Positions 1 to 64,000 of a stretch of DNA of 64,000 nt are shown piece by piece. Position 1 is the first letter of the stretch. Every line of letters begins with the position of its first letter. The DNA is from Neopusillimonas maritima (GTDB lineage Bacteria > Pseudomonadota > Gammaproteobacteria > Burkholderiales > Burkholderiaceae_B), in assembly GCF_003576595.1 (NCBI RefSeq), contig NZ_NQOU01000001.1:1-64000 (forward strand). The letters run 5' to 3'. The notes beneath the pieces were generated by a model. That model saw nothing but the letters and a program-made list of their open reading frames with translations, ran no database searches and was not told the DNA's origin. The position numbers and the translations under genes are program-made.

Positions 1-236
1 ATATTAATTTCGATATCGCTCCAGCTTTCCAGGCCGGCGGTAATCAAATCAAGCGTTTCCGAATCGCCGGCTCGCAAAAATTCGAGCGCTTTATCGGAGA
101 ACACTACCCCAAAACCAAAGGTCGTGTGCGCATCGTTTTGCTCGAAGACCTGGACTTCAGAGTTGGGCAGGTCACGACGAATTCGGTAAGCAGCGTATAA
201 ACCAGCAGGGCCACCGCCCAAAATATTTACTTTCAC
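1..236 (-). CDS. FAD-dependent monooxygenase, N-terminal part (cut by window edge)
   Basis: The first 78 residues of a flavin monooxygenase that continues beyond base 1. It begins with GTG at 234-236, behind a GGGAG ribosome site eight bases upstream. The start VKVNILGGGPAGLYAA is a Rossmann dinucleotide-binding motif (GGGPAG). It is followed by FEQND (end of strand 2, where the FAD ribose is held) and FGFGVVFSDKAL. That last motif and the later W-SDIE resemble the N-termini of salicylyl-CoA 5-hydroxylase and 2-aminobenzoyl-CoA monooxygenase. It lies 103 bases after livF on the same strand and could be the last part of the same transcript. The flavoprotein assignment is firm. The CoA-thioester hydroxylase reading is inferred from the N-terminus only. 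Confidence 0.75.
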   Translation of the reverse strand, partial: MKVNILGGGPAGLYAAYRIRRDLPNSEVQVFEQNDAHTTFGFGVVFSDKALEFLRAGDSETLDLITAGLESWSDIEIN

Positions 237-275
237 GCTAAAGTCTCCCTTTGCTAAAAATTGCGTGATTAATTC

Positions 276-296
276 AAGGGCTGTCTTCAAGCCCTT
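276..296. other. Hairpin between livF and the monooxygenase gene
   Basis: AAGGGCT (276-282) and AGCCCTT (290-296) form a perfect 7-base inverted repeat with a 7-base loop. The T-run (295-298) follows it only on the plus strand, where no gene ends. For the minus-strand operon it could weakly attenuate transcription between livF and the downstream monooxygenase, but it lacks a U-tract in that direction. Confidence 0.4.
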
Positions 297-339
297 TTAT
301 ATCTATTTCATTACCATGCTGTGCATGCAATACAGGAAA

Positions 340-1053
340 TCAGACGCCCAAGTACGACTGAACTAATTGCGAATCGGAGCGCAAAGAAGACGAACCACCG
401 TTCCAGACAACCACACCTTTCTCGATCACGTAGTGCTGATCGGCCAACTCAAGCAAAGCACTTATGTTTTTATCCACAACAATCATCGAAAGCCCTTCGT
501 ACTTAAGCCTTGTCAAGACAGCCCATATTTCCGCCCTAATTAACGGCGCAAGACCTTCTGTAGCCTCATCCAGTATTAATAGTCGAGGGTTGGTTAACAA
601 GGCCCGGCCAATCGCCAGCATTTGTTGTTCTCCACCTGAAAGCTGAGAACCGAAATTGGATTTTCGTTCTTCAAGTCGGGGAAAAAATTGATAAATACGA
701 TTAAGCGTCCATGGCTCAAGCTTGGCGTTTTTTGACGAACGCGCGGTCGCGATCAAATTTTCTTCCACAGTTAAATTAGGAAAAACCTGGCGACCCTCTG
801 GAACAAAACCAAGACCCATTTGCGCCCTGCGGTAGGATGGCATGCGATCAAGGCGCTGACCAGAGAAAGTGATCACCCCTTTTGTCACTGGTAATAAACC
901 AAACAAGCATTTGATTACAGTTGACCGCCCCATACCATTTCGACCCAATAGCGATACAACCTGCCCCTGATCGGCAGCAAAATCGATACCAAATAGAACC
1001 TGTGCAGCACCATAACCCGCGCATAGACTATTTACAGAAAGAAGAGACGTCAT
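340..1053 (-). CDS. livF: Branched-chain amino acid-type ABC transporter ATPase, LivF
   Basis: One of two cytoplasmic ATPases of a LivKHMGF-type (HAAT family) importer, 237 aa, the normal LivF length. Visible motifs are the Q-loop region FVPEGRQVFPNLTVEEN, the signature LSGGEQQMLAIGRAL, and Walker B LLILDEATEGLAP. The Walker A loop (residues 37-45) reads GRNGMGRST, with Arg43 where the ATP-binding Lys is expected. The H-loop position reads VVDKN rather than carrying His. The start overlaps the livG stop as ATGA, so the two are probably translationally coupled. Family is certain. Substrate is not visible from the ATPase; the neighbours point to an aromatic or branched organic acid as much as to an amino acid. 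Confidence 0.9.
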   Translation of the reverse strand: MTSLLSVNSLCAGYGAAQVLFGIDFAADQGQVVSLLGRNGMGRSTVIKCLFGLLPVTKGVITFSGQRLDRMPSYRRAQMGLGFVPEGRQVFPNLTVEENLIATARSSKNAKLEPWTLNRIYQFFPRLEERKSNFGSQLSGGEQQMLAIGRALLTNPRLLILDEATEGLAPLIRAEIWAVLTRLKYEGLSMIVVDKNISALLELADQHYVIEKGVVVWNGGSSSLRSDSQLVQSYLGV

Positions 1054-1808
1054 GAGGTCGCGACCTCCTCTTCACCCAAATAGACAGCGCGAACCTCTTC
1101 GTTCGCCTTTATTTCATCTGGCGTTCCAGTAACCAAAATACGACCATAAACAAGCACACTAATGCGATCCGCCAGTTCGAACACCGCATTCATATCATGC
1201 TCAACCAGAAGCACGCTGTATCGCCGCTTTAAACTTCTAAGCAACTCAACTACAACGTTTGACTCCTGTACACTCATCCCCGCCATCGGCTCGTCTAACA
1301 AGAGAAATTTAGGGTTGGTGGCCAAAGCCATGGCTAACTCAAGCTGACGCCGCTGCCCGTAGCCTAACTGATGCGCCGGCAATTCCATTTGTGCGGCCAA
1401 GCCCGTAAGCTCAAGTGCAGATAATGCGGAAGCAACTTCTTGCTTATACGAAAGCAAACTGCCCCAAAAACGATACGCGTGCTTGCGCGAGGCCAACGAC
1501 GAAAACACAACATTCTCTAGCACAGACAACTCATCAAAAACCGACGTGATCTGATAAGAACGTACCAGGCCTGCACGAGCTCGCTTGCTAATACTCAGAG
1601 CCGTGACGTTGTTACCATTGAAATAGACCTCTCCTTCCTGAGGCTCCAATTCGCCTGATAACTGATTAATTAAAGTCGTCTTCCCGGCGCCATTAGGGCC
1701 GATAATTGCATGAATCTCGCCTTGTTTGATGTCGATCGAAATGTTGTCTGTTACAACAAGGGCGCCATACTTTTTAGTTAACCTTTCAGTAGTTAATATC
1801 GATTTCAT
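1050..1808 (-). CDS. livG: Branched-chain amino acid-type ABC transporter ATPase, LivG
   Basis: Second ATPase of the importer, 252 aa. Walker A GPNGAGKTT is intact, the signature is the LivG form LGYGQRRQLELAMAL, Walker B is LLLDEPMAGM and the H-loop is VEHDM. All catalytic positions are therefore conventional, unlike in the partner LivF. A longer reading frame exists upstream, but ATG at 1806-1808 is preferred: it forms an ATGA overlap with the livM stop and has GGAG eight bases upstream. The LivG-type domain after the signature is complete. Confidence 0.92.
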   Translation of the reverse strand: MKSILTTERLTKKYGALVVTDNISIDIKQGEIHAIIGPNGAGKTTLINQLSGELEPQEGEVYFNGNNVTALSISKRARAGLVRSYQITSVFDELSVLENVVFSSLASRKHAYRFWGSLLSYKQEVASALSALELTGLAAQMELPAHQLGYGQRRQLELAMALATNPKFLLLDEPMAGMSVQESNVVVELLRSLKRRYSVLLVEHDMNAVFELADRISVLVYGRILVTGTPDEIKANEEVRAVYLGEEEVATS

Positions 1809-2794
1809 TTTTGCTGCTCCGTAACACCTACAACCCCTGAAGCATGCAAGCATTTCGAAGAAAGCGTTCGCAACACACCCAAGATCCCTGCTTTGCCAGC
1901 CAAAGCAACAGCCAAAATCGCCAAACCAAGAAGTGCCATCCAGTGTTCGGTGTAAGACTTAAAGACCTCCTCAATACCCAAATAAGCAACAGCACCCAAC
2001 ACCGGACCCACCACTGTTCCAAGTCCCCCTAAAACAACCATGACAATCAACTCACCAGAGACCATCCAAGACATACTGCTTGGAGAGGCATAAGCATTCA
2101 AATTAGCCATAAGCAATCCAGCTACACCGCAGAGCACTGCGGATATTACATAGGCAGCTAACTGATAATGCCGTACAGAAAGACCAACAGACATCACGCG
2201 TTTGGGGTTCAAACGCCCCGCGCGCAAAACGACACCAAAAGGAGCCGAGCGAAGTTTAAATATCCAATAAACTGAAGCAACCAACACTAACCAAGCGACA
2301 TAATAGACAGAGGCCACCGAATCAAGCACAAGGCCGGAGAAATCACTGTGATGAGCGATGCTCAACCCATCATCACCACCAAACTGCTTCAAGCTGACGA
2401 TAACGAAATAGCCCATTTGAGCAAACGCCAGCGTGATCATAATGAATGCAATACCCGACGTTCGTATGCTTGCAAGACCAGTCATCAAACCAATACCCAA
2501 GCACAAAAAGCATGTAAATAGCAGGTGAACCCAGCCTGATTCAATTCCGTAATAAGATGACAACGCAACGCTGTACATCCCTATCCCCAAAAACAATGCA
2601 TGTCCCAAACTTACCAACCCGCCTAAACCCAACACTATATTCAACGCCGTCGCCGCAATTGCATAGATCAACACTCTTGCAATAAAAAGCATCCAAAAAG
2701 TATTATTCTCGGCATCTAATAACAATGGTATGGCGGCAATAAATAACAAACCAACAACTGAACAAAAAACGGAAAAACGCATGGCAAACCTCAT
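1805..2794 (-). CDS. livM: Branched-chain amino acid-type ABC transporter permease, LivM
   Basis: Inner-membrane permease, 329 aa, with about nine to ten hydrophobic segments. It shows the family motifs ALNIVLGLGGLVSLGHALF near residue 55 and VMVVLGGLGTVVGPVLGA near residue 250 (the EAA-like loop that contacts the ATPase). It forms the translocation pathway with LivH. The start overlaps the livH stop (ATGA at 2791-2794). The C-terminus is slightly extended and ends in GVTEQQK, which also carries the ribosome site of livG. Confidence 0.9.
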   Translation of the reverse strand: MRFAMRFSVFCSVVGLLFIAAIPLLLDAENNTFWMLFIARVLIYAIAATALNIVLGLGGLVSLGHALFLGIGMYSVALSSYYGIESGWVHLLFTCFLCLGIGLMTGLASIRTSGIAFIMITLAFAQMGYFVIVSLKQFGGDDGLSIAHHSDFSGLVLDSVASVYYVAWLVLVASVYWIFKLRSAPFGVVLRAGRLNPKRVMSVGLSVRHYQLAAYVISAVLCGVAGLLMANLNAYASPSSMSWMVSGELIVMVVLGGLGTVVGPVLGAVAYLGIEEVFKSYTEHWMALLGLAILAVALAGKAGILGVLRTLSSKCLHASGVVGVTEQQK

Positions 2795-3717
2795 CGGGCA
2801 CCTCCAATAGCTGGAAATAAACCTTGAGGCCTCCAGATCAACACCGATGCCATTAACAAATAAACCATCATTGATGCCAAAGCTGGACCGGCTGCATTGG
2901 CTATGTCGCGACTCGCGAACTCACGAATATAGAAAGGAAGGAAAGTGCGGCCTAATGTATCAATGACGCCAACAAGCAAACTTGCGTAAAGTGCACCACG
3001 CACCGAACCGATACCTCCAATCACAATTACAACCAGAGTGGTAATCAGCACCGGTTCGCCCATTCCACTTTGTATCGCTAGCACTGGGCCTGACATCGCC
3101 CCGGCCAATGCCGCAAGCGCAGCACCCAGCGCAAATAAAAACGCGTTCAGCAATCGAATATTGACACCCAACGCACCAACCATTTGAGGGTTAACGGACC
3201 CCGCACGTATCAACATTCCAACACGCGTTCTGTGAATCAACCATTGGCTTCCTATTGCAACCAGTAGACCTACAAAAATAATCACGAGTCGATACAAGGG
3301 ATAAGAAAAACCGAGCAGTTCAAATGTGCCCGACAACCAGTGAGGAAGGGCCAAGTAAAGCGGTTGAGGCCCCCAAATGATATTAACCAGTTCGTTAAAG
3401 AACAAAATCAAGCCAAATGTCGCCAACACATGGTCAAGATGGTCTCTACGGTACAAACGGGAGACCGCCACCCACTCCAGGAAAGCGCCAACAACTAACC
3501 CCGTAATGACTGCAGCTGACACACTTAATACAAACGATCCAGTTTGCCCCCCCACGACTGCCGCGGCGTACGCACCCAACATGTATAACGAACCATGAGC
3601 CAGGTTAACGAAACTCATAATGCCAAACACAAGCGTCAGACCAGCTGCCAAAAGAAATAGCAAGACACCATACTGCAATCCATTCAGCAACTGGCCAAGC
3701 AAAAGCGAAATTGTCAT
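2791..3717 (-). CDS. livH: Branched-chain amino acid-type ABC transporter permease, LivH
   Basis: Inner-membrane permease, 308 aa. The N-terminus LLGQLLNGLQYGVLLFLLAAGLTLVFG and the next motif MSFVNLAHGSLYMLGAY are diagnostic of LivH. The cytoplasmic loop VVIVIGGIGSVRGALYAS lies near residue 230. It sits six bases after the binding-protein gene and overlaps livM, so the five transporter genes form one tightly coupled unit. Confidence 0.92.
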   Translation of the reverse strand: MTISLLLGQLLNGLQYGVLLFLLAAGLTLVFGIMSFVNLAHGSLYMLGAYAAAVVGGQTGSFVLSVSAAVITGLVVGAFLEWVAVSRLYRRDHLDHVLATFGLILFFNELVNIIWGPQPLYLALPHWLSGTFELLGFSYPLYRLVIIFVGLLVAIGSQWLIHRTRVGMLIRAGSVNPQMVGALGVNIRLLNAFLFALGAALAALAGAMSGPVLAIQSGMGEPVLITTLVVIVIGGIGSVRGALYASLLVGVIDTLGRTFLPFYIREFASRDIANAAGPALASMMVYLLMASVLIWRPQGLFPAIGGAR

Positions 3718-3723
3718 AACCGC

Positions 3724-4890
3724 CTACTTCAACTTACATTCGTTGTGATAAGCATCTTTGTGATTTTTCAACGGCGTATCGATGTGTTTCATCATTACGC
3801 CATCGTCAGTTTTTTCCGCCTGAAAAGCGTAAAAATTCTGAATGGGCATATTATTGTTGTTGAACTTAAAAGGTCCTCTAACTGACTGAAAACTGGATCC
3901 TGCCTCTTTCACCGCGGCGGCAAACTTCACCTTATCGCTCACTTTGCCATCAACACTTTCAATCGCAGCACCCAACAAATTGGCCGCATCATAGCCAGAC
4001 GCTGAATACAAACTGGGAACTCTGCCATATTTTTCCTGATACGCTTTTACAAACTCTTTACTAGCGTCATTTTCAAGCGAGGCATCCCACATAGCGCCGG
4101 CAATCACACCATCAGCAAGCCCTTTAAGAGCAGGAAGCGTCGTACCATCGACCGTAAAAACAGACAAAACCGGGATTTTTTCCAGCATGCCCGCCTGGCG
4201 CATCTGTTTCACAAAATTAATGCCTAAACCGCCGGGGTAGAATACAAATACCGCTTCAGGGGAAGATGCTTGCAACATGGTAATCTCAGCCGAAAAATCA
4301 GTTTGCGACAAAGGGGTATAAACTTCGTCAACCACATCTCCCTTATAAAATCGCTTGAAACCGGCCAACATTTCCTTACCGGCTTGATAATTCGGCGCCA
4401 TCAAATAAACATTATTGAAATTATTCTCTTGTGCGTACACTCCCATTGCTTCCGCCGGGCCGTCGCTTTGCCAAGCGGTGGAAAACACATTAGGCTGACA
4501 ACCCGCTCCTGAAAGTGTCAACGGGCCTGAATTGGTGGCGATTGCAACGACACCGGAATCAATAATAGGAGGCAACATCGCCATCAACACATTGGTAAAC
4601 CCCATCCCAACGATTGCATCGACTTTATCCTGATCAACCAGCTTTCTGGCCGCTTGCAGACCAATCTCGGGCTTAACCTGGTCATCCTCACGAATGACTT
4701 CAACGGCCTCTCCTCCTAACATTCCTTTGTTCTGCTCAACAGCCAGCATGAAGCCATCATATTGATCCTGCCCTAGAGCTGCTGCCGGCCCAGAAAGCGC
4801 CCCGGTAAAGCCAATTTTCACATCGGCCATCGCCTGTTGCCCAAAAAACGATACGGCTAAGATACACGCCAATAAATAGTTTTTTTTCAT
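3724..4890 (-). CDS. Periplasmic substrate-binding protein of the Liv-type importer, LivK-like
   Basis: Secreted solute-binding protein, 388 aa. The start chosen is ATG at 4888-4890 with GGAG close upstream. It gives a clean signal peptide, MKKNYLLACILAVSFFGQQAMA, with cleavage after residue 22 and a mature N-terminus DVKIGFTGALSGPAAALGQDQ. It is a type I periplasmic-binding fold: two alpha/beta lobes, with GMGFTNVLMAMLPPI in lobe one and FYPGGLGINFVKQMRQAG in lobe two. Two Cys in the mature chain (GAGCQPN and the terminal NECKLK) could form a disulfide. No residue set I can see fixes the ligand. The linked cleavage enzyme and monooxygenase suggest an aromatic or keto acid. Confidence 0.88.
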   Translation of the reverse strand: MKKNYLLACILAVSFFGQQAMADVKIGFTGALSGPAAALGQDQYDGFMLAVEQNKGMLGGEAVEVIREDDQVKPEIGLQAARKLVDQDKVDAIVGMGFTNVLMAMLPPIIDSGVVAIATNSGPLTLSGAGCQPNVFSTAWQSDGPAEAMGVYAQENNFNNVYLMAPNYQAGKEMLAGFKRFYKGDVVDEVYTPLSQTDFSAEITMLQASSPEAVFVFYPGGLGINFVKQMRQAGMLEKIPVLSVFTVDGTTLPALKGLADGVIAGAMWDASLENDASKEFVKAYQEKYGRVPSLYSASGYDAANLLGAAIESVDGKVSDKVKFAAAVKEAGSSFQSVRGPFKFNNNNMPIQNFYAFQAEKTDDGVMMKHIDTPLKNHKDAYHNECKLK

Positions 4891-4927
4891 CTTTGTCTCC
4901 TTTATCTTTTGAAAGTTAACGGCATAT

Positions 4928-5485
4928 TTACCGTTGCAACGGATAGGCATCAATTAACACAAAGCCCACCACCGCCGGCTTGTCACTTCGATTACTCCAT
5001 GCGTGACTTGTACCGCGTTGAACCAGTACGTCTCCCGCTTTCATGTAAACCTCATCCTCATCAAGAACAGCCCAAATCTCGCCTTCGATCACAAATGCAT
5101 AATCGACTGACTCCGTGGTATGCATCATTTCGTGACGTGACGCGTCTTCCTCCAAAGCCTCGGCGCCCGAATCTCCCATCGAAGCAAAAGCCGCTTCGCG
5201 TTTCCATTTGCCGATGTACTCTTTGTCGGGCGGAAACTCTACAACCCTAAAAACTGTTCCGCTCTTGGGCGGAGCAAGAACGATTGGCAAGCTGCAAGGG
5301 TCAATATCACCCTCGTTACTGGCCGGCGCCGATTCGGTTTTCCAGATATCCGTCACACCGAAATTCGACACCCCGGCCAGCGACATCGTGTGAGGCGAAG
5401 GGGCATCGGTTAGCACAACCGACCGCCCCACCTCGTTATGCCCGGTCACAATTCGTCTGACCGGGCGAAAAGTGGGTTCTGCCAC
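4928..5485 (-). CDS. Cupin-domain protein
   Basis: A 185-aa protein starting with GTG at 5483-5485 behind AGGAG seven bases upstream. A single C-terminal cupin barrel (about residues 80-175) is visible: HTTESVDYAFVIEGEIWAVLDEDE (motif 1 region) followed by GDVLVQRGTSHAWSNRSDKPA (motif 2, with G, P-equivalent and H positions). Metal-binding His/Glu are only partly conserved, so catalysis is uncertain. It may be a metal-dependent oxygenase or isomerase, or a ligand-binding accessory protein. It sits between the beta-keto acid cleavage enzyme and the importer genes, in the same direction. Confidence 0.8.
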   Translation of the reverse strand: MAEPTFRPVRRIVTGHNEVGRSVVLTDAPSPHTMSLAGVSNFGVTDIWKTESAPASNEGDIDPCSLPIVLAPPKSGTVFRVVEFPPDKEYIGKWKREAAFASMGDSGAEALEEDASRHEMMHTTESVDYAFVIEGEIWAVLDEDEVYMKAGDVLVQRGTSHAWSNRSDKPAVVGFVLIDAYPLQR

Positions 5486-5568
5486 AATTTATCTCCTATC
5501 TTTTTAAAGCCCAAAACCAGCCGACACCACTCACACATCATGATGCCCGGCCGGATACTGAACACTGA

Positions 5569-6462
5569 TTATTTAAGAGGTGGCAGCCCCATAATCTCGC
5601 GAGCTTCAGTCGGCGTCGTGGGCTCACAGCCCAGTTCACGAATAATTCGAACCATTCTTTCGACCAACATAAGATTTGTCGCCTGAACACCGGGCTCATA
5701 CATCAGATTGTCTTCCAATCCGACCCGAACATGCCCTCCCATCAGTACCGCCTGTGTCGTTGCGGGTAACTGAGCAGCACCAATAGCACTAACGTTAAAC
5801 ACGACATCCTTCGGAAGGTGATCAACCATTTGCTGGAGTATTTTCGGGGTGTAGGGCAAGGCACCTTGGAATGCGTTCACGCCAAGCACGATGTTGATGA
5901 AGTACGGTGGCTTATCAAATCCCGCCGCGATCGCCTTATTCACTTCTTGCACGATGTCAGAAAGACTGAAAACCTCCCATTCCGGTTTGATACCCCGCTC
6001 CATCATGCCTTCAGCCAACTTACGTATTCTTGTTGGAGTCGTTGGTACCAGGATTTCTTTATCGCCAAAACTGGCACAAATTGTCTGAGCATCAAGTGTG
6101 CACATCTCAACGCCAGGCGCTTGCATCCCTTTTATGCGTTGCTCAAAATTAATTTCCCACAGACCATTATTAAGTTGGTGGACCATATCGCCATTAATGC
6201 CACCGCCTGTAGAGTTATTCAATACGATGTCGCACTTTTCACGAATGAGCGTATTCATCTCGCCATAAACGGCCGGATCACACGTTGCCTCGTCGTCCTG
6301 GGCACGACGTGCATGCAATGCAACGACACTCGCCCCTGCGTTATAGCAACGGTATACGTCTTCTGCTATTTCCTGTGGTTGAGTTGGTAGATTAGGGTTC
6401 TGTTTCTTGCTGGCCATCCCCCCTGTCGGCGCAACTGTCACAATGACTTTCTGTTTACCCAT
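5569..6462 (-). CDS. Beta-keto acid cleavage enzyme family protein (BKACE, DUF849)
   Basis: A TIM-barrel enzyme of 297 aa. The family condenses a beta-keto acid with acetyl-CoA to give acetoacetate and a new acyl-CoA (3-keto-5-aminohexanoate cleavage enzyme, Kce, is the type member). Recognisable segments are [18 protein letters not shown], the C-terminal [12 protein letters not shown] with the metal-ligand Glu, and the family ending [13 protein letters not shown]. In Kce the zinc is held by His-x-His; here the segment is VALHARR, with Ala48 at the first His and only His50 present. Start ATG at 6460-6462 has GGAGA eight bases upstream; a longer TTG start would overlap that site. First gene of the importer cluster. 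Confidence 0.88.
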
Positions 6463-6535
6463 TGAATTGTCTCCTTTCAATGCCGCCAGCCAATCCTGCG
6501 GCTAATGAAAGAATTCTATGGTAGCCATTGATATT

Positions 6536-6576
6536 TGAATAATGTTAAACAGTCATTGCCATTATTCATATAATGG
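6536..6576. promoter_or_regulatory. Nested inverted repeats in the divergent promoter region (LysR operator candidate)
   Basis: TGAATAATG (6536-6544) is the exact reverse complement of CATTATTCA (6560-6568), with 15 bases between. Overlapping it, CCATTAT (6559-6565) pairs with ATAATGG (6570-6576) across four bases. The two dyads share their middle arm, as in LysR recognition and activation sites, and lie between the divergent LysR gene and the BKACE gene. Confidence 0.5.
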
Positions 6577-6662
6577 ATAACAAACAATTCATGTTTAGTT
6601 GCCTTTACACAAACGTTTCAAATGTGCGTTCGCAACCATCAGCAAAGGAGCTTCAAAATACG

Positions 6663-7622
6663 ATGGAACCTCGTCTTCTGGAATATATGCTTCGCGTGGC
6701 GGAACTGGGAAGCATCAACAAAGCAGCCGCCGACCTTCATGTGTCCCAGCCGGCCCTATCACGCCATATTGCGGCACTTGAGCGGGAAATGGGCACAAAA
6801 TTATTTCAACGCTCACAAGGGGGTGTAAAACTAACGGATTCAGGAAAGCTACTTGCCGACAAGGCACGACCACTTTTACGACAACTTTCCATTATTAAAG
6901 AACAAGTCGGCGAGATGGCAGCGGGCCAGCTTTCCATTGGTATTCCTCCCTCATGGAATCAGGTGTTCACCGCACAATACATAAGCCAGTTGGTACAGCG
7001 CCACTCGGATATAAAACTGCGTGCTCACGAAGGCGTCAGTCACATCCTGCGCGAACAGATGTTGGCCGGAATATTGGATTTATGCGTTATCCCATTTGAT
7101 ACTGCACCACCCACCGGTTTCAAACAAACGCCATTGGCCCGGGAACCTTTGGTTATTGTCGGAGGGAAAGACTCAGGACTCAGCCCCGACAGCCCGGTTT
7201 TTCTAAATAAACTCGATGGAGTCAAGCTTATTTTGCCTGGTCGCCCCAACCAGCTTCGGGTACAAATAGAACACATGCTCGCCCGAAAAGGGCTTCGATT
7301 TAATGGTGCAGTTGAAACCGACACCCTAAGCTTATGCCTTCAACTGGCAAAAGAAGGTTTTGGTTTAACGGTTGTGCCTGCATGCGCAGTCAGCACAAGC
7401 ATTCTGGATCAATCCATACACTGGAGCCCCATCAAACGCATTTATCTCACCTGGTCTCTTTTCGAGAACCAATCCCGTTCACACTCCCAAGCCGTGCGGG
7501 AAGGGAAAAAACTATTATTTGAAACAATACAAAACGCAGTGGAGAAAAAAAACTGGTATGGGCTTGAGCCATTGGGAGTACTAGCTAAAATGGCTAGCGG
7601 CTCAGCGCCACCGCCTGCATAA
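6663..7622 (+). CDS. LysR-family transcriptional regulator
   Basis: DNA-binding regulator of 319 aa. The N-terminal winged helix is textbook: LEYMLRVAELGSINKAAADLHVSQPALSRHIAALEREMGTKLF (about residues 5-47), then TDSGKLL. An effector-binding domain with two periplasmic-binding-like lobes follows (about 90-290). The start at 6663 is preferred because AAAGGAG lies 12 bases upstream and MEPRLLEYM is a normal LysR beginning; upstream in-frame codons would add 30 unlikely residues. It is divergent from the BKACE-Liv cluster, so it probably controls it in response to the imported acid or its metabolite. Its last 29 bases overlap the 3' end of trpF, tail to tail. Confidence 0.92.
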   Translation: MEPRLLEYMLRVAELGSINKAAADLHVSQPALSRHIAALEREMGTKLFQRSQGGVKLTDSGKLLADKARPLLRQLSIIKEQVGEMAAGQLSIGIPPSWNQVFTAQYISQLVQRHSDIKLRAHEGVSHILREQMLAGILDLCVIPFDTAPPTGFKQTPLAREPLVIVGGKDSGLSPDSPVFLNKLDGVKLILPGRPNQLRVQIEHMLARKGLRFNGAVETDTLSLCLQLAKEGFGLTVVPACAVSTSILDQSIHWSPIKRIYLTWSLFENQSRSHSQAVREGKKLLFETIQNAVEKKNWYGLEPLGVLAKMASGSAPPPA

Positions 7623-8247
7623 ACGCCCGAATCTTACCTGCGCATTTAACGCCGCCGGAAATCTCCACTCCACTACTAACATCAACGGCAAATGGTGCCA
7701 CCTGCGCAATGGCCGCGCCAACTGTTTCCACATTCAATCCGCCCGCCAGCACCACCGGCCTTGACTCAGGAGTTGCAATAACCATTTCCAGAAGTCCTAG
7801 ATCAAACTGCTTGCCGCTACCGCCGTACCCAGCGCTGTAACTGTCGAACAACCAGGCACTGGCGGAGCGATACCGACGACACGTTTCCAATACCGCCTGC
7901 GGAGTATCCAAGCCCGGCGCGCCAACGCGAAACGCTTTCATATATCGACGACCATACTGCTCACACTCGTCGGGGCTTTCATCCCCGTGAAATTGCAGAA
8001 TATCGGGTTGCACTTGATCAATGACTTGTTGCACATCTTCATTTGAAGCGTTCACAAAAAGCGCCACAACACTTACCATGGCCGGAACCAGGTTGCGCAA
8101 ACCGCAAGCGTTTTCAGGTGATACATAACGGCTGCTGGGTGGATAAAAAACCAAACCGACGGCATCGGCACCCGCGGCCACTGCAGCGTTCACATCTTCA
8201 GCCCGGGTTAAACCACATATTTTCACGCGTGTGCGGATTTTCTTCAT
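7594..8247 (-). CDS. trpF: Phosphoribosylanthranilate isomerase TrpF
   Basis: Third step of tryptophan synthesis: N-(5-phosphoribosyl)anthranilate to 1-(o-carboxyphenylamino)-1-deoxyribulose phosphate. 217 aa from ATG at 8247; an alternative ATG at 8271 adds MAGVIGQK and has a weak AAGG site. The TIM barrel shows VKICGLTR (catalytic Cys), GLVFYPPSSRYV, LQFHGDES, FDSYSAGYGGSGKQFD (catalytic Asp), VVLAGGLN and DVSSGVE at the phosphate-binding end. It follows truA in the usual betaproteobacterial order. However, the trpB and trpA genes normally found next are missing; the neighbour is the convergent LysR gene. Confidence 0.93.
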   Translation of the reverse strand: MKKIRTRVKICGLTRAEDVNAAVAAGADAVGLVFYPPSSRYVSPENACGLRNLVPAMVSVVALFVNASNEDVQQVIDQVQPDILQFHGDESPDECEQYGRRYMKAFRVGAPGLDTPQAVLETCRRYRSASAWLFDSYSAGYGGSGKQFDLGLLEMVIATPESRPVVLAGGLNVETVGAAIAQVAPFAVDVSSGVEISGGVKCAGKIRAFMQAVALSR

Positions 8248-8438
8248 TTTTTGCCCAATAACACCGGCCATTCACAACAGCCTTCAGGTTCTACCAAAAC
8301 CCTATTTTAACGAGCAATGAAACGCTGGTCCGGTCAAAGCAAAACAACGCTGCGATTTGCTTGGCACCCACTAACCGACTGTTCTGGTCGTATAGGAGGC
8401 AACGAGTTCATGGTTTAACTTTTGGAAGACACCCAACT

Positions 8439-9242
8439 TTAACCAAGAAAGCCAAAATGCAGCTTGAAGTTTTCTTGTGCTGATAATTGCGGCAAGTTAA
8501 ATGAATCGGGATAATCGACCCGTGCAAAATACAAGCCGTCGGGTGCAAAGGTAGGTGGCGCCAGACAACGATCTTTGTCGTTAAGCAAAGTGGTCACGGA
8601 TTCGGGCGTCATGCGCTGCAAACCCACATAAATCAGCGTACCCATTAAGTTACGCACCATGTGGTGTAAAAACGCATTAGCCTTAAACGTAAAGACGTAG
8701 TAAACACCGTGCTGCTCAATGTCGACCTGTTGCAAGTCGCGTACCGGGCTGGCTGCCTGACACTCGGACGCCCGAAAGCTGCTGAAATCGTGTTCACCTA
8801 ACAAGCGTGCCGCCGCTTCTTTCATGAGTGTCAGGTTCAAGGGATAAAAAACCCAACCCACCCGTCGATGCACCAAAGGCGAACGAATGCGATCGTTGCG
8901 AACAACATAAATATAGGTGCGGGCTGTTGCCGAAAAACGAGCATGAAAATCGCTGGTAACAGGCTTAACCCAGTTTACGGAAATACTCGGCGGCAACAGA
9001 CCGTTTAACGCCCTTGTCCAGGATTCAAGCGAGCGATTAACCGGCGTATCAAGGTGTACGACTTGCTCAAGGGCATGAACGCCTGCGTCGGTACGCCCGG
9101 AACAAACCGTCATCACCGGTTCGGTGATGAACTGGTGAACTGCCCGCTGAAATTGATCTTGTACCGTTTGGCCATGCGACTGGCTTTGCCAACCGCGCCA
9201 AGGTGAGCCGTCGTAAGACACACCCAATGCCAGTCGAGTCAT
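8439..9242 (-). CDS. truA: tRNA pseudouridine(38-40) synthase TruA
   Basis: Makes pseudouridine at positions 38-40 of the tRNA anticodon arm. 267 aa, normal length. The N-terminus RLALGVSYDGSPWRGWQSQ and the catalytic-Asp motif CSGRTDAGVHALEQVVHLD (Asp near residue 52) are clear. FRASECQAASPVR and FLHHMVRNLMGTL mark the second half of the fold. It starts three bases after the fimV stop, so it is probably cotranscribed with asd and fimV. The 190 bases between truA and trpF hold no gene I can support. Confidence 0.95.
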   Translation of the reverse strand: MTRLALGVSYDGSPWRGWQSQSHGQTVQDQFQRAVHQFITEPVMTVCSGRTDAGVHALEQVVHLDTPVNRSLESWTRALNGLLPPSISVNWVKPVTSDFHARFSATARTYIYVVRNDRIRSPLVHRRVGWVFYPLNLTLMKEAAARLLGEHDFSSFRASECQAASPVRDLQQVDIEQHGVYYVFTFKANAFLHHMVRNLMGTLIYVGLQRMTPESVTTLLNDKDRCLAPPTFAPDGLYFARVDYPDSFNLPQLSAQENFKLHFGFLG

Positions 9243-9245
9243 ACC

Positions 9246-11039
9246 TTATCTGCGTTTTTCCGTTTGACCGGTTTCCGTCGAATCGTCGAGATCGAGATTA
9301 ATGCTTTGCAAACGCTCACGCACCATCTCCTCTGTAATAACGGCATCAGAGTCATCGTCGCGTTCAGCGCCGACACGACGCAGCAACCAAGCAACGATCA
9401 AAACAATAAGCGCAAGTGCACCGCTAATGACAATCAGCAAGTTATTCATGAACCACGTAGAAAGTGAACCGGAGTCTTTATTGGCATCTTCAACAGATGC
9501 AGCCGCTTCGGTGCCCGAAGGCTTATTGGCGGACTGGGCTTGGGCAGCGGAAGAAGTATTTCCCGCCAATACCCCTGATGAGCCTTCTGTTAAGGTGCTG
9601 GTTCCGGCATTGGTGCCGGCACTGATGCTGGCGTTAGCGTTGACGTCGGCGTTAGCATCGGCGTTGATGCCCGAGTTAGTACTGGTGCCGGCATTGGCGG
9701 GGCTGGTTGAACTATCACTGCCGGACGTCACCACACTCTTATTCTGATCCGTTTCCGGCGCATTATCGTTACGCCCGTTATTTGCAGAAGCAGTATCAGA
9801 GCCGGACATTTCACCATCAACCATTTCCTTCAACTGCTCAACCGTTTCTTCTACTGTTTTTGCACCGTCCACCATCGCTTGATGGGCAGCGGTACCTTGC
9901 TGCTGCAAAGCCTGATTCAAATTCTTTACGTTATCTTCAAGTTGATTAACGCGCTGACGTGCCTCTTCAGTATTACGCTCAAGCGCAAGCTGATCATCGC
10001 TACTCACCGACGCTGCGCTTGAGCCGGCCGTGCCGCTATTTGCTGGCGTAGTTGAACCCCCGCTGCCGTTCTGACCCCCTGAGTTCGCCACCGATGACGA
10101 ATTAGCTGAGGGAGAATTTACCGCAGTTGTGGATGCTTGCGCTGATTGCAGCACAAGACGGTCCTGTTGTTGGGGGGCCGGAGCGGGCGCCGAGCCAACT
10201 TCGGGTGCTGTGACCTCGCCGCGATCGGTTGCTTGCGCAGTGGCAGGTTCAGCGCGTGCAACTTCACCTGCCAAACGCTGCCGATATTCGGCAAAAGCCG
10301 TGGCATGTTTTTGAAAGATTTCACGCGCTTCGCGATCGGACAAAGCCGCAAGCTGCTGCCCGCCCGGCACATTTAATGTTGCGCCCGCCTTGATTAAATT
10401 AACGTTATCGTTAATGAACGCCTGCGGATTCGCCTGCATTACCCCAATCATCCACTGATATACGCTGATACCTGGAACGGCATGGCGACGCGCCAGGGCA
10501 AACAAAGTATCACCGCGACGAATTTGAATGGATGTGGCCGCAGCATTACCCGGCGTACCCACTGCCCCGGAACCAGAAGCCGTTACGCCGCCACTCGCAC
10601 GTGCCACTTCGAGATCGGCGGGAGCCAACAAACTAACCTGATGTTGCATCTGACCGGATGAAGAACGCACCGCCAACAGCAAATCTGCCACGTTCGAAGA
10701 AAGCGGTTGACTGGAACGGACGGTAATGAGCTTTGACCCGGCCCTAACGCCGTCAACCACGGCAACTTGCATCGTTGCCGGGTCAACCGGCGGCGTCAAA
10801 CCCGCCTGCTCCCAGGCCGGCGCGGCCGCCACGGAAACCACCAAGGAGTTACGCTCCTGGTCGGTTAACGCGTGCACCGGTACCTGAATCTGCAGGGGCT
10901 GACCCACCGGGGACAGTAAACGCGAATGACCGAAACTTATCGCATAAACTGAAGAACTTACAGCTAATGAGGCTAATGCCGTGAGGTAAGCCAAACGAAC
11001 TGCCAAAGGCTTTACAGTTACGCGACAAGAATCATTCAT
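9246..11039 (-). CDS. fimV: FimV/HubP-type LysM inner-membrane protein, short form
   Basis: Peptidoglycan-binding membrane protein related to Pseudomonas FimV and Vibrio HubP, which organise the cell pole and type IV pili. 597 aa from ATG at 11037-11039, one base after the asd stop. A signal sequence ends at VYA (residue 33). Then come the FimV N-terminal domain (FGHSRLLSPVGQPLQIQVP), a LysM domain (about 165-225, QIRRGDTLFALARRH...LIKAGATLNVP), a coiled coil rich in Q, E and N (about 350-395), a low-complexity Ala/Asn/Ser/Thr stretch, one membrane helix near residue 545 and only about 35 cytoplasmic residues. The large acidic TPR-containing C-terminus of Pseudomonas FimV is absent. Confidence 0.87.
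   Translation of the reverse strand: MNDSCRVTVKPLAVRLAYLTALASLAVSSSVYAISFGHSRLLSPVGQPLQIQVPVHALTDQERNSLVVSVAAAPAWEQAGLTPPVDPATMQVAVVDGVRAGSKLITVRSSQPLSSNVADLLLAVRSSSGQMQHQVSLLAPADLEVARASGGVTASGSGAVGTPGNAAATSIQIRRGDTLFALARRHAVPGISVYQWMIGVMQANPQAFINDNVNLIKAGATLNVPGGQQLAALSDREAREIFQKHATAFAEYRQRLAGEVARAEPATAQATDRGEVTAPEVGSAPAPAPQQQDRLVLQSAQASTTAVNSPSANSSSVANSGGQNGSGGSTTPANSGTAGSSAASVSSDDQLALERNTEEARQRVNQLEDNVKNLNQALQQQGTAAHQAMVDGAKTVEETVEQLKEMVDGEMSGSDTASANNGRNDNAPETDQNKSVVTSGSDSSTSPANAGTSTNSGINADANADVNANASISAGTNAGTSTLTEGSSGVLAGNTSSAAQAQSANKPSGTEAAASVEDANKDSGSLSTWFMNNLLIVISGALALIVLIVAWLLRRVGAERDDDSDAVITEEMVRERLQSINLDLDDSTETGQTEKRR
9601..9707 (-). repeat. Degenerate low-complexity repeat inside fimV
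   Basis: Short GCN/GTT-type units repeat imperfectly and encode alternating Asn, Ala, Asp, Ser and Thr (for example NADANADVNANA). They form part of the periplasmic linker before the membrane helix. Such tracts are prone to length change between strains. Confidence 0.6.
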
Positions 11040-11040
11040 A

Positions 11041-12171
11041 TTACAGTTCGCCCAAAGTGATACGTAACATGCGGCGCAATGGTTCGGCCGCGCCCCAAAG
11101 AAGCTGATCGCCCACCGTAAAGGCACTCAGGTACTGAGACCCCATGGACATTTTGCGCAAACGCCCCACCGGAATATCGAGCGTGCCCGTTACTGCCACC
11201 GGAGTCAGATCGTTTACAGTGGCCTCTTTTTCGTTGGGCACAACTTTAGCCCATTTGGAACCGTCGCGAATAATATCGGATATCTCGTCAAGCGGCACGT
11301 CTTTCTTCAGGCGAATGGTTAATGCCTGACTATGGCAACGCATGGCACCAATACGGACGCACAAACCATCGATACGCGTTGGTTCCGTACCAAACGCCTC
11401 GCCGCGGCCCAGAATTTTATTGGTTTCGGCTTCTGCCTTCCATTCTTCACGAGACACGCCATTACCCAGATCGCGATCAATCCAGGGAATGAGGCTGCCC
11501 GCTAAGGGAACCTGGAATTGCTCACGAGGCAAGTTAGGGTCTTTCTGAACGTCAAGCACGCCGCGATCTATTTCCAAAATGGCCGAAGCGGGATCATCGA
11601 GTAATGATTTAACAGATTGATTAATAATGCCAAACTGCGTAAGCAACTCACGCATGTGTTGGGCACCACCACCGGAAGCTGCCTGGTATGTCATGCTGGT
11701 CATCCAGTCGACCAGATCTTTGTTAAACAGGCCGGCCAAGCCCATGAGCATGCAACTTACCGTGCAGTTGCCACCCACAAAGTTCTTTACACCTCGCTTC
11801 ATTGCCGCATCGATAACAGGCCGATTTACCGGGTCCAGAACGATAATGGCGTCTTCAGCCATGCGTAATGTGCTGGCGGCATCAATCCAAACGCCATCCC
11901 AGCCCGCATCGCGCAACTGCCCGTGCACTTTAGTGGTGTAGTCTCCGCCTTGAGCCGTTACGATCACGGGCAGCTTTTTAAGTGCCTCGATATCGTACGC
12001 ATCTTGCAAGGGCCCGGCGCCATCAGCCCAGGCGGGTGCTTTTCCACCTGCGTTACTGGTTGAAAAAAACACCGGATTGAATAAGGAAAAATCATTTTCA
12101 TCGCGCATGCGCTGCATGAGCACTGAGCCCACCATGCCGCGCCAACCGACTAAGCCTACTGATTGGGTCAT
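11041..12171 (-). CDS. asd: Aspartate-semialdehyde dehydrogenase
   Basis: NADPH-dependent reduction of aspartyl phosphate to aspartate semialdehyde, the branch point to lysine/diaminopimelate, threonine and methionine. 376 aa, the Gram-negative type. The nucleotide motif [14 protein letters not shown] is at the N-terminus, the catalytic Cys is in [13 protein letters not shown] (about residue 135), and the substrate-binding segment is [14 protein letters not shown]. The gene is flanked by leuB upstream and fimV downstream on the same strand. Confidence 0.96.
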
Positions 12172-12203
12172 AAAAAATCACTGTCTATTTAAGAAACAAG
12201 CGG

Positions 12204-13280
12204 CTATTTTAACGCCTTAAGCACCGCATCGCCCATTTCCGACGTAGAAACACGTGTAGTGCCTTCCTCGTGAATGTCGAGCGTACGCAAACCTTGTTTC
12301 AACACTGACTGCACGGCTGCCTCAATTCGCTTTGCCTGGTCATCGGCATTCAACGAATATCGCAGCATCATGGCCGCCGACAAAATCGTCGCCAGTGGGT
12401 TGGCGATATTTTGGCCGGCGATATCAGGGGCCGAACCGTGGCTGGGCTCATATAAACCCTGGTTCGATTCATTCAGGGAAGCCGAAGGCAGCATGCCAAT
12501 GGAACCCGTAAGCATTGAGGCCTCGTCGGACAAAATGTCCCCAAACAGGTTCCCTGTCACGATTACATCGAATGCCTTGGGTGCACGCACCAGTTGCATT
12601 GCCGCGTTATCGACATACATGTGGGTTAACTCAACATCAGGATAGGATTTCGCGACGTCGATCACGATATCGCGCCAGAACTGAGACGTTTCCAATACAT
12701 TGGCTTTATCGACGCTGCATAATTTCTTATTACGTTTGCGCGCCGCCTGAAATCCAACATGCGCGATGCGACGTACCTCAGGCTCTGTATACAACATAGT
12801 GTCAAACCCTTGACGCTCCCCCTTGAAAGGACCATCGGGCGCTTCACGCACACCGCGCGGACTACCGAAATAAATATCGCCGGTTAGCTCACGAACAATC
12901 AGAATATCCAAACCCGCCACCACTTCCGGTTTAAGCGAAGACGCGTTCGCCAGCTCTTCATACAAAATCGCCGGACGTAAATTAGCAAACAAACCCAACG
13001 CTTTGCGCAAGCCCAGAATAGCCTGTTCCGGCCGGTGCTCGCGAGGAAGGGAGTCGTATTTCCAATCGCCTACCGCACCGAACAAAATAGCATCTGCGCT
13101 TTTTGCCAATTCCAGCGTAGCGGGCGGCAAAGGGTGACCGTGCTGCGCATAGGCGGCCCCGCCAACTGGTTGTGTCTCAAAACTCAAATCGAGATTCAGC
13201 GCACTTAGGACGCGCAAAGCCTGATCAATAATTTCCGGGCCGATTCCATCACCGGGCAAAACTGCAATCTTTCGGGTCAT
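12204..13280 (-). CDS. leuB: 3-isopropylmalate dehydrogenase
   Basis: NAD-dependent oxidative decarboxylation of 3-isopropylmalate in leucine synthesis. 358 aa. Motifs are [13 protein letters not shown] at the start, [14 protein letters not shown], the substrate loop [13 protein letters not shown], the catalytic Lys/Asp region [12 protein letters not shown] and [16 protein letters not shown], and the NAD-binding [18 protein letters not shown]. It sits between leuD and asd in the same orientation, as in most Burkholderiales. Confidence 0.97.
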
Positions 13281-13345
13281 TCTGGGTTCTCTGAATGTTC
13301 TGGTTTAATGTGTCGTAATCATAAAGCCGGGCCTAAGCCCACCAT

Positions 13346-13993
13346 TTAGCCGGGCAGACCTTCAAGCCACGGGAAACGCGCAAGACGATCGGCTTCGAAA
13401 GCACGAATTTTGTCGGCTTTCTGTAATGTCGTGGCGATGTCGTCCAGCCCGTTCAGCAAACAATGTTTACGGAAAGGCTCAACGTCAAACTTCAACACAT
13501 CACCATTCGGCTTTGTAATGGTTTGCGCGTCAAGGTCGACAGTTAGCTCATAGCCTGGCGTTGCCTCCATTTCACGGAATAGCTCGGATACGACCTCTTC
13601 CGGTTGCACAATAGGCAACAAACCATTTTTGAAGCAGTTATTAAAAAAAATGTCGGCATACGAGGGAGCAATAATGGCCCTGAAACCAAACTGCAGCAAA
13701 GCCCAGGGCGCATGCTCACGGCTGGAGCCACAACCAAAATTTTTGCGCGTCAGTAAAACTGAAGCGCCCTGATAACGCGGCTGGTTCAGGGAAAAATCCG
13801 GATTCAACGGGCGCTTCGAGTTGTCCATTCCCGGCTCACCTACGTCGAGATAACGCAAGGTATCAAACAAATTCGGGCCGAACCCGGTTCTTTTGATCGA
13901 CTTCAAAAACTGCTTGGGCATGATCAAATCGGTGTCAACGTTTTCACGATCAAGCGGCGCAACCAGGCCCTTATGAGTGGTAAAAGCTTCCAT
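13346..13993 (-). CDS. leuD: 3-isopropylmalate dehydratase small subunit
   Basis: Swivelling small subunit of isopropylmalate isomerase, 215 aa. It shows [26 protein letters not shown] at the N-terminus, then the substrate-recognition motif [15 protein letters not shown] and [15 protein letters not shown]. It starts ten bases after leuC and works as a heterodimer with LeuC. Confidence 0.96.
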
Positions 13994-14003
13994 GATCTAC
14001 TCC

Positions 14004-15407
14004 TTAACTGAATTGACGAACGTCGACAAAATGACCGGCCACCGCTGCTGCTGCTGCCATCGCGGGGCTAACCAGATGTGATCGCCCACCCTGACCCTGC
14101 CGGCCTTCAAAATTGCGGTTTGATGTCGACGCACCGCGCTCGCCAGGCTCAAGACGATCGGCATTCATGGCCAGACACATAGAGCAACCCGGCTCACGCC
14201 ATTCGAAGCCTGCCTCAAGAAAAATTTTGTCCAAACCTTCTTTTTCAGCCTGACGCTTGACCAAGCCCGAACCCGGCACGACCATGGCCTGTTTGATGTT
14301 CGCTGCAACTTTCTTGCCTTTAACGACCGCCGCCGCAGCACGCATGTCTTCAATACGCGAATTAGTACAGGATCCGATGAACACCCGATCTGGTTTGATT
14401 TCCGTCATAGGAGTATTGGGCTCAAGACCCATATACTTCAACGCACCTTCCATACCGCTGCGCTTCACGGGGTCTTTTTCCAGGGCGGGATCCGGTACCC
14501 TGCCTGATACAGAAACCACCATTTCAGGCGACGTACCCCATGTCACCTGGGGCTGCACATCGGCGGCATTCAATTTGATCACACGATCAAAGTGCGCACC
14601 CTCGTCGGAATGCAGGGTACGCCAATATTCAACGGCTTGATCCCACATTTCCCCGGTGGGCGAATAGGGCCGATTACGGAAGTACTCAACGGTTTTATCA
14701 TCGACCGCCACCATGCCCGACCGTGCACCTGCCTCGATGGCCATATTACACATGGTCATGCGACCTTCAATCGACAGATTTCGTACCGCACTACCCGCGA
14801 ACTCAATGGCATAGCCGGTTGCACCTGCTGTACCGATTTCGCCGATGATATACAACACCAAGTCTTTGGCTGAACAGCCGAAGGGCAATTCACCATCGAC
14901 TTCAATCAACATGTTCTTGCTCTTTTTCATGAGCAAGGTTTGGGTGGCCATGGCGTGTTCAACTTCGGATGTGCCGATACCGAATGCCAAAGCCGCCACT
15001 GCACCATGAGTACTGGTGTGGGAATCACCGCACACCACCGTCATCCCGGGCAATGTCGCCCCCTGCTCCGGCCCGATGACGTGCACAATGCCTTGACGCA
15101 TGTCGTTCATGCGAAATTCGGTAATACCGTATTTCTCGCAATTGTTATCCAACGTCTCGACCTGGATGCGGGAAATTTCATCCTGGATGCCCTGATCGCG
15201 CGCTGTCGTAGGTACATTGTGATCGGCAACCGCCAAATTGGCACTGATCCGCCATGGTTTTCGCCCAGCCAACGCCAGCCCCTCAAAAGCCTGAGGGCTG
15301 GTTACTTCGTGCAACAGTTGTCGGTCGATATAAAGCAAACAGGTGCCATCGGACTCCTGATGCACGACGTGGGCATTCCAAAGTTTGTCGTAAAGGGTTT
15401 CAGCCAT
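14004..15407 (-). CDS. leuC: 3-isopropylmalate dehydratase large subunit
   Basis: Aconitase-family [4Fe-4S] enzyme that isomerises 2- to 3-isopropylmalate in leucine synthesis. 467 aa. Cluster-binding cysteines are visible in [14 protein letters not shown] and [30 protein letters not shown] and the C-terminal [24 protein letters not shown] are family signatures. First gene of the leuC-leuD-leuB-asd run; the cluster cofactor links it to the Isc genes elsewhere in the window. Confidence 0.97.
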
Positions 15408-15460
15408 AATAGTGCTCTCTGAGAATCGAAAAAGAAACGATAAGCCTATTATGCCAAGCT

Positions 15461-15500
15461 CTTACGCTAGTACAAGAAGATAATTTATACTAGTACTGCA
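15461..15500 (-). promoter_or_regulatory. Candidate leuC promoter/operator with direct repeat
   Basis: CTAGTAC occurs at 15467-15473 and again at 15490-15496, 23 bases apart (about two helical turns). Read on the minus strand, a possible -35 TTGTAC overlaps the proximal copy and CATAAT follows 16 bases later, upstream of leuC. The repeat could be an operator. Support is from spacing only. Confidence 0.35.
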
Positions 15501-15524
15501 ACTAACAGGCTATGCGCACTTCGA

Positions 15525-16358
15525 TTAACGACCTTGAGTGCGTTCGTACAAAGGCATCACTTGATTCGCTATCACTTGTAAATCCTGGATACGCGTGTCA
15601 GGAGAAGGATGGGTCGATAAGAATTCAGGTGGCGCGTTACCACGGTCGAGCGCTGCCATTTTTTGCCACAAGGTTACTGCGGCGTTGGGGTTATAACCCG
15701 CACGCGCGGCCAGTTCCGTCCCAATACGGTCTGCCTCGATTTCGTGGGTGCGGCTATTGGGCAAGGTGAACATCACATTGGTTAAAGCATTGCCCAAATT
15801 GGCTGAAGCCTGACTACCCGTTACAGCCGCCAATACCGACAACCCCAATTGCGTGGCCATTTGCTGGGACACTTGTTCACGCGAGTGCTCACGTAACGCA
15901 TGAGCAATTTCATGACCGATAACGGCAGCAAGTTCATCGTCAGTTGGATTCAATCGATTAATCAGGCCGCTGTAAACCGCAATCTTGCCACCCGGCATAC
16001 ACCATGCATTCACCTGATTATCATTCAACACATGAACTTCCCAGTTCCATTGGGCGGCATCGGGACGAAACACCCCGGCTTGAGCAATCAGGCGTTGAGC
16101 AATATTTTGAACCCGACGTGTTTGGGCGGCATTAGTGTCGAGTTTCCCTTGTGCCCTGGCTTGTGACAACAAACTGTTGTATTGCTGCGCCGCCTCTTGC
16201 TGCAAAGCCTGTTCAGAGACCAGCCCTGACATATACTGCTGACGCTCAACGCCCACTGCGCCAGACTGCGTTGTTTGCACACTGGCACACCCTGAAACCA
16301 CTAAAGTGGTAGCCAGTGCGCCGGCACTGAAAATACGGTTGAATTTCAATTTGCCCAT
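15525..16358 (-). CDS. M48-family zinc metalloprotease, lipoprotein
   Basis: Periplasmic, probably outer-membrane-anchored protease of 277 aa, related to LoiP/YcaL and BepA-like quality-control proteases. The start at 16358 has AGGAG seven bases upstream and gives a signal peptide ending in the lipobox LVVSGC (Cys24). The zinc site is HEIAHALREHS (HExxH), with the third ligand in EADRIGTELAARAGYNP. SGLI and STHPSPDTRIQ complete the family pattern. No TPR repeats follow the protease domain, so it is a minimal M48 form. It lies 65 bases after aroC on the same strand. Confidence 0.9.
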   Translation of the reverse strand: MGKLKFNRIFSAGALATTLVVSGCASVQTTQSGAVGVERQQYMSGLVSEQALQQEAAQQYNSLLSQARAQGKLDTNAAQTRRVQNIAQRLIAQAGVFRPDAAQWNWEVHVLNDNQVNAWCMPGGKIAVYSGLINRLNPTDDELAAVIGHEIAHALREHSREQVSQQMATQLGLSVLAAVTGSQASANLGNALTNVMFTLPNSRTHEIEADRIGTELAARAGYNPNAAVTLWQKMAALDRGNAPPEFLSTHPSPDTRIQDLQVIANQVMPLYERTQGR

Positions 16359-16423
16359 GGTGAACTCCTGATCCGAACTTTCGTTACTACATAAACGTGC
16401 CTGATTGGCTACGCCATCATGAC

Positions 16424-17482
16424 TTAACCGCATTGCGCGCGGTGTCGCAACGCATGATCCATTAACACCACTGCCAATAACGCCTCTGCAATTGGCGTCG
16501 CGCGGATACCCACACAAGGGTCGTGACGCCCCAAGGTTTGAACCTCAACGGGCTCATTGGCGCGATTCACTGAACGCCGCATTACCCGAATACTGGAAGT
16601 TGGCTTAATTGCCAGGGAAACGGTTAGCGGCTGGCCCGACGAAACACCGCCCAGCACACCGCCGGCGTTATTACCAACAAAACCTTCGGGCGTAATTTCG
16701 TCCCCGTGTTCAGAGCCACGTTGTGCAACAGCGTCGAAGCCGGCGCCAATCGACACCCCTTTCACTGCATTCAACCCCATCATGGCATGGGCGATATCGG
16801 CATCAAGGCGATCATAAATGGGTTCGCCCCAGCCGGCTGGTACCTTTTCAGCCACGACTTCAATACGCGCTCCAATGGAGTCACCATCGCGCCGCAATTG
16901 ATCCATATAAGCCTCAAGTTCCGGAACAATGCCCGCATTAGGCGCGAAAAACGGGTTCTGCCCCACCATCTCCCAATTAACAAAAGGAATGGGAATTTCG
17001 CCCAATTGACTCATGTAACCGCGAATTTGAACACCGAATGTTTGTGCCAGCCATTTCTTTGCAATGGCACCGGCGGCAACTGTTGGAGCGGTAAGCCGGG
17101 CGGAGGAACGGCCGCCGCCTCGTGGATCACGATGTGCATACTTGCGCCAATAGGCGTAATCGGCATGCCCGGGCCGAAATGTGTCCTCGATATTGCTGTA
17201 GTCTTTACTGCGTGCATCGGTGTTACGAATAAGCAGGCCTATTGGCGTTCCGGTTGTTATTCCGTTATACACACCCGACAATATCTCAACCGTGTCCGGC
17301 TCTTTGCGCTGGGTAACATGGCGCGACGTGCCGGGCCTGCGGCGATCCAGTTCCGCCTGTATATCCGCCTCCGACAATGGCAAACCGGGAGGACAGCCAT
17401 CGACAACGGCACCAATGGCCGGGCCATGCGACTCACCAAAGTTTGAAACACAAAACAGTTTTCCAAGAGTATTGCCCGACAT
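16424..17482 (-). CDS. aroC: Chorismate synthase
   Basis: Last step of the shikimate pathway: trans elimination of phosphate from EPSP to chorismate, using reduced FMN. 352 aa. All three family signatures are present: [18 protein letters not shown] near the N-terminus, the region [13 protein letters not shown]...[11 protein letters not shown], and RGSEHGDEI followed later by [16 protein letters not shown]. Confidence 0.97.
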
Positions 17483-17530
17483 AATGTCCAGTCACGAAAA
17501 TAATAAACACACCAAAGCGTGATTATCGCA

Positions 17531-19015
17531 TTAAGAGGAGCAGCTTACTTCTAGGTGCCGGGCCCACTCGGGGGCTGCCTGCGCATAGGCCTCAAACCCC
17601 GCCCGTTCTGTATACGGGTCGCGCAATACGGTCATTAAGGCATCAATAACAGAAGCATCATCTTTCTCGGCCGCATCAATCGCTTGCTGCGCCAAATGGT
17701 TGCGCAACACATAAAGCGGATTCGCAGACAACATTTGAGTCACCCGGTCGGCTTCGCTCCGTCCATCAAACTGCACGCGTTGCCTGTATTGTTCCAGCCA
17801 CTCGCGCGCCGGAGCCGGCTCGTCGAAGAGCGCAAAAAAGGACTCCGGCTGATCGAGGGCCGTCGCCAAGCGACGAAAACTGAGCGTGAAATCGGCCGAT
17901 TGAGTATGTAATAACCGCCACCACTCATCCACCAAGTCCTGGTCTTGCTCGTGCCAGGACAGCCAACCGAATTTGCGCACAAGATTTCCCTGATAAGCCT
18001 GCAGAAAAGCGCCCTCAAACACCTGTAACTGCGTTTTCAACTCGTCGGACTCCAGACCCAATGCCGTTAAACTGCTGGCCAGGCGATACAGGTTCCAGTG
18101 CATAACCGCCGGCTGCACATTCCAGGCGTAGCGACCATGCGTATCGGTGTGGTTGCAAACGTGGTTTATACGGAAGCCATCCATAAACCCATAAGGCCCG
18201 TAATCGAGCGTAATGCCCAAAATCGACATATTGTCGGTGTTCATTACGCCATGACAAAAACCACACGTTTGCCAATCGGCCACCAAACGCGCCGACTTCA
18301 CCACAACTTCTTTTAAAAATCGCAAAATAGTGTCGCGACTTAAGTCGGACTGGGCCGACTCTTGGGCAGCCAGACACTGCGGGTAAAACCGCGGCACAAC
18401 ATAGCGCAGCAACAATTTCAGGCTGTCTGGATCTTGCGCCCAATGCTCGAACGTGCCGAAACGTACGAAGGAAGGCGCCACCCGGGTAACCACGGCCGCA
18501 GCTTCCTGTGTTTCCCGATAGACCGGATCGTCGGCCACCACCAGCGACAACGCCCGGGTGGTAGGGATGCCCAGGCCGGCCATTGCCTCTCCGGCAAGAT
18601 ATTCGCGCACCGAGGAGCGCACAACGGCACGGCCGTCACCCATGCGTGAATACGGCGTTAACCCTGACCCTTTCAACTGCAACTCCTGAGGGCCTGCATC
18701 GGTTGAAATTTCCCCCAACAGGTGCGCGCGACCATCGCCCAACTGCCCAGCCCAAACACCAAACTGATGCCCGCTATAAACGGCAGCCAAGGTTTGCCCG
18801 CCGGGTAAAGGCTCCGAACCCGAAACCACCTCGAGAAACGTCGGGCTTTCGAGGTCTGGCTCCCGCAGGCCGAGCGCATGCGCAACATCCTTGTTTACAT
18901 GCAACAGCCTTGGATTCGTTAAGGGTTGCGTTTCAAGGCGAGTATAAAAACGCGCCGGCAGATCATCGGCAAACGAATTTTCAATGTGCAAATGCCCAAA
19001 CGGATTAATGCTCAT
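17531..19015 (-). CDS. selO: SelO/YdiU-family protein AMP-transferase
   Basis: A pseudokinase-fold enzyme of 494 aa that transfers AMP to Ser, Thr or Tyr of proteins; in E. coli it is tied to redox stress. Visible features are GHQFGVWAGQLGDGRA, the nucleotide-binding Lys segment LQLKGSGLTPYSRMGDGRAV, and the active-site Asn/Asp in HGVMNTDNMSILG followed by DYGPYGFMD. The chain ends in EVSCSS: the third-last Cys is where the animal protein carries selenocysteine (Sec-Ser-Ser). Its start forms an ATGA overlap with the DUF2069 gene stop. Confidence 0.93.
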   Translation of the reverse strand: MSINPFGHLHIENSFADDLPARFYTRLETQPLTNPRLLHVNKDVAHALGLREPDLESPTFLEVVSGSEPLPGGQTLAAVYSGHQFGVWAGQLGDGRAHLLGEISTDAGPQELQLKGSGLTPYSRMGDGRAVVRSSVREYLAGEAMAGLGIPTTRALSLVVADDPVYRETQEAAAVVTRVAPSFVRFGTFEHWAQDPDSLKLLLRYVVPRFYPQCLAAQESAQSDLSRDTILRFLKEVVVKSARLVADWQTCGFCHGVMNTDNMSILGITLDYGPYGFMDGFRINHVCNHTDTHGRYAWNVQPAVMHWNLYRLASSLTALGLESDELKTQLQVFEGAFLQAYQGNLVRKFGWLSWHEQDQDLVDEWWRLLHTQSADFTLSFRRLATALDQPESFFALFDEPAPAREWLEQYRQRVQFDGRSEADRVTQMLSANPLYVLRNHLAQQAIDAAEKDDASVIDALMTVLRDPYTERAGFEAYAQAAPEWARHLEVSCSS

Positions 19016-19407
19016 TTCGCCTCCCTTGCTTTAGCTGCTTTTTTGGCCGCCTGTGCTGCTTTCTTCGCCGGGCGCAAATACATTAAGGCGCAAACGTAAA
19101 AAACAAACGACAAAACGATTTCCACGCCGGCAAGCATTGCCGACATGGCATTCGGGTCGGAATAAGCCCGAACCACGCCTTCCATAAAATACAGAAGAAT
19201 CAACATGCTGGCCCATTGCATGGTGTAAACATTACCTTTCAAAACACCGCGCAAAGGCAACAATAAGGGCAAGACCTTCAACACCAATAAAGAACCACCC
19301 GGGCGCAGCGGCGCCCAAAACAATTCCCACGCCAGACCCAATGCAATCAAGCCGATCAAGGAAGCCGAAGCCGTATACCGCAAGTAAGGATTTAATTGAA
19401 CGTTCAT
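19012..19407 (-). CDS. DUF2069 small membrane protein
   Basis: Hydrophobic protein of 131 aa with about four membrane segments: ASLIGLIALGLAWELFWAPL, the LVLKVLPLLLPLRGVLKGN turn typical of DUF2069, WASMLILLYFMEG and VEIVLSFVFYVCALMYL. The tail is positively charged and alanine-rich (KKAAQAAKKAAKAREAK). The start at 19407 is chosen because the upstream in-frame extension is not membrane-like and runs into the divergent promoter region. Function unknown; it is coupled to selO by an ATGA overlap. Confidence 0.8.
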   Translation of the reverse strand: MNVQLNPYLRYTASASLIGLIALGLAWELFWAPLRPGGSLLVLKVLPLLLPLRGVLKGNVYTMQWASMLILLYFMEGVVRAYSDPNAMSAMLAGVEIVLSFVFYVCALMYLRPAKKAAQAAKKAAKAREAK

Positions 19408-19459
19408 ACTGGTATTATTACCCGAATGCCAAGCCACGTCTCGAGAGTCCACGATATCA

Positions 19460-20806
19460 ATGAGTGCAAAGTCGCCGCAACCCACTGATCGCGATGAAGA
19501 AACTACCACCACCAAGGCCAAATTGAAGCGAAAATGGCATGATGCGGCAAAAGTACTGGCGTATGCAGCGGCTCATGCGAAAGATAAAAAGCTTACCCAG
19601 GTCGCCTCAAGCCTGACCTTCACCACGGTGCTGGCTCTGGTACCCATGCTGGCGGTTTTCCTTTCTTTGTTCACCGCCTTCCCACTGTTTGCCGAATTTC
19701 GCGAAGCACTGGAAAACTTCCTGGTGAACAGCCTGATGCCCCCCACCGTATCCGATACGGTTATGCGGTATTTGAATATGTTTGCCGAACAGGCCTCGGG
19801 GCTCACCGCCATCGGTACCGTATTTCTGCTGGTAGTGTCGATCATGCTGATCATGACCATCGATACCGTTCTGAATGATATTTGGCAGGTTGAGCAGCAG
19901 CGTCCTTTGCCGCAACGCATTCTGGTGTACTGGGCCATTATCTCGGCCGGCCCCATTCTGGCAGGCGCCAGCTTGTGGGCTACGTCGTACCTGGCCCAGC
20001 AATCGGCATTCGACGTCGGGCATATTGCCAGCTCCATGCGAATTGCACTGTCGGTCATTCCGGTTGTTATTACCGGGCTCGCTTTCAGTGCACTGTTCGT
20101 TTTCGTACCCAACCGCCATGTATTTTGGCGAGACGCATTGGCGGGTGGGTTCGGCACCGCTATTGTGCTCGAAATAATGAAAGCCGGGTTTGCCTACTAC
20201 ATCACGCAATTTCCCTCTTACACCGTTATTTACGGCGCGTTTGCCACCCTACCTATCTTCCTGCTGTGGATTTACTTATCGTGGCTGGCGATCTTATTTG
20301 GGGCCACTGTGGCCGCCACGTTGCCCTCACTACGGTTACGTCGATGGGCCGAGAAACGCAAGACGGGTGCAGCTTTCATTGACGCAGTGCGCATCCTGCG
20401 CCTTTTGCGCAGTACACAAAACACACCGAACCCAGGGCGCAGCACGCGTTTTTTGGGCGCCCACATGCGCCTGCACGCCAACGAACTGCTCTCGGTACTG
20501 CGCGCCCTTAAACAGTTGGGTATTGTCGTGCCAACCCAGGAAAAAGGCATGGATCACTGGGTATTAGCGTGCGACATTCGCGAAGCAAAATTATCGACCT
20601 TGATCGACCAATTCCTTCTGGACCGGCATCAGCCCGAATTACAGGAAGATCCTTTCCTGCTCAAAGCGTTGGCACACGCTTTGTCAGATTGCCCCAACAT
20701 AACGCTGGAAGACTTGTTCAACGAAACAATCCCGCTATCGGAAACGCCCGAATTGTTGGAGAATAAAGAAACCACACCGAAGTCTGGGGAGACGCATCAT
20801 GCTTAA
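19460..20806 (+). CDS. YihY/UPF0761 (BrkB-like) family membrane protein
   Basis: Integral membrane protein of 448 aa. Six hydrophobic segments fall within about residues 45-280. They include LTFTTVLALVPMLAVFLSLFTAFP, TVFLLVVSIMLIMTIDTVLNDIW and FVFVPNRHVFWRDALAGGFGTA, the YihY hallmark. A C-terminal cytoplasmic extension of about 150 residues looks like a winged-helix region (ELLSVLRALKQLGIV...WVLACDIREAKLSTLIDQFLLDRHQ). The family was once called ribonuclease BN by mistake and its role is not settled. The last eight bases overlap the CBS gene start. Confidence 0.88.
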   Translation: MSAKSPQPTDRDEETTTTKAKLKRKWHDAAKVLAYAAAHAKDKKLTQVASSLTFTTVLALVPMLAVFLSLFTAFPLFAEFREALENFLVNSLMPPTVSDTVMRYLNMFAEQASGLTAIGTVFLLVVSIMLIMTIDTVLNDIWQVEQQRPLPQRILVYWAIISAGPILAGASLWATSYLAQQSAFDVGHIASSMRIALSVIPVVITGLAFSALFVFVPNRHVFWRDALAGGFGTAIVLEIMKAGFAYYITQFPSYTVIYGAFATLPIFLLWIYLSWLAILFGATVAATLPSLRLRRWAEKRKTGAAFIDAVRILRLLRSTQNTPNPGRSTRFLGAHMRLHANELLSVLRALKQLGIVVPTQEKGMDHWVLACDIREAKLSTLIDQFLLDRHQPELQEDPFLLKALAHALSDCPNITLEDLFNETIPLSETPELLENKETTPKSGETHHA

Positions 20807-21278
20807 AGTTAGTGAAATACTGCGGGTTAAAGGCCACACGCTTTACACCGCTACGCCGGAAACACCCATTAAACAAGCGCTTGAAACCATGGCCGAACAA
20901 GATATTGGGTCGCTGGTTATTATGGAACACGGCGAACTGGTTGGCATGGTGACCTTCCGCGAAATTATTCGCCACTTACATGGCAACCATGGCGCCACAG
21001 GCGACTTCACGATTCGCAGCATTATGGACGATGCGCCCGTTAGCGTCACACCCAACACCAGCGCCGAAGAAGTACAACGGCTCATGCTCGACAAACATGC
21101 ACGCTACATGCCTGTCATGGATGGCCCTGTTCTGCTGGGCGTCATTTCGTTCTACGACATGGCACAAGCCATTGTGGCCGCACAGCGTTTCGAAAACAAC
21201 ATGCTGAAGGCCTATATTCGAGACTGGCCAACCGAACTAGACGAAGAAAACAACAGCACCAGGCCACCTAAACACTAA
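20799..21278 (+). CDS. Two-CBS-domain protein
   Basis: A 159-aa protein that is essentially one Bateman module: CBS1 about residues 8-60 (GHTLYTATPETPIKQALETMAEQDIGSLVIM) and CBS2 about 70-130 (MDDAPVSVTPNTSAEEVQRLMLDKHARYMPV). Such modules bind adenosine nucleotides. No enzyme domain is fused. Coupled to the upstream yihY-like gene by an eight-base overlap; its end overlaps the dusA end by 11 bases on the opposite strand. Confidence 0.88.
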   Translation: MLKVSEILRVKGHTLYTATPETPIKQALETMAEQDIGSLVIMEHGELVGMVTFREIIRHLHGNHGATGDFTIRSIMDDAPVSVTPNTSAEEVQRLMLDKHARYMPVMDGPVLLGVISFYDMAQAIVAAQRFENNMLKAYIRDWPTELDEENNSTRPPKH

Positions 21279-22332
21279 CGGAACGATGACCGGCCACTTG
21301 TTCGTAGGCTCGGGTAATTAACATGGGATCCTGCTCATTCAAATGCGCAGGATCCGACAACATTTGACGCCAGCGTCTGGCCCCCGGGCGGCCGGATAGC
21401 CAACCCAGCATAGGACGCACCACCATACGCAAAGGGACTCCTTGCCGGACCTGTTCAGCGGCATAATCAACCATATTTTGCAGCACTTGCGCCTCGTCTG
21501 ATACCAGGCTTTGCGGCCACAAACGCCTTGAGAGCGCCGACAGCACGGCCGGATCATGCCAGGCAGCCCTGCCTAACATCACGCCGTCAAACCGATGCAA
21601 TAACGTAACCGCCTGATCAACTTCGGCGATTCCTCCATTCAGCACAAAAACAGCGTCGGGAAAATCATTGCGCAACAGTTCAGCCACGTTGTAACGCAAA
21701 GGCGGTATTTCACGGTTGTCTTTCGGGCTCAGACCCTTCAATACCGCATTGCGGGCATGCACGATAAACACGCGGCATCCTGCCTGGTGCAAAGTCCCTA
21801 CGAAATCACGCACCATACCGTAAGACTCGTCGTAATCGAGCCCCAAACGGTGTTTAACGGTAACCGGAACGGTTACGGCATCCTGCATTGCTTTGACGCA
21901 ATCGGCCACCAGTTGTGCTTCGGCCATTAGACAGGCACCAAACGCTCCTTTTTGCACCCGTTCCGATGGGCAGCCGCAATTCAAATTGATTTCATCGTAC
22001 CCCCACTCTTGGCCAACTTGTGCAGCAGCCCCTAACGCCGCCGGCTCACTGCCGCCAAGCTGCAAGGCTACGGGGTGTTCGATGACATTAAAATCCAGCA
22101 AACGCGATCGGTTGCCATGTTCAATTGCACCCGTTGTAATCATTTCCGTGTAAAGACGTACGTGCGGAGCCAGTAAACGATGGAAATACCGGCAATGACG
22201 ATCAGTCACGTCGATCATGGGAGCGACACAAACACGCCAACCTTCGCTACCTGCGCGAAAATGGGTCGGACTAAACGGGTTTTCTTGGGCTGAAGCCTGC
22301 ACACCACACCTTAAATAACTTTGTCTGAGCAT
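21268..22332 (-). CDS. dusA: tRNA-dihydrouridine(20/20a) synthase DusA
   Basis: FMN enzyme reducing uridine in the tRNA D-loop, 354 aa. The core begins with WRVCVAPMIDVTDRHCRYFHRLL. The catalytic Cys lies in LNCGCPSERVQKGAFGACLM, the spacing and Pro-Ser typical of DusA. VTVKHRLGLDYDESYG, FIVHARNAVLKGLSPKDNREIPPL and VFVLNGGI...GVMLGRAAWHDP complete the TIM barrel. The start is uncertain because about 30 residues precede the conserved core and no strong ribosome site is seen. Confidence 0.93.
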   Translation of the reverse strand: MLRQSYLRCGVQASAQENPFSPTHFRAGSEGWRVCVAPMIDVTDRHCRYFHRLLAPHVRLYTEMITTGAIEHGNRSRLLDFNVIEHPVALQLGGSEPAALGAAAQVGQEWGYDEINLNCGCPSERVQKGAFGACLMAEAQLVADCVKAMQDAVTVPVTVKHRLGLDYDESYGMVRDFVGTLHQAGCRVFIVHARNAVLKGLSPKDNREIPPLRYNVAELLRNDFPDAVFVLNGGIAEVDQAVTLLHRFDGVMLGRAAWHDPAVLSALSRRLWPQSLVSDEAQVLQNMVDYAAEQVRQGVPLRMVVRPMLGWLSGRPGARRWRQMLSDPAHLNEQDPMLITRAYEQVAGHRSVSV

Positions 22333-22409
22333 TTTAACGCGGACATCTCTACACGATCTTGCGCCGTAGTCTAAAATCAGACCTTTATGTCTGAATTATT
22401 CGTGGTGAC

Positions 22410-23390
22410 ATGGCCGTATTTACCCCCGTATCCGAAGCCGATGCAGAAACATTATTAACCCAGTTCAACTTGGGTAAGCTGGTTTCTCTTCGAGGAATTA
22501 CCGCCGGAATCGAAAACACCAATTATTTTCTGAGCACCACAGGCGGGGAATATGTTCTTACCGTGTTTGAAGTACTTACCTTTGAACAGTTGCCGTTTTA
22601 TATCGAACTGATGCACCATTTGGCCGAACGCCATATTCCCGTACCGGAGCCGCAAACCAGCAAGCAAGGGCGGCGTTTAACGACGCTGCACGGCAAGCCC
22701 TGCGCAATCGTAACGCGCCTGTCCGGCGGCTACGAGCCCGACCCCAGCGAGCGCCATTGCAGATTGGCCGGCCAAACATTGGCGCAAACACATTTAGCAG
22801 GTGCTTCATTTCCCATGCACCAACCCAATTTAAGGGGGCTATCGTGGTGGCAGGAAACCATTCCCAAACTGCTCACTTTTCTAACACCGGTACAAAACAC
22901 GCTTATTCAAACCGTATTAAAAGAACAATCAGAATTTGCCCAAACTGAGCTTTATCAAAGCCTTCCTTATGGTCCGGCACATTGCGACTTGTTTCGCGAC
23001 AACGTGCTATTCGATGGCACATATGAACAACCTCGAATGGGCGGCCTGATCGATTTTTACTTTGCCGGTTGCGACACATGGCTCTTTGATGTGGCAGTAA
23101 GCATCAATGACTGGTGCATACACCGCAATACCGGTGAATTTGATATGGGAAAAACAACGGCCTGGTTGCAGGCCTACGCCGAAATTCGACCATTCACTGA
23201 AGCGGAACAACACGCTTGGCCACTCGTTCTCCAGGCGGCTGCATTACGTTTTTGGGTGTCACGCCTATACGATTATTTTCTGCCCCGACCTGCACAGACA
23301 CTCAAGCCACACGACCCACGCCATTTCGAAATCGTGCTTCAGGCCCGGCGCAACGGCAATAACCCAGAACTACCTAAAGTAACAACGTAA
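22410..23390 (+). CDS. thrB: Homoserine kinase ThrB (aminoglycoside phosphotransferase-like type)
   Basis: Phosphorylates homoserine in threonine synthesis. 326 aa of the APH/choline-kinase fold, the ThrB type found in many beta- and gammaproteobacteria and unrelated to the GHMP-fold enzyme of E. coli. Key segments are GITAGIENTNYFLSTTGGEYVLTVFE (nucleotide loop), HCDLFRDNVLFD (catalytic Asp in the Brenner motif) and GLIDFYFAGCDTWLFDVAVSINDW (metal-binding Asp). A dyad CAGAC/GTCTG lies at 22378-22393 just upstream. Confidence 0.92.
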   Translation: MAVFTPVSEADAETLLTQFNLGKLVSLRGITAGIENTNYFLSTTGGEYVLTVFEVLTFEQLPFYIELMHHLAERHIPVPEPQTSKQGRRLTTLHGKPCAIVTRLSGGYEPDPSERHCRLAGQTLAQTHLAGASFPMHQPNLRGLSWWQETIPKLLTFLTPVQNTLIQTVLKEQSEFAQTELYQSLPYGPAHCDLFRDNVLFDGTYEQPRMGGLIDFYFAGCDTWLFDVAVSINDWCIHRNTGEFDMGKTTAWLQAYAEIRPFTEAEQHAWPLVLQAAALRFWVSRLYDYFLPRPAQTLKPHDPRHFEIVLQARRNGNNPELPKVTT

Positions 23391-23392
23391 CA

Positions 23393-24193
23393 ATGCAAGC
23401 GGCCATACTTCCGATCACTGCCGGATGGCAATGGATTATCGACGGGTTCAATCTTTTCCGGCGCCAACCATTAGCCATGTTTTTCTGGAGCCTGATGACA
23501 GGTCTGCTCATTACGCTCACCTATCTCATACCCCTATTTGGCCAGGTTTTCCTAATTGCAGCGATGCCTTCCTTAACCTACATCACACTGAACGCATGTC
23601 GCCAAATTGAGGCAGGTCGCCCCATGCAGCCAGGCATGTGGCTCATACCCTTAAAAGACGCGCAAGCGCGTGCAGGGCTCATCCGGTTGGGGTTGGCTTA
23701 CCTGGCCTGCTGCCTGGCGGCCGGCTTTATTGCCACCTTGCCCTTTCTCGATCAGATCATGGCCGCATTGAATAACGAGTCTTTCGATGAAACGGCACTG
23801 CTTTCCGCCATTCAAGGCCCATTTCTAACGTTCGGCTTGCTCTATATTCTTATCTCAGCACTATTCTGGCATGCCCCGGCGCTTATTGGCTGGCATCGCC
23901 TGAAAATGTCGCAAGCATTGTTCTTCTCCATGGTTGCATGCTGGAGAAACAAGTTTCCTTTCATGTTGTACGGCGCTACCTGGATCGGGCTGTTTTTCGT
24001 TGCTCAAACACTGGGAGATGTCTTGGCTGCCTCTGGGCTATCGGCCACGATAACTCAGTTGATTATGACACCAATTAACCTGGTGATCGCCGCCATTCTG
24101 TATTGCAGCTTCTACCCTACTTACATGAGCATTTTTGGACGCCCGGCTTATAACCAGGCCGACCAAACCGGCTCAACCCCCGACGGCAACTGA
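23393..24193 (+). CDS. BPSS1780-type membrane protein
   Basis: A 266-aa membrane protein with about six hydrophobic segments. The N-terminus AGWQWIIDGFNLFRRQPLAMFFW (an amphipathic stretch before the first helix) is typical of the uncharacterised BPSS1780 family, which is common in Burkholderiales. It starts two bases after thrB, so it is likely cotranscribed. No catalytic motif is visible. Its last 46 bases overlap the opposite-strand PHP gene. Confidence 0.75.
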   Translation: MQAAILPITAGWQWIIDGFNLFRRQPLAMFFWSLMTGLLITLTYLIPLFGQVFLIAAMPSLTYITLNACRQIEAGRPMQPGMWLIPLKDAQARAGLIRLGLAYLACCLAAGFIATLPFLDQIMAALNNESFDETALLSAIQGPFLTFGLLYILISALFWHAPALIGWHRLKMSQALFFSMVACWRNKFPFMLYGATWIGLFFVAQTLGDVLAASGLSATITQLIMTPINLVIAAILYCSFYPTYMSIFGRPAYNQADQTGSTPDGN

Positions 24194-25023
24194 GGTAATT
24201 GGCCAAGATCAATTCGGCTTTCCTCAGGGCTGTGAAAGTCGGAGCCGCGCGATGCAAGAAAGCCATAGCGTCGCGCAATTTTGGCATATTCAATATATTG
24301 TTCGGGATAATGGCTACCCGTTACCACCTCAATAGCCTGGCCGCCCAAGTCGCGGAAAGCGTCAAACAACTCGCTGAATTGGGTTGAGGAAAACCGATAA
24401 CGACCCGGATGCGCCACCACGGCCACACCGCCTGCTGCATGAATCCAGCCCAAAGCTTGTTGCAGCGATGCCCACTGCACCCCCACAAAGCCGGGCTTTC
24501 CCTCACCCAGATATGAATCGAATACTTGTTGCAACCGCTTGCAATAACCTTGGTCCAGCATGAAACGGGCAAAATGCGTACGACTCAGCAACAACGCATT
24601 GCCGGCATAGCTCAAAGCCCCTTCGTAGCAACCGGGAAAACCAAGTTTTTCAAGCTTATCGCCCATTGCCCGCGCGCGATCAGCCCGCCGCCGCCGTACC
24701 TCTTGCAAACCGTTCACCAATTGGATATTCGCCGGATCAATATTCAACCCAACAATATGAATCGTACGATTCATCCAGGTGACCGAAACTTCCACGCCGG
24801 GGATAAACTGCAGTCCCTGCTCATTGGCGGCAGCTCCTGCCGCAGTTAAACCAGACAGTTCATCGTGATCCGTCAGCGACCAGACTTGCACCCCTTGCCG
24901 AGCGGCGCGCAGCGCCAATTCGCGCGGATCCAGCACTCCGTCGGACTGGCTGGAGTGGCAATGCAAATCGGCGTTGACTTCCAAAAGATTCATTTTCAAT
25001 TCGGAGGGGGAAACAAACATCAT
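24148..25023 (-). CDS. PHP-domain phosphoesterase (RNase AM / YciV-like)
   Basis: Polymerase and histidinol phosphatase-fold enzyme, 291 aa. Metal ligands are visible in NADLHCHSSQSDG, SLTDHDELSG, the Glu of FIPGVEVSV, HIVGLN, AHPGRY and the C-terminal GSDFHSPEE. The E. coli homologue YciV degrades 3',5'-nucleoside bisphosphates and 5' ends of RNA. A start at 25023 has a weak AGGG site; ATG at 24993 is possible. It sits 21 bases after comEC on the same strand. Confidence 0.9.
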   Translation of the reverse strand: MMFVSPSELKMNLLEVNADLHCHSSQSDGVLDPRELALRAARQGVQVWSLTDHDELSGLTAAGAAANEQGLQFIPGVEVSVTWMNRTIHIVGLNIDPANIQLVNGLQEVRRRRADRARAMGDKLEKLGFPGCYEGALSYAGNALLLSRTHFARFMLDQGYCKRLQQVFDSYLGEGKPGFVGVQWASLQQALGWIHAAGGVAVVAHPGRYRFSSTQFSELFDAFRDLGGQAIEVVTGSHYPEQYIEYAKIARRYGFLASRGSDFHSPEESRIDLGQLPQLPSGVEPVWSAWL

Positions 25024-25044
25024 TGTAGCGAACCCTGCTGTGAC

Positions 25045-27588
25045 CTATTGTGGGGTCACATTAGGCATTGTGTGTTGCCAGTAACGGCGTTGTAATTGAC
25101 GTTCCGACTGCACCACTAAACCGCTTTGACGTGACTGCACCGTAACGGCACCGTCGCGATCCGAGCGCCACACCCGCGCCCCTTCACGCCGCCAGCGGGC
25201 CACAGTTTGTGGCGCGGGATGACCATAGCGGTTCATAAGGCCAACCTGAGTCAAAACATGACGAGCGCCACTGGCTGACACAAACGCCGGCGTAGAGGAT
25301 TTCCCCGAACCATGATGGGGAGCAACCATCACATCAACGCGCGGCATACCACGATCAACCAACGCATTTTCTTCGGCCTTACCAATGTCGCCGGGCAATA
25401 AGGCGGCGTGATAGGCACCCTGAATGCGCAACACGCAAGAGGCGGCATTACGCACTTTTGAACCCGCCCGCGCCGAGACGTTGTGTTTCAGCGGCCATAA
25501 AAAGGAAAATGTCACGCCGTCCATTGTCCAACTCGTGCCGTAGCGGCAGGGTGACTGCGCCAACGGTGCATTCTCCTGCAAAAAAGGCTGCTTTAAACGG
25601 CCCGCCTCAATAGACAGATAACGACCTAAAGGAAACGACGAAAACGACTGCTCCACTTTGGTGTTCTCCAGTACCGAGCGCACTCCCCCTGCGTGATCAA
25701 TATCCGAATGCGATACGATCATAATATCGAGTTTGCGCTCACCCAACGCACGCAAAAAAGGCACGATCGTTCGTATTCCCTGGTCCGACTGGGCACTATG
25801 ACGCAACCCGCTATCAAACAATAATACGTGCTCCGCCGTTTGTACGACGAGGGCGCTGCCTTGACCAACATCCAACGCGTACAGTGCCCACTCCCCCGCC
25901 GCCGGGCGGGTCGGTTGCCAGGTCAGCGCCGGTAACATCAAAAGCCAGCCCATTGACCGCAATGGAAACCCATAAGGTGCAATGGCCAGCACAATGCCAA
26001 GCAAAGCAAGCACGGTCAGAGATATCGGTGCCGCTGCAACGGTGAAACTCGCCCAGGGCAACTCAGCCAACCAAACAGTTGGCTGCATCATTGCGTTAAA
26101 GGCAGTATGGGCAAACCATGAAATACCGAAACACAATCCGGCAAAAGCCGGAACCAGCACTTGCAACAAAGCAAACAAAGCCAGTAGAAGTGCCAAGGGT
26201 GTCACAATAAAACTAATAATCGGAATAGCGTAAGCATTCACCAATGGTGAGACAACCGACACCTCGTGGAAAATGAGCGCAAGCGCCGGCATCAAGCCCA
26301 CCGTAATGGCCATTTGCAGACACGTTATTGAAATTGCAGCCCGGCAGACAGTTTGATAACGCGAGCCGCGCTCATTACTCAGAAATCGACCCCACCAGGC
26401 AGCGCTGGCCAACAAAATCGCAACTGCCCCGAACGACAACCAGAACCCGCTGGCCAGCAACGCCCATGGGTCGAGCAACACCACAATAACGGCTACCGCA
26501 CTTAGCAAGCGGGACGCAGATAACGGAACACGCAAAAACTGGGCGGCACCAATAACCGACAGCATAAGAAAGGTTCGTCGCGCGGGGACACCCCAACCAG
26601 CCAACAAACAGTACAGCCAGGCAATCGTCAACGCCACCACCGCCGCCGCCATACGTGCCGGGATATATTCCGACAAACCGACCCCGCGCCAACGCAATCG
26701 CCGCCAAAGCCAAAACACCGCCAACCCCCCAACGGCTGCAATCATCGTGATGTGACTGCCACTAATGCTAACCAAGTGAGTAATACCGCTACGATTAAAA
26801 ATAATCCAATCGTTTGCACCCACACTGGCCTGATCACCAATGGTGAGCGCCAGCAGCACCGCGCCGTAAGATTTATTTTCCACAAAGGGCAGCATCGCCT
26901 TGCGCACGTAATAACGCGCACGCTGCGCCGAAACCGCGAGCCCCGCCCAACCTTCATCCCTTAAATATCGGGGGTTACCCCGCACGCGCCCCAGGGCGCG
27001 AATGCCATCGGCAAACACATAGGCTTCATAGTCAAAACCATGCGGGTTACGTGCCCCATGAGGCGTTTTCAATATCAACGCCATTTTCCAAACCTGTCCG
27101 GGAATGATTTCCGGGAACTGAGCAACCTCGCCTTGCTCGTCGGCATAAGGTCCGGCGTAACCTTTGGCTCCCCAATTCACCATAATGCGCGACGGAACAC
27201 CGGAAGGCCGGGACGACAGTACTTCAGCCTCAAACTGGCGACTTCGTGACTTGATACGCGGCAAGCCGGCAACACGCAGTTCAACACGCGACACCAGATT
27301 TTCATTCGACAACGCCAAACGGTCGTGCAAACGCGCTTCTGCGCGCCATACAACGTAAGTGAAGGTAGCGCCAAATGCCCACAGCACCAGCAATACAGTT
27401 GCACACGGGCGCGACCATGAGCATTTGCGACGCACCAACACACGAAACAAAGCCGTCAGCACACTCAGGGCGCCCAAAAAAACTCCCTGCACCGTTAATG
27501 CCGGCAACAACGACAATAGCTGGACAAGACCAGCCGCACACAGCATGGCAAGCGCAACAAAGCGACCCCGCAACGAGACTCTCCGCAA
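25045..27588 (-). CDS. comEC: DNA uptake channel protein ComEC/Rec2
   Basis: Inner-membrane protein thought to pass single-stranded DNA into the cytoplasm during transformation. 847 aa. Order: N-terminal hydrophobic hairpins, a soluble OB-like domain (about 120-230, EVLSSRPSGVPSRIMVNW), the competence-domain membrane block (about 255-530, beginning VSISGSHITMIAAVGGLAVFW), and a C-terminal metallo-beta-lactamase-like domain (about 570-820). The last has YALDVGQGSALVVQT, HSDIDHAGG and VAPHHGSGKSS, so its metal-ligand motifs are intact. With FimV and pilus-related functions this suggests natural transformability, although no pil genes lie here. Confidence 0.94.
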   Translation of the reverse strand: MRRVSLRGRFVALAMLCAAGLVQLLSLLPALTVQGVFLGALSVLTALFRVLVRRKCSWSRPCATVLLVLWAFGATFTYVVWRAEARLHDRLALSNENLVSRVELRVAGLPRIKSRSRQFEAEVLSSRPSGVPSRIMVNWGAKGYAGPYADEQGEVAQFPEIIPGQVWKMALILKTPHGARNPHGFDYEAYVFADGIRALGRVRGNPRYLRDEGWAGLAVSAQRARYYVRKAMLPFVENKSYGAVLLALTIGDQASVGANDWIIFNRSGITHLVSISGSHITMIAAVGGLAVFWLWRRLRWRGVGLSEYIPARMAAAVVALTIAWLYCLLAGWGVPARRTFLMLSVIGAAQFLRVPLSASRLLSAVAVIVVLLDPWALLASGFWLSFGAVAILLASAAWWGRFLSNERGSRYQTVCRAAISITCLQMAITVGLMPALALIFHEVSVVSPLVNAYAIPIISFIVTPLALLLALFALLQVLVPAFAGLCFGISWFAHTAFNAMMQPTVWLAELPWASFTVAAAPISLTVLALLGIVLAIAPYGFPLRSMGWLLMLPALTWQPTRPAAGEWALYALDVGQGSALVVQTAEHVLLFDSGLRHSAQSDQGIRTIVPFLRALGERKLDIMIVSHSDIDHAGGVRSVLENTKVEQSFSSFPLGRYLSIEAGRLKQPFLQENAPLAQSPCRYGTSWTMDGVTFSFLWPLKHNVSARAGSKVRNAASCVLRIQGAYHAALLPGDIGKAEENALVDRGMPRVDVMVAPHHGSGKSSTPAFVSASGARHVLTQVGLMNRYGHPAPQTVARWRREGARVWRSDRDGAVTVQSRQSGLVVQSERQLQRRYWQHTMPNVTPQ

Positions 27589-27670
27589 ATAAACACAGGC
27601 TAGCGGTACTCATTCAAGACCGGGGAACAATAGACACTTAACCAGCACAGGCATAACTACGACTTGTTTT

Positions 27671-27679
27671 TGTTATGAT
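27671..27679 (+). promoter_or_regulatory. Extended -10 promoter of the flavin monooxygenase gene
   Basis: TGTTATGAT is a TGn-extended -10 element (TG at 27671-27672, TATGAT at 27674-27679), 27 bases before the TTG start. No good -35 is visible, which is typical of extended -10 promoters. Confidence 0.45.
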
Positions 27680-27705
27680 TTCGCGGGCACAAACGGAGAA
27701 CGATC

Positions 27706-28953
27706 TTGAAAGTTATTATTGCTGGAGCAGGAATTGGAGGTTTAACGCTGGCACTGATGTTGCACCAACGCGGCATTGAATGTGAGCTTTATGAAAGCGT
27801 GCCGGAACTCAAGCCACTAGGGGTCGGTATTAATCTTCTACCCCATGCTGCCAATGAAATGGACCAGCTCGGGCTACTGGACACCTTGGCCGGTAACGCG
27901 GTGCAAACCTCCGCCCTGCACTACTACAACAAGTTCGGACAAAGCATCTGGCAGGAGCCCCGCGGCATGGCGGCGGGTTATCCGGTGCCACAACTTTCCA
28001 TTCATCGCGGTCGGTTGCAAATGCTGCTTGCCCAGGCTGTTGAAGAGCGCTTGGGTGCCGGATGCATCCACACCGGCATGACGTTTACGGAACTCACTCA
28101 AGACGACCAGGGCGTCACCGCGACCTTTATTGAGCGCCAAACGGGTGAACATCACAATGTGCGCGGCGACATTCTGGTTGGCGCCGACGGCATCCATTCG
28201 GCCGTACGTAAATTTTTCTATCCGGCTAACGACGAATTTCAGTTTTCCGGGCGTATTCTATGGCGCGCAGTGAGTTACACCCAACCCTTCCTGGATGGGC
28301 GCACCATGTTTATGGCCGGCTACCAGGATGAAAAATTCGTCGCGTATCCCATTCTCGACCCGAATACCCCTGAAGGACTCTGTGCCGTTAACTGGATTGC
28401 AGAACTGACGGTTGGCGAGCAGCCGTCCAGCACCGATTGGAACCGTAAAGTAGACCAGAGCGTTTTCCGTGGCCCCTTCCAAAGCTGGAAATGGGACTGG
28501 ATCGACATCCCGGCACTCATTGACCAGGCTGCTGCAGTGTATGAATTTCCCTTGGTCGACAAGAACCCGTTGCCGCGATGGTCATTCCAACGAACAACGC
28601 TCATGGGCGACGCCGCGCATCCTTTGTACCCTATCGGCTCAAACGGTTCTGCGCAAGCCATTCTCGACGCCCGTTGCCTGGCTGATCATTTACGCAATGC
28701 ACACGATCGCCCGGGCGCCAGGCTCGAGCACGTTCTGAAGGAATACGAAGCCGACCGCTTACCACCCACCACGGGCATTATCCTGCGCAATCGTCTGAAT
28801 GGGCCGGAACAAGTTATGCAAATGGCGCATGAGCGGGCCCCGAACGGCTTCAATCACATTCATGATGTGGTCAGCTATGAAGAGCTTGAGGCGGTGTCGC
28901 TGCGTTACAAACGTTTGGCCGGGTTCGACCCGAAAGCACTGAAACGAAGCTAA
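27706..28953 (+). CDS. FAD-dependent monooxygenase (aromatic hydroxylase group A)
   Basis: A 415-aa class A flavin monooxygenase. It starts with TTG at 27706, seven bases after GGAG. The FAD motifs are complete: KVIIAGAGIGGLTLALML with CELYE (dinucleotide fold), ILVGADGIHSAVR (DG motif, about residues 160-175) and MGDAAHPLYPIGSNGSAQAILDA (GD motif, about 300). The form with YPIGSNGSAQAI resembles PhzS-like and 3-hydroxybenzoate 6-hydroxylase-like proteins, so the substrate is probably a hydroxylated ring. It stands alone, with no ring-cleavage gene or regulator beside it. Substrate unknown. Confidence 0.88.
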   Translation: MKVIIAGAGIGGLTLALMLHQRGIECELYESVPELKPLGVGINLLPHAANEMDQLGLLDTLAGNAVQTSALHYYNKFGQSIWQEPRGMAAGYPVPQLSIHRGRLQMLLAQAVEERLGAGCIHTGMTFTELTQDDQGVTATFIERQTGEHHNVRGDILVGADGIHSAVRKFFYPANDEFQFSGRILWRAVSYTQPFLDGRTMFMAGYQDEKFVAYPILDPNTPEGLCAVNWIAELTVGEQPSSTDWNRKVDQSVFRGPFQSWKWDWIDIPALIDQAAAVYEFPLVDKNPLPRWSFQRTTLMGDAAHPLYPIGSNGSAQAILDARCLADHLRNAHDRPGARLEHVLKEYEADRLPPTTGIILRNRLNGPEQVMQMAHERAPNGFNHIHDVVSYEELEAVSLRYKRLAGFDPKALKRS

Positions 28954-28957
28954 ACAA

Positions 28958-29803
28958 TTAACACAAAGTGGCAAGCCGGGGTAACACCCGGTACGCCGCA
29001 CGTGTGGTTTCAGCGGCAATATCGTTCAACGACATGTCACGCAAGCCGGCCAAAGTTTGCGCAATCCGGCATAACTGCGCGGGCTCGTTGCGTAATTGTT
29101 GAGCCGCCCCCTTTGCAACAGAGTCTTTTGTCACGTCGGCCTTTGTTCCCAGCCACGCAGGGGGAATATCGGGTGCATCAGTTTCCAGCACCAAATTTTC
29201 CAGCGGCAATTGGGTTGCCAGCCGGCGAATACGCAAGGCGCGTTCAAAGGTCATGGCGCCGCCAATTCCCAACGCAAAACCGAGGCCGATAAACTGCTGC
29301 GCCTGCTGGAGGCTGCCATTGAATGCATGCGCTGTCCCGCCAATAAGCGGGCGCCGACGCAAACCTTTGAGCAAGGCGTCTTGCGAACGGCGCACATGCA
29401 AAATAACCGGTAAATTAAACTTCACGGCAAGGTCTAGCTGTGCTTCATAAAAGCGTGTTTGTTTATCGACCATTGCCGGAACGCGAAGTTCAGGTACAAA
29501 AAAATCCAGGCCGATTTCACCCACGGCAACCAGCTTGGGGTCGTGAATGTTGGCCGTCAATGCGGCCTCAAGCCGGTTCAAATCCTCTTGTGCCGCTTGC
29601 GGGACAAATAAAGGATGAATACCCAGCGCATAAACCGCCTCGGGTACAGCGTGCGCTAACTGACGCACCTCCTCAAAATTTCCCGCCTCAACCGCCGGAA
29701 TCACTATGTGCCCCACACCGGCATGCCGGGCGCGCTCAATGACTTCTGAGCGATCTTGCAGGAATTCGGTCGCATCGAGATGGCAATGGGTATCAATTAG
29801 CAT
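28958..29803 (-). CDS. TatD-family metal-dependent hydrolase/DNase
   Basis: TIM-barrel hydrolase of 281 aa. Metal ligands are [13 protein letters not shown] (His-x-His), VGEIGLDFF (Glu), HVRRSQDAL and HAFNGS (His), and [11 protein letters not shown] (Asp). The E. coli TatD and YcfH relatives act as 3'-5' nucleases or D-aminoacyl-related hydrolases. ATG at 29801-29803 is the likely start and lies inside the end of lolD (11-base overlap). Confidence 0.92.
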
Positions 29804-30530
29804 GACTGTGTTTGGCTTTGTATTCAGCAACGTCTACCAAAACACCATTGTCCATATAAAGCTGCCGATGTGCCAGCGCAGCCAGTTCAATATCATGCGT
29901 CACAATTGCAAATGCCGTTCCCAATTCACGATTAATCCGCACCAGCAAATCGAACATCGCTTTGGCGGTTTGACGATCGAGGTTGCCGGTGGGCTCATCG
30001 GCCAGCACGCAAGCCGGTTGCGTGACAAGCGCACGTGCCAGCGCCACGCGCTGCCGCTCGCCCCCCGACAACTGACCGGGGAAATGGCGTTCACGCGCTT
30101 CAAGCCCCACTTGCTTGAGCATTTCATGCGCGGCCCGCCTGGCATCCGGGCGACTAAGGCGGCGTACGATTAACGGCATGGCCACGTTATCGAGCGCGGT
30201 AAACTCCGGCAGCAAATGATGGAACTGATACACAAATCCCAAGTTTCGATTACGGACCTGACTGCGCTGTGCCTCCGACAACCCGGTGCTCACCCGACCG
30301 TCGATAACGACTTGCCCTGAAGAGGGGGAATCAAGCAAGCCCAAAATATGCAATAAGGTACTTTTTCCGGACCCCGAAGCACCCACGATGGCCACAATTT
30401 CAGCGGGGTGCACTTCAATGCTAACCCCGCTCAGTACCTCAACCCGGGAACCGCCTTCTTCATAGTTTTTAACCAGGTCGCGAGCCGATAAAACGGCGGG
30501 CTGAACAGGTTTGGAAACAGTTTCAGTCAT
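29793..30530 (-). CDS. lolD: Lipoprotein-releasing ABC transporter ATPase LolD
   Basis: ATPase that powers extraction of outer-membrane lipoproteins from the inner membrane. 245 aa. Walker [10 protein letters not shown], the LolD-specific segment [24 protein letters not shown], signature [15 protein letters not shown], Walker [13 protein letters not shown] and H-loop VTHDIELA are all intact. Eight-base overlap with the permease gene (ATGACTGA). Confidence 0.95.
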
Positions 30531-31791
30531 GACGCAACACCCTTGCCGGTTGCAGGCGTGAAGCCCGCCAACTGGGATACAACGTAGCCAACAACGACAA
30601 AATCAGCGAGGTAAGGGCAATAGTGACGATATCCGACATTTGCGGATTCGACGGCAACTCACTAATGAAATAGATTTGTTGGGGCAAAAACTCGATTCCC
30701 ATCAGGTTTTCAATAAACGGGACGATCACGTCGATGTTATAGGCAACCAACATGCCCAGTGCAACCCCCAATACTGTGCCAACCACGCCAATCAAAGCCC
30801 CTTGAATTAAAAAGATACGCCCAATCTCCCGGGGTGTGGCGCCGAGTGTTCGCAAAATCGCAATATCCGACTGCTTGTCTTTAACCGCCATAACTAGCGA
30901 CGAGAGCAGATTGAATGCGGCAACAGCCACAATCAGGGCCAAAATCAAAAACATCATGCGTTTTTCTGTTTGCACGGCGGCGAACCACGTTCGATTACTC
31001 TGTGTCCAATCGCGAGCCCCCACCCCTTGTATATCGAAGGCCAGCTCACGCGCCACAAGTGGCGCCTGCTGCATGTCATGAATTCGAAGGCGGACGCCGG
31101 CAGCGCCACTATCGCGAAACACCCGTGCCGCATCTTCAACATTCACAAACGCCAGCGAGGCGTCGTATTCGTAATAACCGGAGGAGTAAATACCGGCAAC
31201 CGTAAATTGACGCATGCGGGGGCTGAAACCCGCCGGCGAAACCGACCCTTGCGCTGCCAGAACCATCACGGCATCACCCACCAAAACACCGAGTGATCGC
31301 GCCAATTGATTGCCCAACACAATTTCAAAACTACCTGGCGTTAATGCAGATAAATCACCCTCAATCATTTGCCCGTGTAAATCAGACACCGCCTGTTCCT
31401 GCGAAGGGTCGACGCCCCGCAATTGCGTGCCGACCAGCGTACTGCCGCGCGCCAACATAGCCTGTGCCGACACAAAGGGCGCCGCTCCCGAGACAGCGTC
31501 ATTTTCAGCCGCTTGTGCGGCAATTGACTGCCATTGCTCAAGCGATTGCATTGGCGTAGCACCGGGGACAAATAGTTCAATATGCGGCAAAACAGACAAC
31601 ATGCGGTCGCGAACCTGGGTCTGGAACCCATTCATCACCGATAAAACAATAATCAGTGCCGCCACACCCAGCGCAATGCCGGCCATGGAACTGGCCGCAA
31701 TAAAAGAAACAAAACGGTCGCGTCGGCCCGACCTGCCCCGCACCCGGGCAAGACCGGCATAACGCGCACCAATCCAAAACTCATAGGCCAT
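30523..31791 (-). CDS. lolC: Lipoprotein-releasing ABC transporter permease (LolC/LolE type)
   Basis: Inner-membrane permease of 422 aa with one N-terminal membrane helix, a large periplasmic MacB-like domain (about 50-270) and three C-terminal helices ([20 protein letters not shown] onward). The N-terminus [45 protein letters not shown] is diagnostic of the LolC/E family. Start ATG at 31791 has AGGTGG eight bases upstream. Only one permease gene accompanies lolD here, whereas E. coli has lolC and lolE; a homodimer (LolF-like arrangement) is likely but inferred. Confidence 0.92.
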
Positions 31792-31833
31792 CGTTACAAC
31801 CACCTTTCAACCATTCACACTACAATACCAGAC

Positions 31834-32784
31834 ATGCAAATTGTCATTCCCGGCGCACTTCCCGCGACATCCACTGCACAATCGCTTATACCTTACCTGG
31901 CCCAGCGCACACCGAAGCTGATCCAATGGTTTGCGCGCAGCCACGCCCGCACTGAGCGGGTGAATTTACTGACTGCTGCATGCACTGCAACCGAGTACTG
32001 GGCACTATCCCACACACGCGCGTTTAAGCCGTCAGCCAACCAGAATGTGTCTAGTGGGCTGGGGCCTTTCCTTGAGCCCAACATCGAACAACCAGATACA
32101 CCGGTATGGGTTGTCGAGCTGGTTCATGTCTCTCCCGCCCAAAACGGCGCTGCATTACTCACTGCAAATCAACTTGGGATTTCGCAGCAAGAGAGTGTAT
32201 CTCTATTCGAATCAGCGCGTAGTGTCTTCTTGCATTATGGTTATGAGCTGCGCCCCGGTCGAGATCCCGCACGCTGGATCGTCGCCTTACCCAATGACCT
32301 GCGCCCTGTCAGCGTCAGTCCGGCATTGGTGGCATACACCAGTGTGAACGACTGGTGGCCGCAGGATACGGCAAGCCGCCCATGGCGACAGCTTGTGAAT
32401 GAACTGCAAATGACCTGGTACGATCACCCGGTTAACCTGGCCCGCAACGCCCAGGGCCAGGCGGCCATCAATAGCATCTGGCTTTACGGCGGTGCCACAA
32501 CAAGCCAACTGAATCCGTTGAATAACGCGCCGGCAACCCAATGGCATCACGACTTGCTGGAACCCTTTCAAGCAGAGGATTGGGGTCAATGGCTTGAGCG
32601 TCTCCAGCATCTGGAGCCAACGCTGATTGACGCTTTGGGCGGACGTGACACATTGAGAACTGAACTGGTATTAATAGGCGAAGATCGCGTGGTGACGCTT
32701 CAGCCAAGCGCTTTAATGCGCTTGCGTGCACGATTGCCCGGCCAGGCGACACATTGGAGAAATTGGTGGTCACCCCTAAACTAA
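31834..32784 (+). CDS. RpfE-like conserved protein (COG4255 type)
   Basis: A 316-aa cytoplasmic protein with no signal peptide or membrane helix. The segments ALPNDLRPVSVSPALVAY, TWYDHPVNLARNAQGQAAINSIWLYGG and the C-terminal WLERLQHLEPTL match the pattern of proteins annotated as RpfE-type regulatory protein or remote phosphoglycerate-mutase relatives that precede recJ in betaproteobacteria. No catalytic residues can be assigned. A -10-like TACAAT at 31821-31826 lies seven bases before the ATG with no ribosome site between, so the mRNA may be leaderless. Its last 19 bases overlap recJ. Confidence 0.65.
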   Translation: MQIVIPGALPATSTAQSLIPYLAQRTPKLIQWFARSHARTERVNLLTAACTATEYWALSHTRAFKPSANQNVSSGLGPFLEPNIEQPDTPVWVVELVHVSPAQNGAALLTANQLGISQQESVSLFESARSVFLHYGYELRPGRDPARWIVALPNDLRPVSVSPALVAYTSVNDWWPQDTASRPWRQLVNELQMTWYDHPVNLARNAQGQAAINSIWLYGGATTSQLNPLNNAPATQWHHDLLEPFQAEDWGQWLERLQHLEPTLIDALGGRDTLRTELVLIGEDRVVTLQPSALMRLRARLPGQATHWRNWWSPLN

Positions 32785-34472
32785 AAGTCAGAACTGGCAA
32801 CCAGGACGCCACCCGAAAGCTGATTGATGCGGGTGTACATCCGCTTATGGCCCGGCTTTTCGCGGCCCGCGGCGTGAACAGCGCAAGTGATATGTCACAC
32901 CACTGGGGCGTCCTGGTTCCACCCTCAAAGTTAACCCATGTGGATACTGCCGCCGTTCAGTTGGCCAACGCAATTGAAGCCCAACGCAAACTGCTGGTAG
33001 TAGCTGACTACGATTGCGACGGTGCGACCGCATGTGCCGTCGCAATTCGCGCCTTGCGAAGCATGGGGGCCAACGTCGATTTCCTGGTTCCCAATCGTTT
33101 TGAAACCGGATACGGACTTTCACCCGAAGTCGTCGAGCTTGCTACACGCCATCCCAACGGCAAGCCCGACCTGATTATCACCGTAGACAACGGTATTGCC
33201 AGTGTCGATGGCGTAGATGCCGCAAAACAAGCCGATATTGAAGTTCTGGTGACTGATCACCATTTACCGGGAGACATACTCCCGGCCGCCCTTGCCATCG
33301 TTAATCCGAACCAGCCAGGCTGCGGTTTTCCCTCGAAAAACCTTGCAGGCGTAGGCGTAATTTTTTATTTGATGCTGGCCTTGCGTGCCGAACTGCGCCG
33401 GCGAAACACTTACGCCCCCGACGGCGGCCCGCGGCTGGATCAATTGGCCGACTTGGTTGCACTGGGCACCGTGGCCGATGTCGTTAAACTGGATGCCAAC
33501 AACCGTTTGTTGGTAACCCAAGGGTTGATGAAAATCCGCAAAGGCTTGATGCAGCCGGGTATCCGCGCGTTATTCGCGGTCGCTGCGCGCGAACCGGCCC
33601 AAGCCAGCGCATTCGATTTAGGCTTCGCACTTGGGCCGCGTATTAATGCGGCAGGCCGTTTGGCAGACATGAGCCTGGGCATCAACTGCCTGATCAGCAA
33701 CGATGAGGGAGAGGCCTTAACCCTGGCCCGCGAACTCGACCGTATGAATCAGGAGCGGCGTGGCATTGAACACGAAATGCAAGACCAGGCTCTGGATGCA
33801 ATCGACCCGGGTCGGCTGGACACCACATCATCAGTGTGTGTGTATCATCCGGAATGGCATCAAGGCGTGATCGGTCTGGTCGCGTCCAGGCTGAAAGAAA
33901 AATACTGGCGCCCCACCCTTGCCTTCGCTCGCGACGACAGCGGGCAACTACGCGGCTCGGGTCGCTCCATTCCCGACGTCCATCTCAGAGACGCACTCGA
34001 CCTGGTCTCCAAGCGCTGTCCGAACACCATTTTGAAGTTTGGGGGCCATGCCATGGCGGCCGGCTTGACCTTGCGCGAAACAGGCTTTGCCGAATTCCAG
34101 AAAGCATTCGACGACGCCGTACGCACCCTATCGGGCAAAACCCGGTTTGAACCCGAAATTGAAACCGATGGGTCACTCGAAACGGGGTATGCCAATGCCG
34201 AGGTCGCCGGCATGTTGCAACGTCAGGTATGGGGAGCCGGTTTTCCCGCCCCCATTTTCTCCGACTCATTCCACGTGCAACAGCAGCGTATTTTGAAAGA
34301 AAAGCATCTTAAACTAACGCTTGAACGCGGACATCAGCGCTTCGAAGCAATCTGGTTTAACCACGCAACCCCGCTGCCCGAACGTATTCACGCCGCCTAT
34401 CGACTGGACCAAAACATATGGAACGGACGCGTGAGTGCGCAACTGATTATCGAGTACGCTGAAGCTGAATAA
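32766..34472 (+). CDS. recJ: Single-stranded-DNA-specific exonuclease RecJ
   Basis: 5'-3' single-strand exonuclease of the RecF pathway and mismatch repair. 568 aa from GTG at 32766, which has GGAG six bases upstream; TTG at 32754 is an alternative. DHH-family motifs are VADYDCDGATACAVAIRAL (I), TVDNGIAS (II), VTDHHLPGD (III), LVALGTVADVV (IV) and the DHHA1 motif FGGHAMAAG near residue 425, followed by the OB fold. Complete and of normal length. It overlaps the RpfE-like gene at the front and the BoxR-like gene by 26 bases at the tail. Confidence 0.95.
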   Translation: MVTPKLKVRTGNQDATRKLIDAGVHPLMARLFAARGVNSASDMSHHWGVLVPPSKLTHVDTAAVQLANAIEAQRKLLVVADYDCDGATACAVAIRALRSMGANVDFLVPNRFETGYGLSPEVVELATRHPNGKPDLIITVDNGIASVDGVDAAKQADIEVLVTDHHLPGDILPAALAIVNPNQPGCGFPSKNLAGVGVIFYLMLALRAELRRRNTYAPDGGPRLDQLADLVALGTVADVVKLDANNRLLVTQGLMKIRKGLMQPGIRALFAVAAREPAQASAFDLGFALGPRINAAGRLADMSLGINCLISNDEGEALTLARELDRMNQERRGIEHEMQDQALDAIDPGRLDTTSSVCVYHPEWHQGVIGLVASRLKEKYWRPTLAFARDDSGQLRGSGRSIPDVHLRDALDLVSKRCPNTILKFGGHAMAAGLTLRETGFAEFQKAFDDAVRTLSGKTRFEPEIETDGSLETGYANAEVAGMLQRQVWGAGFPAPIFSDSFHVQQQRILKEKHLKLTLERGHQRFEAIWFNHATPLPERIHAAYRLDQNIWNGRVSAQLIIEYAEAE

Positions 34473-35337
34473 GCATTTGTTTCGCCACTTGTTCAGTTGT
34501 AAGGTGGGTCGTATCGACTTGGGCATGTGCCAGGGCGTAGAGTTTGCAGCGTGCCTCGAGCGAGGCAAGAATATTGGCCATGGCTTCATCACGCAACGCC
34601 GGCGTGGCAATACGGGCGTCGTGCTGCTTCATAACCCGCTGGAAATGCACCTCAGGCGTGGCATGCAACCAGCAAACAAAGAATGAATGCAATAGCAGTT
34701 CATAGGTAGCCGGCTCGGCCACAATGCCGCCGCCGGTAGCAATGATTACTTGCGGATAATGCGCAATAACCTGCTCAAGGCAATCTCGCTCGAGTCGCCG
34801 AAAGCCCGACTGACCATAGATCGAGAAAAATTCGCTCAAAGCCATGCCGGCACGTTCCGCCACAAGCGCATTCAACTCAACAAAAGGCATGCCCAATGCG
34901 TGGGACAACAAAGGTCCTATAGAGGATTTTCCTGCGCCGCGCAAACCGATCAAAGCAATACGATGAGGCGCGCCGGTGCAATGCGTCTTGCCCTGGCCCA
35001 AAGTTTCAACCAGATGACTGCGAATTTCACGCAAAGAGTCGGGAGTTTGACGTTTAAGTAATTCGACGATGAGCGCGTAGTCCACCCCGTATTCATCCTG
35101 ATCGGACAAAAGGCTATCCATCGACACATTCAAGGCACGTGCCAGGCGCTGGAGCACCGAGATTGACACGTTGCCGTCTCCTTTCTCGACCCGTGACAAG
35201 TACGGCAACGAAATATCAGACTCTGCAGCCAACTGCTTCATGGTCATGGCGCGGGCAGCGCGTTTGCGCCTTACGCGCTGTCCCAGGCGCAAACACAAGG
35301 ACTGGATCCCTTGCTCGTCGTGATCTGTAACCGTCAT
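34447..35337 (-). CDS. BoxR/BzdR-like regulator: XRE helix-turn-helix fused to shikimate kinase-like domain
   Basis: A 296-aa regulator. Residues 14-75 are an XRE-type DNA-binding domain (LGQRVRRKRAARAMTMKQLAAESDISLPYLSRVEKG). Residues 125-290 have the shikimate kinase fold: Walker A GLRGAGKSS (131-139), FRRLERDCLE, and TGGGIVAEP. The shikimate-binding Asp of true AroK is Asn156 (FVELN), as in the benzoyl-CoA sensors BzdR and BoxR, so this is a sensor rather than a kinase. The family binds an aryl-CoA in the second domain. It sits 13 bases after a feruloyl-CoA synthase-like gene on the same strand, so the ligand may be that ligase's product. Confidence 0.85.
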   Translation of the reverse strand: MTVTDHDEQGIQSLCLRLGQRVRRKRAARAMTMKQLAAESDISLPYLSRVEKGDGNVSISVLQRLARALNVSMDSLLSDQDEYGVDYALIVELLKRQTPDSLREIRSHLVETLGQGKTHCTGAPHRIALIGLRGAGKSSIGPLLSHALGMPFVELNALVAERAGMALSEFFSIYGQSGFRRLERDCLEQVIAHYPQVIIATGGGIVAEPATYELLLHSFFVCWLHATPEVHFQRVMKQHDARIATPALRDEAMANILASLEARCKLYALAHAQVDTTHLTTEQVAKQMLIQLQRTR

Positions 35338-35350
35338 GACAAACCTGTGC

Positions 35351-37195
35351 TCAGGGGCGAATCACTTCAGGCCCGGATGGTGAGTCATAAAGCGCTTCCA
35401 CCTTCATTTCACGGCGCTGCAAGACCGCCCGCTGATTGGTGTAGCCTTTGTCGGTAATCTCACCATCATCAACCGATGGGGGGGAGTCCAATAGCAAAGC
35501 CCGTTCAGCATGCGTTGAACTGGCTGGATGCGCTTTCTTTAGCCTCGCCAAACCCTGCTGCACAACCTCAACGACTTTAGGATGAGCAATGACCTCGCCA
35601 ACCGATGCACCCTCATCCAATCCGGCCAATTGCCGGCAGGCAGCAAAATTGGGGAAAACAAGAAACCCAATGTCGTCCCGGTCGTGACCCGTTACCACAA
35701 TATCCTGCGCAACCGGAGCCAAATACTCCAGGCCTTTCACACGTACATTACCCACGCTCACCCACGTGCCGGTTGTAAGCTTGAAGTCTTCGGATACACG
35801 ACCGTCAAAAATCAACCCTGCCTCGGGACGTTGCGGGTCGGCAAACCGAACGGCATCGCCGATCTTGTAATAGCCCTCTTCGTCGAACGCCGCCTGAGTG
35901 ACGTCGGGCTGCTTGAAATACCCTGGCGTAACAACCGGCCCTTTCACACGCACCTCGAGCTTATCACCGCCGGGAACCAATTTAAGTGTGACACCGGGTA
36001 CCGGAAGACCAATAACGCCAGACCGGTCTGCCTGGAAGTGGCAATCCGTTGCCAAAGGTGAGGTTTCCGTGGACCCCCACGCCGTTACCATAGGCACCGC
36101 ATACCCCAGCTCTGCGCGCGACATTTCGATTAAACCGTCCCACAAATGCTGAGGTAATGCTGCCCCCGCGTAGAAAATAAGCTGCAAACGGGAAAAAAAC
36201 TGTTTGCGCAACGCCGTGTCGGTTTTCAACGTTGCCAGCAGCATATCGAAGGCACGCGGTACATTCATATAAAGCGTCGGTGCAATATCGCGCAAATTCG
36301 CAATACTGGTTTCGAACAAACCCGGAACCGGTTTGCCACCGTCCAGGTAGAGCGTTCCCCCATGCTTGAGCACCATGTTGAAATTATGATTGCTACCAAA
36401 CGTATGATTCCAGGGTAACCAATCGAGCAATATGGGTGGCTCTTCTTTCAGGAAAGGCCATACCTGCTCTTTCGCCTGCTGGCTTGAGCAAAGCATGCGC
36501 TGCGTATTCAGCACCCCTTTTGGGTAACCGGTAGAACCCGATGTAAACAATATCTTGGCAACTGTTTCGGGCGTAACGGCAGCATAAGCCTTATTCACCA
36601 GAGCCAGGTCGGACTGCATCAGCATTTCGGAAATGCGTAAGGCGTTTAACCCTTCACAAGCGTCTTCATCGGCCACCACCAACTGGGCCTGATGCAATGA
36701 CTCGATTGATTTCAAAGCGGCCTGGAAACGCGCCACCCCGCCGACATAAATAACACCCGGATTCAGCCGCTCAACAAGATTTCGAAGCTTCTCATGATCT
36801 TTCGACATCAACGAGTAGGCCGGAGAAATTGACGCATAAGGAATACCGACGTGCATGGCGGCCAGCATCAACAATGCATGATCAACACTGTTGTCGGTTA
36901 ATACGCAGACAGGGCGATCAGGCGTAACGCGATTTTTCAACAACCACGTACCCAAACGTTGAACCTTGTCGAGCGTTTGCGCATACGTTAAACCCTGCCA
37001 CAAGCCCGCAGGGCTGCGCTGAGCAATAAATTCGCGATCAGGTGCCGATTCAGCCCAATATTCAAGATACTCGCCCACGCAACGCGCATAGGGCGCGAGC
37101 GCAACGGGGTTATCAAACAAAATGGTACCGTCATCGCGTTCTGTAAGCGCAACAGCGGGCGCTGCAAAAATCGAACCCGTTCCCTGACTATTCAT
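35351..37195 (-). CDS. fcs: Feruloyl-CoA synthase-like acyl-CoA ligase
   Basis: AMP-forming ligase of 614 aa. The AMP motif is ILFTSGSTGYPKGVLNTQRM (about residue 195), then DWLPWNHTFGSNHNFNMVL, TAWGSTETSPLAT and GRVSEDFKLTTGTWVSVGNVR. The last two, and the unusual hinge region SEDFKL-TGTW rather than the common D-R-KD, characterise the feruloyl-CoA synthase clade, which activates hydroxycinnamates with CoA. No enoyl-CoA hydratase/aldolase or vanillin dehydrogenase gene is adjacent, so another aryl acid cannot be excluded. GGAGAC lies seven bases before the ATG. Confidence 0.82.
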   Translation of the reverse strand: MNSQGTGSIFAAPAVALTERDDGTILFDNPVALAPYARCVGEYLEYWAESAPDREFIAQRSPAGLWQGLTYAQTLDKVQRLGTWLLKNRVTPDRPVCVLTDNSVDHALLMLAAMHVGIPYASISPAYSLMSKDHEKLRNLVERLNPGVIYVGGVARFQAALKSIESLHQAQLVVADEDACEGLNALRISEMLMQSDLALVNKAYAAVTPETVAKILFTSGSTGYPKGVLNTQRMLCSSQQAKEQVWPFLKEEPPILLDWLPWNHTFGSNHNFNMVLKHGGTLYLDGGKPVPGLFETSIANLRDIAPTLYMNVPRAFDMLLATLKTDTALRKQFFSRLQLIFYAGAALPQHLWDGLIEMSRAELGYAVPMVTAWGSTETSPLATDCHFQADRSGVIGLPVPGVTLKLVPGGDKLEVRVKGPVVTPGYFKQPDVTQAAFDEEGYYKIGDAVRFADPQRPEAGLIFDGRVSEDFKLTTGTWVSVGNVRVKGLEYLAPVAQDIVVTGHDRDDIGFLVFPNFAACRQLAGLDEGASVGEVIAHPKVVEVVQQGLARLKKAHPASSTHAERALLLDSPPSVDDGEITDKGYTNQRAVLQRREMKVEALYDSPSGPEVIRP

Positions 37196-37236
37196 TAGTT
37201 GTCTCCAGCAAGCTTTGAATTATTTCTTTATTTATA

Positions 37237-37285
37237 GGGCAAAAGCCCGAACAAATACTATACGCAAATAATTATATTGAAGCAA
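37237..37285 (-). promoter_or_regulatory. Promoter of the fcs-boxR-like unit with a small dyad at the start of transcription
   Basis: On the minus strand TTGCTT (37285-37280), a 17-base spacer and TATAGT (37262-37257) form a good sigma-70 promoter. The predicted transcript start is near 37250. A dyad GGGC-AAAA-GCCC at 37237-37248 lies directly downstream, a position suited to a repressor or an early RNA hairpin. The known BoxR half-site TGCA is not repeated here. Confidence 0.6.
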
Positions 37286-37325
37286 TTTATAGTTTATATG
37301 CGTTTTGAATTGAACTTATGGCATC

Positions 37326-37949
37326 ATGTTTGGTATGACTACCGTTCCGTTATTTCCGCTCAGTCGGGCCTTGTTTCCAGGTGGCGTTTTACACCTGCGC
37401 ATCTTTGAGGTGCGTTATTTAGACATGATTCAACAATGTCTCGACAACAACATAGAATTCGGTGTCGTTGCACTGACCAGCGGCAGCGAAGTTCGCCTTC
37501 CGATGACGCAAGAAACTTTTATCGAAACAGGAACACTGGCGCGCATCAACGAATCGCAAACAATTATGCCGGGCTTGATGCAAATTCAATGCTCAGGCAC
37601 ACACCGATTTCAATTAGAAAAATCAACGCAAAAATCAAATGGTCTTTGGGAAGCAGAAATTTCCCTATTACCAACTGAACAATCAATTAACATCACCGAC
37701 GACCTTCAAGCTTGTGCCGATGCATTAGGCAAAGTCATTGCCGACCTGCAGCGCGATGGCGTGCCTGCGGAAGCAATGCCAATCAGCCCGCCGTTTATGT
37801 TAAGCGACACCGCCTGGGTTGCAAACCGATGGGCCGAACTTCTGCCACTGCCCCCCACCCAGAAAGCGCTCTTGCTGCGGGAAAACGACCCTGTTCAAAG
37901 ACTCGACTTACTCAGAGAAGTTCTACTAGTGAAAGGACTGATTAAATGA
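37326..37949 (+). CDS. Stand-alone LON substrate-binding domain protein
   Basis: A 207-aa protein consisting only of the N-terminal domain found in Lon protease: VPLFPLSRALFPGGVLHLRIFEVRYLDMI at the start, FGVVALTSGSEV, TGTLARINESQ and a helical C-terminal part. No ATPase or protease follows. Such proteins are common next to unrelated genes and their role is unknown; adaptor or peptide binding is a guess. A start at 37335 (MTTVPLF) is equally possible. It overlaps the patatin gene as ATGA. Confidence 0.85.
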   Translation: MFGMTTVPLFPLSRALFPGGVLHLRIFEVRYLDMIQQCLDNNIEFGVVALTSGSEVRLPMTQETFIETGTLARINESQTIMPGLMQIQCSGTHRFQLEKSTQKSNGLWEAEISLLPTEQSINITDDLQACADALGKVIADLQRDGVPAEAMPISPPFMLSDTAWVANRWAELLPLPPTQKALLLRENDPVQRLDLLREVLLVKGLIK

Positions 37950-38899
37950 AGTCCCGCTCCTACCGCCCCAAAGTCGGCCTCATCCTGGGTAGTGGCTCAG
38001 CTCGCGGATGGGCTCATATCGGCGTCATCAACGAACTAAACAAAGCAGGTATTCAACCCGATATCGTTTGTGGCACGTCAATCGGCGCGCTCGTAGGTGC
38101 TGTTTATGCCGGCGGGCATCTGGGCGAATTGGAAAAATGGGTGACCAAACTAGGGCTTAAAGACGTCGTCTCATTCATGGACCTCACCTTAACCGGTGGT
38201 GTCCTGAAAGGCGAAAGACTCATGGCGTTTTTTCGGCAGAAATTCAAAGACTGCGATATTGAAGACTTGAGTGTGCCCTTTGGTGCCGTCGCCACATCGC
38301 TTTACAGCGGATCCGAAATCTGGTTGCGCAGCGGCAGTACGCTAGGTGCGGTCAGGGCTTCCATTGCACTGCCTGCCTTATTCGCACCAGTGCGTCACAA
38401 CGGCCAAATACTGGTTGACGGTGGCCTGGTTAATCCGGTACCTGTTTCACTGGCACGCGCCATGGGAGCCGATATCCTGATTGCAGTCGATCTGAACTCC
38501 GATTTGCTGGGCCGACATTTGCGCCGGGGGGAACAGCCTGAGGCCGATTCACGTTCTCCCTCACCCGACCACCCCGACAGCGAGCAAAGCACTGAATGGG
38601 TCAAACGCATTCAGAACAATCTGAATGCGCTGCTGCCAACCTGGAACGACAACGACAATGACGAACCCCAGATCCCGTCCATGCTCGATGTCGTCGCCTC
38701 AAGCATCAATATTATGCAGGAACGCATTACTCGCAGCCGCATGGTGGGCGAGCCGCCCCACATTACCATTGCGCCTCGGCTGGCGCATCTTGGCTTGCTC
38801 GATTTTCATCGCGCCGAAGAAGCCATTGAGGCGGGCGCACAAACCGCCCGGGAATGCATACCGGCAATTAAGGCATTCGACATTCGAACATCTGGTTAA
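37946..38899 (+). CDS. Patatin-like phospholipase (RssA-like)
   Basis: Serine acyl hydrolase of 317 aa. The oxyanion motif GSGSARGWAHIGVI, the nucleophile elbow GTSIGALVGAVYAGG (Gly-x-Ser-x-Gly) and the catalytic Asp in LVDGGLVNPVPVSLAR complete the Ser-Asp dyad. The C-terminal helical region (about 190-300) is longer than the core and contains a charged linker (RRGEQPEADSRSPSPDHPDS). No signal peptide, so it is probably cytoplasmic or peripheral. Translationally coupled to the LON-domain gene. Confidence 0.92.
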   Translation: MKSRSYRPKVGLILGSGSARGWAHIGVINELNKAGIQPDIVCGTSIGALVGAVYAGGHLGELEKWVTKLGLKDVVSFMDLTLTGGVLKGERLMAFFRQKFKDCDIEDLSVPFGAVATSLYSGSEIWLRSGSTLGAVRASIALPALFAPVRHNGQILVDGGLVNPVPVSLARAMGADILIAVDLNSDLLGRHLRRGEQPEADSRSPSPDHPDSEQSTEWVKRIQNNLNALLPTWNDNDNDEPQIPSMLDVVASSINIMQERITRSRMVGEPPHITIAPRLAHLGLLDFHRAEEAIEAGAQTARECIPAIKAFDIRTSG

Positions 38900-39732
38900 C
38901 GCAAGAACCAGTTCGATGCCCGTGTGAGCGGCGCCATTACCATACGGTTTACCGATGCAGGCAAATCCAGCGGCTTGGTCACCATTTTTATCGCCATCGA
39001 TACCGGATAATGGCGACGCAACCCTTTGGCCAGACGACGGCACAGAATATTGAACTCTTCGCGATTCGCCCCACTGCCTTTGTGAACCTGATACACATGC
39101 CAAAGAGCGCAGTCGGCGTCGGAGGAGCGCGCTTCCAGGATGCGACGCTTCAATGCACCAAACACCTTCCAGCGCCCGGGATTCTGCGTTTCACGATATT
39201 TCCGGAAATACTGGAAAAAATGCTTGTAATGACTTACCTCGTCGGCACGAATACGCTGGGCGATACCCGCCAGCACCGGCTCGGTTGCCTGACTGGCAAG
39301 CGCCGTGTAAAAGGTGGCTGTCCCCGTTTCCACGACACAACGCGCCACCATTTCCAGACCTTGGGTAGGTTCAAGTTCATCGGCCGTGCACATGGCGGAA
39401 TATTCAGCAAAAAAACCTTCGTACGCGCGTTCCCAGTCGAATTCAGGCCAAACGTGTTGCGTATAAGCTTTCAACACATAACCATGCCGCAGCTCTTCGT
39501 GCTGCCATTTGGTTTCCAGCCATTCCTGAATTTCAGGCGCGTCGGAATAATATTCGATCAGGTTACGCGTATATAGATCGGCGGCAATTTCAATGAATGA
39601 TGCGCCGGCCACCATGTAAAACAAATCCTCATTGTCGCGAACAAGCTCAAGATCGACATCATGCAGCGGCACATTGTCTAATGACCAGTCTGAACTCAAG
39701 GCATCCAAAGTTCTTGCTGTCACTTCACTCAT
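38896..39732 (-). CDS. Ferritin-like diiron protein
   Basis: A 278-aa, mostly helical protein with the carboxylate-bridged diiron pattern: FIEIAADLYTRNLIEYY (Glu), WQHEELRHGYVLKAY (ExxH), VVETGTATFYTAL (Glu) and RADEVSHYKHFFQYF (ExxH). This resembles the acyl-ACP desaturase/ferritin-like superfamily, but I cannot place it in a named enzyme family. The C-terminal 70 residues are basic and lack iron ligands. Its end overlaps the patatin gene end by four bases. A role in oxidation or lipid modification would be inference only. Confidence 0.7.
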   Translation of the reverse strand: MSEVTARTLDALSSDWSLDNVPLHDVDLELVRDNEDLFYMVAGASFIEIAADLYTRNLIEYYSDAPEIQEWLETKWQHEELRHGYVLKAYTQHVWPEFDWERAYEGFFAEYSAMCTADELEPTQGLEMVARCVVETGTATFYTALASQATEPVLAGIAQRIRADEVSHYKHFFQYFRKYRETQNPGRWKVFGALKRRILEARSSDADCALWHVYQVHKGSGANREEFNILCRRLAKGLRRHYPVSMAIKMVTKPLDLPASVNRMVMAPLTRASNWFLR

Positions 39733-39873
39733 AGCTCTACTCCAACCCGATAGAAAAACATGGTTTGATATTCACTTTGCTATGGTAAACCACTACCGGC
39801 AAAAATTTCATGCCATACTTTAAACCGAAATATTTTGGGCGTATTTTTCTGTAAAAAATAGGGAATCCATCGT

Positions 39874-40410
39874 ATGTCTTGCACCCAACTCTGTGACACA
39901 CCCGAACGTTATGGTTTAGTTTCCCGCTTACTCCATTGGGGGATGGCTTTGGTATTACTTTGGCAGTTCACCTCTGTCATTATCCATACGCTGTTCGAAA
40001 AAACCGGTATCGATAAATTTTTCTGGGGAACACATAAATCGGTCGGTTCGTTACTGATGGTGCTGATTCTTTTACGTGTACTGTGGGCCCTCGCCAATCT
40101 GCGCAAACGCCCACCTGCTGTCAGCAAGTGGTCGATTACGGGACATGTTGTTTTATACATTCTAATGTTTGCCATACCCGTCATTGCACTTATTCGCCAG
40201 TATGGCTCAGGAAAAGCGTTCTCCCCCTTCGGCATCCCCCTCATGCCAGGATTCGATGAAACCGACAAAATTGAATGGATGATCGATCTGGGTAGCAATT
40301 TCCATGGTCTACTGGGCTGGACACTATTGGCAGCCGCGCTGGGGCACGCCGCTGCGGTGCTTTGGCATTATTTGCGCGGAGATCGTTACGTGCTTGAACG
40401 CATGAAATGA
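39874..40410 (+). CDS. Cytochrome b561 family protein
   Basis: Four-helix diheme membrane protein of 178 aa. Heme-ligand His are in SRLLHWGMAL (helix 1), GTHKSVGSLL (helix 2), NFHGLLGW and GHAAAVLWHYLRGD (helix 4). The pattern is the bacterial YodB/CybB type, which oxidises quinol and can protect against superoxide. AGGGA precedes the ATG. The 141 bases before it form the divergent promoter region shared with the ferritin-like gene. Confidence 0.93.
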   Translation: MSCTQLCDTPERYGLVSRLLHWGMALVLLWQFTSVIIHTLFEKTGIDKFFWGTHKSVGSLLMVLILLRVLWALANLRKRPPAVSKWSITGHVVLYILMFAIPVIALIRQYGSGKAFSPFGIPLMPGFDETDKIEWMIDLGSNFHGLLGWTLLAAALGHAAAVLWHYLRGDRYVLERMK

Positions 40411-40445
40411 AAAGACCTAACTCAGCAGTCAAATAAGGGTTTTCC

Positions 40446-40475
40446 TTGACACATCAAAGGGTCTCACGCTACCCT
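40446..40475 (+). promoter_or_regulatory. Candidate promoter of the infA2 leader
   Basis: A perfect -35 TTGACA (40446-40451) is followed 18 bases later by TACCCT (40470-40475). TATATA at 40475-40480 overlaps but is too far from the -35. Either -10 places the transcript start near 40482, about 220 bases before the infA2 start codon. The whole 293-base gap between cytochrome b561 and infA2 is occupied by this promoter and the leader elements listed next. Confidence 0.45.
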
Positions 40476-40577
40476 ATATAAATCGTTATCTATAAAGATA
40501 GTCATCAATTCAAGGGCTTGGTTATAAAAATAGCCGATCCCTATCAATCCGGGGCCCGCTTGCCCGGCCCTGCTTTT

Positions 40578-40600
40578 CACAGCTCGCGCTGTGCTTTTTT
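40578..40600 (+). terminator. Intrinsic terminator inside the infA2 leader
   Basis: CACAGC (40578-40583), loop TCGC, GCTGTG (40588-40593), then C and six T (40595-40600). It lies after the candidate promoter and about 100 bases before infA2. It could end a short RNA of roughly 115 bases or act as a transcription attenuator for infA2. Confidence 0.7.
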
Positions 40601-40616
40601 GTACCCCGTTAAACAA

Positions 40617-40678
40617 CGGCCGGCCTCACAAGGGCTACCTGTTTCAGGTGGCAATGCCCGGGCATTGCTGTTCGGCCG
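40617..40678 (+). other. Three-way-junction-like RNA fold ahead of infA2
   Basis: CGGCCG at 40617-40622 can pair with CGGCCG at 40673-40678. Enclosed are two complete hairpins: ACCTG-TTT-CAGGT (40637-40649) and the perfect 18-base palindrome GCAATGCCCGGGCATTGC (40651-40668). The fold ends about ten bases before the GAGG ribosome site of infA2, so it could control translation or RNA stability. Confidence 0.55.
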
Positions 40679-40703
40679 ACTATTACAAGAGGAAACTGTA
40701 CTC

Positions 40704-40958
40704 ATGGCTAAAGAAGAATTACTTGAAATGACCGGCTCGGTAACCGAAGTCCTCCCCGACTCCCGTTTTCGCGTAACGCTGGAAAACGGCCACCCAATCG
40801 TGGCATACACCGGTGGCAAAATGCGCAAGCACCACATTCGTATTCTGGCCGGCGACAAAGTCAAACTGGAAATGTCGCCCTACGATCTTAGCAAAGGCCG
40901 TATTGTATTTCGCCATATCGAAGGCCGCCCGCCCATGGCACGCAACAATCGGCGTTAA
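40704..40958 (+). CDS. infA2: Translation initiation factor IF-1, second copy type
   Basis: S1-like OB-fold protein that binds the ribosomal A site during initiation. 84 aa against 72 for ordinary IF-1; the core [49 protein letters not shown] is followed by a longer basic tail ([11 protein letters not shown]). Burkholderiales usually carry one infA in the ribosomal operon and this longer second gene elsewhere. The start ATG at 40704 is supported by the domain and by GAGGAAA upstream. The frame is open further upstream, but that region is the structured leader. Confidence 0.93.
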
Positions 40959-41001
40959 ACCGATTTCGCGTTACAGGTTCGCCCTGCTTCAGATAGACAA
41001 A

Positions 41002-41541
41002 CTAAATAATGGGTGACGGCGTCATGAAATGCTCAAGAACGCCCGATCGCTCATCGATGTCGGCCCATCTGCGGGTATCTGGAAACGTAATAACCGCGAG
41101 GCTCGCAGGTGGAAATTCATGCCTCAGTCGCACCACCGCATTTTTACTTCCCCGGCCTGTCAGCTTCAGAGCCAACCCTTGCATTCCTGGGTTATGCCCC
41201 ACCAGCAGCAAAGTCTGGCGTGAATCGGGTTGCGCCCCAAGCACATCCAGCAATGCCGTTATACCGGCCTCATAAATACGGTTTTCATACAGGCATTGAA
41301 CCGCCGTTGGCAGGCGCTTCTGCACTTGCGCCCAAGTTTGCCGGGTACGTTGTGCAGGCGAGATAACGGCCAGATCCGGAATAAAACCTTCCGTCGCCAT
41401 AAGCCTGCCCACCTCCAACGCTTCGGTCAGGCCGCGTTCGCTTAAATTTCGCTCGATATCCCCACCGCTTTCCGCAAAGCCGGCATGCGCATGTCTTAGC
41501 AATAGCAAACGTCGAACCTGATCAGGCATTACATTACTCAT
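41002..41541 (-). CDS. SixA-like histidine phosphatase
   Basis: Phosphoglycerate-mutase-fold phosphatase of 179 aa. Catalytic RHA motif in LLLLRHAHAG, Glu in NLSERGLTEALEVGRLM, SPAQRTRQTWA, and the second His in LLVGHNPGMQGLALKLTG. SixA removes phosphate from phospho-His of signalling or phosphotransfer proteins. It begins 24 bases after the thpR gene and is probably cotranscribed. Confidence 0.9.
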   Translation of the reverse strand: MSNVMPDQVRRLLLLRHAHAGFAESGGDIERNLSERGLTEALEVGRLMATEGFIPDLAVISPAQRTRQTWAQVQKRLPTAVQCLYENRIYEAGITALLDVLGAQPDSRQTLLLVGHNPGMQGLALKLTGRGSKNAVVRLRHEFPPASLAVITFPDTRRWADIDERSGVLEHFMTPSPII

Positions 41542-41565
41542 TCAGAAAGACTCACCTATACTAAA

Positions 41566-42135
41566 TCAAAAAAGCCTACGTTCGGCAAGGACACGATATT
41601 TACCGCCGCCGCCAGGCACAGCACCGGGAACAGACCCGGCCAACACCACTCTTCGGGCCTGCCAACAGACCGGTTCTCTTAAAAGGCTATGCGGCGCCAC
41701 AACCTTTCGAGCCAACGTCACATGCGGCCGAAACGGTATTTTCTTATCCCACCAAATTTCGTGTTTGTCCAGAGAACTGCCTAGCATACGCCATAATTGG
41801 TCCAAGGGCTGCGGCGTGGTATTTGGCCCCACCCAACTGACTTTAATATTCGGGAAACTATTTAACTCTATTAAATCGAGCGAAAACGCTTCGGGGAGCG
41901 GCAAGTCTCTTAAAATGGCATGCAGGACGGGCTGGTTCTCTTCGGGCTGTATCCCTAAAAAAGCCAACGTAAGGTGCATATCGTTCGGATGGGTATGCCT
42001 TCCAGCCAGATTTTCTTGCAACTTTGCCAACTTCCCGGCTGTTTCGGCATCGGGCCACAATGCATAAAATAATCGGCTGGGCTGCGAAGCGGCGATAGCA
42101 GACGGCACGGGTGTCGGATCGGACAATATACTCAT
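41566..42135 (-). CDS. thpR: RNA 2',3'-cyclic phosphodiesterase ThpR (LigT)
   Basis: 2H phosphoesterase of 189 aa with the two catalytic motifs HLTLAFLG (about residue 55) and HVTLARK (about residue 140). It opens 2',3'-cyclic phosphates at tRNA half-molecule ends. N-terminus RLFYALWPDAETAGKLAKL is typical. The C-terminal end SVPGAVPGGGGKYRVLAERRLF is shorter and richer in Gly than usual but within the family range. Confidence 0.92.
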   Translation of the reverse strand: MSILSDPTPVPSAIAASQPSRLFYALWPDAETAGKLAKLQENLAGRHTHPNDMHLTLAFLGIQPEENQPVLHAILRDLPLPEAFSLDLIELNSFPNIKVSWVGPNTTPQPLDQLWRMLGSSLDKHEIWWDKKIPFRPHVTLARKVVAPHSLLREPVCWQARRVVLAGSVPGAVPGGGGKYRVLAERRLF

Positions 42136-42183
42136 TGCATGAGCATACTAGAGCCCAAGGACAAGTGCATCTTTTTCACTGAC

Positions 42184-42216
42184 AAAAAAGCCCACCACAT
42201 TGCTTGCGGTGGGCTT
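42184..42216 (-). terminator. Intrinsic terminator of the ahp genes
   Basis: Nine-base stem AAGCCCACC (42188-42196)/GGTGGGCTT (42208-42216) with an 11-base loop. Read on the minus strand it is followed by a run of six T (42189-42184). It lies 43 bases after the ahpF stop. Confidence 0.85.
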
Positions 42217-42258
42217 CATGCGTTGGAGTCGAGCCCCAGCCACAACTAACCAAAAAAC

Positions 42259-43848
42259 TCAGGCCGTCGCATTTTCGGTCGTCGTCGCCTCTTCCTCATC
42301 AGAAACTGAACTGCGAATCAGATGGTCGAACGCGCCCAATGCAGCCTTGGCGCCGTCCCCTGCCGCAATCACAATTTGCTTGTAAGGAACGGTCGTAACA
42401 TCGCCCGCCGCAAACACTCCCGGCACTGAGGTTTGCCCTTTCGCGTCAATCTCAATCTCGCCAAACTTACTCAAGGATAGACTGCCCTTAAGCCACTCGG
42501 TATTAGGAACCAAGCCAATCTGAATGAAGACCCCTTCCAGATCAACCTTTTTGGATTCTCCGGACTGTCGATCTTTATATGTCAGACCGTTCACCTTCTT
42601 ACCGTCACCAAGAATTTCGGTGGTTTGGGCGGAAACGATAACATCAACGTTCGACAGGCTGCGCAGTTTACGCTGCAATACCGCATCAGCCTTAAGCTCA
42701 TCGGCAAACTCAATCAACGTAACGTGGCGAACCACACCTGCCAAGTCGATAGCCGCCTCAACACCTGAGTTACCGCCGCCAATAACCGCAACGTCTTTGC
42801 CTTTGAACAAGGGGCCATCGCAGTGCGGGCAGTAAGCTACACCGGCATTACGGTATTCGTCTTCCCCTGGAACGTTAATGTTGCGCCAACGAGCACCCGT
42901 TGCAAGAATGACCGATTTACCTTTCAACGAAGCACCATTAGCCAGCCTCACTTCAATCATTTTGCCGGGAATCAACTTTTCGGCCCGTTGCACATTCATG
43001 ATGTCGACGTCGTAGGTTTTAACGTGCTCTTCAAGCGCTGCCGCAAACTTCGGCCCGTCGGTTTCCTTAACGGAAATAAAGTTTTCAATGGCATTGGTAT
43101 CAAGTACCTGGCCGCCGAAACGCTCGGCCACAACACCCGTACGGATACCTTTACGCGCCGCATAAACCGCCGCAGCCGCGCCGGCAGGCCCACCGCCCAC
43201 AATCAACACATCGTAAGGCTCACGAGCACTCAGTTCTTCGGCTTTACGTGAGCTGGCACCCGTATCCAGCTGAGCCAGAATTTCCTCAACGCTGGAGCGC
43301 CCCTGGCCGAACTTCTCGCCATTCAGAAACATGGTGGGAACCGACATGATTTGTCGGGCGTCCACTTCATCCTGATACAAGGCGCCGTCGATGGCCACGT
43401 GCTTGATACGTGGATTAATAATCGACATTGCATTCAATGCCTGAACCACATCGGGGCAGTTCTGGCAAGACAGCGAGAAATACGTTTCAAATTCGTAGTC
43501 ACCATCAAGATTACGAATCTGCTCAATCACCGCTTCGTCAAGCTTGATGGGATGCCCCCCAACCTGCAATAACGCCAGGACAAGAGACGTAAATTCGTGC
43601 CCCATGGGAATACCGGCAAAGGTAATGCCAATATCGGTACCTGCACGGCGGATTTCAAACGAAGGTTTGCGCTGTGAGTCGCCGCTTTCAACCAATGTCA
43701 CCTTGTCAGACATGGATTCAATTTCCTGCAGCAGTTCGCGCAGCTCAGTCGACTTCGCGCCACCGTCTAAATGAGCCACCAGCTCAACGGGCTCGGAAAT
43801 ACGTTCCATATAAGACTGCAACTGGTCTTTTACATTGGCTTCTAACAT
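42259..43848 (-). CDS. ahpF: Alkyl hydroperoxide reductase flavoprotein AhpF
   Basis: NADH:peroxiredoxin disulfide reductase of 529 aa that recharges AhpC. The N-terminal tandem thioredoxin-like domain carries SLSCQNCPD (Cys128 and Cys131). The thioredoxin-reductase-like part has [17 protein letters not shown] (FAD), active-site [14 protein letters not shown] and [15 protein letters not shown] (NADH), then [25 protein letters not shown]. The start ATG at 43848 has AAGGTG eight bases upstream. An intrinsic terminator separates it from ahpC. Confidence 0.96.
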
Positions 43849-43880
43849 AACGTTCACCTTCTTCTGTGTTTTGTCTATTC

Positions 43881-43917
43881 AAAAAAGTCGCGGCGCGGTT
43901 TTTGGCCGTACCGCGAC
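43881..43917 (-). terminator. Terminator/attenuator between ahpC and ahpF
   Basis: GTCGCGG (43887-43893) pairs with CCGCGAC (43911-43917). On the minus strand the stem runs straight into six T (43886-43881). It would lower read-through from ahpC into ahpF and keep AhpC in excess. A second stem without T-run, GTGGCC/GGCCAC, lies at 43930-43951. Confidence 0.8.
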
Positions 43918-43985
43918 CGGTTCGAAAGCGTGGCCCGTTTTGGCAGGCCACACCGTCCTTCTTAAAGCAGAACCGAATGCCTTGC

Positions 43986-44549
43986 TTAGATCTTGCCAAC
44001 CAAATCGAGGGAAGGCTTCAGTGTTTCAGCACCTTCTTCCCACTTGGCAGGGCAAACTTCACCAGGGTGAGCGGCAATGTACTGTGCAGCACGTACTTTA
44101 CGCAGCAACTCGTCGGCTTTACGACCGATACCGTTGTCGTGCACTTCCATGGCCTTGATTTCACCTTCAGGGTTCACAACAAATGTGCCACGAAGCGCCA
44201 GGCCTTCTTCTTCGATCAGTACTTCGAAGTTGCGGGCCAGCACCTGGGTGGGGTCACCCAACATGGGGTACTGCACTTTTTTAATAGCAGCAGATGTGTC
44301 GTGCCATGCTTTGTGCGAGAAATGTGTATCGCAAGAAACGGCGTACACCTCAGTATCCAGTTTCTGGAACTCAGGATACAGGTCGGCCAAGTCTTCCAGC
44401 TCGGTGGGGCAAACGAACGTGAAGTCTGCGGGATAGAAAACGAACACAGACCACTTGCCTTTCACGGACTCATCGGTTACTTCGGAAAATTTGCCGTTTT
44501 GAAAAGCCTGTACTTTGAAAGGTTTGATTTTGGTATTGATAAGAGACAT
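43986..44549 (-). CDS. ahpC: Peroxiredoxin AhpC
   Basis: Typical two-Cys peroxiredoxin of 187 aa that reduces hydrogen peroxide, organic peroxides and peroxynitrite. The peroxidatic Cys47 is in [12 protein letters not shown], the resolving Cys in [11 protein letters not shown] (about residue 166), and [14 protein letters not shown] and [13 protein letters not shown] are conserved. The C-terminal tail after the resolving Cys matches the overoxidation-prone or robust forms equally well from sequence alone. First gene of the ahpC-ahpF pair; expected to be peroxide-inducible. Confidence 0.97.
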
Positions 44550-44605
44550 GTCTTAATTCCTCTGTGTTGTGGTTAAAAGTAGGGGTTAAAACTGAATACA
44601 AGGTC

Positions 44606-44634
44606 AGTATAGGCAAGCCCTATGCATTTGTAAA
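44606..44634 (-). promoter_or_regulatory. ahpC promoter with an embedded dyad
   Basis: On the minus strand TTTACA (44634-44629), 17 bases and TATACT (44611-44606) make a strong promoter, 57 bases before the ahpC ATG. A dyad with arms ATAGG/CCTAT (44609-44623) lies in the spacer and reaches the -10, a place where a bound protein would block transcription. Confidence 0.6.
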
Positions 44635-44791
44635 ATTGATTGATTTAATAACCTTGGTTGTTTTTTTCTATCAATAAAACAAACTAATCCAAAGAACATG
44701 CCTTAACTGCTTAAGTGGGGACATTAGTGCGTGTTTACAAGTACGTTAAAATGCCAAGTTATCGTAAAACATGCTGATTTCAGGAATATTT

Positions 44792-45896
44792 ATGGAAGTG
44801 GAACAACAGAACCAGCTTTTGGCCCGCATAGACGACTATGCGCAGCGGCAACATGCGCTACGGGGGTATCTTTGACTTCGCTGGCAAATCCGAACGCCTG
44901 CAAGTTGTAAACGCCGAGCTTGAAAGCCCCGACGTTTGGAACGACCCCAAACATGCCCAGGATCTGGGTCGCGAAAAGAAAGGCCTGGAAATCGTCGTTC
45001 AAACATTATCTGATCTGGAAACCGGTCTGAACGAAGCCAAAGAACTTTTTGAATTGGCCAGTGCCGACGACGACACTGAAACCCTGCAGGCGATCGAAGC
45101 CGATTGCAATGCCTTGGGCGAGCGTCTGGAAGAGCTTGAGTTCCGGCGCATGTTTAACAACCCGGCAGATCCGCTGAACTGTTTCATTGACATTCAGGCT
45201 GGTGCCGGCGGAACCGAGGCGCAAGACTGGGCCTCCATGCTGCTGCGCCAATACTTGCGTTATTGTGAACGCAAAGAATTCAAAACCGAAGTCCTGGAAG
45301 AGTCGCCTGGCGAAGTCGCCGGTATCAAGTCAGCCACCATCAAGGTGGAGGGCGACTACGCCTTCGGCTTTCTGCGCACGGAATCGGGCGTGCACAGGCT
45401 TGTGCGTAAAAGCCCGTTCGACTCGTCCAACGGGCGCCATACTTCTTTCGCCAGCGTCTTTGTCTATCCAGAGGTCGACGACTCGATTGAAATCGACGTT
45501 AATCCGGCCGACCTGCGTGTTGACACCTACCGCGCCAGCGGCGCCGGCGGTCAACACATTAACAAGACTGACTCGGCCGTTCGCCTTACCCACATACCCA
45601 CCGGTATTGTGGTGCAGTGCCAGAATGACCGCTCACAGCATCGCAACCGGGCGGAAGCCATGCAAATGCTGAAATCGCGGCTGTATGAACTGGAAATGCG
45701 CCAACGCATGGCGGAACAGCAAAAAATGGAAGACGCCAAAACCGATGTGGGCTGGGGTCACCAAATTCGTTCCTACGTACTGGACCAAAGCCGCATTAAA
45801 GATTTGCGCACCAGCGTTGAAATTTCGAACACACAAAAAGTGCTCGACGGCGACCTGGATCCTTTTATTCAAGCCAGCTTGAAGCAAGGGGTTTAG
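44792..45896 (+). CDS. prfB: Peptide chain release factor 2 with programmed +1 frameshift
   Basis: Class I release factor for UGA and UAA. The coding sequence is 44792-44872 joined to 44874-45896: 26 codons after ATG lead to CTT at 44870-44872, then an in-frame TGA at 44873-44875. Slipping by one base continues with GAC (44874-44876), giving 367 aa. The slip site GGGGGTATCTTTGAC, including the internal Shine-Dalgarno-like G-run, is the classic RF2 autoregulatory signal. Later motifs are the recognition tripeptide region [14 protein letters not shown] and the GGQ motif [16 protein letters not shown]. Neither a pseudogene nor two genes. Confidence 0.97.
44861..44876 (+). promoter_or_regulatory. 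RF2 programmed frameshift signal
   Basis: CGGGGGTATCTTTGAC: an internal Shine-Dalgarno-like G-run three bases before CTT-TGA-C. When RF2 is scarce the ribosome pauses at TGA and slips +1 on CTT/TTT, restoring RF2 synthesis. Confidence 0.95.
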
Positions 45897-45920
45897 CACC
45901 TGTTTCGCCAACGAAGCCCG

Positions 45921-45940
45921 GCAGCGGCCATAGCCGCTGT
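45921..45940 (+). terminator. Stem-loop after prfB
   Basis: Perfect seven-base stem CAGCGGC/GCCGCTG around CATA (45922-45939), extendable by a G-U pair. It lacks a T-run (GTCTCCC follows), so it may slow polymerase or protect the mRNA end rather than terminate fully. Confidence 0.4.
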
Positions 45941-45996
45941 CTCCCACTACCTAATATCGCCCTGCTGTTTACATACCTAATCTTTCCACGAAAGTT

Positions 45997-47520
45997 ATGA
46001 CCCATTCCTCCGATCCTGCTGCGCCTGTTGCCGAAGAAAACCACCTTATTGCAGAACGTCGCCACAAACTGGCGCGGCTGCGTGAAGACGGCGTGGCCTT
46101 TCCAAATGACTTCGTACCCGACAATAAAGCCGCAGACCTGCACGCCGCTTATCACGAGCATGACAAACCTGCTCTGGAAGCGCTCGCGCAGCCCGCTAAG
46201 GTGGCGGGCCGTATTATGCTTAAACGGGTCATGGGCAAAGCCAGCTTCGCCACATTGCAAGACGGTAGCGGCCGGATCCAGATCTATCTGGACAAAAACG
46301 GCGTGGGCGACGAGGCCTATGAGTCGTTCAAAACCTGGGATATCGGTGACATCATCGGCGTGGAAGGCACCCTTTTCAAAACCAACAAAGGTGAGTTATC
46401 GGTTCGCGCCGCCGGCATTCGCATGCTGGCCAAATCACTGCGCCCCTTACCCGACAAATTCCACGGCGTAACCGATCAGGAGCTGCGTTATCGTCAGCGT
46501 TATGTCGACCTGATCATGAACGAACAAACGCGCCACACGTTTATGGCGCGTAGCAAAGCGATTGGCCGCATTCGTCAGTACATGCTCGACGCCGGTTTCA
46601 TGGAAGTGGAAACGCCGATGCTGCACCCCATTCCCGGCGGTGCAACGGCCAAACCTTTCGTGACACACCATAATGCGCTCGACATGGAAATGTATTTGCG
46701 CATTGCCCCCGAGCTTTATCTGAAGCGCTTAATTGTGGGGGGCTTTGAGCGCGTATTTGAGCTGAACCGGAATTTCCGTAACGAAGGGGTGAGTCCGCGT
46801 CATAACCCTGAGTTCACCATGATGGAATTCTATGCAGCCTATACCAATTACCACTGGTTAATGGACTTCACTGAATCGCTGATTCGCCAGGCGGCTATTG
46901 CTGCAACGGGTAGCGCCACGTTTACTTATCAAGATCAGGAGCTTGATCTGGCCGCGCCTTTCGATCGTCTCACGATCATTCAGGCCATACAAAAGTATTG
47001 CCCTCAATACACCCAGGTACAGCTTGAAGATATCAACTTCCTGCGGACCGAGCTTAAAAAGTTGCGTGTTGACGTTGACGCCCCACCACTGAAGCAAGCG
47101 GGCATCGGCGCCTTGCAATTGGCTTTATTCGAAGAAACGGCCGAGGCGCAGCTTTGGAATCCAACTTTTATTGTGGACTATCCTGTTGAGGTGTCACCGC
47201 TGGCACGCGCCTCAGATAATCACCCCGGGATTACTGAACGCTTCGAACTGTTCATTACAGGTCGCGAAATGGCTAATGGCTTTTCAGAGTTGAATGACCC
47301 TGAAGATCAGGCCGCCCGTTTCCAGGCGCAAGTTGAGGCCAAAGACGCCGGCGATGAGGAAGCAATGTATTACGACGCCGACTACATTCGCGCGCTGGAG
47401 TACGGCATGCCCCCCACGGGCGGTTGCGGTATCGGTATTGACCGTTTGATGATGTTGCTTACCGACAGCCACAGTATTCGCGACGTGCTTTTATTTCCGC
47501 ATTTACGACGCGAAGATTAA
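45997..47520 (+). CDS. lysS: Lysyl-tRNA synthetase, class II
   Basis: Charges tRNA-Lys. 507 aa. N-terminal OB fold for the anticodon (about 60-150, [30 protein letters not shown]), then the class II catalytic core: motif 1 region [31 protein letters not shown], motif 2 [20 protein letters not shown] and motif 3 [15 protein letters not shown]. Follows prfB closely, the same prfB-lysS order as in E. coli. Confidence 0.98.
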
Positions 47521-47532
47521 GTAATCAACTTG

Positions 47533-47569
47533 CCATTAAGCAGCACGCAAAGCGCTGCTTAATGGTTTT
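47533..47569 (+). terminator. Terminator after lysS, overlapping the fdx stop codon
   Basis: A perfect 12-base stem, CCATTAAGCAGC (47533-47544)/GCTGCTTAATGG (47554-47565), with a nine-base loop and TTTT after it on the plus strand. The right arm contains the fdx stop codon (47559-47561), so the same stem also forms at the end of the isc transcript. Confidence 0.75.
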
Positions 47570-47900
47570 CCTTGGCATGATTAATTGAATACTTGGGGAT
47601 TTCAACCGTTAAGTCTTCGTCGGCAATTTTCGCCTGGCAAGAAAGCCGTGACGTGGGCGTTAATCCCCACGCGCGGTCTAAATAATCTTCCTCGTTATCC
47701 GTCGCCTCGTCCAGGGAATCAAACCCCTCACGCACAATTACGTGACACGTAGTACAGGCGCACGACAATTCGCAGGCATGTTCAATTTCGACATGATTAT
47801 CGAGTAGCACCCGACAAATAGATTCCCCCGAGGGCGCGTTCTCTATAACCGCGCCTTCCGGACAAACTTCGGGGTGAGGCAAAACTGTAATTTTCGGCAT
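47559..47900 (-). CDS. fdx: [2Fe-2S] ferredoxin of the Isc system
   Basis: Adrenodoxin-type ferredoxin of 113 aa that supplies electrons for cluster assembly on IscU. Cluster ligands are in HACELSCACTTCHV (Cys43, Cys49, Cys52) and RLSCQAK (fourth Cys). The acidic helix FDSLDEATDNEEDYLDRAWGL is the usual partner-binding face. Last gene of the isc cluster; an iscX gene, present after fdx in E. coli, is not found here. Confidence 0.96.
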   Translation of the reverse strand: MPKITVLPHPEVCPEGAVIENAPSGESICRVLLDNHVEIEHACELSCACTTCHVIVREGFDSLDEATDNEEDYLDRAWGLTPTSRLSCQAKIADEDLTVEIPKYSINHAKENH

Positions 47901-47912
47901 AATACTTCTAAG

Positions 47913-49784
47913 TTATGGCTTGGAGACTTCATCAAGACTGCGACCCGACAATGCGCGGCGAATACTGCGATCCATTCTTCGGGCGGCAAACGAGTCGGTA
48001 GCCTGTGAAAGGCGCTCAACCGTCTGGCGCACCGCATCGGCAGTGGCGTTGCCTTCTTTCAGCACTGCCCAGCCGGCTTGCATGACTTGATCCACCTGCG
48101 CACGCTCATCGTTATCAAGAAGGTCACCGTCCGACTCAAGTGCAGACTGCACCGACTCCAGCAACTGGCTTAACTCAACCTGCTGCTCGCGCAAGGCACG
48201 TGCCTGAGCATCTTCCGAGGCATGACTCATCCCTTCACTCAGCATGCGGGCCACTTCGTCATCGGATAAACCATAAGAAGGCTTCACCGAGACACTGGCT
48301 TCGGCACCCGTACTTTCCTCACGCGCGCTAACGTTCAATAACCCATCGGCGTCGACCTGGAAAGTAACCTGAATGCGCGCGGCACCCGCTACCATGGGAG
48401 GAATGTCCTTTAACTCAAAACGCGCCAGCGAACGACAGTCGGACACCAGATCACGTTCACCCTGAACAACATGGATACTCATGGCTGTTTGGCCATCTTT
48501 AAAGGTCGTGAATTCTTGCGCACGCGCCACCGGAATGGTGCTGTTGCGCGGAATCACACGCTCAACCAACCCGCCCATGGTCTCCAGACCCAGCGACAAA
48601 GGCGTGACGTCAAGCAAGAGCCAGTCTTCACCCGGAGCACGATTGCCCACCAGCAAGTTGGCTTGCAAGGCTGCGCCCAAAGCAACCACCTGATCGGGAT
48701 CGAGATCGTTCAAAGGGTCGGTACCAAACAGTTTTCCTACTTCGCGCTGAATGACAGGCATGCGCGTAGCACCACCCACCATGACCACGCCTTTTACGTC
48801 AGTTATTTCAAGATCTGCATCACGTAACGTTTTGCGCGCACGGTCAAGCGTACGACTGACGAGCGGCTGTGCCCAGGATTCGAATTGCTCGCGACCCAGC
48901 TTCATTTCCACTGTATCGGCCCCTACTTGGGCGCTAAACACAGTTTCATCGGCATCGGTTAGCGCTTCGCGCGCTGCCCGTGCCGCCACATACAAAGCGC
49001 GCACGTCTTCCTTGCGATCTAGCTTTAGCGAATGCACTTGAGCAACCTGCTTGACAATTTCAGTGTCGAAATCATCACCGCCAAGCTGGGTATCGCCGCC
49101 TGTAGCAACCACCTCAAACACGCCTTTGCTTAAACGCAGAATAGAAATATCGAAAGTGCCGCCGCCCAAATCGTAAACCGCATAAACCCCTTCAGCCGCA
49201 TGATCAAGGCCATAGGCAATTGCGGCAGCCGTGGGCTCATTCAACAAACGCAACACTGTCAGGCCGGCCAAACGACCTGCATCGCGGGTTGCCTGACGCT
49301 GAGCATCATCGAAATAGGCGGGCACAGTAATAACAGCGCCAACCAGGTCGCCGCCCAGCGCCATTTCGGCGCGTGTCCGCAACGACTTAAGGATTTCGCT
49401 GGAAACCTCGACCGGGCTGAAATCACCTTGTACGGTACGCAGACGCACCATATCGTCACCTTCGGCAAAATCGTACGCAGCACCCTCAGCCTGAGCCTCG
49501 GCCAAAGAACGCCCCATAAAACGCTTCACCGAAGCAATCGTATTTCGCGTATCGCTTGCCTGATGTTCACGCGCTTCGTAACCCACCTGCACATCGCCAC
49601 TGGACAAATAGCGCACGACCGACGGCAACAACACGCGATGGTGTTCATCGGCCAAGACTTCGGGCGCACTACTACGCACCGCGCCAACCAATGAATGCGT
49701 TGTACCCAGATCGATACCAACAGCAAGTTTACGTTGATGTGGAACCGGGGAGTCGCCCGGTTCGGAAATTTGCAATAAAGCCAT
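47913..49784 (-). CDS. hscA: Hsp70-family chaperone HscA
   Basis: Specialised Hsp70 that with HscB drives cluster transfer from IscU. 623 aa. ATPase domain: [27 protein letters not shown] and [13 protein letters not shown]. The substrate-binding domain follows from about residue 390 ([23 protein letters not shown], then [15 protein letters not shown]). The helical lid is shorter than that of DnaK and lacks its C-terminal EEVD-like tail, as expected for HscA. It recognises the LPPVK motif of IscU, which is present here. Confidence 0.96.
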
Positions 49785-49790
49785 AAATAA

Positions 49791-50324
49791 TTATTGGTTC
49801 CGGTCTGCCAGTTCGTGTTTTGCCACCTGAATTTCGCTTAGCAGCTTATCCAGGAACATCCATTCGCGCACCTTCGCAGCAGCCGCATTCGCATCGTTAT
49901 TCTCGTCGAGAAGCGCAGCAACATGACACTGCATGTCTGCAATCGCTTCTTTGATCTCTGTATCCAACGCTAAAAAGGCTTCGGGCTTTGCCGCCGATTT
50001 CGCTTCATCGAGCGTTTCGCGCCATTCCATTTGGCGCATCAGAAAAGCCCCATCCATTCGCGTGTTGCTTTCGGTTTGCAAATCGCAGCCGGCCAGCTCG
50101 CATAAATAGCGTGCGCGCGCCAGCGGCTGCTTAAGCACCCGATACCCTTCGTTAATGGTAGACGCCCATTGCATGGCGACACGCTTTTCGGCTGAGGTGG
50201 CGTTGGCGAATCGGTCGGGGTGCACTTGCCCCGCCAATTGTCGCCAACGTGCTTCAAGCAAATGCGTATCCAGTGCGAAAGTTTGCGGAAAATTGAATAA
50301 CTCGAAGTAGTTTTGAGACGACAC
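49791..50324 (-). CDS. hscB: Co-chaperone HscB
   Basis: J-domain protein of 177 aa that brings IscU to HscA. The J domain occupies residues 1-75 with the HPD motif in AGQVHPDRFANATSAEK. The C-terminal three-helix domain that binds IscU follows (FLMRQMEWRETLDEAKS). It starts two bases after the iscA stop. Confidence 0.95.
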   Translation of the reverse strand: MSSQNYFELFNFPQTFALDTHLLEARWRQLAGQVHPDRFANATSAEKRVAMQWASTINEGYRVLKQPLARARYLCELAGCDLQTESNTRMDGAFLMRQMEWRETLDEAKSAAKPEAFLALDTEIKEAIADMQCHVAALLDENNDANAAAAKVREWMFLDKLLSEIQVAKHELADRNQ

Positions 50325-50325
50325 A

Positions 50326-50649
50326 CTACACCGTAAATGATTCGCCGCAACCGCAGGTTGCCTTTTCGTTGGGGTTTGTGAACCTAAACCCCTCGTTCAA
50401 GCCTTCGCGACCATAATCAAGTTGTGTTCCCTCAAGGTACGGCAAGCTTTTGGCATCGATAAAAACCTTTACACCGTGCTGTTCGAAAACCGAATCGTCG
50501 GAGTTTGGTTCATCGACATATTCAAGCTTGTACGCCATACCGGAGCAACCCGTTGTGCGCACACCCAAGCGCAAACCCAGGCCCTTGCCACGTTTTGCCA
50601 GATAGCGGCTGACATGATCAGCCGCTTGCGGAGTAAGCGTAATACCCAT
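50326..50649 (-). CDS. iscA: Iron-sulfur cluster assembly protein IscA
   Basis: A-type carrier of 107 aa. The three cluster/iron ligands are Cys35 in TTGCSGMAY and Cys99/Cys101 in [10 protein letters not shown]. It passes clusters to [4Fe-4S] targets such as LeuC. Cotranscribed between iscU and hscB. Confidence 0.96.
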
Positions 50650-50653
50650 AGTT

Positions 50654-51043
50654 TTAATCCTGTTTGCTATGCGTTTCCTTGTAATTCTGAACAGCCGCCT
50701 TGATGGCGTCTTCGGCCAGAATGGAACAGTGAATTTTCACCGGTGGCAAAGCCAGCTCTTCGGCAATTTGCGTGTTGCGAATTTCCATTGCCTGATCGAG
50801 CGTTTTGCCTTTAACCCATTCGGTTACAAGCGAACTGGAGGCAATAGCCGAGCCGCAGCCATAGGTTTTAAAACGCGCGTCTTCAATAACACCCGATTCA
50901 TTCACCTTGATTTGCAGTTTCATGACGTCGCCACAGGCAGGGGCGCCAACCATACCGGTACCCACGCCGGCATCGCCTTTTTCAAAACCACCCACGTTGC
51001 GGGGGTTTTCATAGTGATCCAGTACTTTTTCGCTATAAGCCAT
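50654..51043 (-). CDS. iscU: Iron-sulfur cluster scaffold IscU
   Basis: Scaffold on which the cluster is built, 129 aa. Cluster ligands Cys37 (APACGDVM), Cys63 (TYGCGSA) and Cys106 (KIHCSIL) are present. LPPVK at 99-103 is the HscA recognition motif. Starts 29 bases after iscS. Confidence 0.97.
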
Positions 51044-51072
51044 GATGTGCTCCTTGTATTTCTCTTAAATCT

Positions 51073-52284
51073 TTAGTGTGCGGCCCATTGAACCGTATCC
51101 AGGTCAACCCCTTCCTGCACCATTTCCCACAGTGGGGACATATCGCGCAGTTTGCCGACCCGGGCCTTTAATAGTTCGACTGCAAAATCAATATCTTGTT
51201 CAGTGGTAAAACGCCCCAGGGTGAAACGAATGGAGCTATGTGCCAATTCGTCGTTCCGGCCTAATGCGCGTAGTACATAGGAAGGTTCCAGACTCGCCGA
51301 AGTACAGGCCGACCCACTGGAGACCGCCAATTCTTTGATGGCCATAATGAGTGACTCGCCTTCCACATAGTTGAAACTTACGTTCAAGTTGTGCGGAACG
51401 CGTTGTTCCATATCACCATTCAGGTAAACCTCTTCAATTTCGGAAACGCCGTTCCACAGGCGGTCGCGCAGAACACGAATGCGTTCATTTTCTGTGCCCA
51501 TCTCTTGTTTGGCCAAACGGAAAGCCTCGCCCATACCTACGATTTGGTGCGTTGGCAACGTACCTGAGCGGAAACCGCGTTCGTGACCGCCACCATGAAT
51601 TTGCGCCAAAATGCGAATACGAGGTTTACGGCGGATAAACAATGCACCCATGCCTTTCGGGCCATACGTTTTATGTGCCGAAAAAGACATCAGGTCTACC
51701 TTCAGCTTTTGCAGGTCGATTTCCACTTTACCCGTTGCTTGGGCCGCATCAACATGGAAAATAATGCCTTTTTCGCGGCAAATCTCGCCAATGGTTTCAA
51801 TGTCCTGAATGACACCGATTTCGTTGTTCACCATTAAAACAGACACCACACTGGTATCAGAGCGCAACGCTTGCTTGAAGACTTCAAGATCAAGCAAACC
51901 GTTTTCTTGAACATCGAGGTAAGTAACCTCAAAACCCTGGCGCTCAAGTTCACGACAGGTATCAAGCGTCGCCTTGTGCTCGGTTTTCAGCGTAATAATG
52001 TGTTTACCGCGCTCGGCGTAAAAATGCGCCGCGCCTTTCACCGCCAGGTTAATGGATTCGGTTGCGCCGGATGTCCAGATAATTTCACGCGAATCGGCAT
52101 TCACCAGGTCGGCAACCTGAGCACGCGCCTGTTCCACCGCCTCTTCCGCTTCCCAACCGAAAGCATGACTGCGTGACGCAGGATTACCGTAATGCTCGTA
52201 AAGCCACGGAACCATTTTCTCGACAACGCGGGGGTCAACCGGCGTTGTGGATGAATAATCTAAATAAACAGGACGTGAAGACAT
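51073..52284 (-). CDS. iscS: Cysteine desulfurase IscS
   Basis: PLP enzyme of 403 aa that provides sulfur for clusters and tRNA thiolation. [15 protein letters not shown] at the start, the PLP Lys in [16 protein letters not shown] (about residue 206), and the mobile-loop catalytic Cys in [14 protein letters not shown] (about 328). Ends with [11 protein letters not shown], the IscU-docking tail. Confidence 0.97.
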
Positions 52285-52298
52285 CGACCAACTCCTTA

Positions 52299-52814
52299 TT
52301 AAACCGGCATTGACGGCGCAACCTTGGCGCTCGCCACTTTACTTACCTTGACTGTATTTTCATTACGTTCTGCAGCGGCATCATGTAATGCCCGCATGCG
52401 TTGTTTGTCGACCAGGTCTTGCAATGAGACCGAATCGAGGTATTCCACCATTTTGTGATTTAACGTTGTCCAGAGCTCGTGTGTCATGCAACGGCTTGAA
52501 TGCCCCGTACGACCCACGTTGCAATCTTCCTTACCGCCACAACTGGTGGCGTCGAGCGGTTCGTCGACTGCGAATACGATATCGGCCACGGTGACATCGC
52601 GCGCTAAGCGAGCCAGAGAATAACCGCCACCCGGACCCCGCACGCTGTCAACCAATTCGTGGCGGCGCAGCTTACCGAACAATTGCTCCAGGTAAGACAG
52701 CGATATATTTTGCCTTTGACTGATTGCCGCCAACGTAACCGGACCGCTGTGCTGACGCAACGCCAAGTCGATCATGGCGGTAACGGCAAAGCGCCCTTTT
52801 GTGGTTAATCGCAT
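52299..52814 (-). CDS. iscR: Iron-sulfur-sensing regulator IscR
   Basis: Rrf2-family repressor of 171 aa. Winged helix at residues 1-65 ([51 protein letters not shown]). [2Fe-2S] ligands are Cys92, Cys98 and Cys109 with His112; the gap between the second and third Cys is five residues longer than in E. coli (92, 98, 104, His107). Start ATG at 52814 has AAGGA six bases upstream. Two IscR-type sites overlap its own promoter. Confidence 0.95.
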
Positions 52815-52868
52815 ATGATTTCCTTGCCAGTGTCTGTGCAAACAACAGGAATGAATCTCTACTAATTA

Positions 52869-52923
52869 ATTCCCGACTATTTGACTCAAGTATAGCAAAT
52901 ACCCGACTGAATTGCTAGGTTAA
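52869..52923 (-). promoter_or_regulatory. isc promoter with two tandem type-1 IscR sites
   Basis: On the minus strand a 25-base element at 52893-52869 (ATAC-TTGA..., ending TAGTCGGGAAT) matches the type-1 IscR motif. A second copy at 52923-52899 ends in CAGTCGGGTAT. The two start exactly 30 bases apart. A -10 TATACT (52894-52889) lies between and overlaps the downstream site, explaining autorepression by holo-IscR. Confidence 0.75.
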
Positions 52924-52931
52924 ACAGATAC

Positions 52932-52957
52932 AAAAAACCGGGCTAAAGCCCGGCTTT
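52932..52957 (-). terminator. Intrinsic terminator after the phosphatase gene, possibly bidirectional
   Basis: CCGGGCT (52938-52944) pairs with AGCCCGG (52947-52953). Six T follow on the minus strand (52937-52932) and four T on the plus strand (52955-52958). It insulates the isc promoter from the upstream phosphatase gene. Confidence 0.85.
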
Positions 52958-53012
52958 TCGAAGAGGACCACAAGAGTAGCCCCAACAACCTGAACACCCG
53001 TAAACGGCTGTC

Positions 53013-53504
53013 TTAAGCTGCCTGATACTGAGTAGCGCGCTTGCGAACGACTTCAAGGACGCCTTGACAGGCATCTTCAAGGTAATCGAGCACCTTATTG
53101 AAACCATCGGGGCCGCCGTAATAGGGGTCGGCAATCGTGGCTTCCTCAAACTCATTAGCAAAACGCATAAGCAACATCAGCTTGTGCCGATAGACCCGGG
53201 GGCACTGTTGCTGCAATGCGGAAAGATTTTCCCAGTCCATCACCAGAATGAAGTCGAACTCGCGGAAATCATCCGCCGTGACTTGACGTGCAACGCATTG
53301 GGAAATGTCGTAACCGCGCTTGCGTGCCGCAGCCTGAGCCCGCGCGTCGGGAGACTCGCCCACATGAAAACCATGTGTAGCAGCCGAATCAACACCCACC
53401 AGACCAGAAAGACCCGCTTCTTCGATCATTTGACGAAAAACGCCTTCTGCGCTGGGCGAGCGGCAAATATTACCTGTGCAAACAAAAAGTACCTTAGTCA
53501 TCAT
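53013..53504 (-). CDS. Low-molecular-weight protein-tyrosine phosphatase
   Basis: Phosphatase of 163 aa (or 162 from the next ATG). Active-site loop VLFVCTGNICRSPSAEG at the N-terminus, general acid in IADPYYGGPDGF, and FDFILVMDWENLSAL. In bacteria such enzymes act on tyrosine-phosphorylated proteins, often exopolysaccharide kinases, but no capsule genes are nearby. Start at the double ATG 53504/53501; the longer frame has no ribosome site. Confidence 0.9.
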   Translation of the reverse strand: MMTKVLFVCTGNICRSPSAEGVFRQMIEEAGLSGLVGVDSAATHGFHVGESPDARAQAAARKRGYDISQCVARQVTADDFREFDFILVMDWENLSALQQQCPRVYRHKLMLLMRFANEFEEATIADPYYGGPDGFNKVLDYLEDACQGVLEVVRKRATQYQAA

Positions 53505-53874
53505 GGATGAGATTGTGAGGGAAAACCCGAAATAAGGCAATAGATTTAAGCGTAAAATTTTTCTTCACGCAAGACGATTTGTTATAAAGGTATCATCCAA
53601 AGCCCGGTTTAATCCGGTCCCGCCGCGAAGCGGCACGACGCGCCAAACCTAATCGAAAAGATGGCCAGATCTGGAGTAATGCACTGCAACAAGCGCCTCG
53701 GAGCCGCATTTTCATCGTAATTCCGGGAAAAGACGTAAAACAGGTGTCTTCTGAATGACAAGCAGCCCCTTCTCGCCTTATTGAGCCAACATCGTTGCAA
53801 TTTAGCAACAGCCTAACGCCTACCGCAGAAGACACATGGAACAAATAAGTTTTTCACATTACTGTATAAGTAAA
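53505..53874. other. 370-base gap between the phosphatase gene and uvrB
   Basis: No credible gene. It holds several inverted repeats: GCCGC-GAA-GCGGC (53622-53634), CCGG-TTTAAT-CCGG just before it, GTTGC/GCAAC (53794-53809), and ten-base arms GTGTCTTCTG (53744-53753)/CAGAAGACAC (53826-53835) that enclose the last hairpin. An untranslated RNA or only the promoter of the phosphatase gene could lie here. An 83-codon open frame on the minus strand has no ribosome site or recognisable domain. Confidence 0.5.
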
Positions 53875-55902
53875 TCAGCTTGGATTGAGCAAAACTTGCT
53901 CTTTTAACCGGTTCAACGCGTCGCGCGCGGCGGCAGCCTGTTCAAACTCCAGATTGCGGGCATGATCAAGCATCTGCTTCTCCAAACGGCGTATCTCACG
54001 AGCCAATAGCCGGTCATCGCTTAAAAGTTCAGCAGGAATACTGTCGTCGTGCGACGGCTTGTTTGGCTGCTCAACACCATCAATCATTTCACGGACCGCT
54101 TTGTTGACCCCGCGCGCAACGATACCGTGCTCGTCATTGAAAGCCAACTGCTTATCGCGGCGCCGTTGCGTTTCATCAATTGCGCGACGCATTGAGTCTG
54201 TCACACGATCGGCATACAAGATGGCACGACCGTTCAGGTTCCGGGCCGCCCGACCAATGGTTTGAATCAGGCTGCGCTCCGAGCGCAGAAACCCTTCTTT
54301 ATCCGCGTCGAGAATCGCCACTAACGAAACTTCGGGAATATCCAGACCTTCCCGCAACAGGTTGATCCCAACCAACACGTCAAAAACGCCCAGACGGAGA
54401 TCTCGAATAATTTCCACACGCTCAACGGTATCAATGTCGGAATGCAGGTAGCGCACTTTCAAGCCACTTTCAACAAGGTAGTCGGTTAAATCTTCCGACA
54501 TTCGCTTGGTCAGGGTGGTTACCAAAACCCGCTCTTGCACCGCAACGCGCAGCTTGATCTCGCCCAACAGATCATCCACCTGCGTGACGGCCGGCCGCAC
54601 CTCAACCTCAGGATCCACCAGTCCTGTCGGCCTGACCACTTGCTCAACCACATTATCGGCATGTTCGTATTCGTAGCGAGAAGGCGTGGCGGAGACAAAC
54701 ACCGTTTGGCGCATGCGCGCCTCGAACTCTTCCATTTTCAATGGCCGGTTATCCAGCGCGGACGGCAGCCGAAAACCGTAAGTTACAAGAGTCTCTTTCC
54801 TTGAACGGTCACCCTTATACATCGCGCCCAATTGCCCCATGGTGACATGGCTTTCATCAATAAACATCAGGGCATCATCGGGAAGATAGTCGATCAACGT
54901 CGGCGGCGGCTCTCCGGGTGCAGCCCCGGAAAGATGCCGTGAGTAATTTTCGATCCCTTTGCAGAAACCCAGTTCCTGCAACATTTCCAGATCGAAGCGA
55001 GTGCGCTGTTCAAGGCGTTGCGCTTCAACCAGTTTGTGATCATCCAGCAAAATTTTTGTGCGATCGCGCAATTCTGCTTTAATCGTTTCAATTGCGCGCA
55101 ACACCGTTTCACGCGGGGTCACGTAATGCGAACGTGGGAACACAGTGAATCGCAAAACCTTCTGACGCACCTTTCCGGTTAAAGGGTCGAACAGTTGCAG
55201 GGTTTCCACTTCATCGTCGAACAACGTAATGCGCACTGCCAGCTCGGCGTTTTCCGCAGGAAACACATCGATTGTTTCACCTCGTGCCCGAAACGTGCCC
55301 CGCACGAACTCAACATCGTTGCGTTCATATTGCATGGCAACCAACCGGGCCAGCAACTCCTGGCGCGGCACCCGATCACCCGTTCTCAGCGTCAATACCA
55401 TCGCATGGTAGTCGCCGGGGTTACCGATACCATAGATGCAGGAAACCGAGCCAACGATAATGGTGTCGCGCCGCTCCAGCAAACTTTTGGTTGCTGATAA
55501 ACGCATTTGCTCGATATGGTCGTTAATTGACGAATCCTTTTCGATAAACAAATCACGTGTAGGCACATAGGCTTCGGGCTGGTAGTAGTCGTAATACGAC
55601 ACAAAATACTCCACCGCATTCTTCGGGAAGAACTCACGAAACTCGGCATAAAGCTGAGCGGCAAGCGTTTTGTTGGGCGCCAGCACCAAGGCAGGCCGGC
55701 CGGTACGCGCAATCACATTGGCCATGGAAAATGTCTTGCCTGAGCCCGTTACCCCCAAGAGTGTTTGGAACATCAAGCCGTCATCGATTCCTTCCACCAA
55801 GGCATCAATTGCCGCCGGCTGATCGCCGGCGGGCGGATAAGGCTGGTAGAGTTCAAAAGGGCTGTTCGGATACTGTACGAAGCCCGGTGTTTTCACGGCC
55901 AT
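53875..55902 (-). CDS. uvrB: Excinuclease ABC subunit UvrB
   Basis: Damage-verifying helicase of nucleotide excision repair, 675 aa. Walker [17 protein letters not shown], the beta-hairpin [19 protein letters not shown]-box-like [11 protein letters not shown], GLRxP region [26 protein letters not shown] and the C-terminal UVR domain [26 protein letters not shown] are present. ATG at 55902 (AGGTG six bases upstream) is preferred to GTG at 55911. No CTG-N10-CAG SOS box is visible before it. Confidence 0.97.
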
Positions 55903-55969
55903 GCTGGACACCTAAGGGTAAACCCCTTATTATCTCATTAATTATCTTCCCTCACACATCACAGGTAAT

Positions 55970-57169
55970 ATGACCTCAATTTTCGAATCCGTTGAATTAG
56001 CTCCCCGCGATCCCATCCTAGGATTAAACGAACAATACAACACTGACACCCGGTCCGAAAAAGTCAATCTGGGTGTGGGCGTGTACTACGATGACAATGG
56101 CCGTGTACCCTTGCTCAAAGCCGTACGTGAAGCCGAAAAAGCACGTATTGAACAGGCTGCACCACGCGCCTATCTGCCCATCGATGGCCTGGCGCCCTAC
56201 AACAAAGGTGCCCAAACCCTGCTACTTGGCCAGAACAACGAATTGGCCGTTTCCGGGCGCGCCCTTACCGTTCAAACCCTGGGCGGCACAGGCGCCCTTA
56301 AAATCGGTGCCGACTTCCTGAGACACGTTCAACCCAACGCCAAAGTTGTCATCAGCAACCCCAGCTGGGCAAACCATCGGGGTATCTTTGAGCGCGCCGG
56401 CTTCCAGGTCGACCAATACCCTTATTACAACCCTGAAACACATGGGTTCGATTTCGACGGCATGCTGGCGGCATTGAAAGCACTGCCAAAAGGCACAATC
56501 GTCGTACTGCATGCATGCTGCCACAACCCCACAGGTGTTGATCCTTCAACCGAACAGTGGAAACAAATCGCCGAAACCGTTAAAGAAACCGGCTTGGTTC
56601 CTTTCCTGGATATCGCCTATCAAGGATTCGGCGACGGCCTCGAAGACGACGCCTCCGTTGTGCGTTTATTTGCGAGTCTGGATATTTCCGTACTCATCAG
56701 CTCCTCGTTCTCCAAATCGTTTTCGCTATACGGCGAACGTGTTGGTGCACTAACACTCCTTTGCGCGTCGAAAGACGAAAGCGCCCGGGTTCTTAGCCAA
56801 CTGAAAATCGTCATCCGCACCAACTACTCCAACCCGCCCACTCATGGCGGCACGGTCGTTTCCACAGTCTTGAATACCCCCGAACTTTATCAACTGTGGG
56901 TCGAGGAACTCAGCGGCATGCGTAACCGCATTCGCGACATGCGAACACAATTGGTTCAGAAGCTCAAAGACCACGGCGTAACGCAAAACTTTGATTTTGT
57001 TTTGGCGCAACGCGGCATGTTCTCTTATTCGGGCCTAACCAAAGAGCAAGTAGAAGCATTACGCGCCGATCATGGTGTTTATGCGGTTGGCAGCGGTCGT
57101 ATTTGCGTTGCCGCATTAAACAGTGGCAACATCGATCACGTTGCAAAATCAATCGCAAAAGTGCTCTAA
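55970..57169 (+). CDS. Aromatic amino acid / aspartate aminotransferase (class I)
   Basis: PLP aminotransferase of 399 aa, AspC/TyrB type. SEKVNLGVGVYYDDNGRVPLL at the N-terminus, TLGGTGALKIGADFL, substrate/PLP segment SNPSWANHRGIF, HACCHNPTGVDP, and the PLP Lys in SSSFSKSFSLYGERVGAL (about residue 249). The C-terminal Arg segment is GSGRICVAALN. Whether aspartate or aromatic substrates dominate cannot be told from the sequence. Divergent from uvrB and upstream of lexA. Confidence 0.93.
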   Translation: MTSIFESVELAPRDPILGLNEQYNTDTRSEKVNLGVGVYYDDNGRVPLLKAVREAEKARIEQAAPRAYLPIDGLAPYNKGAQTLLLGQNNELAVSGRALTVQTLGGTGALKIGADFLRHVQPNAKVVISNPSWANHRGIFERAGFQVDQYPYYNPETHGFDFDGMLAALKALPKGTIVVLHACCHNPTGVDPSTEQWKQIAETVKETGLVPFLDIAYQGFGDGLEDDASVVRLFASLDISVLISSSFSKSFSLYGERVGALTLLCASKDESARVLSQLKIVIRTNYSNPPTHGGTVVSTVLNTPELYQLWVEELSGMRNRIRDMRTQLVQKLKDHGVTQNFDFVLAQRGMFSYSGLTKEQVEALRADHGVYAVGSGRICVAALNSGNIDHVAKSIAKVL

Positions 57170-57199
57170 GCAAAAAAGATTGGCAACGGCATTAATAAC

Positions 57200-57258
57200 T
57201 TGCCAATTTATATCCGCTGGGGCAGAATAAGGGCTGTATAAAAATACAGCCCTTATTC
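57200..57258 (+). promoter_or_regulatory. lexA promoter, SOS box and extended palindrome
   Basis: CTGTATAAAAATACAG (57234-57249) fits the LexA box CTG-N10-CAG. It is the core of a perfect 34-base inverted repeat with 15-base arms, 57225-57239 and 57244-57258, that ends one base before the lexA start codon. TTGCCA (57200-57205) and CAGAAT (57223-57228) are a possible promoter placing the start of transcription within the box. No Shine-Dalgarno sequence is seen. Confidence 0.85.
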
Positions 57259-57259
57259 C

Positions 57260-57916
57260 ATGGCCATCAAACTCACCTCCCGCCAACAGGAAATTCTTGA
57301 TCTTATCCGTACGCAAATCGCGCGCACGGGTTTTCCCCCTACGCGTGCTGAAATCGCGAAAGAACTGGGTTTCAAGTCTGCCAACGCAGCTGAGGATCAC
57401 CTCAAGGCCCTTGCCAAAAAAGGGGCTATAGAACTCACTGCCGGGGCATCACGCGGCATTCGCCTGAAAGTGGAAACCGATCCTGAACCGGCGTTATCGC
57501 AAACCAGTCTGTCGTCGGGCGTACTCTTCAACCCGCTGGTGTTACCTGTAGTTGGGCGCGTTGCCGCCGGCAGCCCTATTCTGGCCAACGAGCATGTCGA
57601 ACGGGAACTGTCGGTAGAACCTTCATTATTTTCGGCCACCCCTCACTATTTGCTCAAGGTGCGTGGCCTAAGCATGCGCGACGCCGGCATCCTCGACGGC
57701 GACCTCCTTGCGGTTCGCAAAACAGCCGAAGCACGTAACGGGCAAATCGTCGTTGCCCGACTGGGTGACGACGTTACCGTTAAACGTTTACATCGCGAGA
57801 ACGGGCAAATTCAGCTTTTGCCGGAAAATCCCGACTTCTCACCCATTATTGTCGATGCAGGCAACGAATTTGCTCTGGAAGGCATTGCGGTGGGACTCAT
57901 TCGTACCATGCAATAG
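57260..57916 (+). CDS. lexA: SOS repressor LexA
   Basis: Repressor of 218 aa that cuts itself when RecA is activated. Winged helix at 1-70 ([44 protein letters not shown]). Cleavage site Ala103-Gly104 in [10 protein letters not shown]; catalytic dyad Ser138 (GLSMRDAGI) and Lys175 (DVTVKRL). The linker between domains (about 71-95) is longer than in E. coli. Autoregulated through the SOS box directly upstream. Confidence 0.97.
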
Positions 57917-57927
57917 CCTCCAATAAT

Positions 57928-58740
57928 TTACAACCCTTTGTAATCGGGCTTGCGCTTCTCAAGAAACGCTTTCATCCCTTCTTGCTTATCTTGAGTGGCA
58001 AACAATAGCTGCAACGCTTTTCGTTCAAGCGCAAGTGCTGCGCCCAACGGCGCATCGGCACCGTGTAAAACCACTTCTTTAATTTGCTGTAAAGCAATAG
58101 GCGGCTGACCGGCCAAATGTTGCGCTAACTCAAGGCAATGTGGCATTAGTTCTGCGTCGTCAACCACTTTGCTGACCAAGCCCATATCATAAGCTTCATC
58201 AGCACTGATCAAATAACCTGTCATGCACAAGTACATGGCACGGAACTTGCCAATTGCACGGGTTAAACGTTGCGTCCCCCCGGCTCCGGGCATAATTCCC
58301 ACCCGAACCTCAGGTTGGCCGAAACGAGCGCTACGCGCGGACACAATCATATCGGCATTCATGGCAAGCTCCAGGCCCCCACCCAAAGCATAACCCGCCA
58401 CGGCCGCAATAACCGGAACAGGACATTCGGCCACGGCTGCCCACAAGCGTTCCGTATGTCGATGATACATCTGCACCGCATCAATCCGGGACATATCTTC
58501 AATGTCCGCCCCAGCGGCAAAAAACTTGTCACCGCCGGTGAGAATAACGCAACGTAATTCAGCGTTATCGGCCAACGACCTGAACACCGCGGCCAGCTCT
58601 TTACGAATCCCCAGATCGAGCGCATTGCGCACATGAGGACGATTCAAACGCACAATCGCAATATGTGCAGATGGGAACTCGAGTAATACCTCATTATCTG
58701 CAGACGAAGCTTCAAGTTGAACTTTTTTTTGATCGGACAT
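57928..58740 (-). CDS. Enoyl-CoA hydratase
   Basis: Crotonase-fold hydratase of 270 aa. Both catalytic Glu are in place: GYALGGGLELAMNADM and FGQPEVRVGIMPGAGGTQRLTRAIG. The oxyanion segment is FAAGADIEDMS. It probably hydrates the unsaturated acyl-CoA made from the product of the neighbouring ligase. Its start lies 19 bases after the second crotonase gene, so the three genes 61095-57928 form one unit. Confidence 0.93.
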   Translation of the reverse strand: MSDQKKVQLEASSADNEVLLEFPSAHIAIVRLNRPHVRNALDLGIRKELAAVFRSLADNAELRCVILTGGDKFFAAGADIEDMSRIDAVQMYHRHTERLWAAVAECPVPVIAAVAGYALGGGLELAMNADMIVSARSARFGQPEVRVGIMPGAGGTQRLTRAIGKFRAMYLCMTGYLISADEAYDMGLVSKVVDDAELMPHCLELAQHLAGQPPIALQQIKEVVLHGADAPLGAALALERKALQLLFATQDKQEGMKAFLEKRKPDYKGL

Positions 58741-58759
58741 TCTTTTTCCTCGCGGCTAT

Positions 58760-59569
58760 TTATAACGGGCAATTTTGATCAAAATCAGGTTTTCGCTTTG
58801 CTTTCAGCGAGGCCAACCCCTCTTTCGCATCGGGGCCTGTAAAACCCATAAACTCCAATGCTAACGACGTATCGAAAGTGGGCCCAGCCATACGCAACCA
58901 GTTATTCAGCGCATATTTCGTCCAACGCAAAGCGGAAGGCGAACCGTTTGCCAGACGGGTGGCAATTTCAAGCGACTTTTCTTCCAGCTCCGACGCATCG
59001 GTACATAGCGACACCAAGCCGATTCGCTCAGCCTCCTCACCAGAAACACTTTCGCACAGCATCAAATAGTATTTCGCCTTGGCCATTCCACACAGCAACG
59101 GCCACACAATTGCCGCGTGGTCTCCGGCGGCCACACCCAATCTGGTGTGGCCATCGATAATGCGTGCATCTTTGGCGGCAATAGAGATATCCGCCAACAA
59201 GCCGGCCACCAGGCCTGCACCCACTGCCGGTCCTTCCATCGCCGAAACAATAGGCTTGGAACAGTTAATCACGTTATAGACCAGGTCCCGTGCCTCCTTC
59301 CAGACACGTGACAGCACCGTGAAGTCTTCCGTCATCTCTTTGACGAGATCCAGGTCACCACCCGACGAAAACGCCCCCTTTGAACCACGGATAATGGCAA
59401 CGGAAACATCGGGGTCAGCATCGATATCACGCCACACCCGCACGAGTTCCCCATGCATGACGGCATCGGCGGAATTCAAACGTCCTGGGTTGGCCATGGT
59501 AATGCGCAAAACGCCTGGTAAAGGCTCATCGAACTGCAAGCGCTGATAACTTTCATAAACTGGGTTCAT
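58760..59569 (-). CDS. Crotonase-fold protein lacking both hydratase glutamates
   Basis: A 269-aa crotonase-superfamily member. The oxyanion segment is [14 protein letters not shown]. Where hydratases have GGGxELA it reads [18 protein letters not shown], and where they have QPE it reads [15 protein letters not shown], so neither catalytic Glu is present. A hydratase role is therefore unlikely; an isomerase, thioesterase, ring hydrolase or decarboxylase of the same fold is possible. Start ATG at 59567-59569 has GGAG eight bases upstream and forms an ATGA overlap with the ligase stop. Confidence 0.85.
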
Positions 59570-61095
59570 ATTTTTTTCTCCTTGCCTTGCCAATATTTGT
59601 CGCGCAGCAGGTTCTTTTGAATTTTGCCGATCGGCGTTTTGGGAAAGCTCTCAACAAATTTGACTTGCCGCGGACGCTTGAAACGCGCCAGACGCCGGGC
59701 ACAATGATCAACAATTTCTTCTTCCGTTAACGAGGCCGCTGACTTCAGCAACACGTACGCAATCGGTATCTCGCCCCATTTATCGTCGGGAATGCCAAAC
59801 ACTGCGCACTCGGCCACAGCGTCAAGTTCATAAATGGCATTCTCAATTTCTTTGGGATACACGTTTTCCCCACCGGAAATAATCATGTCTTTGGCGCGGT
59901 CAACCAAGGTAATGAAGCCATCTTCGTCCATAACGGCCAAGTCGCCGGTTACCGCCCAACCATTGCGCCAAAAGGCTGCCGTTTGCTCGGGTTCGTTGTA
60001 ATACTCAAGCATAACGTTATTGCCTCGGGATGCCACTTCGCCAATTTGGCCTCGTGGCACCGGATGTCCTTCAGTATCAATAAGCGCAATGTCTACGTTG
60101 TATGCCTGACGCCCGATCGAACCGAGTTTGTCTTGCAGATACCATGCCCGTAACGACGTTAACACGCCCATTTCAGACTGGCCGTAAATTTGTGTCATAG
60201 CCACATTAGGCAACAACCGCATCATCTCCTTCTGAACCCAATCGGGCATGGGCGCACCGGCGAACGACACCTTGCGCCAGCTTTCATAGGCGCCGGCATC
60301 GAAGCCCGGATCGCTCACAACCATGGCTATTTGCGTCGGCACCATAAACGCGGCCGTCATGCGGTTTTGTCGCACCATTTGCGCAAAGGCATCGGGGCTC
60401 CACTTGGTTAGAAAAACGCTTGTTGCCCCAACCAGCACTGCAGGCTGAAACATGATGTTCAAAGCAGCAACATGAAATAGCGGCGTAACCATGCCAATGG
60501 CATCACGCTCATCCAGCGCTTCCTCCATGGCCACGGTATGCGCCGTGATATAGCGATTCAAATGACTGCAAAGCACACCTTTGGGGCGCCCGGTCGTGCC
60601 ACCGGTATACGTCATGCAAAATGGATCACCAGGCTTAAGCTCAATGTCGGGGTAACTTTCATCGCCGGCGGCATAAAAATCAGCCAAATCAGTATCATCG
60701 GTACCGCCGCCAATACTTACATACCGGCTCAAAAGAGGTGGCTGCCCTTTCACACCCTCGATCTTGTCCTTAAAAAGCGACTCATAAATCAGTGTCGTGA
60801 CATCGGCTTTTTCCAGAACAAAAGCCAATTCGTCAGGTGAATACAAAGTCGAGACGTTTACCAATACGGCTCCCGACCGAGCGACACCAAAAAACACAAC
60901 CGCATATTCGAGGCGATTACGACACAGCATCGCAACTTTTTCGCCCTTTTTAATACCGGCGGAAATTAAAGCATTCGCTAACTTATTTGCCGTCCGATTC
61001 AAGTCCTCATAGGTAATCGTCTGGTCCTCCCAGATGACAGCCGTTTTCAAAGGGAAGCGCTCGGCGGAACGGCGCAACATATCGCCAGCCAACAT
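59566..61095 (-). CDS. AMP-forming acyl-CoA synthetase
   Basis: Ligase of 509 aa, near the FadD/FadK or benzoate-ligase-like group. AMP motif [18 protein letters not shown], then [59 protein letters not shown], and the catalytic C-terminal Lys in [15 protein letters not shown]. First gene of the ligase-crotonase-hydratase unit. Substrate unknown; the IclR regulator suggests an aromatic or related carboxylic acid. Confidence 0.92.
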
Positions 61096-61124
61096 AACGG
61101 TCTCCTGTTAGTCAATGCACGATC

Positions 61125-61135
61125 GTTCGGCGAAC
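61125..61135. promoter_or_regulatory. Candidate IclR operator
   Basis: GTTCGGCGAAC is a perfect 11-base dyad (arms GTTCG/CGAAC) in the divergent region between the ligase and the iclR gene. GTTCG half-sites are known for the IclR-family regulators PcaU and PobR. Confidence 0.45.
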
Positions 61136-61229
61136 ATGGCACATTGATCATCATTTGTGTAATCGAGCCAATCTTAATATGATTGCGCGAAAAACTATTC
61201 CGCCATGCAAAAAACAGGAGATAGAACGA

Positions 61230-62003
61230 ATGTCTGGAGCCAAAGACCGGCAGTTTGTTGACGCATTAGCCCGGGGGCTGGCTATTCTGGAATGCCTTTC
61301 TCGCGCCGAAAAGCCATTGGGAAACGGCGACCTTGCCAGGCTGATCACATTACCCCCATCAACAGTCAGCCGCTTAACACACACATTGACCGAACTGGGC
61401 TACCTTCGACGCTCCGATCAGGGGCGAACTTATGAACTGACCCCAAAAAATCTCACGTTGGGCTATCCGCTACTGGCAGGCATGGGTCTGCGCGACCGGG
61501 TTCGCCCTCACCTGGCCCGAATCAGCGAACAAACCGGACACACCGTGGCTTTGGCAATCCAGGATGGTCTGCACATGTGCTACGTCGATGTTGTGCAAGG
61601 AAGCGATTTTCATGCCATTCGGCTGGCTACCGGTGGGCGCTTGAGAATGAACGTATCGGCGGCCGGTATTGCAACGTTGGCGGCTATGCCGAAACAAAAG
61701 CGCTGGTCTACCCTGCTGCGATTAAGAACTGAAATGGAACAACGCAATGAAGATGTACGTGGATTGGAAAATGCACTGGAAGCTTGCTATCGCCTGGGTT
61801 ATGCCATGGTGCGCAACACCTGGCATGAAGGAATTGGCGGCGTTTCTGTTCCTATTCTTTGGCAAGGTGCCTACGGTGCATTGGCCATGCCGGTTCCAAC
61901 AAAAACCGTCAGTGCACAACGCATGCACAACGAACTAGCGCCGAAGTTACTGAGCGCGGCAGGCGAAATTGGGGCGGCACCATTACAAATGCCGGCATAC
62001 TAA
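61230..62003 (+). CDS. IclR-family transcriptional regulator
   Basis: Regulator of 257 aa. Winged helix at about 10-75 (FVDALARGLAILECLSRAEKPLGNGDLARLITLPPSTVSRLTHTLTELGYL), then the GAF-like effector domain with VRPHLARISEQTGHTVALAIQDG and GIGGVSVPIL. Start ATG at 61230 has GGAG nine bases upstream; longer frames enter the operator region. Divergent from the ligase operon and probably its controller. Ends 14 bases before the lon stop on the other strand. Confidence 0.92.
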   Translation: MSGAKDRQFVDALARGLAILECLSRAEKPLGNGDLARLITLPPSTVSRLTHTLTELGYLRRSDQGRTYELTPKNLTLGYPLLAGMGLRDRVRPHLARISEQTGHTVALAIQDGLHMCYVDVVQGSDFHAIRLATGGRLRMNVSAAGIATLAAMPKQKRWSTLLRLRTEMEQRNEDVRGLENALEACYRLGYAMVRNTWHEGIGGVSVPILWQGAYGALAMPVPTKTVSAQRMHNELAPKLLSAAGEIGAAPLQMPAY

Positions 62004-62017
62004 CCGCCCCAGAGTAC

Positions 62018-64000
62018 TTAGTGCTTAATTACGTTATCGGTACCCGACTCACCCGATGTCTTTGAATTGGCGATCGACTCAGCCGTGAGGCGTGCCACTT
62101 CTTCGTCAGACAAAGCCTGTGGCATGTCTTGCAACGCAACTTCAAGCACACGGTCAATCCAGCGAACCGGCACAATCTCCAACTGGTTTTTAACGTTGTC
62201 AGGAATATCCTGTAAATCCTTCACGTTTTCCTCGGGAATCAAAACCGTTTTGATACCGCCCCGGTGTGCTGCCAAAAGTTTCTCTTTCAGGCCGCCAATG
62301 GGCAATACTTCGCCACGCAAAGTAATTTCACCGGTCATGGCGACGTCGGACCGAACGGGAATGCCGGTAAGGGCCGAAACCATGGCTGTTGTAACTGCAA
62401 TACCCGCCGATGGGCCATCTTTGGGTGTTGCTCCCTCGGGAAAGTGGATGTGAATATCGCGCTTTTCAAAAACCGACGACAAAATACCCCATTTCTGCGC
62501 CCTTGCACGAACAACGGTACGCGCGGTTTCAACCGACTCTTTCATGACGTCGCCCAGCGAGCCGGTACGAATGACATTGCCCTTGCCCGGCATATCCGCC
62601 ACTTCAATAGTCAGCAAATCGCCGCCCACTTCAGTCCAGGCCAAGCCGGTGACCTGGCCAACCTTGTTCTCTTTTTCGGCCATGCCGAAATTGAAACGAC
62701 GAACGCCCAGAAAGTCGTTCAAGTTGGCGGACGAAATCACCACTTTCTCGATGGATTCATCCCCTTTCACTGCCTTGCCGCGGCGACGTGCCATAGTTAA
62801 CTCGGGGTACTTTTCCAGCATTTGCTTAACAACCTTACGGCATAACTTGCTGATTTCACGCTCGAGCGCACGAACACCCGCTTCCCGCGTGTAGTAACGA
62901 ACAATATCGCGTACAGCGGATTCCTGCACTTCCATTTCGCCTTCGCGCACACCGTTGTTCTTCATAAGCTTGGGCAACAGGTGGTCGAACGCAATGTGTA
63001 CTTTTTCGTCTTCCGTATAACCCGACAGCCGAATCACTTCCATGCGGTCGAGCAACGCAGGTGGAATATTCAGCGTATTGCTGGTGGCCACGAACATCAC
63101 ATCGGACAGATCGAAGTCGACTTCGATGTAATGATCCTGGAAAGTGTGATTCTGTTCCGGATCCAACACCTCGAGCAGCGCCGACGATGGATCGCCGCGA
63201 AAATCAGCGCCCATTTTGTCGATTTCATCAAGCAGGAACAAGGGGTTGCGTACCGCGACCTTGGACATGTTCTGCAGAATCTTGCCGGGCATTGAACCAA
63301 TATAGGTACGACGGTGACCGCGAATTTCAGCCTCGTCGCGCACGCCGCCCAACGCCATGCGCACGAACTTGCGGTTGGTTGCTCGCGCAATGGACTGACC
63401 CAACGAGGTTTTACCCACGCCCGGAGGCCCAACCAAACACAAAATAGGCGCTTTCAATTTGTCTACCCGTTGCTGAACGGCCAGATACTCAACAATACGT
63501 TCCTTCACTTTTTCAAGGCCGTAGTGGTCGGCATCAAGCACGCTTTCAGCATTGGTAATGGAGTTATTGATACGACTTTTTTTGCGCCAGGGCAAACCAA
63601 TAAGTGTATCGATGTAGTTGCGCACAACGGTGGCCTCAGCCGACATAGGCGACATGAGCTTGAGTTTCTTCAATTCCGACTCAGCCTTCTTGAGTGCTTC
63701 TTTGGGAAGCTGTGCAGCTTGAATTTTCTTCTCAAGCTCCTCAAGATCGGCCCCGTCTTCGCCCTCGCCGAGCTCTTTCTGAATCGCTTTAACCTGCTCG
63801 TTCAGATAATAGTCGCGCTGGCTTTTTTCCATTTGCTTCTTCACCCGACCGCGAATACGCTTTTCGACCTGGAGAATATCAATTTCCGACTCCAACTGTG
63901 ACAACAGGTTTTCCAGGCGCTCGGTTGTATTCACTACCTCGAGCATCTGTTGTTTTTGTTCAAGCTTGAGCGGCAAATGCGCTGCAACCGTGTCGGCCAA
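62018..64000 (-). CDS. lon: ATP-dependent protease La (Lon), C-terminal 660 residues
   Basis: Cytoplasmic AAA+ protease; the N-terminal substrate domain lies mostly beyond the window. Present are the coiled-coil region ([34 protein letters not shown]), Walker [10 protein letters not shown], Walker [10 protein letters not shown], sensor region [20 protein letters not shown], and the protease domain with catalytic Ser in [11 protein letters not shown] and Lys in [15 protein letters not shown]. The C-terminal tail ([22 protein letters not shown]) is unconserved. Frame is intact to the window edge. Confidence 0.98.

Follow-up and report, generated by a model that had tools for sequence, protein, structure and literature searches.

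Conserved stem-loops upstream of infA2, a gene for an IF-1 paralogue, form a presumed leader of possibly cold-shock type

The infA2 gene (40704..40958, plus strand of the window, that is, of the whole 64,000-nucleotide stretch analysed) encodes an 84-residue paralogue of IF-1 (TIGR00008, 108 bits; PF01176). A presumed, fast-evolving leader of some 225 nt stands ahead of it, folded into successive stem-loops denoted H0, H1, H2, HB, P2 and P4, and it may well be, with chances that we would put somewhat below even, that this leader acts like the leaders of cold-shock messages. The stem-loops and the promoter-like sequence ahead of them emerge from comparison of related sequences; the transcription start and the cold-shock-like working we infer. 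Plausibly, the cold-shock type is the leading interpretation, with a passive leader close behind. The cis-regulator suggested here by the first-pass annotation is thus plausible, since a conserved folded RNA does precede infA2.

The same genome has another infA copy (G000:C19:700849), and we know of no role assigned to infA2, the second copy. At least two infA matches were found in 32 of the 61 genomes examined (the two of G004 being halves of one split gene), and 112 of 268 genomes of the family have a match at E 1e-32. The upstream gene, on the same strand, encodes cytochrome b561 and ends at 40410. The ribosome site of infA2, AGAGGA, is seen in the sequence at 40688..40693 (plus strand). 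The InfA2 protein extends 13 residues, several of them arginines, past the match to the IF-1 model (residues 3–71), the extension being encoded at 40917–40955.

The promoter-like sequence (40446..40475, plus strand) is formed by TTGACA (40446–40451) and TACCCT (40470–40475) separated by 18 nt. It is kept in five congeners: TTGACA or TTGACT followed after 17–18 nt by TACCCT is present in all five species of the genus, about 230–260 nt before infA2. As a consensus promoter scan yielded no promoter, this sequence being under the threshold, the promoter claim rests on the conservation in five species. If transcription starts there, the leader would begin at about 40480 and be about 225 nt long, and hence the terminator-like hairpin H2 would lie inside it. 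For a long structured leader with its own promoter, as in the cspA type, speak the promoter-like sequence in five species and the conserved folds; against it stands the negative promoter scan, and the start site is putative. The fold of the 188-nt leader of the window has a z-score of −2.4.

The RNAalifold consensus for four species (the window species, G003, G002 and G001) contains H0, H1, H2, HB, P2 and a 10-bp P4, all on the plus strand, and adds two small helices of 3 bp each, a long-range one and a hairpin close to the 5' end; it contains neither P1 nor P3, two helices of the first-pass annotation discussed below. H0 (40513..40542) pairs AGGG-UUGGUUAU with AUAGCCGA-CCCU in the MFE structure of the window; in other congeners it has 8-bp arms, with a G-C pair changed to A-U between G002 and G004. 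It is the least certain hairpin, as the consensus and single-sequence folds differ in register: the alignment consensus pairs 40515–40523 with 40529–40535, and two two-sided changes belong to that alternative. H1 (40550..40572, CGGGGCC/GGCCCUG) retains 7/7 pairs in all five species, two of them with a two-sided change. H2 (40578..40600, CACAGC/GCUGUG followed by U6, terminator-like) retains 6/6 pairs with pair probability of at least 0.97 in all five, and its arms are CACAGC/GCUGUG, CGUAGC/GCUACG and CGCAGC/GCUGCG in three lineages. HB (40606..40619, CCGUU/AACGG) has 5/5 pairs in all five species, with one-sided changes only; its 3' arm overlaps P1, and its pair probability is 0.24 in the window, 0.93 in G003, 0.44 in G001 and G002, and 0.84 in G004. 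P2 (40623..40635) is GCCU/GGGC in the window and GCCCC/GGGGC in other lineages, and is identified by the consensus, by covariation and by the congener arms; its pair probability reaches 0.97–0.99 in G002 and G001 and 0.72 in the window, against 0.02 in G003 and no more than 0.36 in G004. Finally, P4 (40648..40671, up to 10 bp) holds an 18-nt palindrome, 40651–40668; all 10 pairs form in four species and 7/8 in G004, where the sequence is changed, and the pair probability of the core is 0.80–1.0. Folding of single sequences thus does not favour every hairpin in every species, which counts against the row: besides HB in the window and P2 in G003 and G004, this concerns H1 in G001 and G002 (0.01–0.35) and H0 in G004 (0.14). 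Most loop sequences vary from lineage to lineage within the genus; that of H1 is common to G001, G002 and G004.

With the two small helices omitted, 99.4% of the 156 cells of the six stem-loops pair, versus 33–50% when the arms are slid by 1–3 columns. The percentage paired, the number of double-change cells and the covariation score were reached by none of 500 shuffles. Pairs changed on both sides are no more numerous than in shuffles (8 versus 7.2; two each in H0, H1 and H2, one each in P2 and P4, none in HB), nor are further pair types (17 versus 18.9), the genus supplying about three lineages for covariation. The fifth species, G004, did not contribute to the consensus fold; with arms chosen by hand, it yields 8/8 pairs for H0, 7/7 for H1, 6/6 for H2, 5/5 for HB, 5/5 for P2 and 7/8 for P4.

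At the level of the family, we considered 98 distinct leaders, a set without duplicates by the last 150 nt, loci offering less than 240 nt of upstream sequence, the order-level loci L018, L020, L022, L024 and L030, and L002 and L021. The 188-nt leader has a mean fold z-score of −1.73, and 90 of the 98 values are below zero; the means for comparison are −0.69 for the upstream regions of 57 window genes and −0.78 for the next stretch upstream of the leaders. The stability could not be distinguished from that of nine other window genes preceded by a gap of at least 150 nt (mean −1.44, p 0.23), and, the leaders being mutually related, the p-values are too small. Along the 98 leaders, pairing is highest at −40 to −31 (0.70, with 0.56 in shuffles); the positions from −30 to −21 have 42% U, and from −20 to −11 pairing drops to 0.42 (0.53 in shuffles). 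Composition contributes to this profile. The window's own spacer is less U-rich than those of its relatives. Helices closing the 5' part on the 3' part are not enriched over the family (mean z-score −0.18, with 9/98 below −2).

The cold-shock-type mechanism may be outlined as follows. The row of stem-loops would end about 30 nt from the start codon, leaving a U-rich, less paired spacer to the ribosome site, as suggested by the relatives. The effect of the hairpins would be on translation and decay of the infA2 message, which they would slow or shape. In the cold, RNA-melting OB-fold proteins, of the CspA type or perhaps IF-1 itself, would open them, giving more of the IF-1 paralogue. In E. coli, IF1 levels rise in the cold, and the P1 infA transcript belongs to the cold-shock messages, its translation in vitro being raised 3–4 fold by CspA (PMC9947658); the same paper states that the csp quadruple deletion is not rescued by IF1 overexpression, which counts against the cold-shock reading. 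RNA chaperone and antitermination activity is ascribed to IF1 in a review (PMC3017892).

Of 189 loci, among which are nine identical-leader pairs and the canonical infA (L002), 22 have a cspA-type gene on the same strand no more than 1 kb upstream of infA2; in 19 of the 22 it ends at most 175 nt from the infA start. Four of the 22 (L169, L181, L189, L190) were obtained in the search of the family. The window's genus, with four loci among the 189, has an upstream cspA in none of them. In L022, L024, L030, L033, L036, L043, L048, L050, L189, L190 and some others, infA2 lies just past the cspA-type gene; the distance from the end of the cspA match to infA2 is 14 to 175 nt in the 19 loci, some of them with a terminator-like hairpin in between.

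A serious possibility, if one that we would not bet on, is that the leader is passive: the hairpins would shield the mRNA and leave the landing site of the ribosome unobstructed, and would sense nothing. The stems being kept while the arms and most loops change between lineages agrees with that, as does the pairing peak followed by an open U-rich spacer in the 98 leaders. So does the behaviour of the ribosome site in folding at different temperatures. The first-pass annotation had suggested temperature sensing, which could work by hiding this site; for the window, however, the SD has a predicted exposure of 0.55 at 37 °C and of 0.54 at 10 °C, and the means for the 98 leaders are 0.38 and 0.34, with 0.36 and 0.35 in shuffles. 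The predicted exposure is thus flat with temperature, which also counts against the cold-shock reading, and is neither higher nor lower than in shuffles, so that an RNA thermometer masking the SD finds no support. What speaks against a passive leader is the elaborate long-range closing helices of some relatives, more than protection seems to need.

In eight leaders from four genera (L007, L128, L008, L012, L013, L129, L130, L132), two hairpins are enclosed by the helix AAGCACC/GGUGCUU, after which come a U run and the SD. A model, R1, was built from these eight, group A being leaders with H1, H2 and two hairpins under a closing helix. At E 0.1 it matched in 16 of 268 family genomes, 14 of the matches being at infA2 (eight of these are the training leaders) and two weak ones elsewhere. 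There was no match at the window leader, either at E 10 or at E 0.1, or at leaders of the window's genus, which does not place them in group A. Of 17 loci tried with R1, 15 matched at E 0.005, eight of them those that trained it, and form the alignment A3; L133 and L014 remained unmatched. In the 15 rows of A3, two-sided changes are seen in 19 of 32 pairs, including 7/8 in the closing helix, in an alignment that is fitted to the model and has long insertions in some rows. Much less covariation is seen in A2, the unfitted alignment of 8 rows, with three two-sided pairs versus 1.8 in shuffles and none in the closing helix. Several group A leaders have a second, upstream copy of AGCACC, which could take the place of the first in pairing with GGUGCUU and so might form a switch.

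In nine Castellaniella-like leaders (the helix search covered nine of the ten g29 leaders, L148 being left out), the 5' part pairs with a stretch 30–40 nt before the start codon. Eight of the nine have variants of UCAGCGG/CCGCUGA or ACUGCGG/CCGCAGU; for L155 the search chose a different, longer helix. In these eight (L017, L042, L162, L163, L144, L124, L160, L147) AUCAGCGG pairs with CCGCUGAU, along with the compensatory GUCAGCGG/CCGCUGAC and ACUGCGG/CCGCAGU. In the Alcaligenes-type leaders L019, L044 and L172–L178, the last hairpin ends in GACGGGA, and CGGGA could pair with UCCCG just past the ribosome site; both are invariant in the nine leaders, so that covariation is uninformative. In two Advenella-type genomes infA2 is soon followed, on its own strand, by a tRNA gene (L114:1290-1362, L121:1880-1952).

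These helices could be taken to mean that infA2 leaders of the family form one fast-evolving RNA class, in which each genus has its own closing helix about 30 nt before the start codon, by the U-rich landing site: AAGCACC/GGUGCUU in group A, AUCAGCGG/CCGCUGAU in the Castellaniella-like leaders, and a register-shifting CGGCC helix in the window and G003. IF-1 or CspA would melt this helix, providing feedback on the IF-1 supply in the cold. We consider this generalization unlikely.

A transcription attenuator, in which H2 with its U6 would stop most transcripts unless IF-1 or a Csp opens H2, in the way that E. coli IF1 and CspA-family proteins act on terminators, seems improbable on the present analysis. 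H2 is situated downstream of the promoter-like sequence, is followed by U5–6 in four of five congeners and has compensatory changes; antitermination by IF1 is reported in a review (PMC3017892); and terminator-like sites were found in 25 of the 98 leaders versus 13.8 expected. However, G004 keeps the stem and has lost the U run (CUUGCAUG), so that the stem is conserved in 5/5 species and the U run in 4/5. Outside the window's genus, 21 of 94 leaders have a site, at varied positions, and the one site in 40380–41050 is at the chance level (0.9 in shuffles). Moreover, H2 with U6 could instead end the upstream cytochrome b561 transcript. The first-pass annotation had placed its fold after a terminator: a terminator-like hairpin is indeed there (40578–40593 plus U6), but it sits inside the presumed leader, and such sites are no more frequent here than by chance.

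The fold itself had been described there as a three-way junction, with autoregulation by IF-1 or temperature sensing as suggested roles. A junction to which IF-1 binds to regulate its own synthesis, or which senses temperature by hiding the ribosome site, we find very improbable as an account of this leader. All bases named in that description are in place, and the fold ends nine bases from the ribosome site, close to the ten suggested. In the MFE structure of 40590–40720, the closing helix P1 (CGGCCG/CGGCCG, 40617–40622 with 40673–40678, plus strand), the hairpin P3 (ACCUG/CAGGU, ACCTG-TTT-CAGGT in DNA, 40637..40649, plus strand) and the palindrome hairpin are all present, but an additional helix, GCCU/GGGC (40623–40626 with 40632–40635), makes the junction four-way. 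The stability of this fold is ordinary for its composition (z-score −0.66, 50 of 200 shuffles at least as stable). The predicted pair probability of P1 is 0.73 in the window and 0.01 in G003, and that of P3 is 0.96 and 0.99. The MFE structure of G003, whose InfA2 protein is identical to that of the window, has a junction closed in another register by CGGCC-CACA/UGUG-GGCCG; and a comparable junction-closing helix covaries in other genera, in the alignment fitted to R1. Against the junction, in the alignment register G001 and G002 conserve the palindrome hairpin (7/7 pairs) but not P1 and P3 (3/6 and 2/5), and two of the three stems thus fail the conservation by which the annotation itself proposed to judge the fold. 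Of the cells of the three helices 83.3% pair, P1 and P3 accounting for the entire deficit; moreover, P1 has bases in common with HB, and the 3' arm of P3 overlaps the extended P4. The flat SD exposure does not favour a sensor either, and junctions before the SD in MFE structures are found in 27 of 98 leaders versus 27.6 expected for a 118-nt stretch, and in 44 versus 38.0 for a 188-nt stretch. The MFE structures of G001, G002 and G004 have no P1-like helix closing the hairpins between HB and the ribosome site. Hence the idea that the window's genus conserves the three-way junction was rejected; at most, the junction is a variant of the window species and G003. A helix GAUAGUC/GACUAUU, which would join the start of the leader to the sequence following the fold, has 7/7 pairs in the window and G003 and 3/7 in G001 and G002, and was not adopted.

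There are three perfect palindromes of at least 18 nt in the window versus about 0.25 expected; the other two, each of 18 bases, are at 24757 and 63110 (ATGAATCGTACGATTCAT, ATCGAAGTCGACTTCGAT). That the perfect 18-bp dyad in P4 is a DNA operator was rejected and has a negligible probability, as at no more than one mismatch it is a single site in its own 3.25-Mb genome, occurs once in G003 (with one mismatch) and is absent from G001, G002 and G004, and as the dyad symmetry is lost in congeners while the RNA pairing stays, G003 having a broken symmetry (CCCAGG) and an intact P4 stem.

In the window, no Rfam family reached its gathering score, and the search of 18 related loci yielded two tRNAs only; a permissive search of 40430–40730 produced three sub-threshold matches, the best at E 1.4. 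Hence no match to a known family model assigns the leader to the cspA-type thermoregulators. No description of this infA2 leader was found among the titles and abstracts listed in searches of open-licence papers. In PMC7742992, infA2 of Bordetella pertussis is placed among ribosomal-operon genes, thus it is probably not this infA2. A structured leader with covariation and without an Rfam match marks infA2 as a possibly regulated gene, and the hairpins are concrete targets for reporter and probing work on whether the cell controls its supply of IF-1 through the IF-1 mRNA itself, something partly known in cold-shocked E. coli.

Among known systems, the E. coli cspA and P1 infA mRNAs are alike in being messages of OB-fold RNA-binding cold-shock or translation factors, with E. 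coli infA stimulated by CspA in the cold (PMC9947658); unlike them, the infA2 leader has no Rfam match and precedes a second infA copy, and cold induction and refolding are putative here. RNA thermometers masking the ribosome site share with it a structured leader of a possibly stress-linked gene, whereas the infA2 SD is masked no more than in shuffles, with no predicted temperature response. An aptamer core conserved across genera, as in metabolite riboswitches, is not seen, since R1 is unmatched in the window's genus and the loops mostly differ. Finally, the intrinsic-terminator attenuators resemble the infA2 leader in having a hairpin with a U run, here H2, within the presumed leader, and differ from it in that the U run of infA2 is not conserved in the genus.
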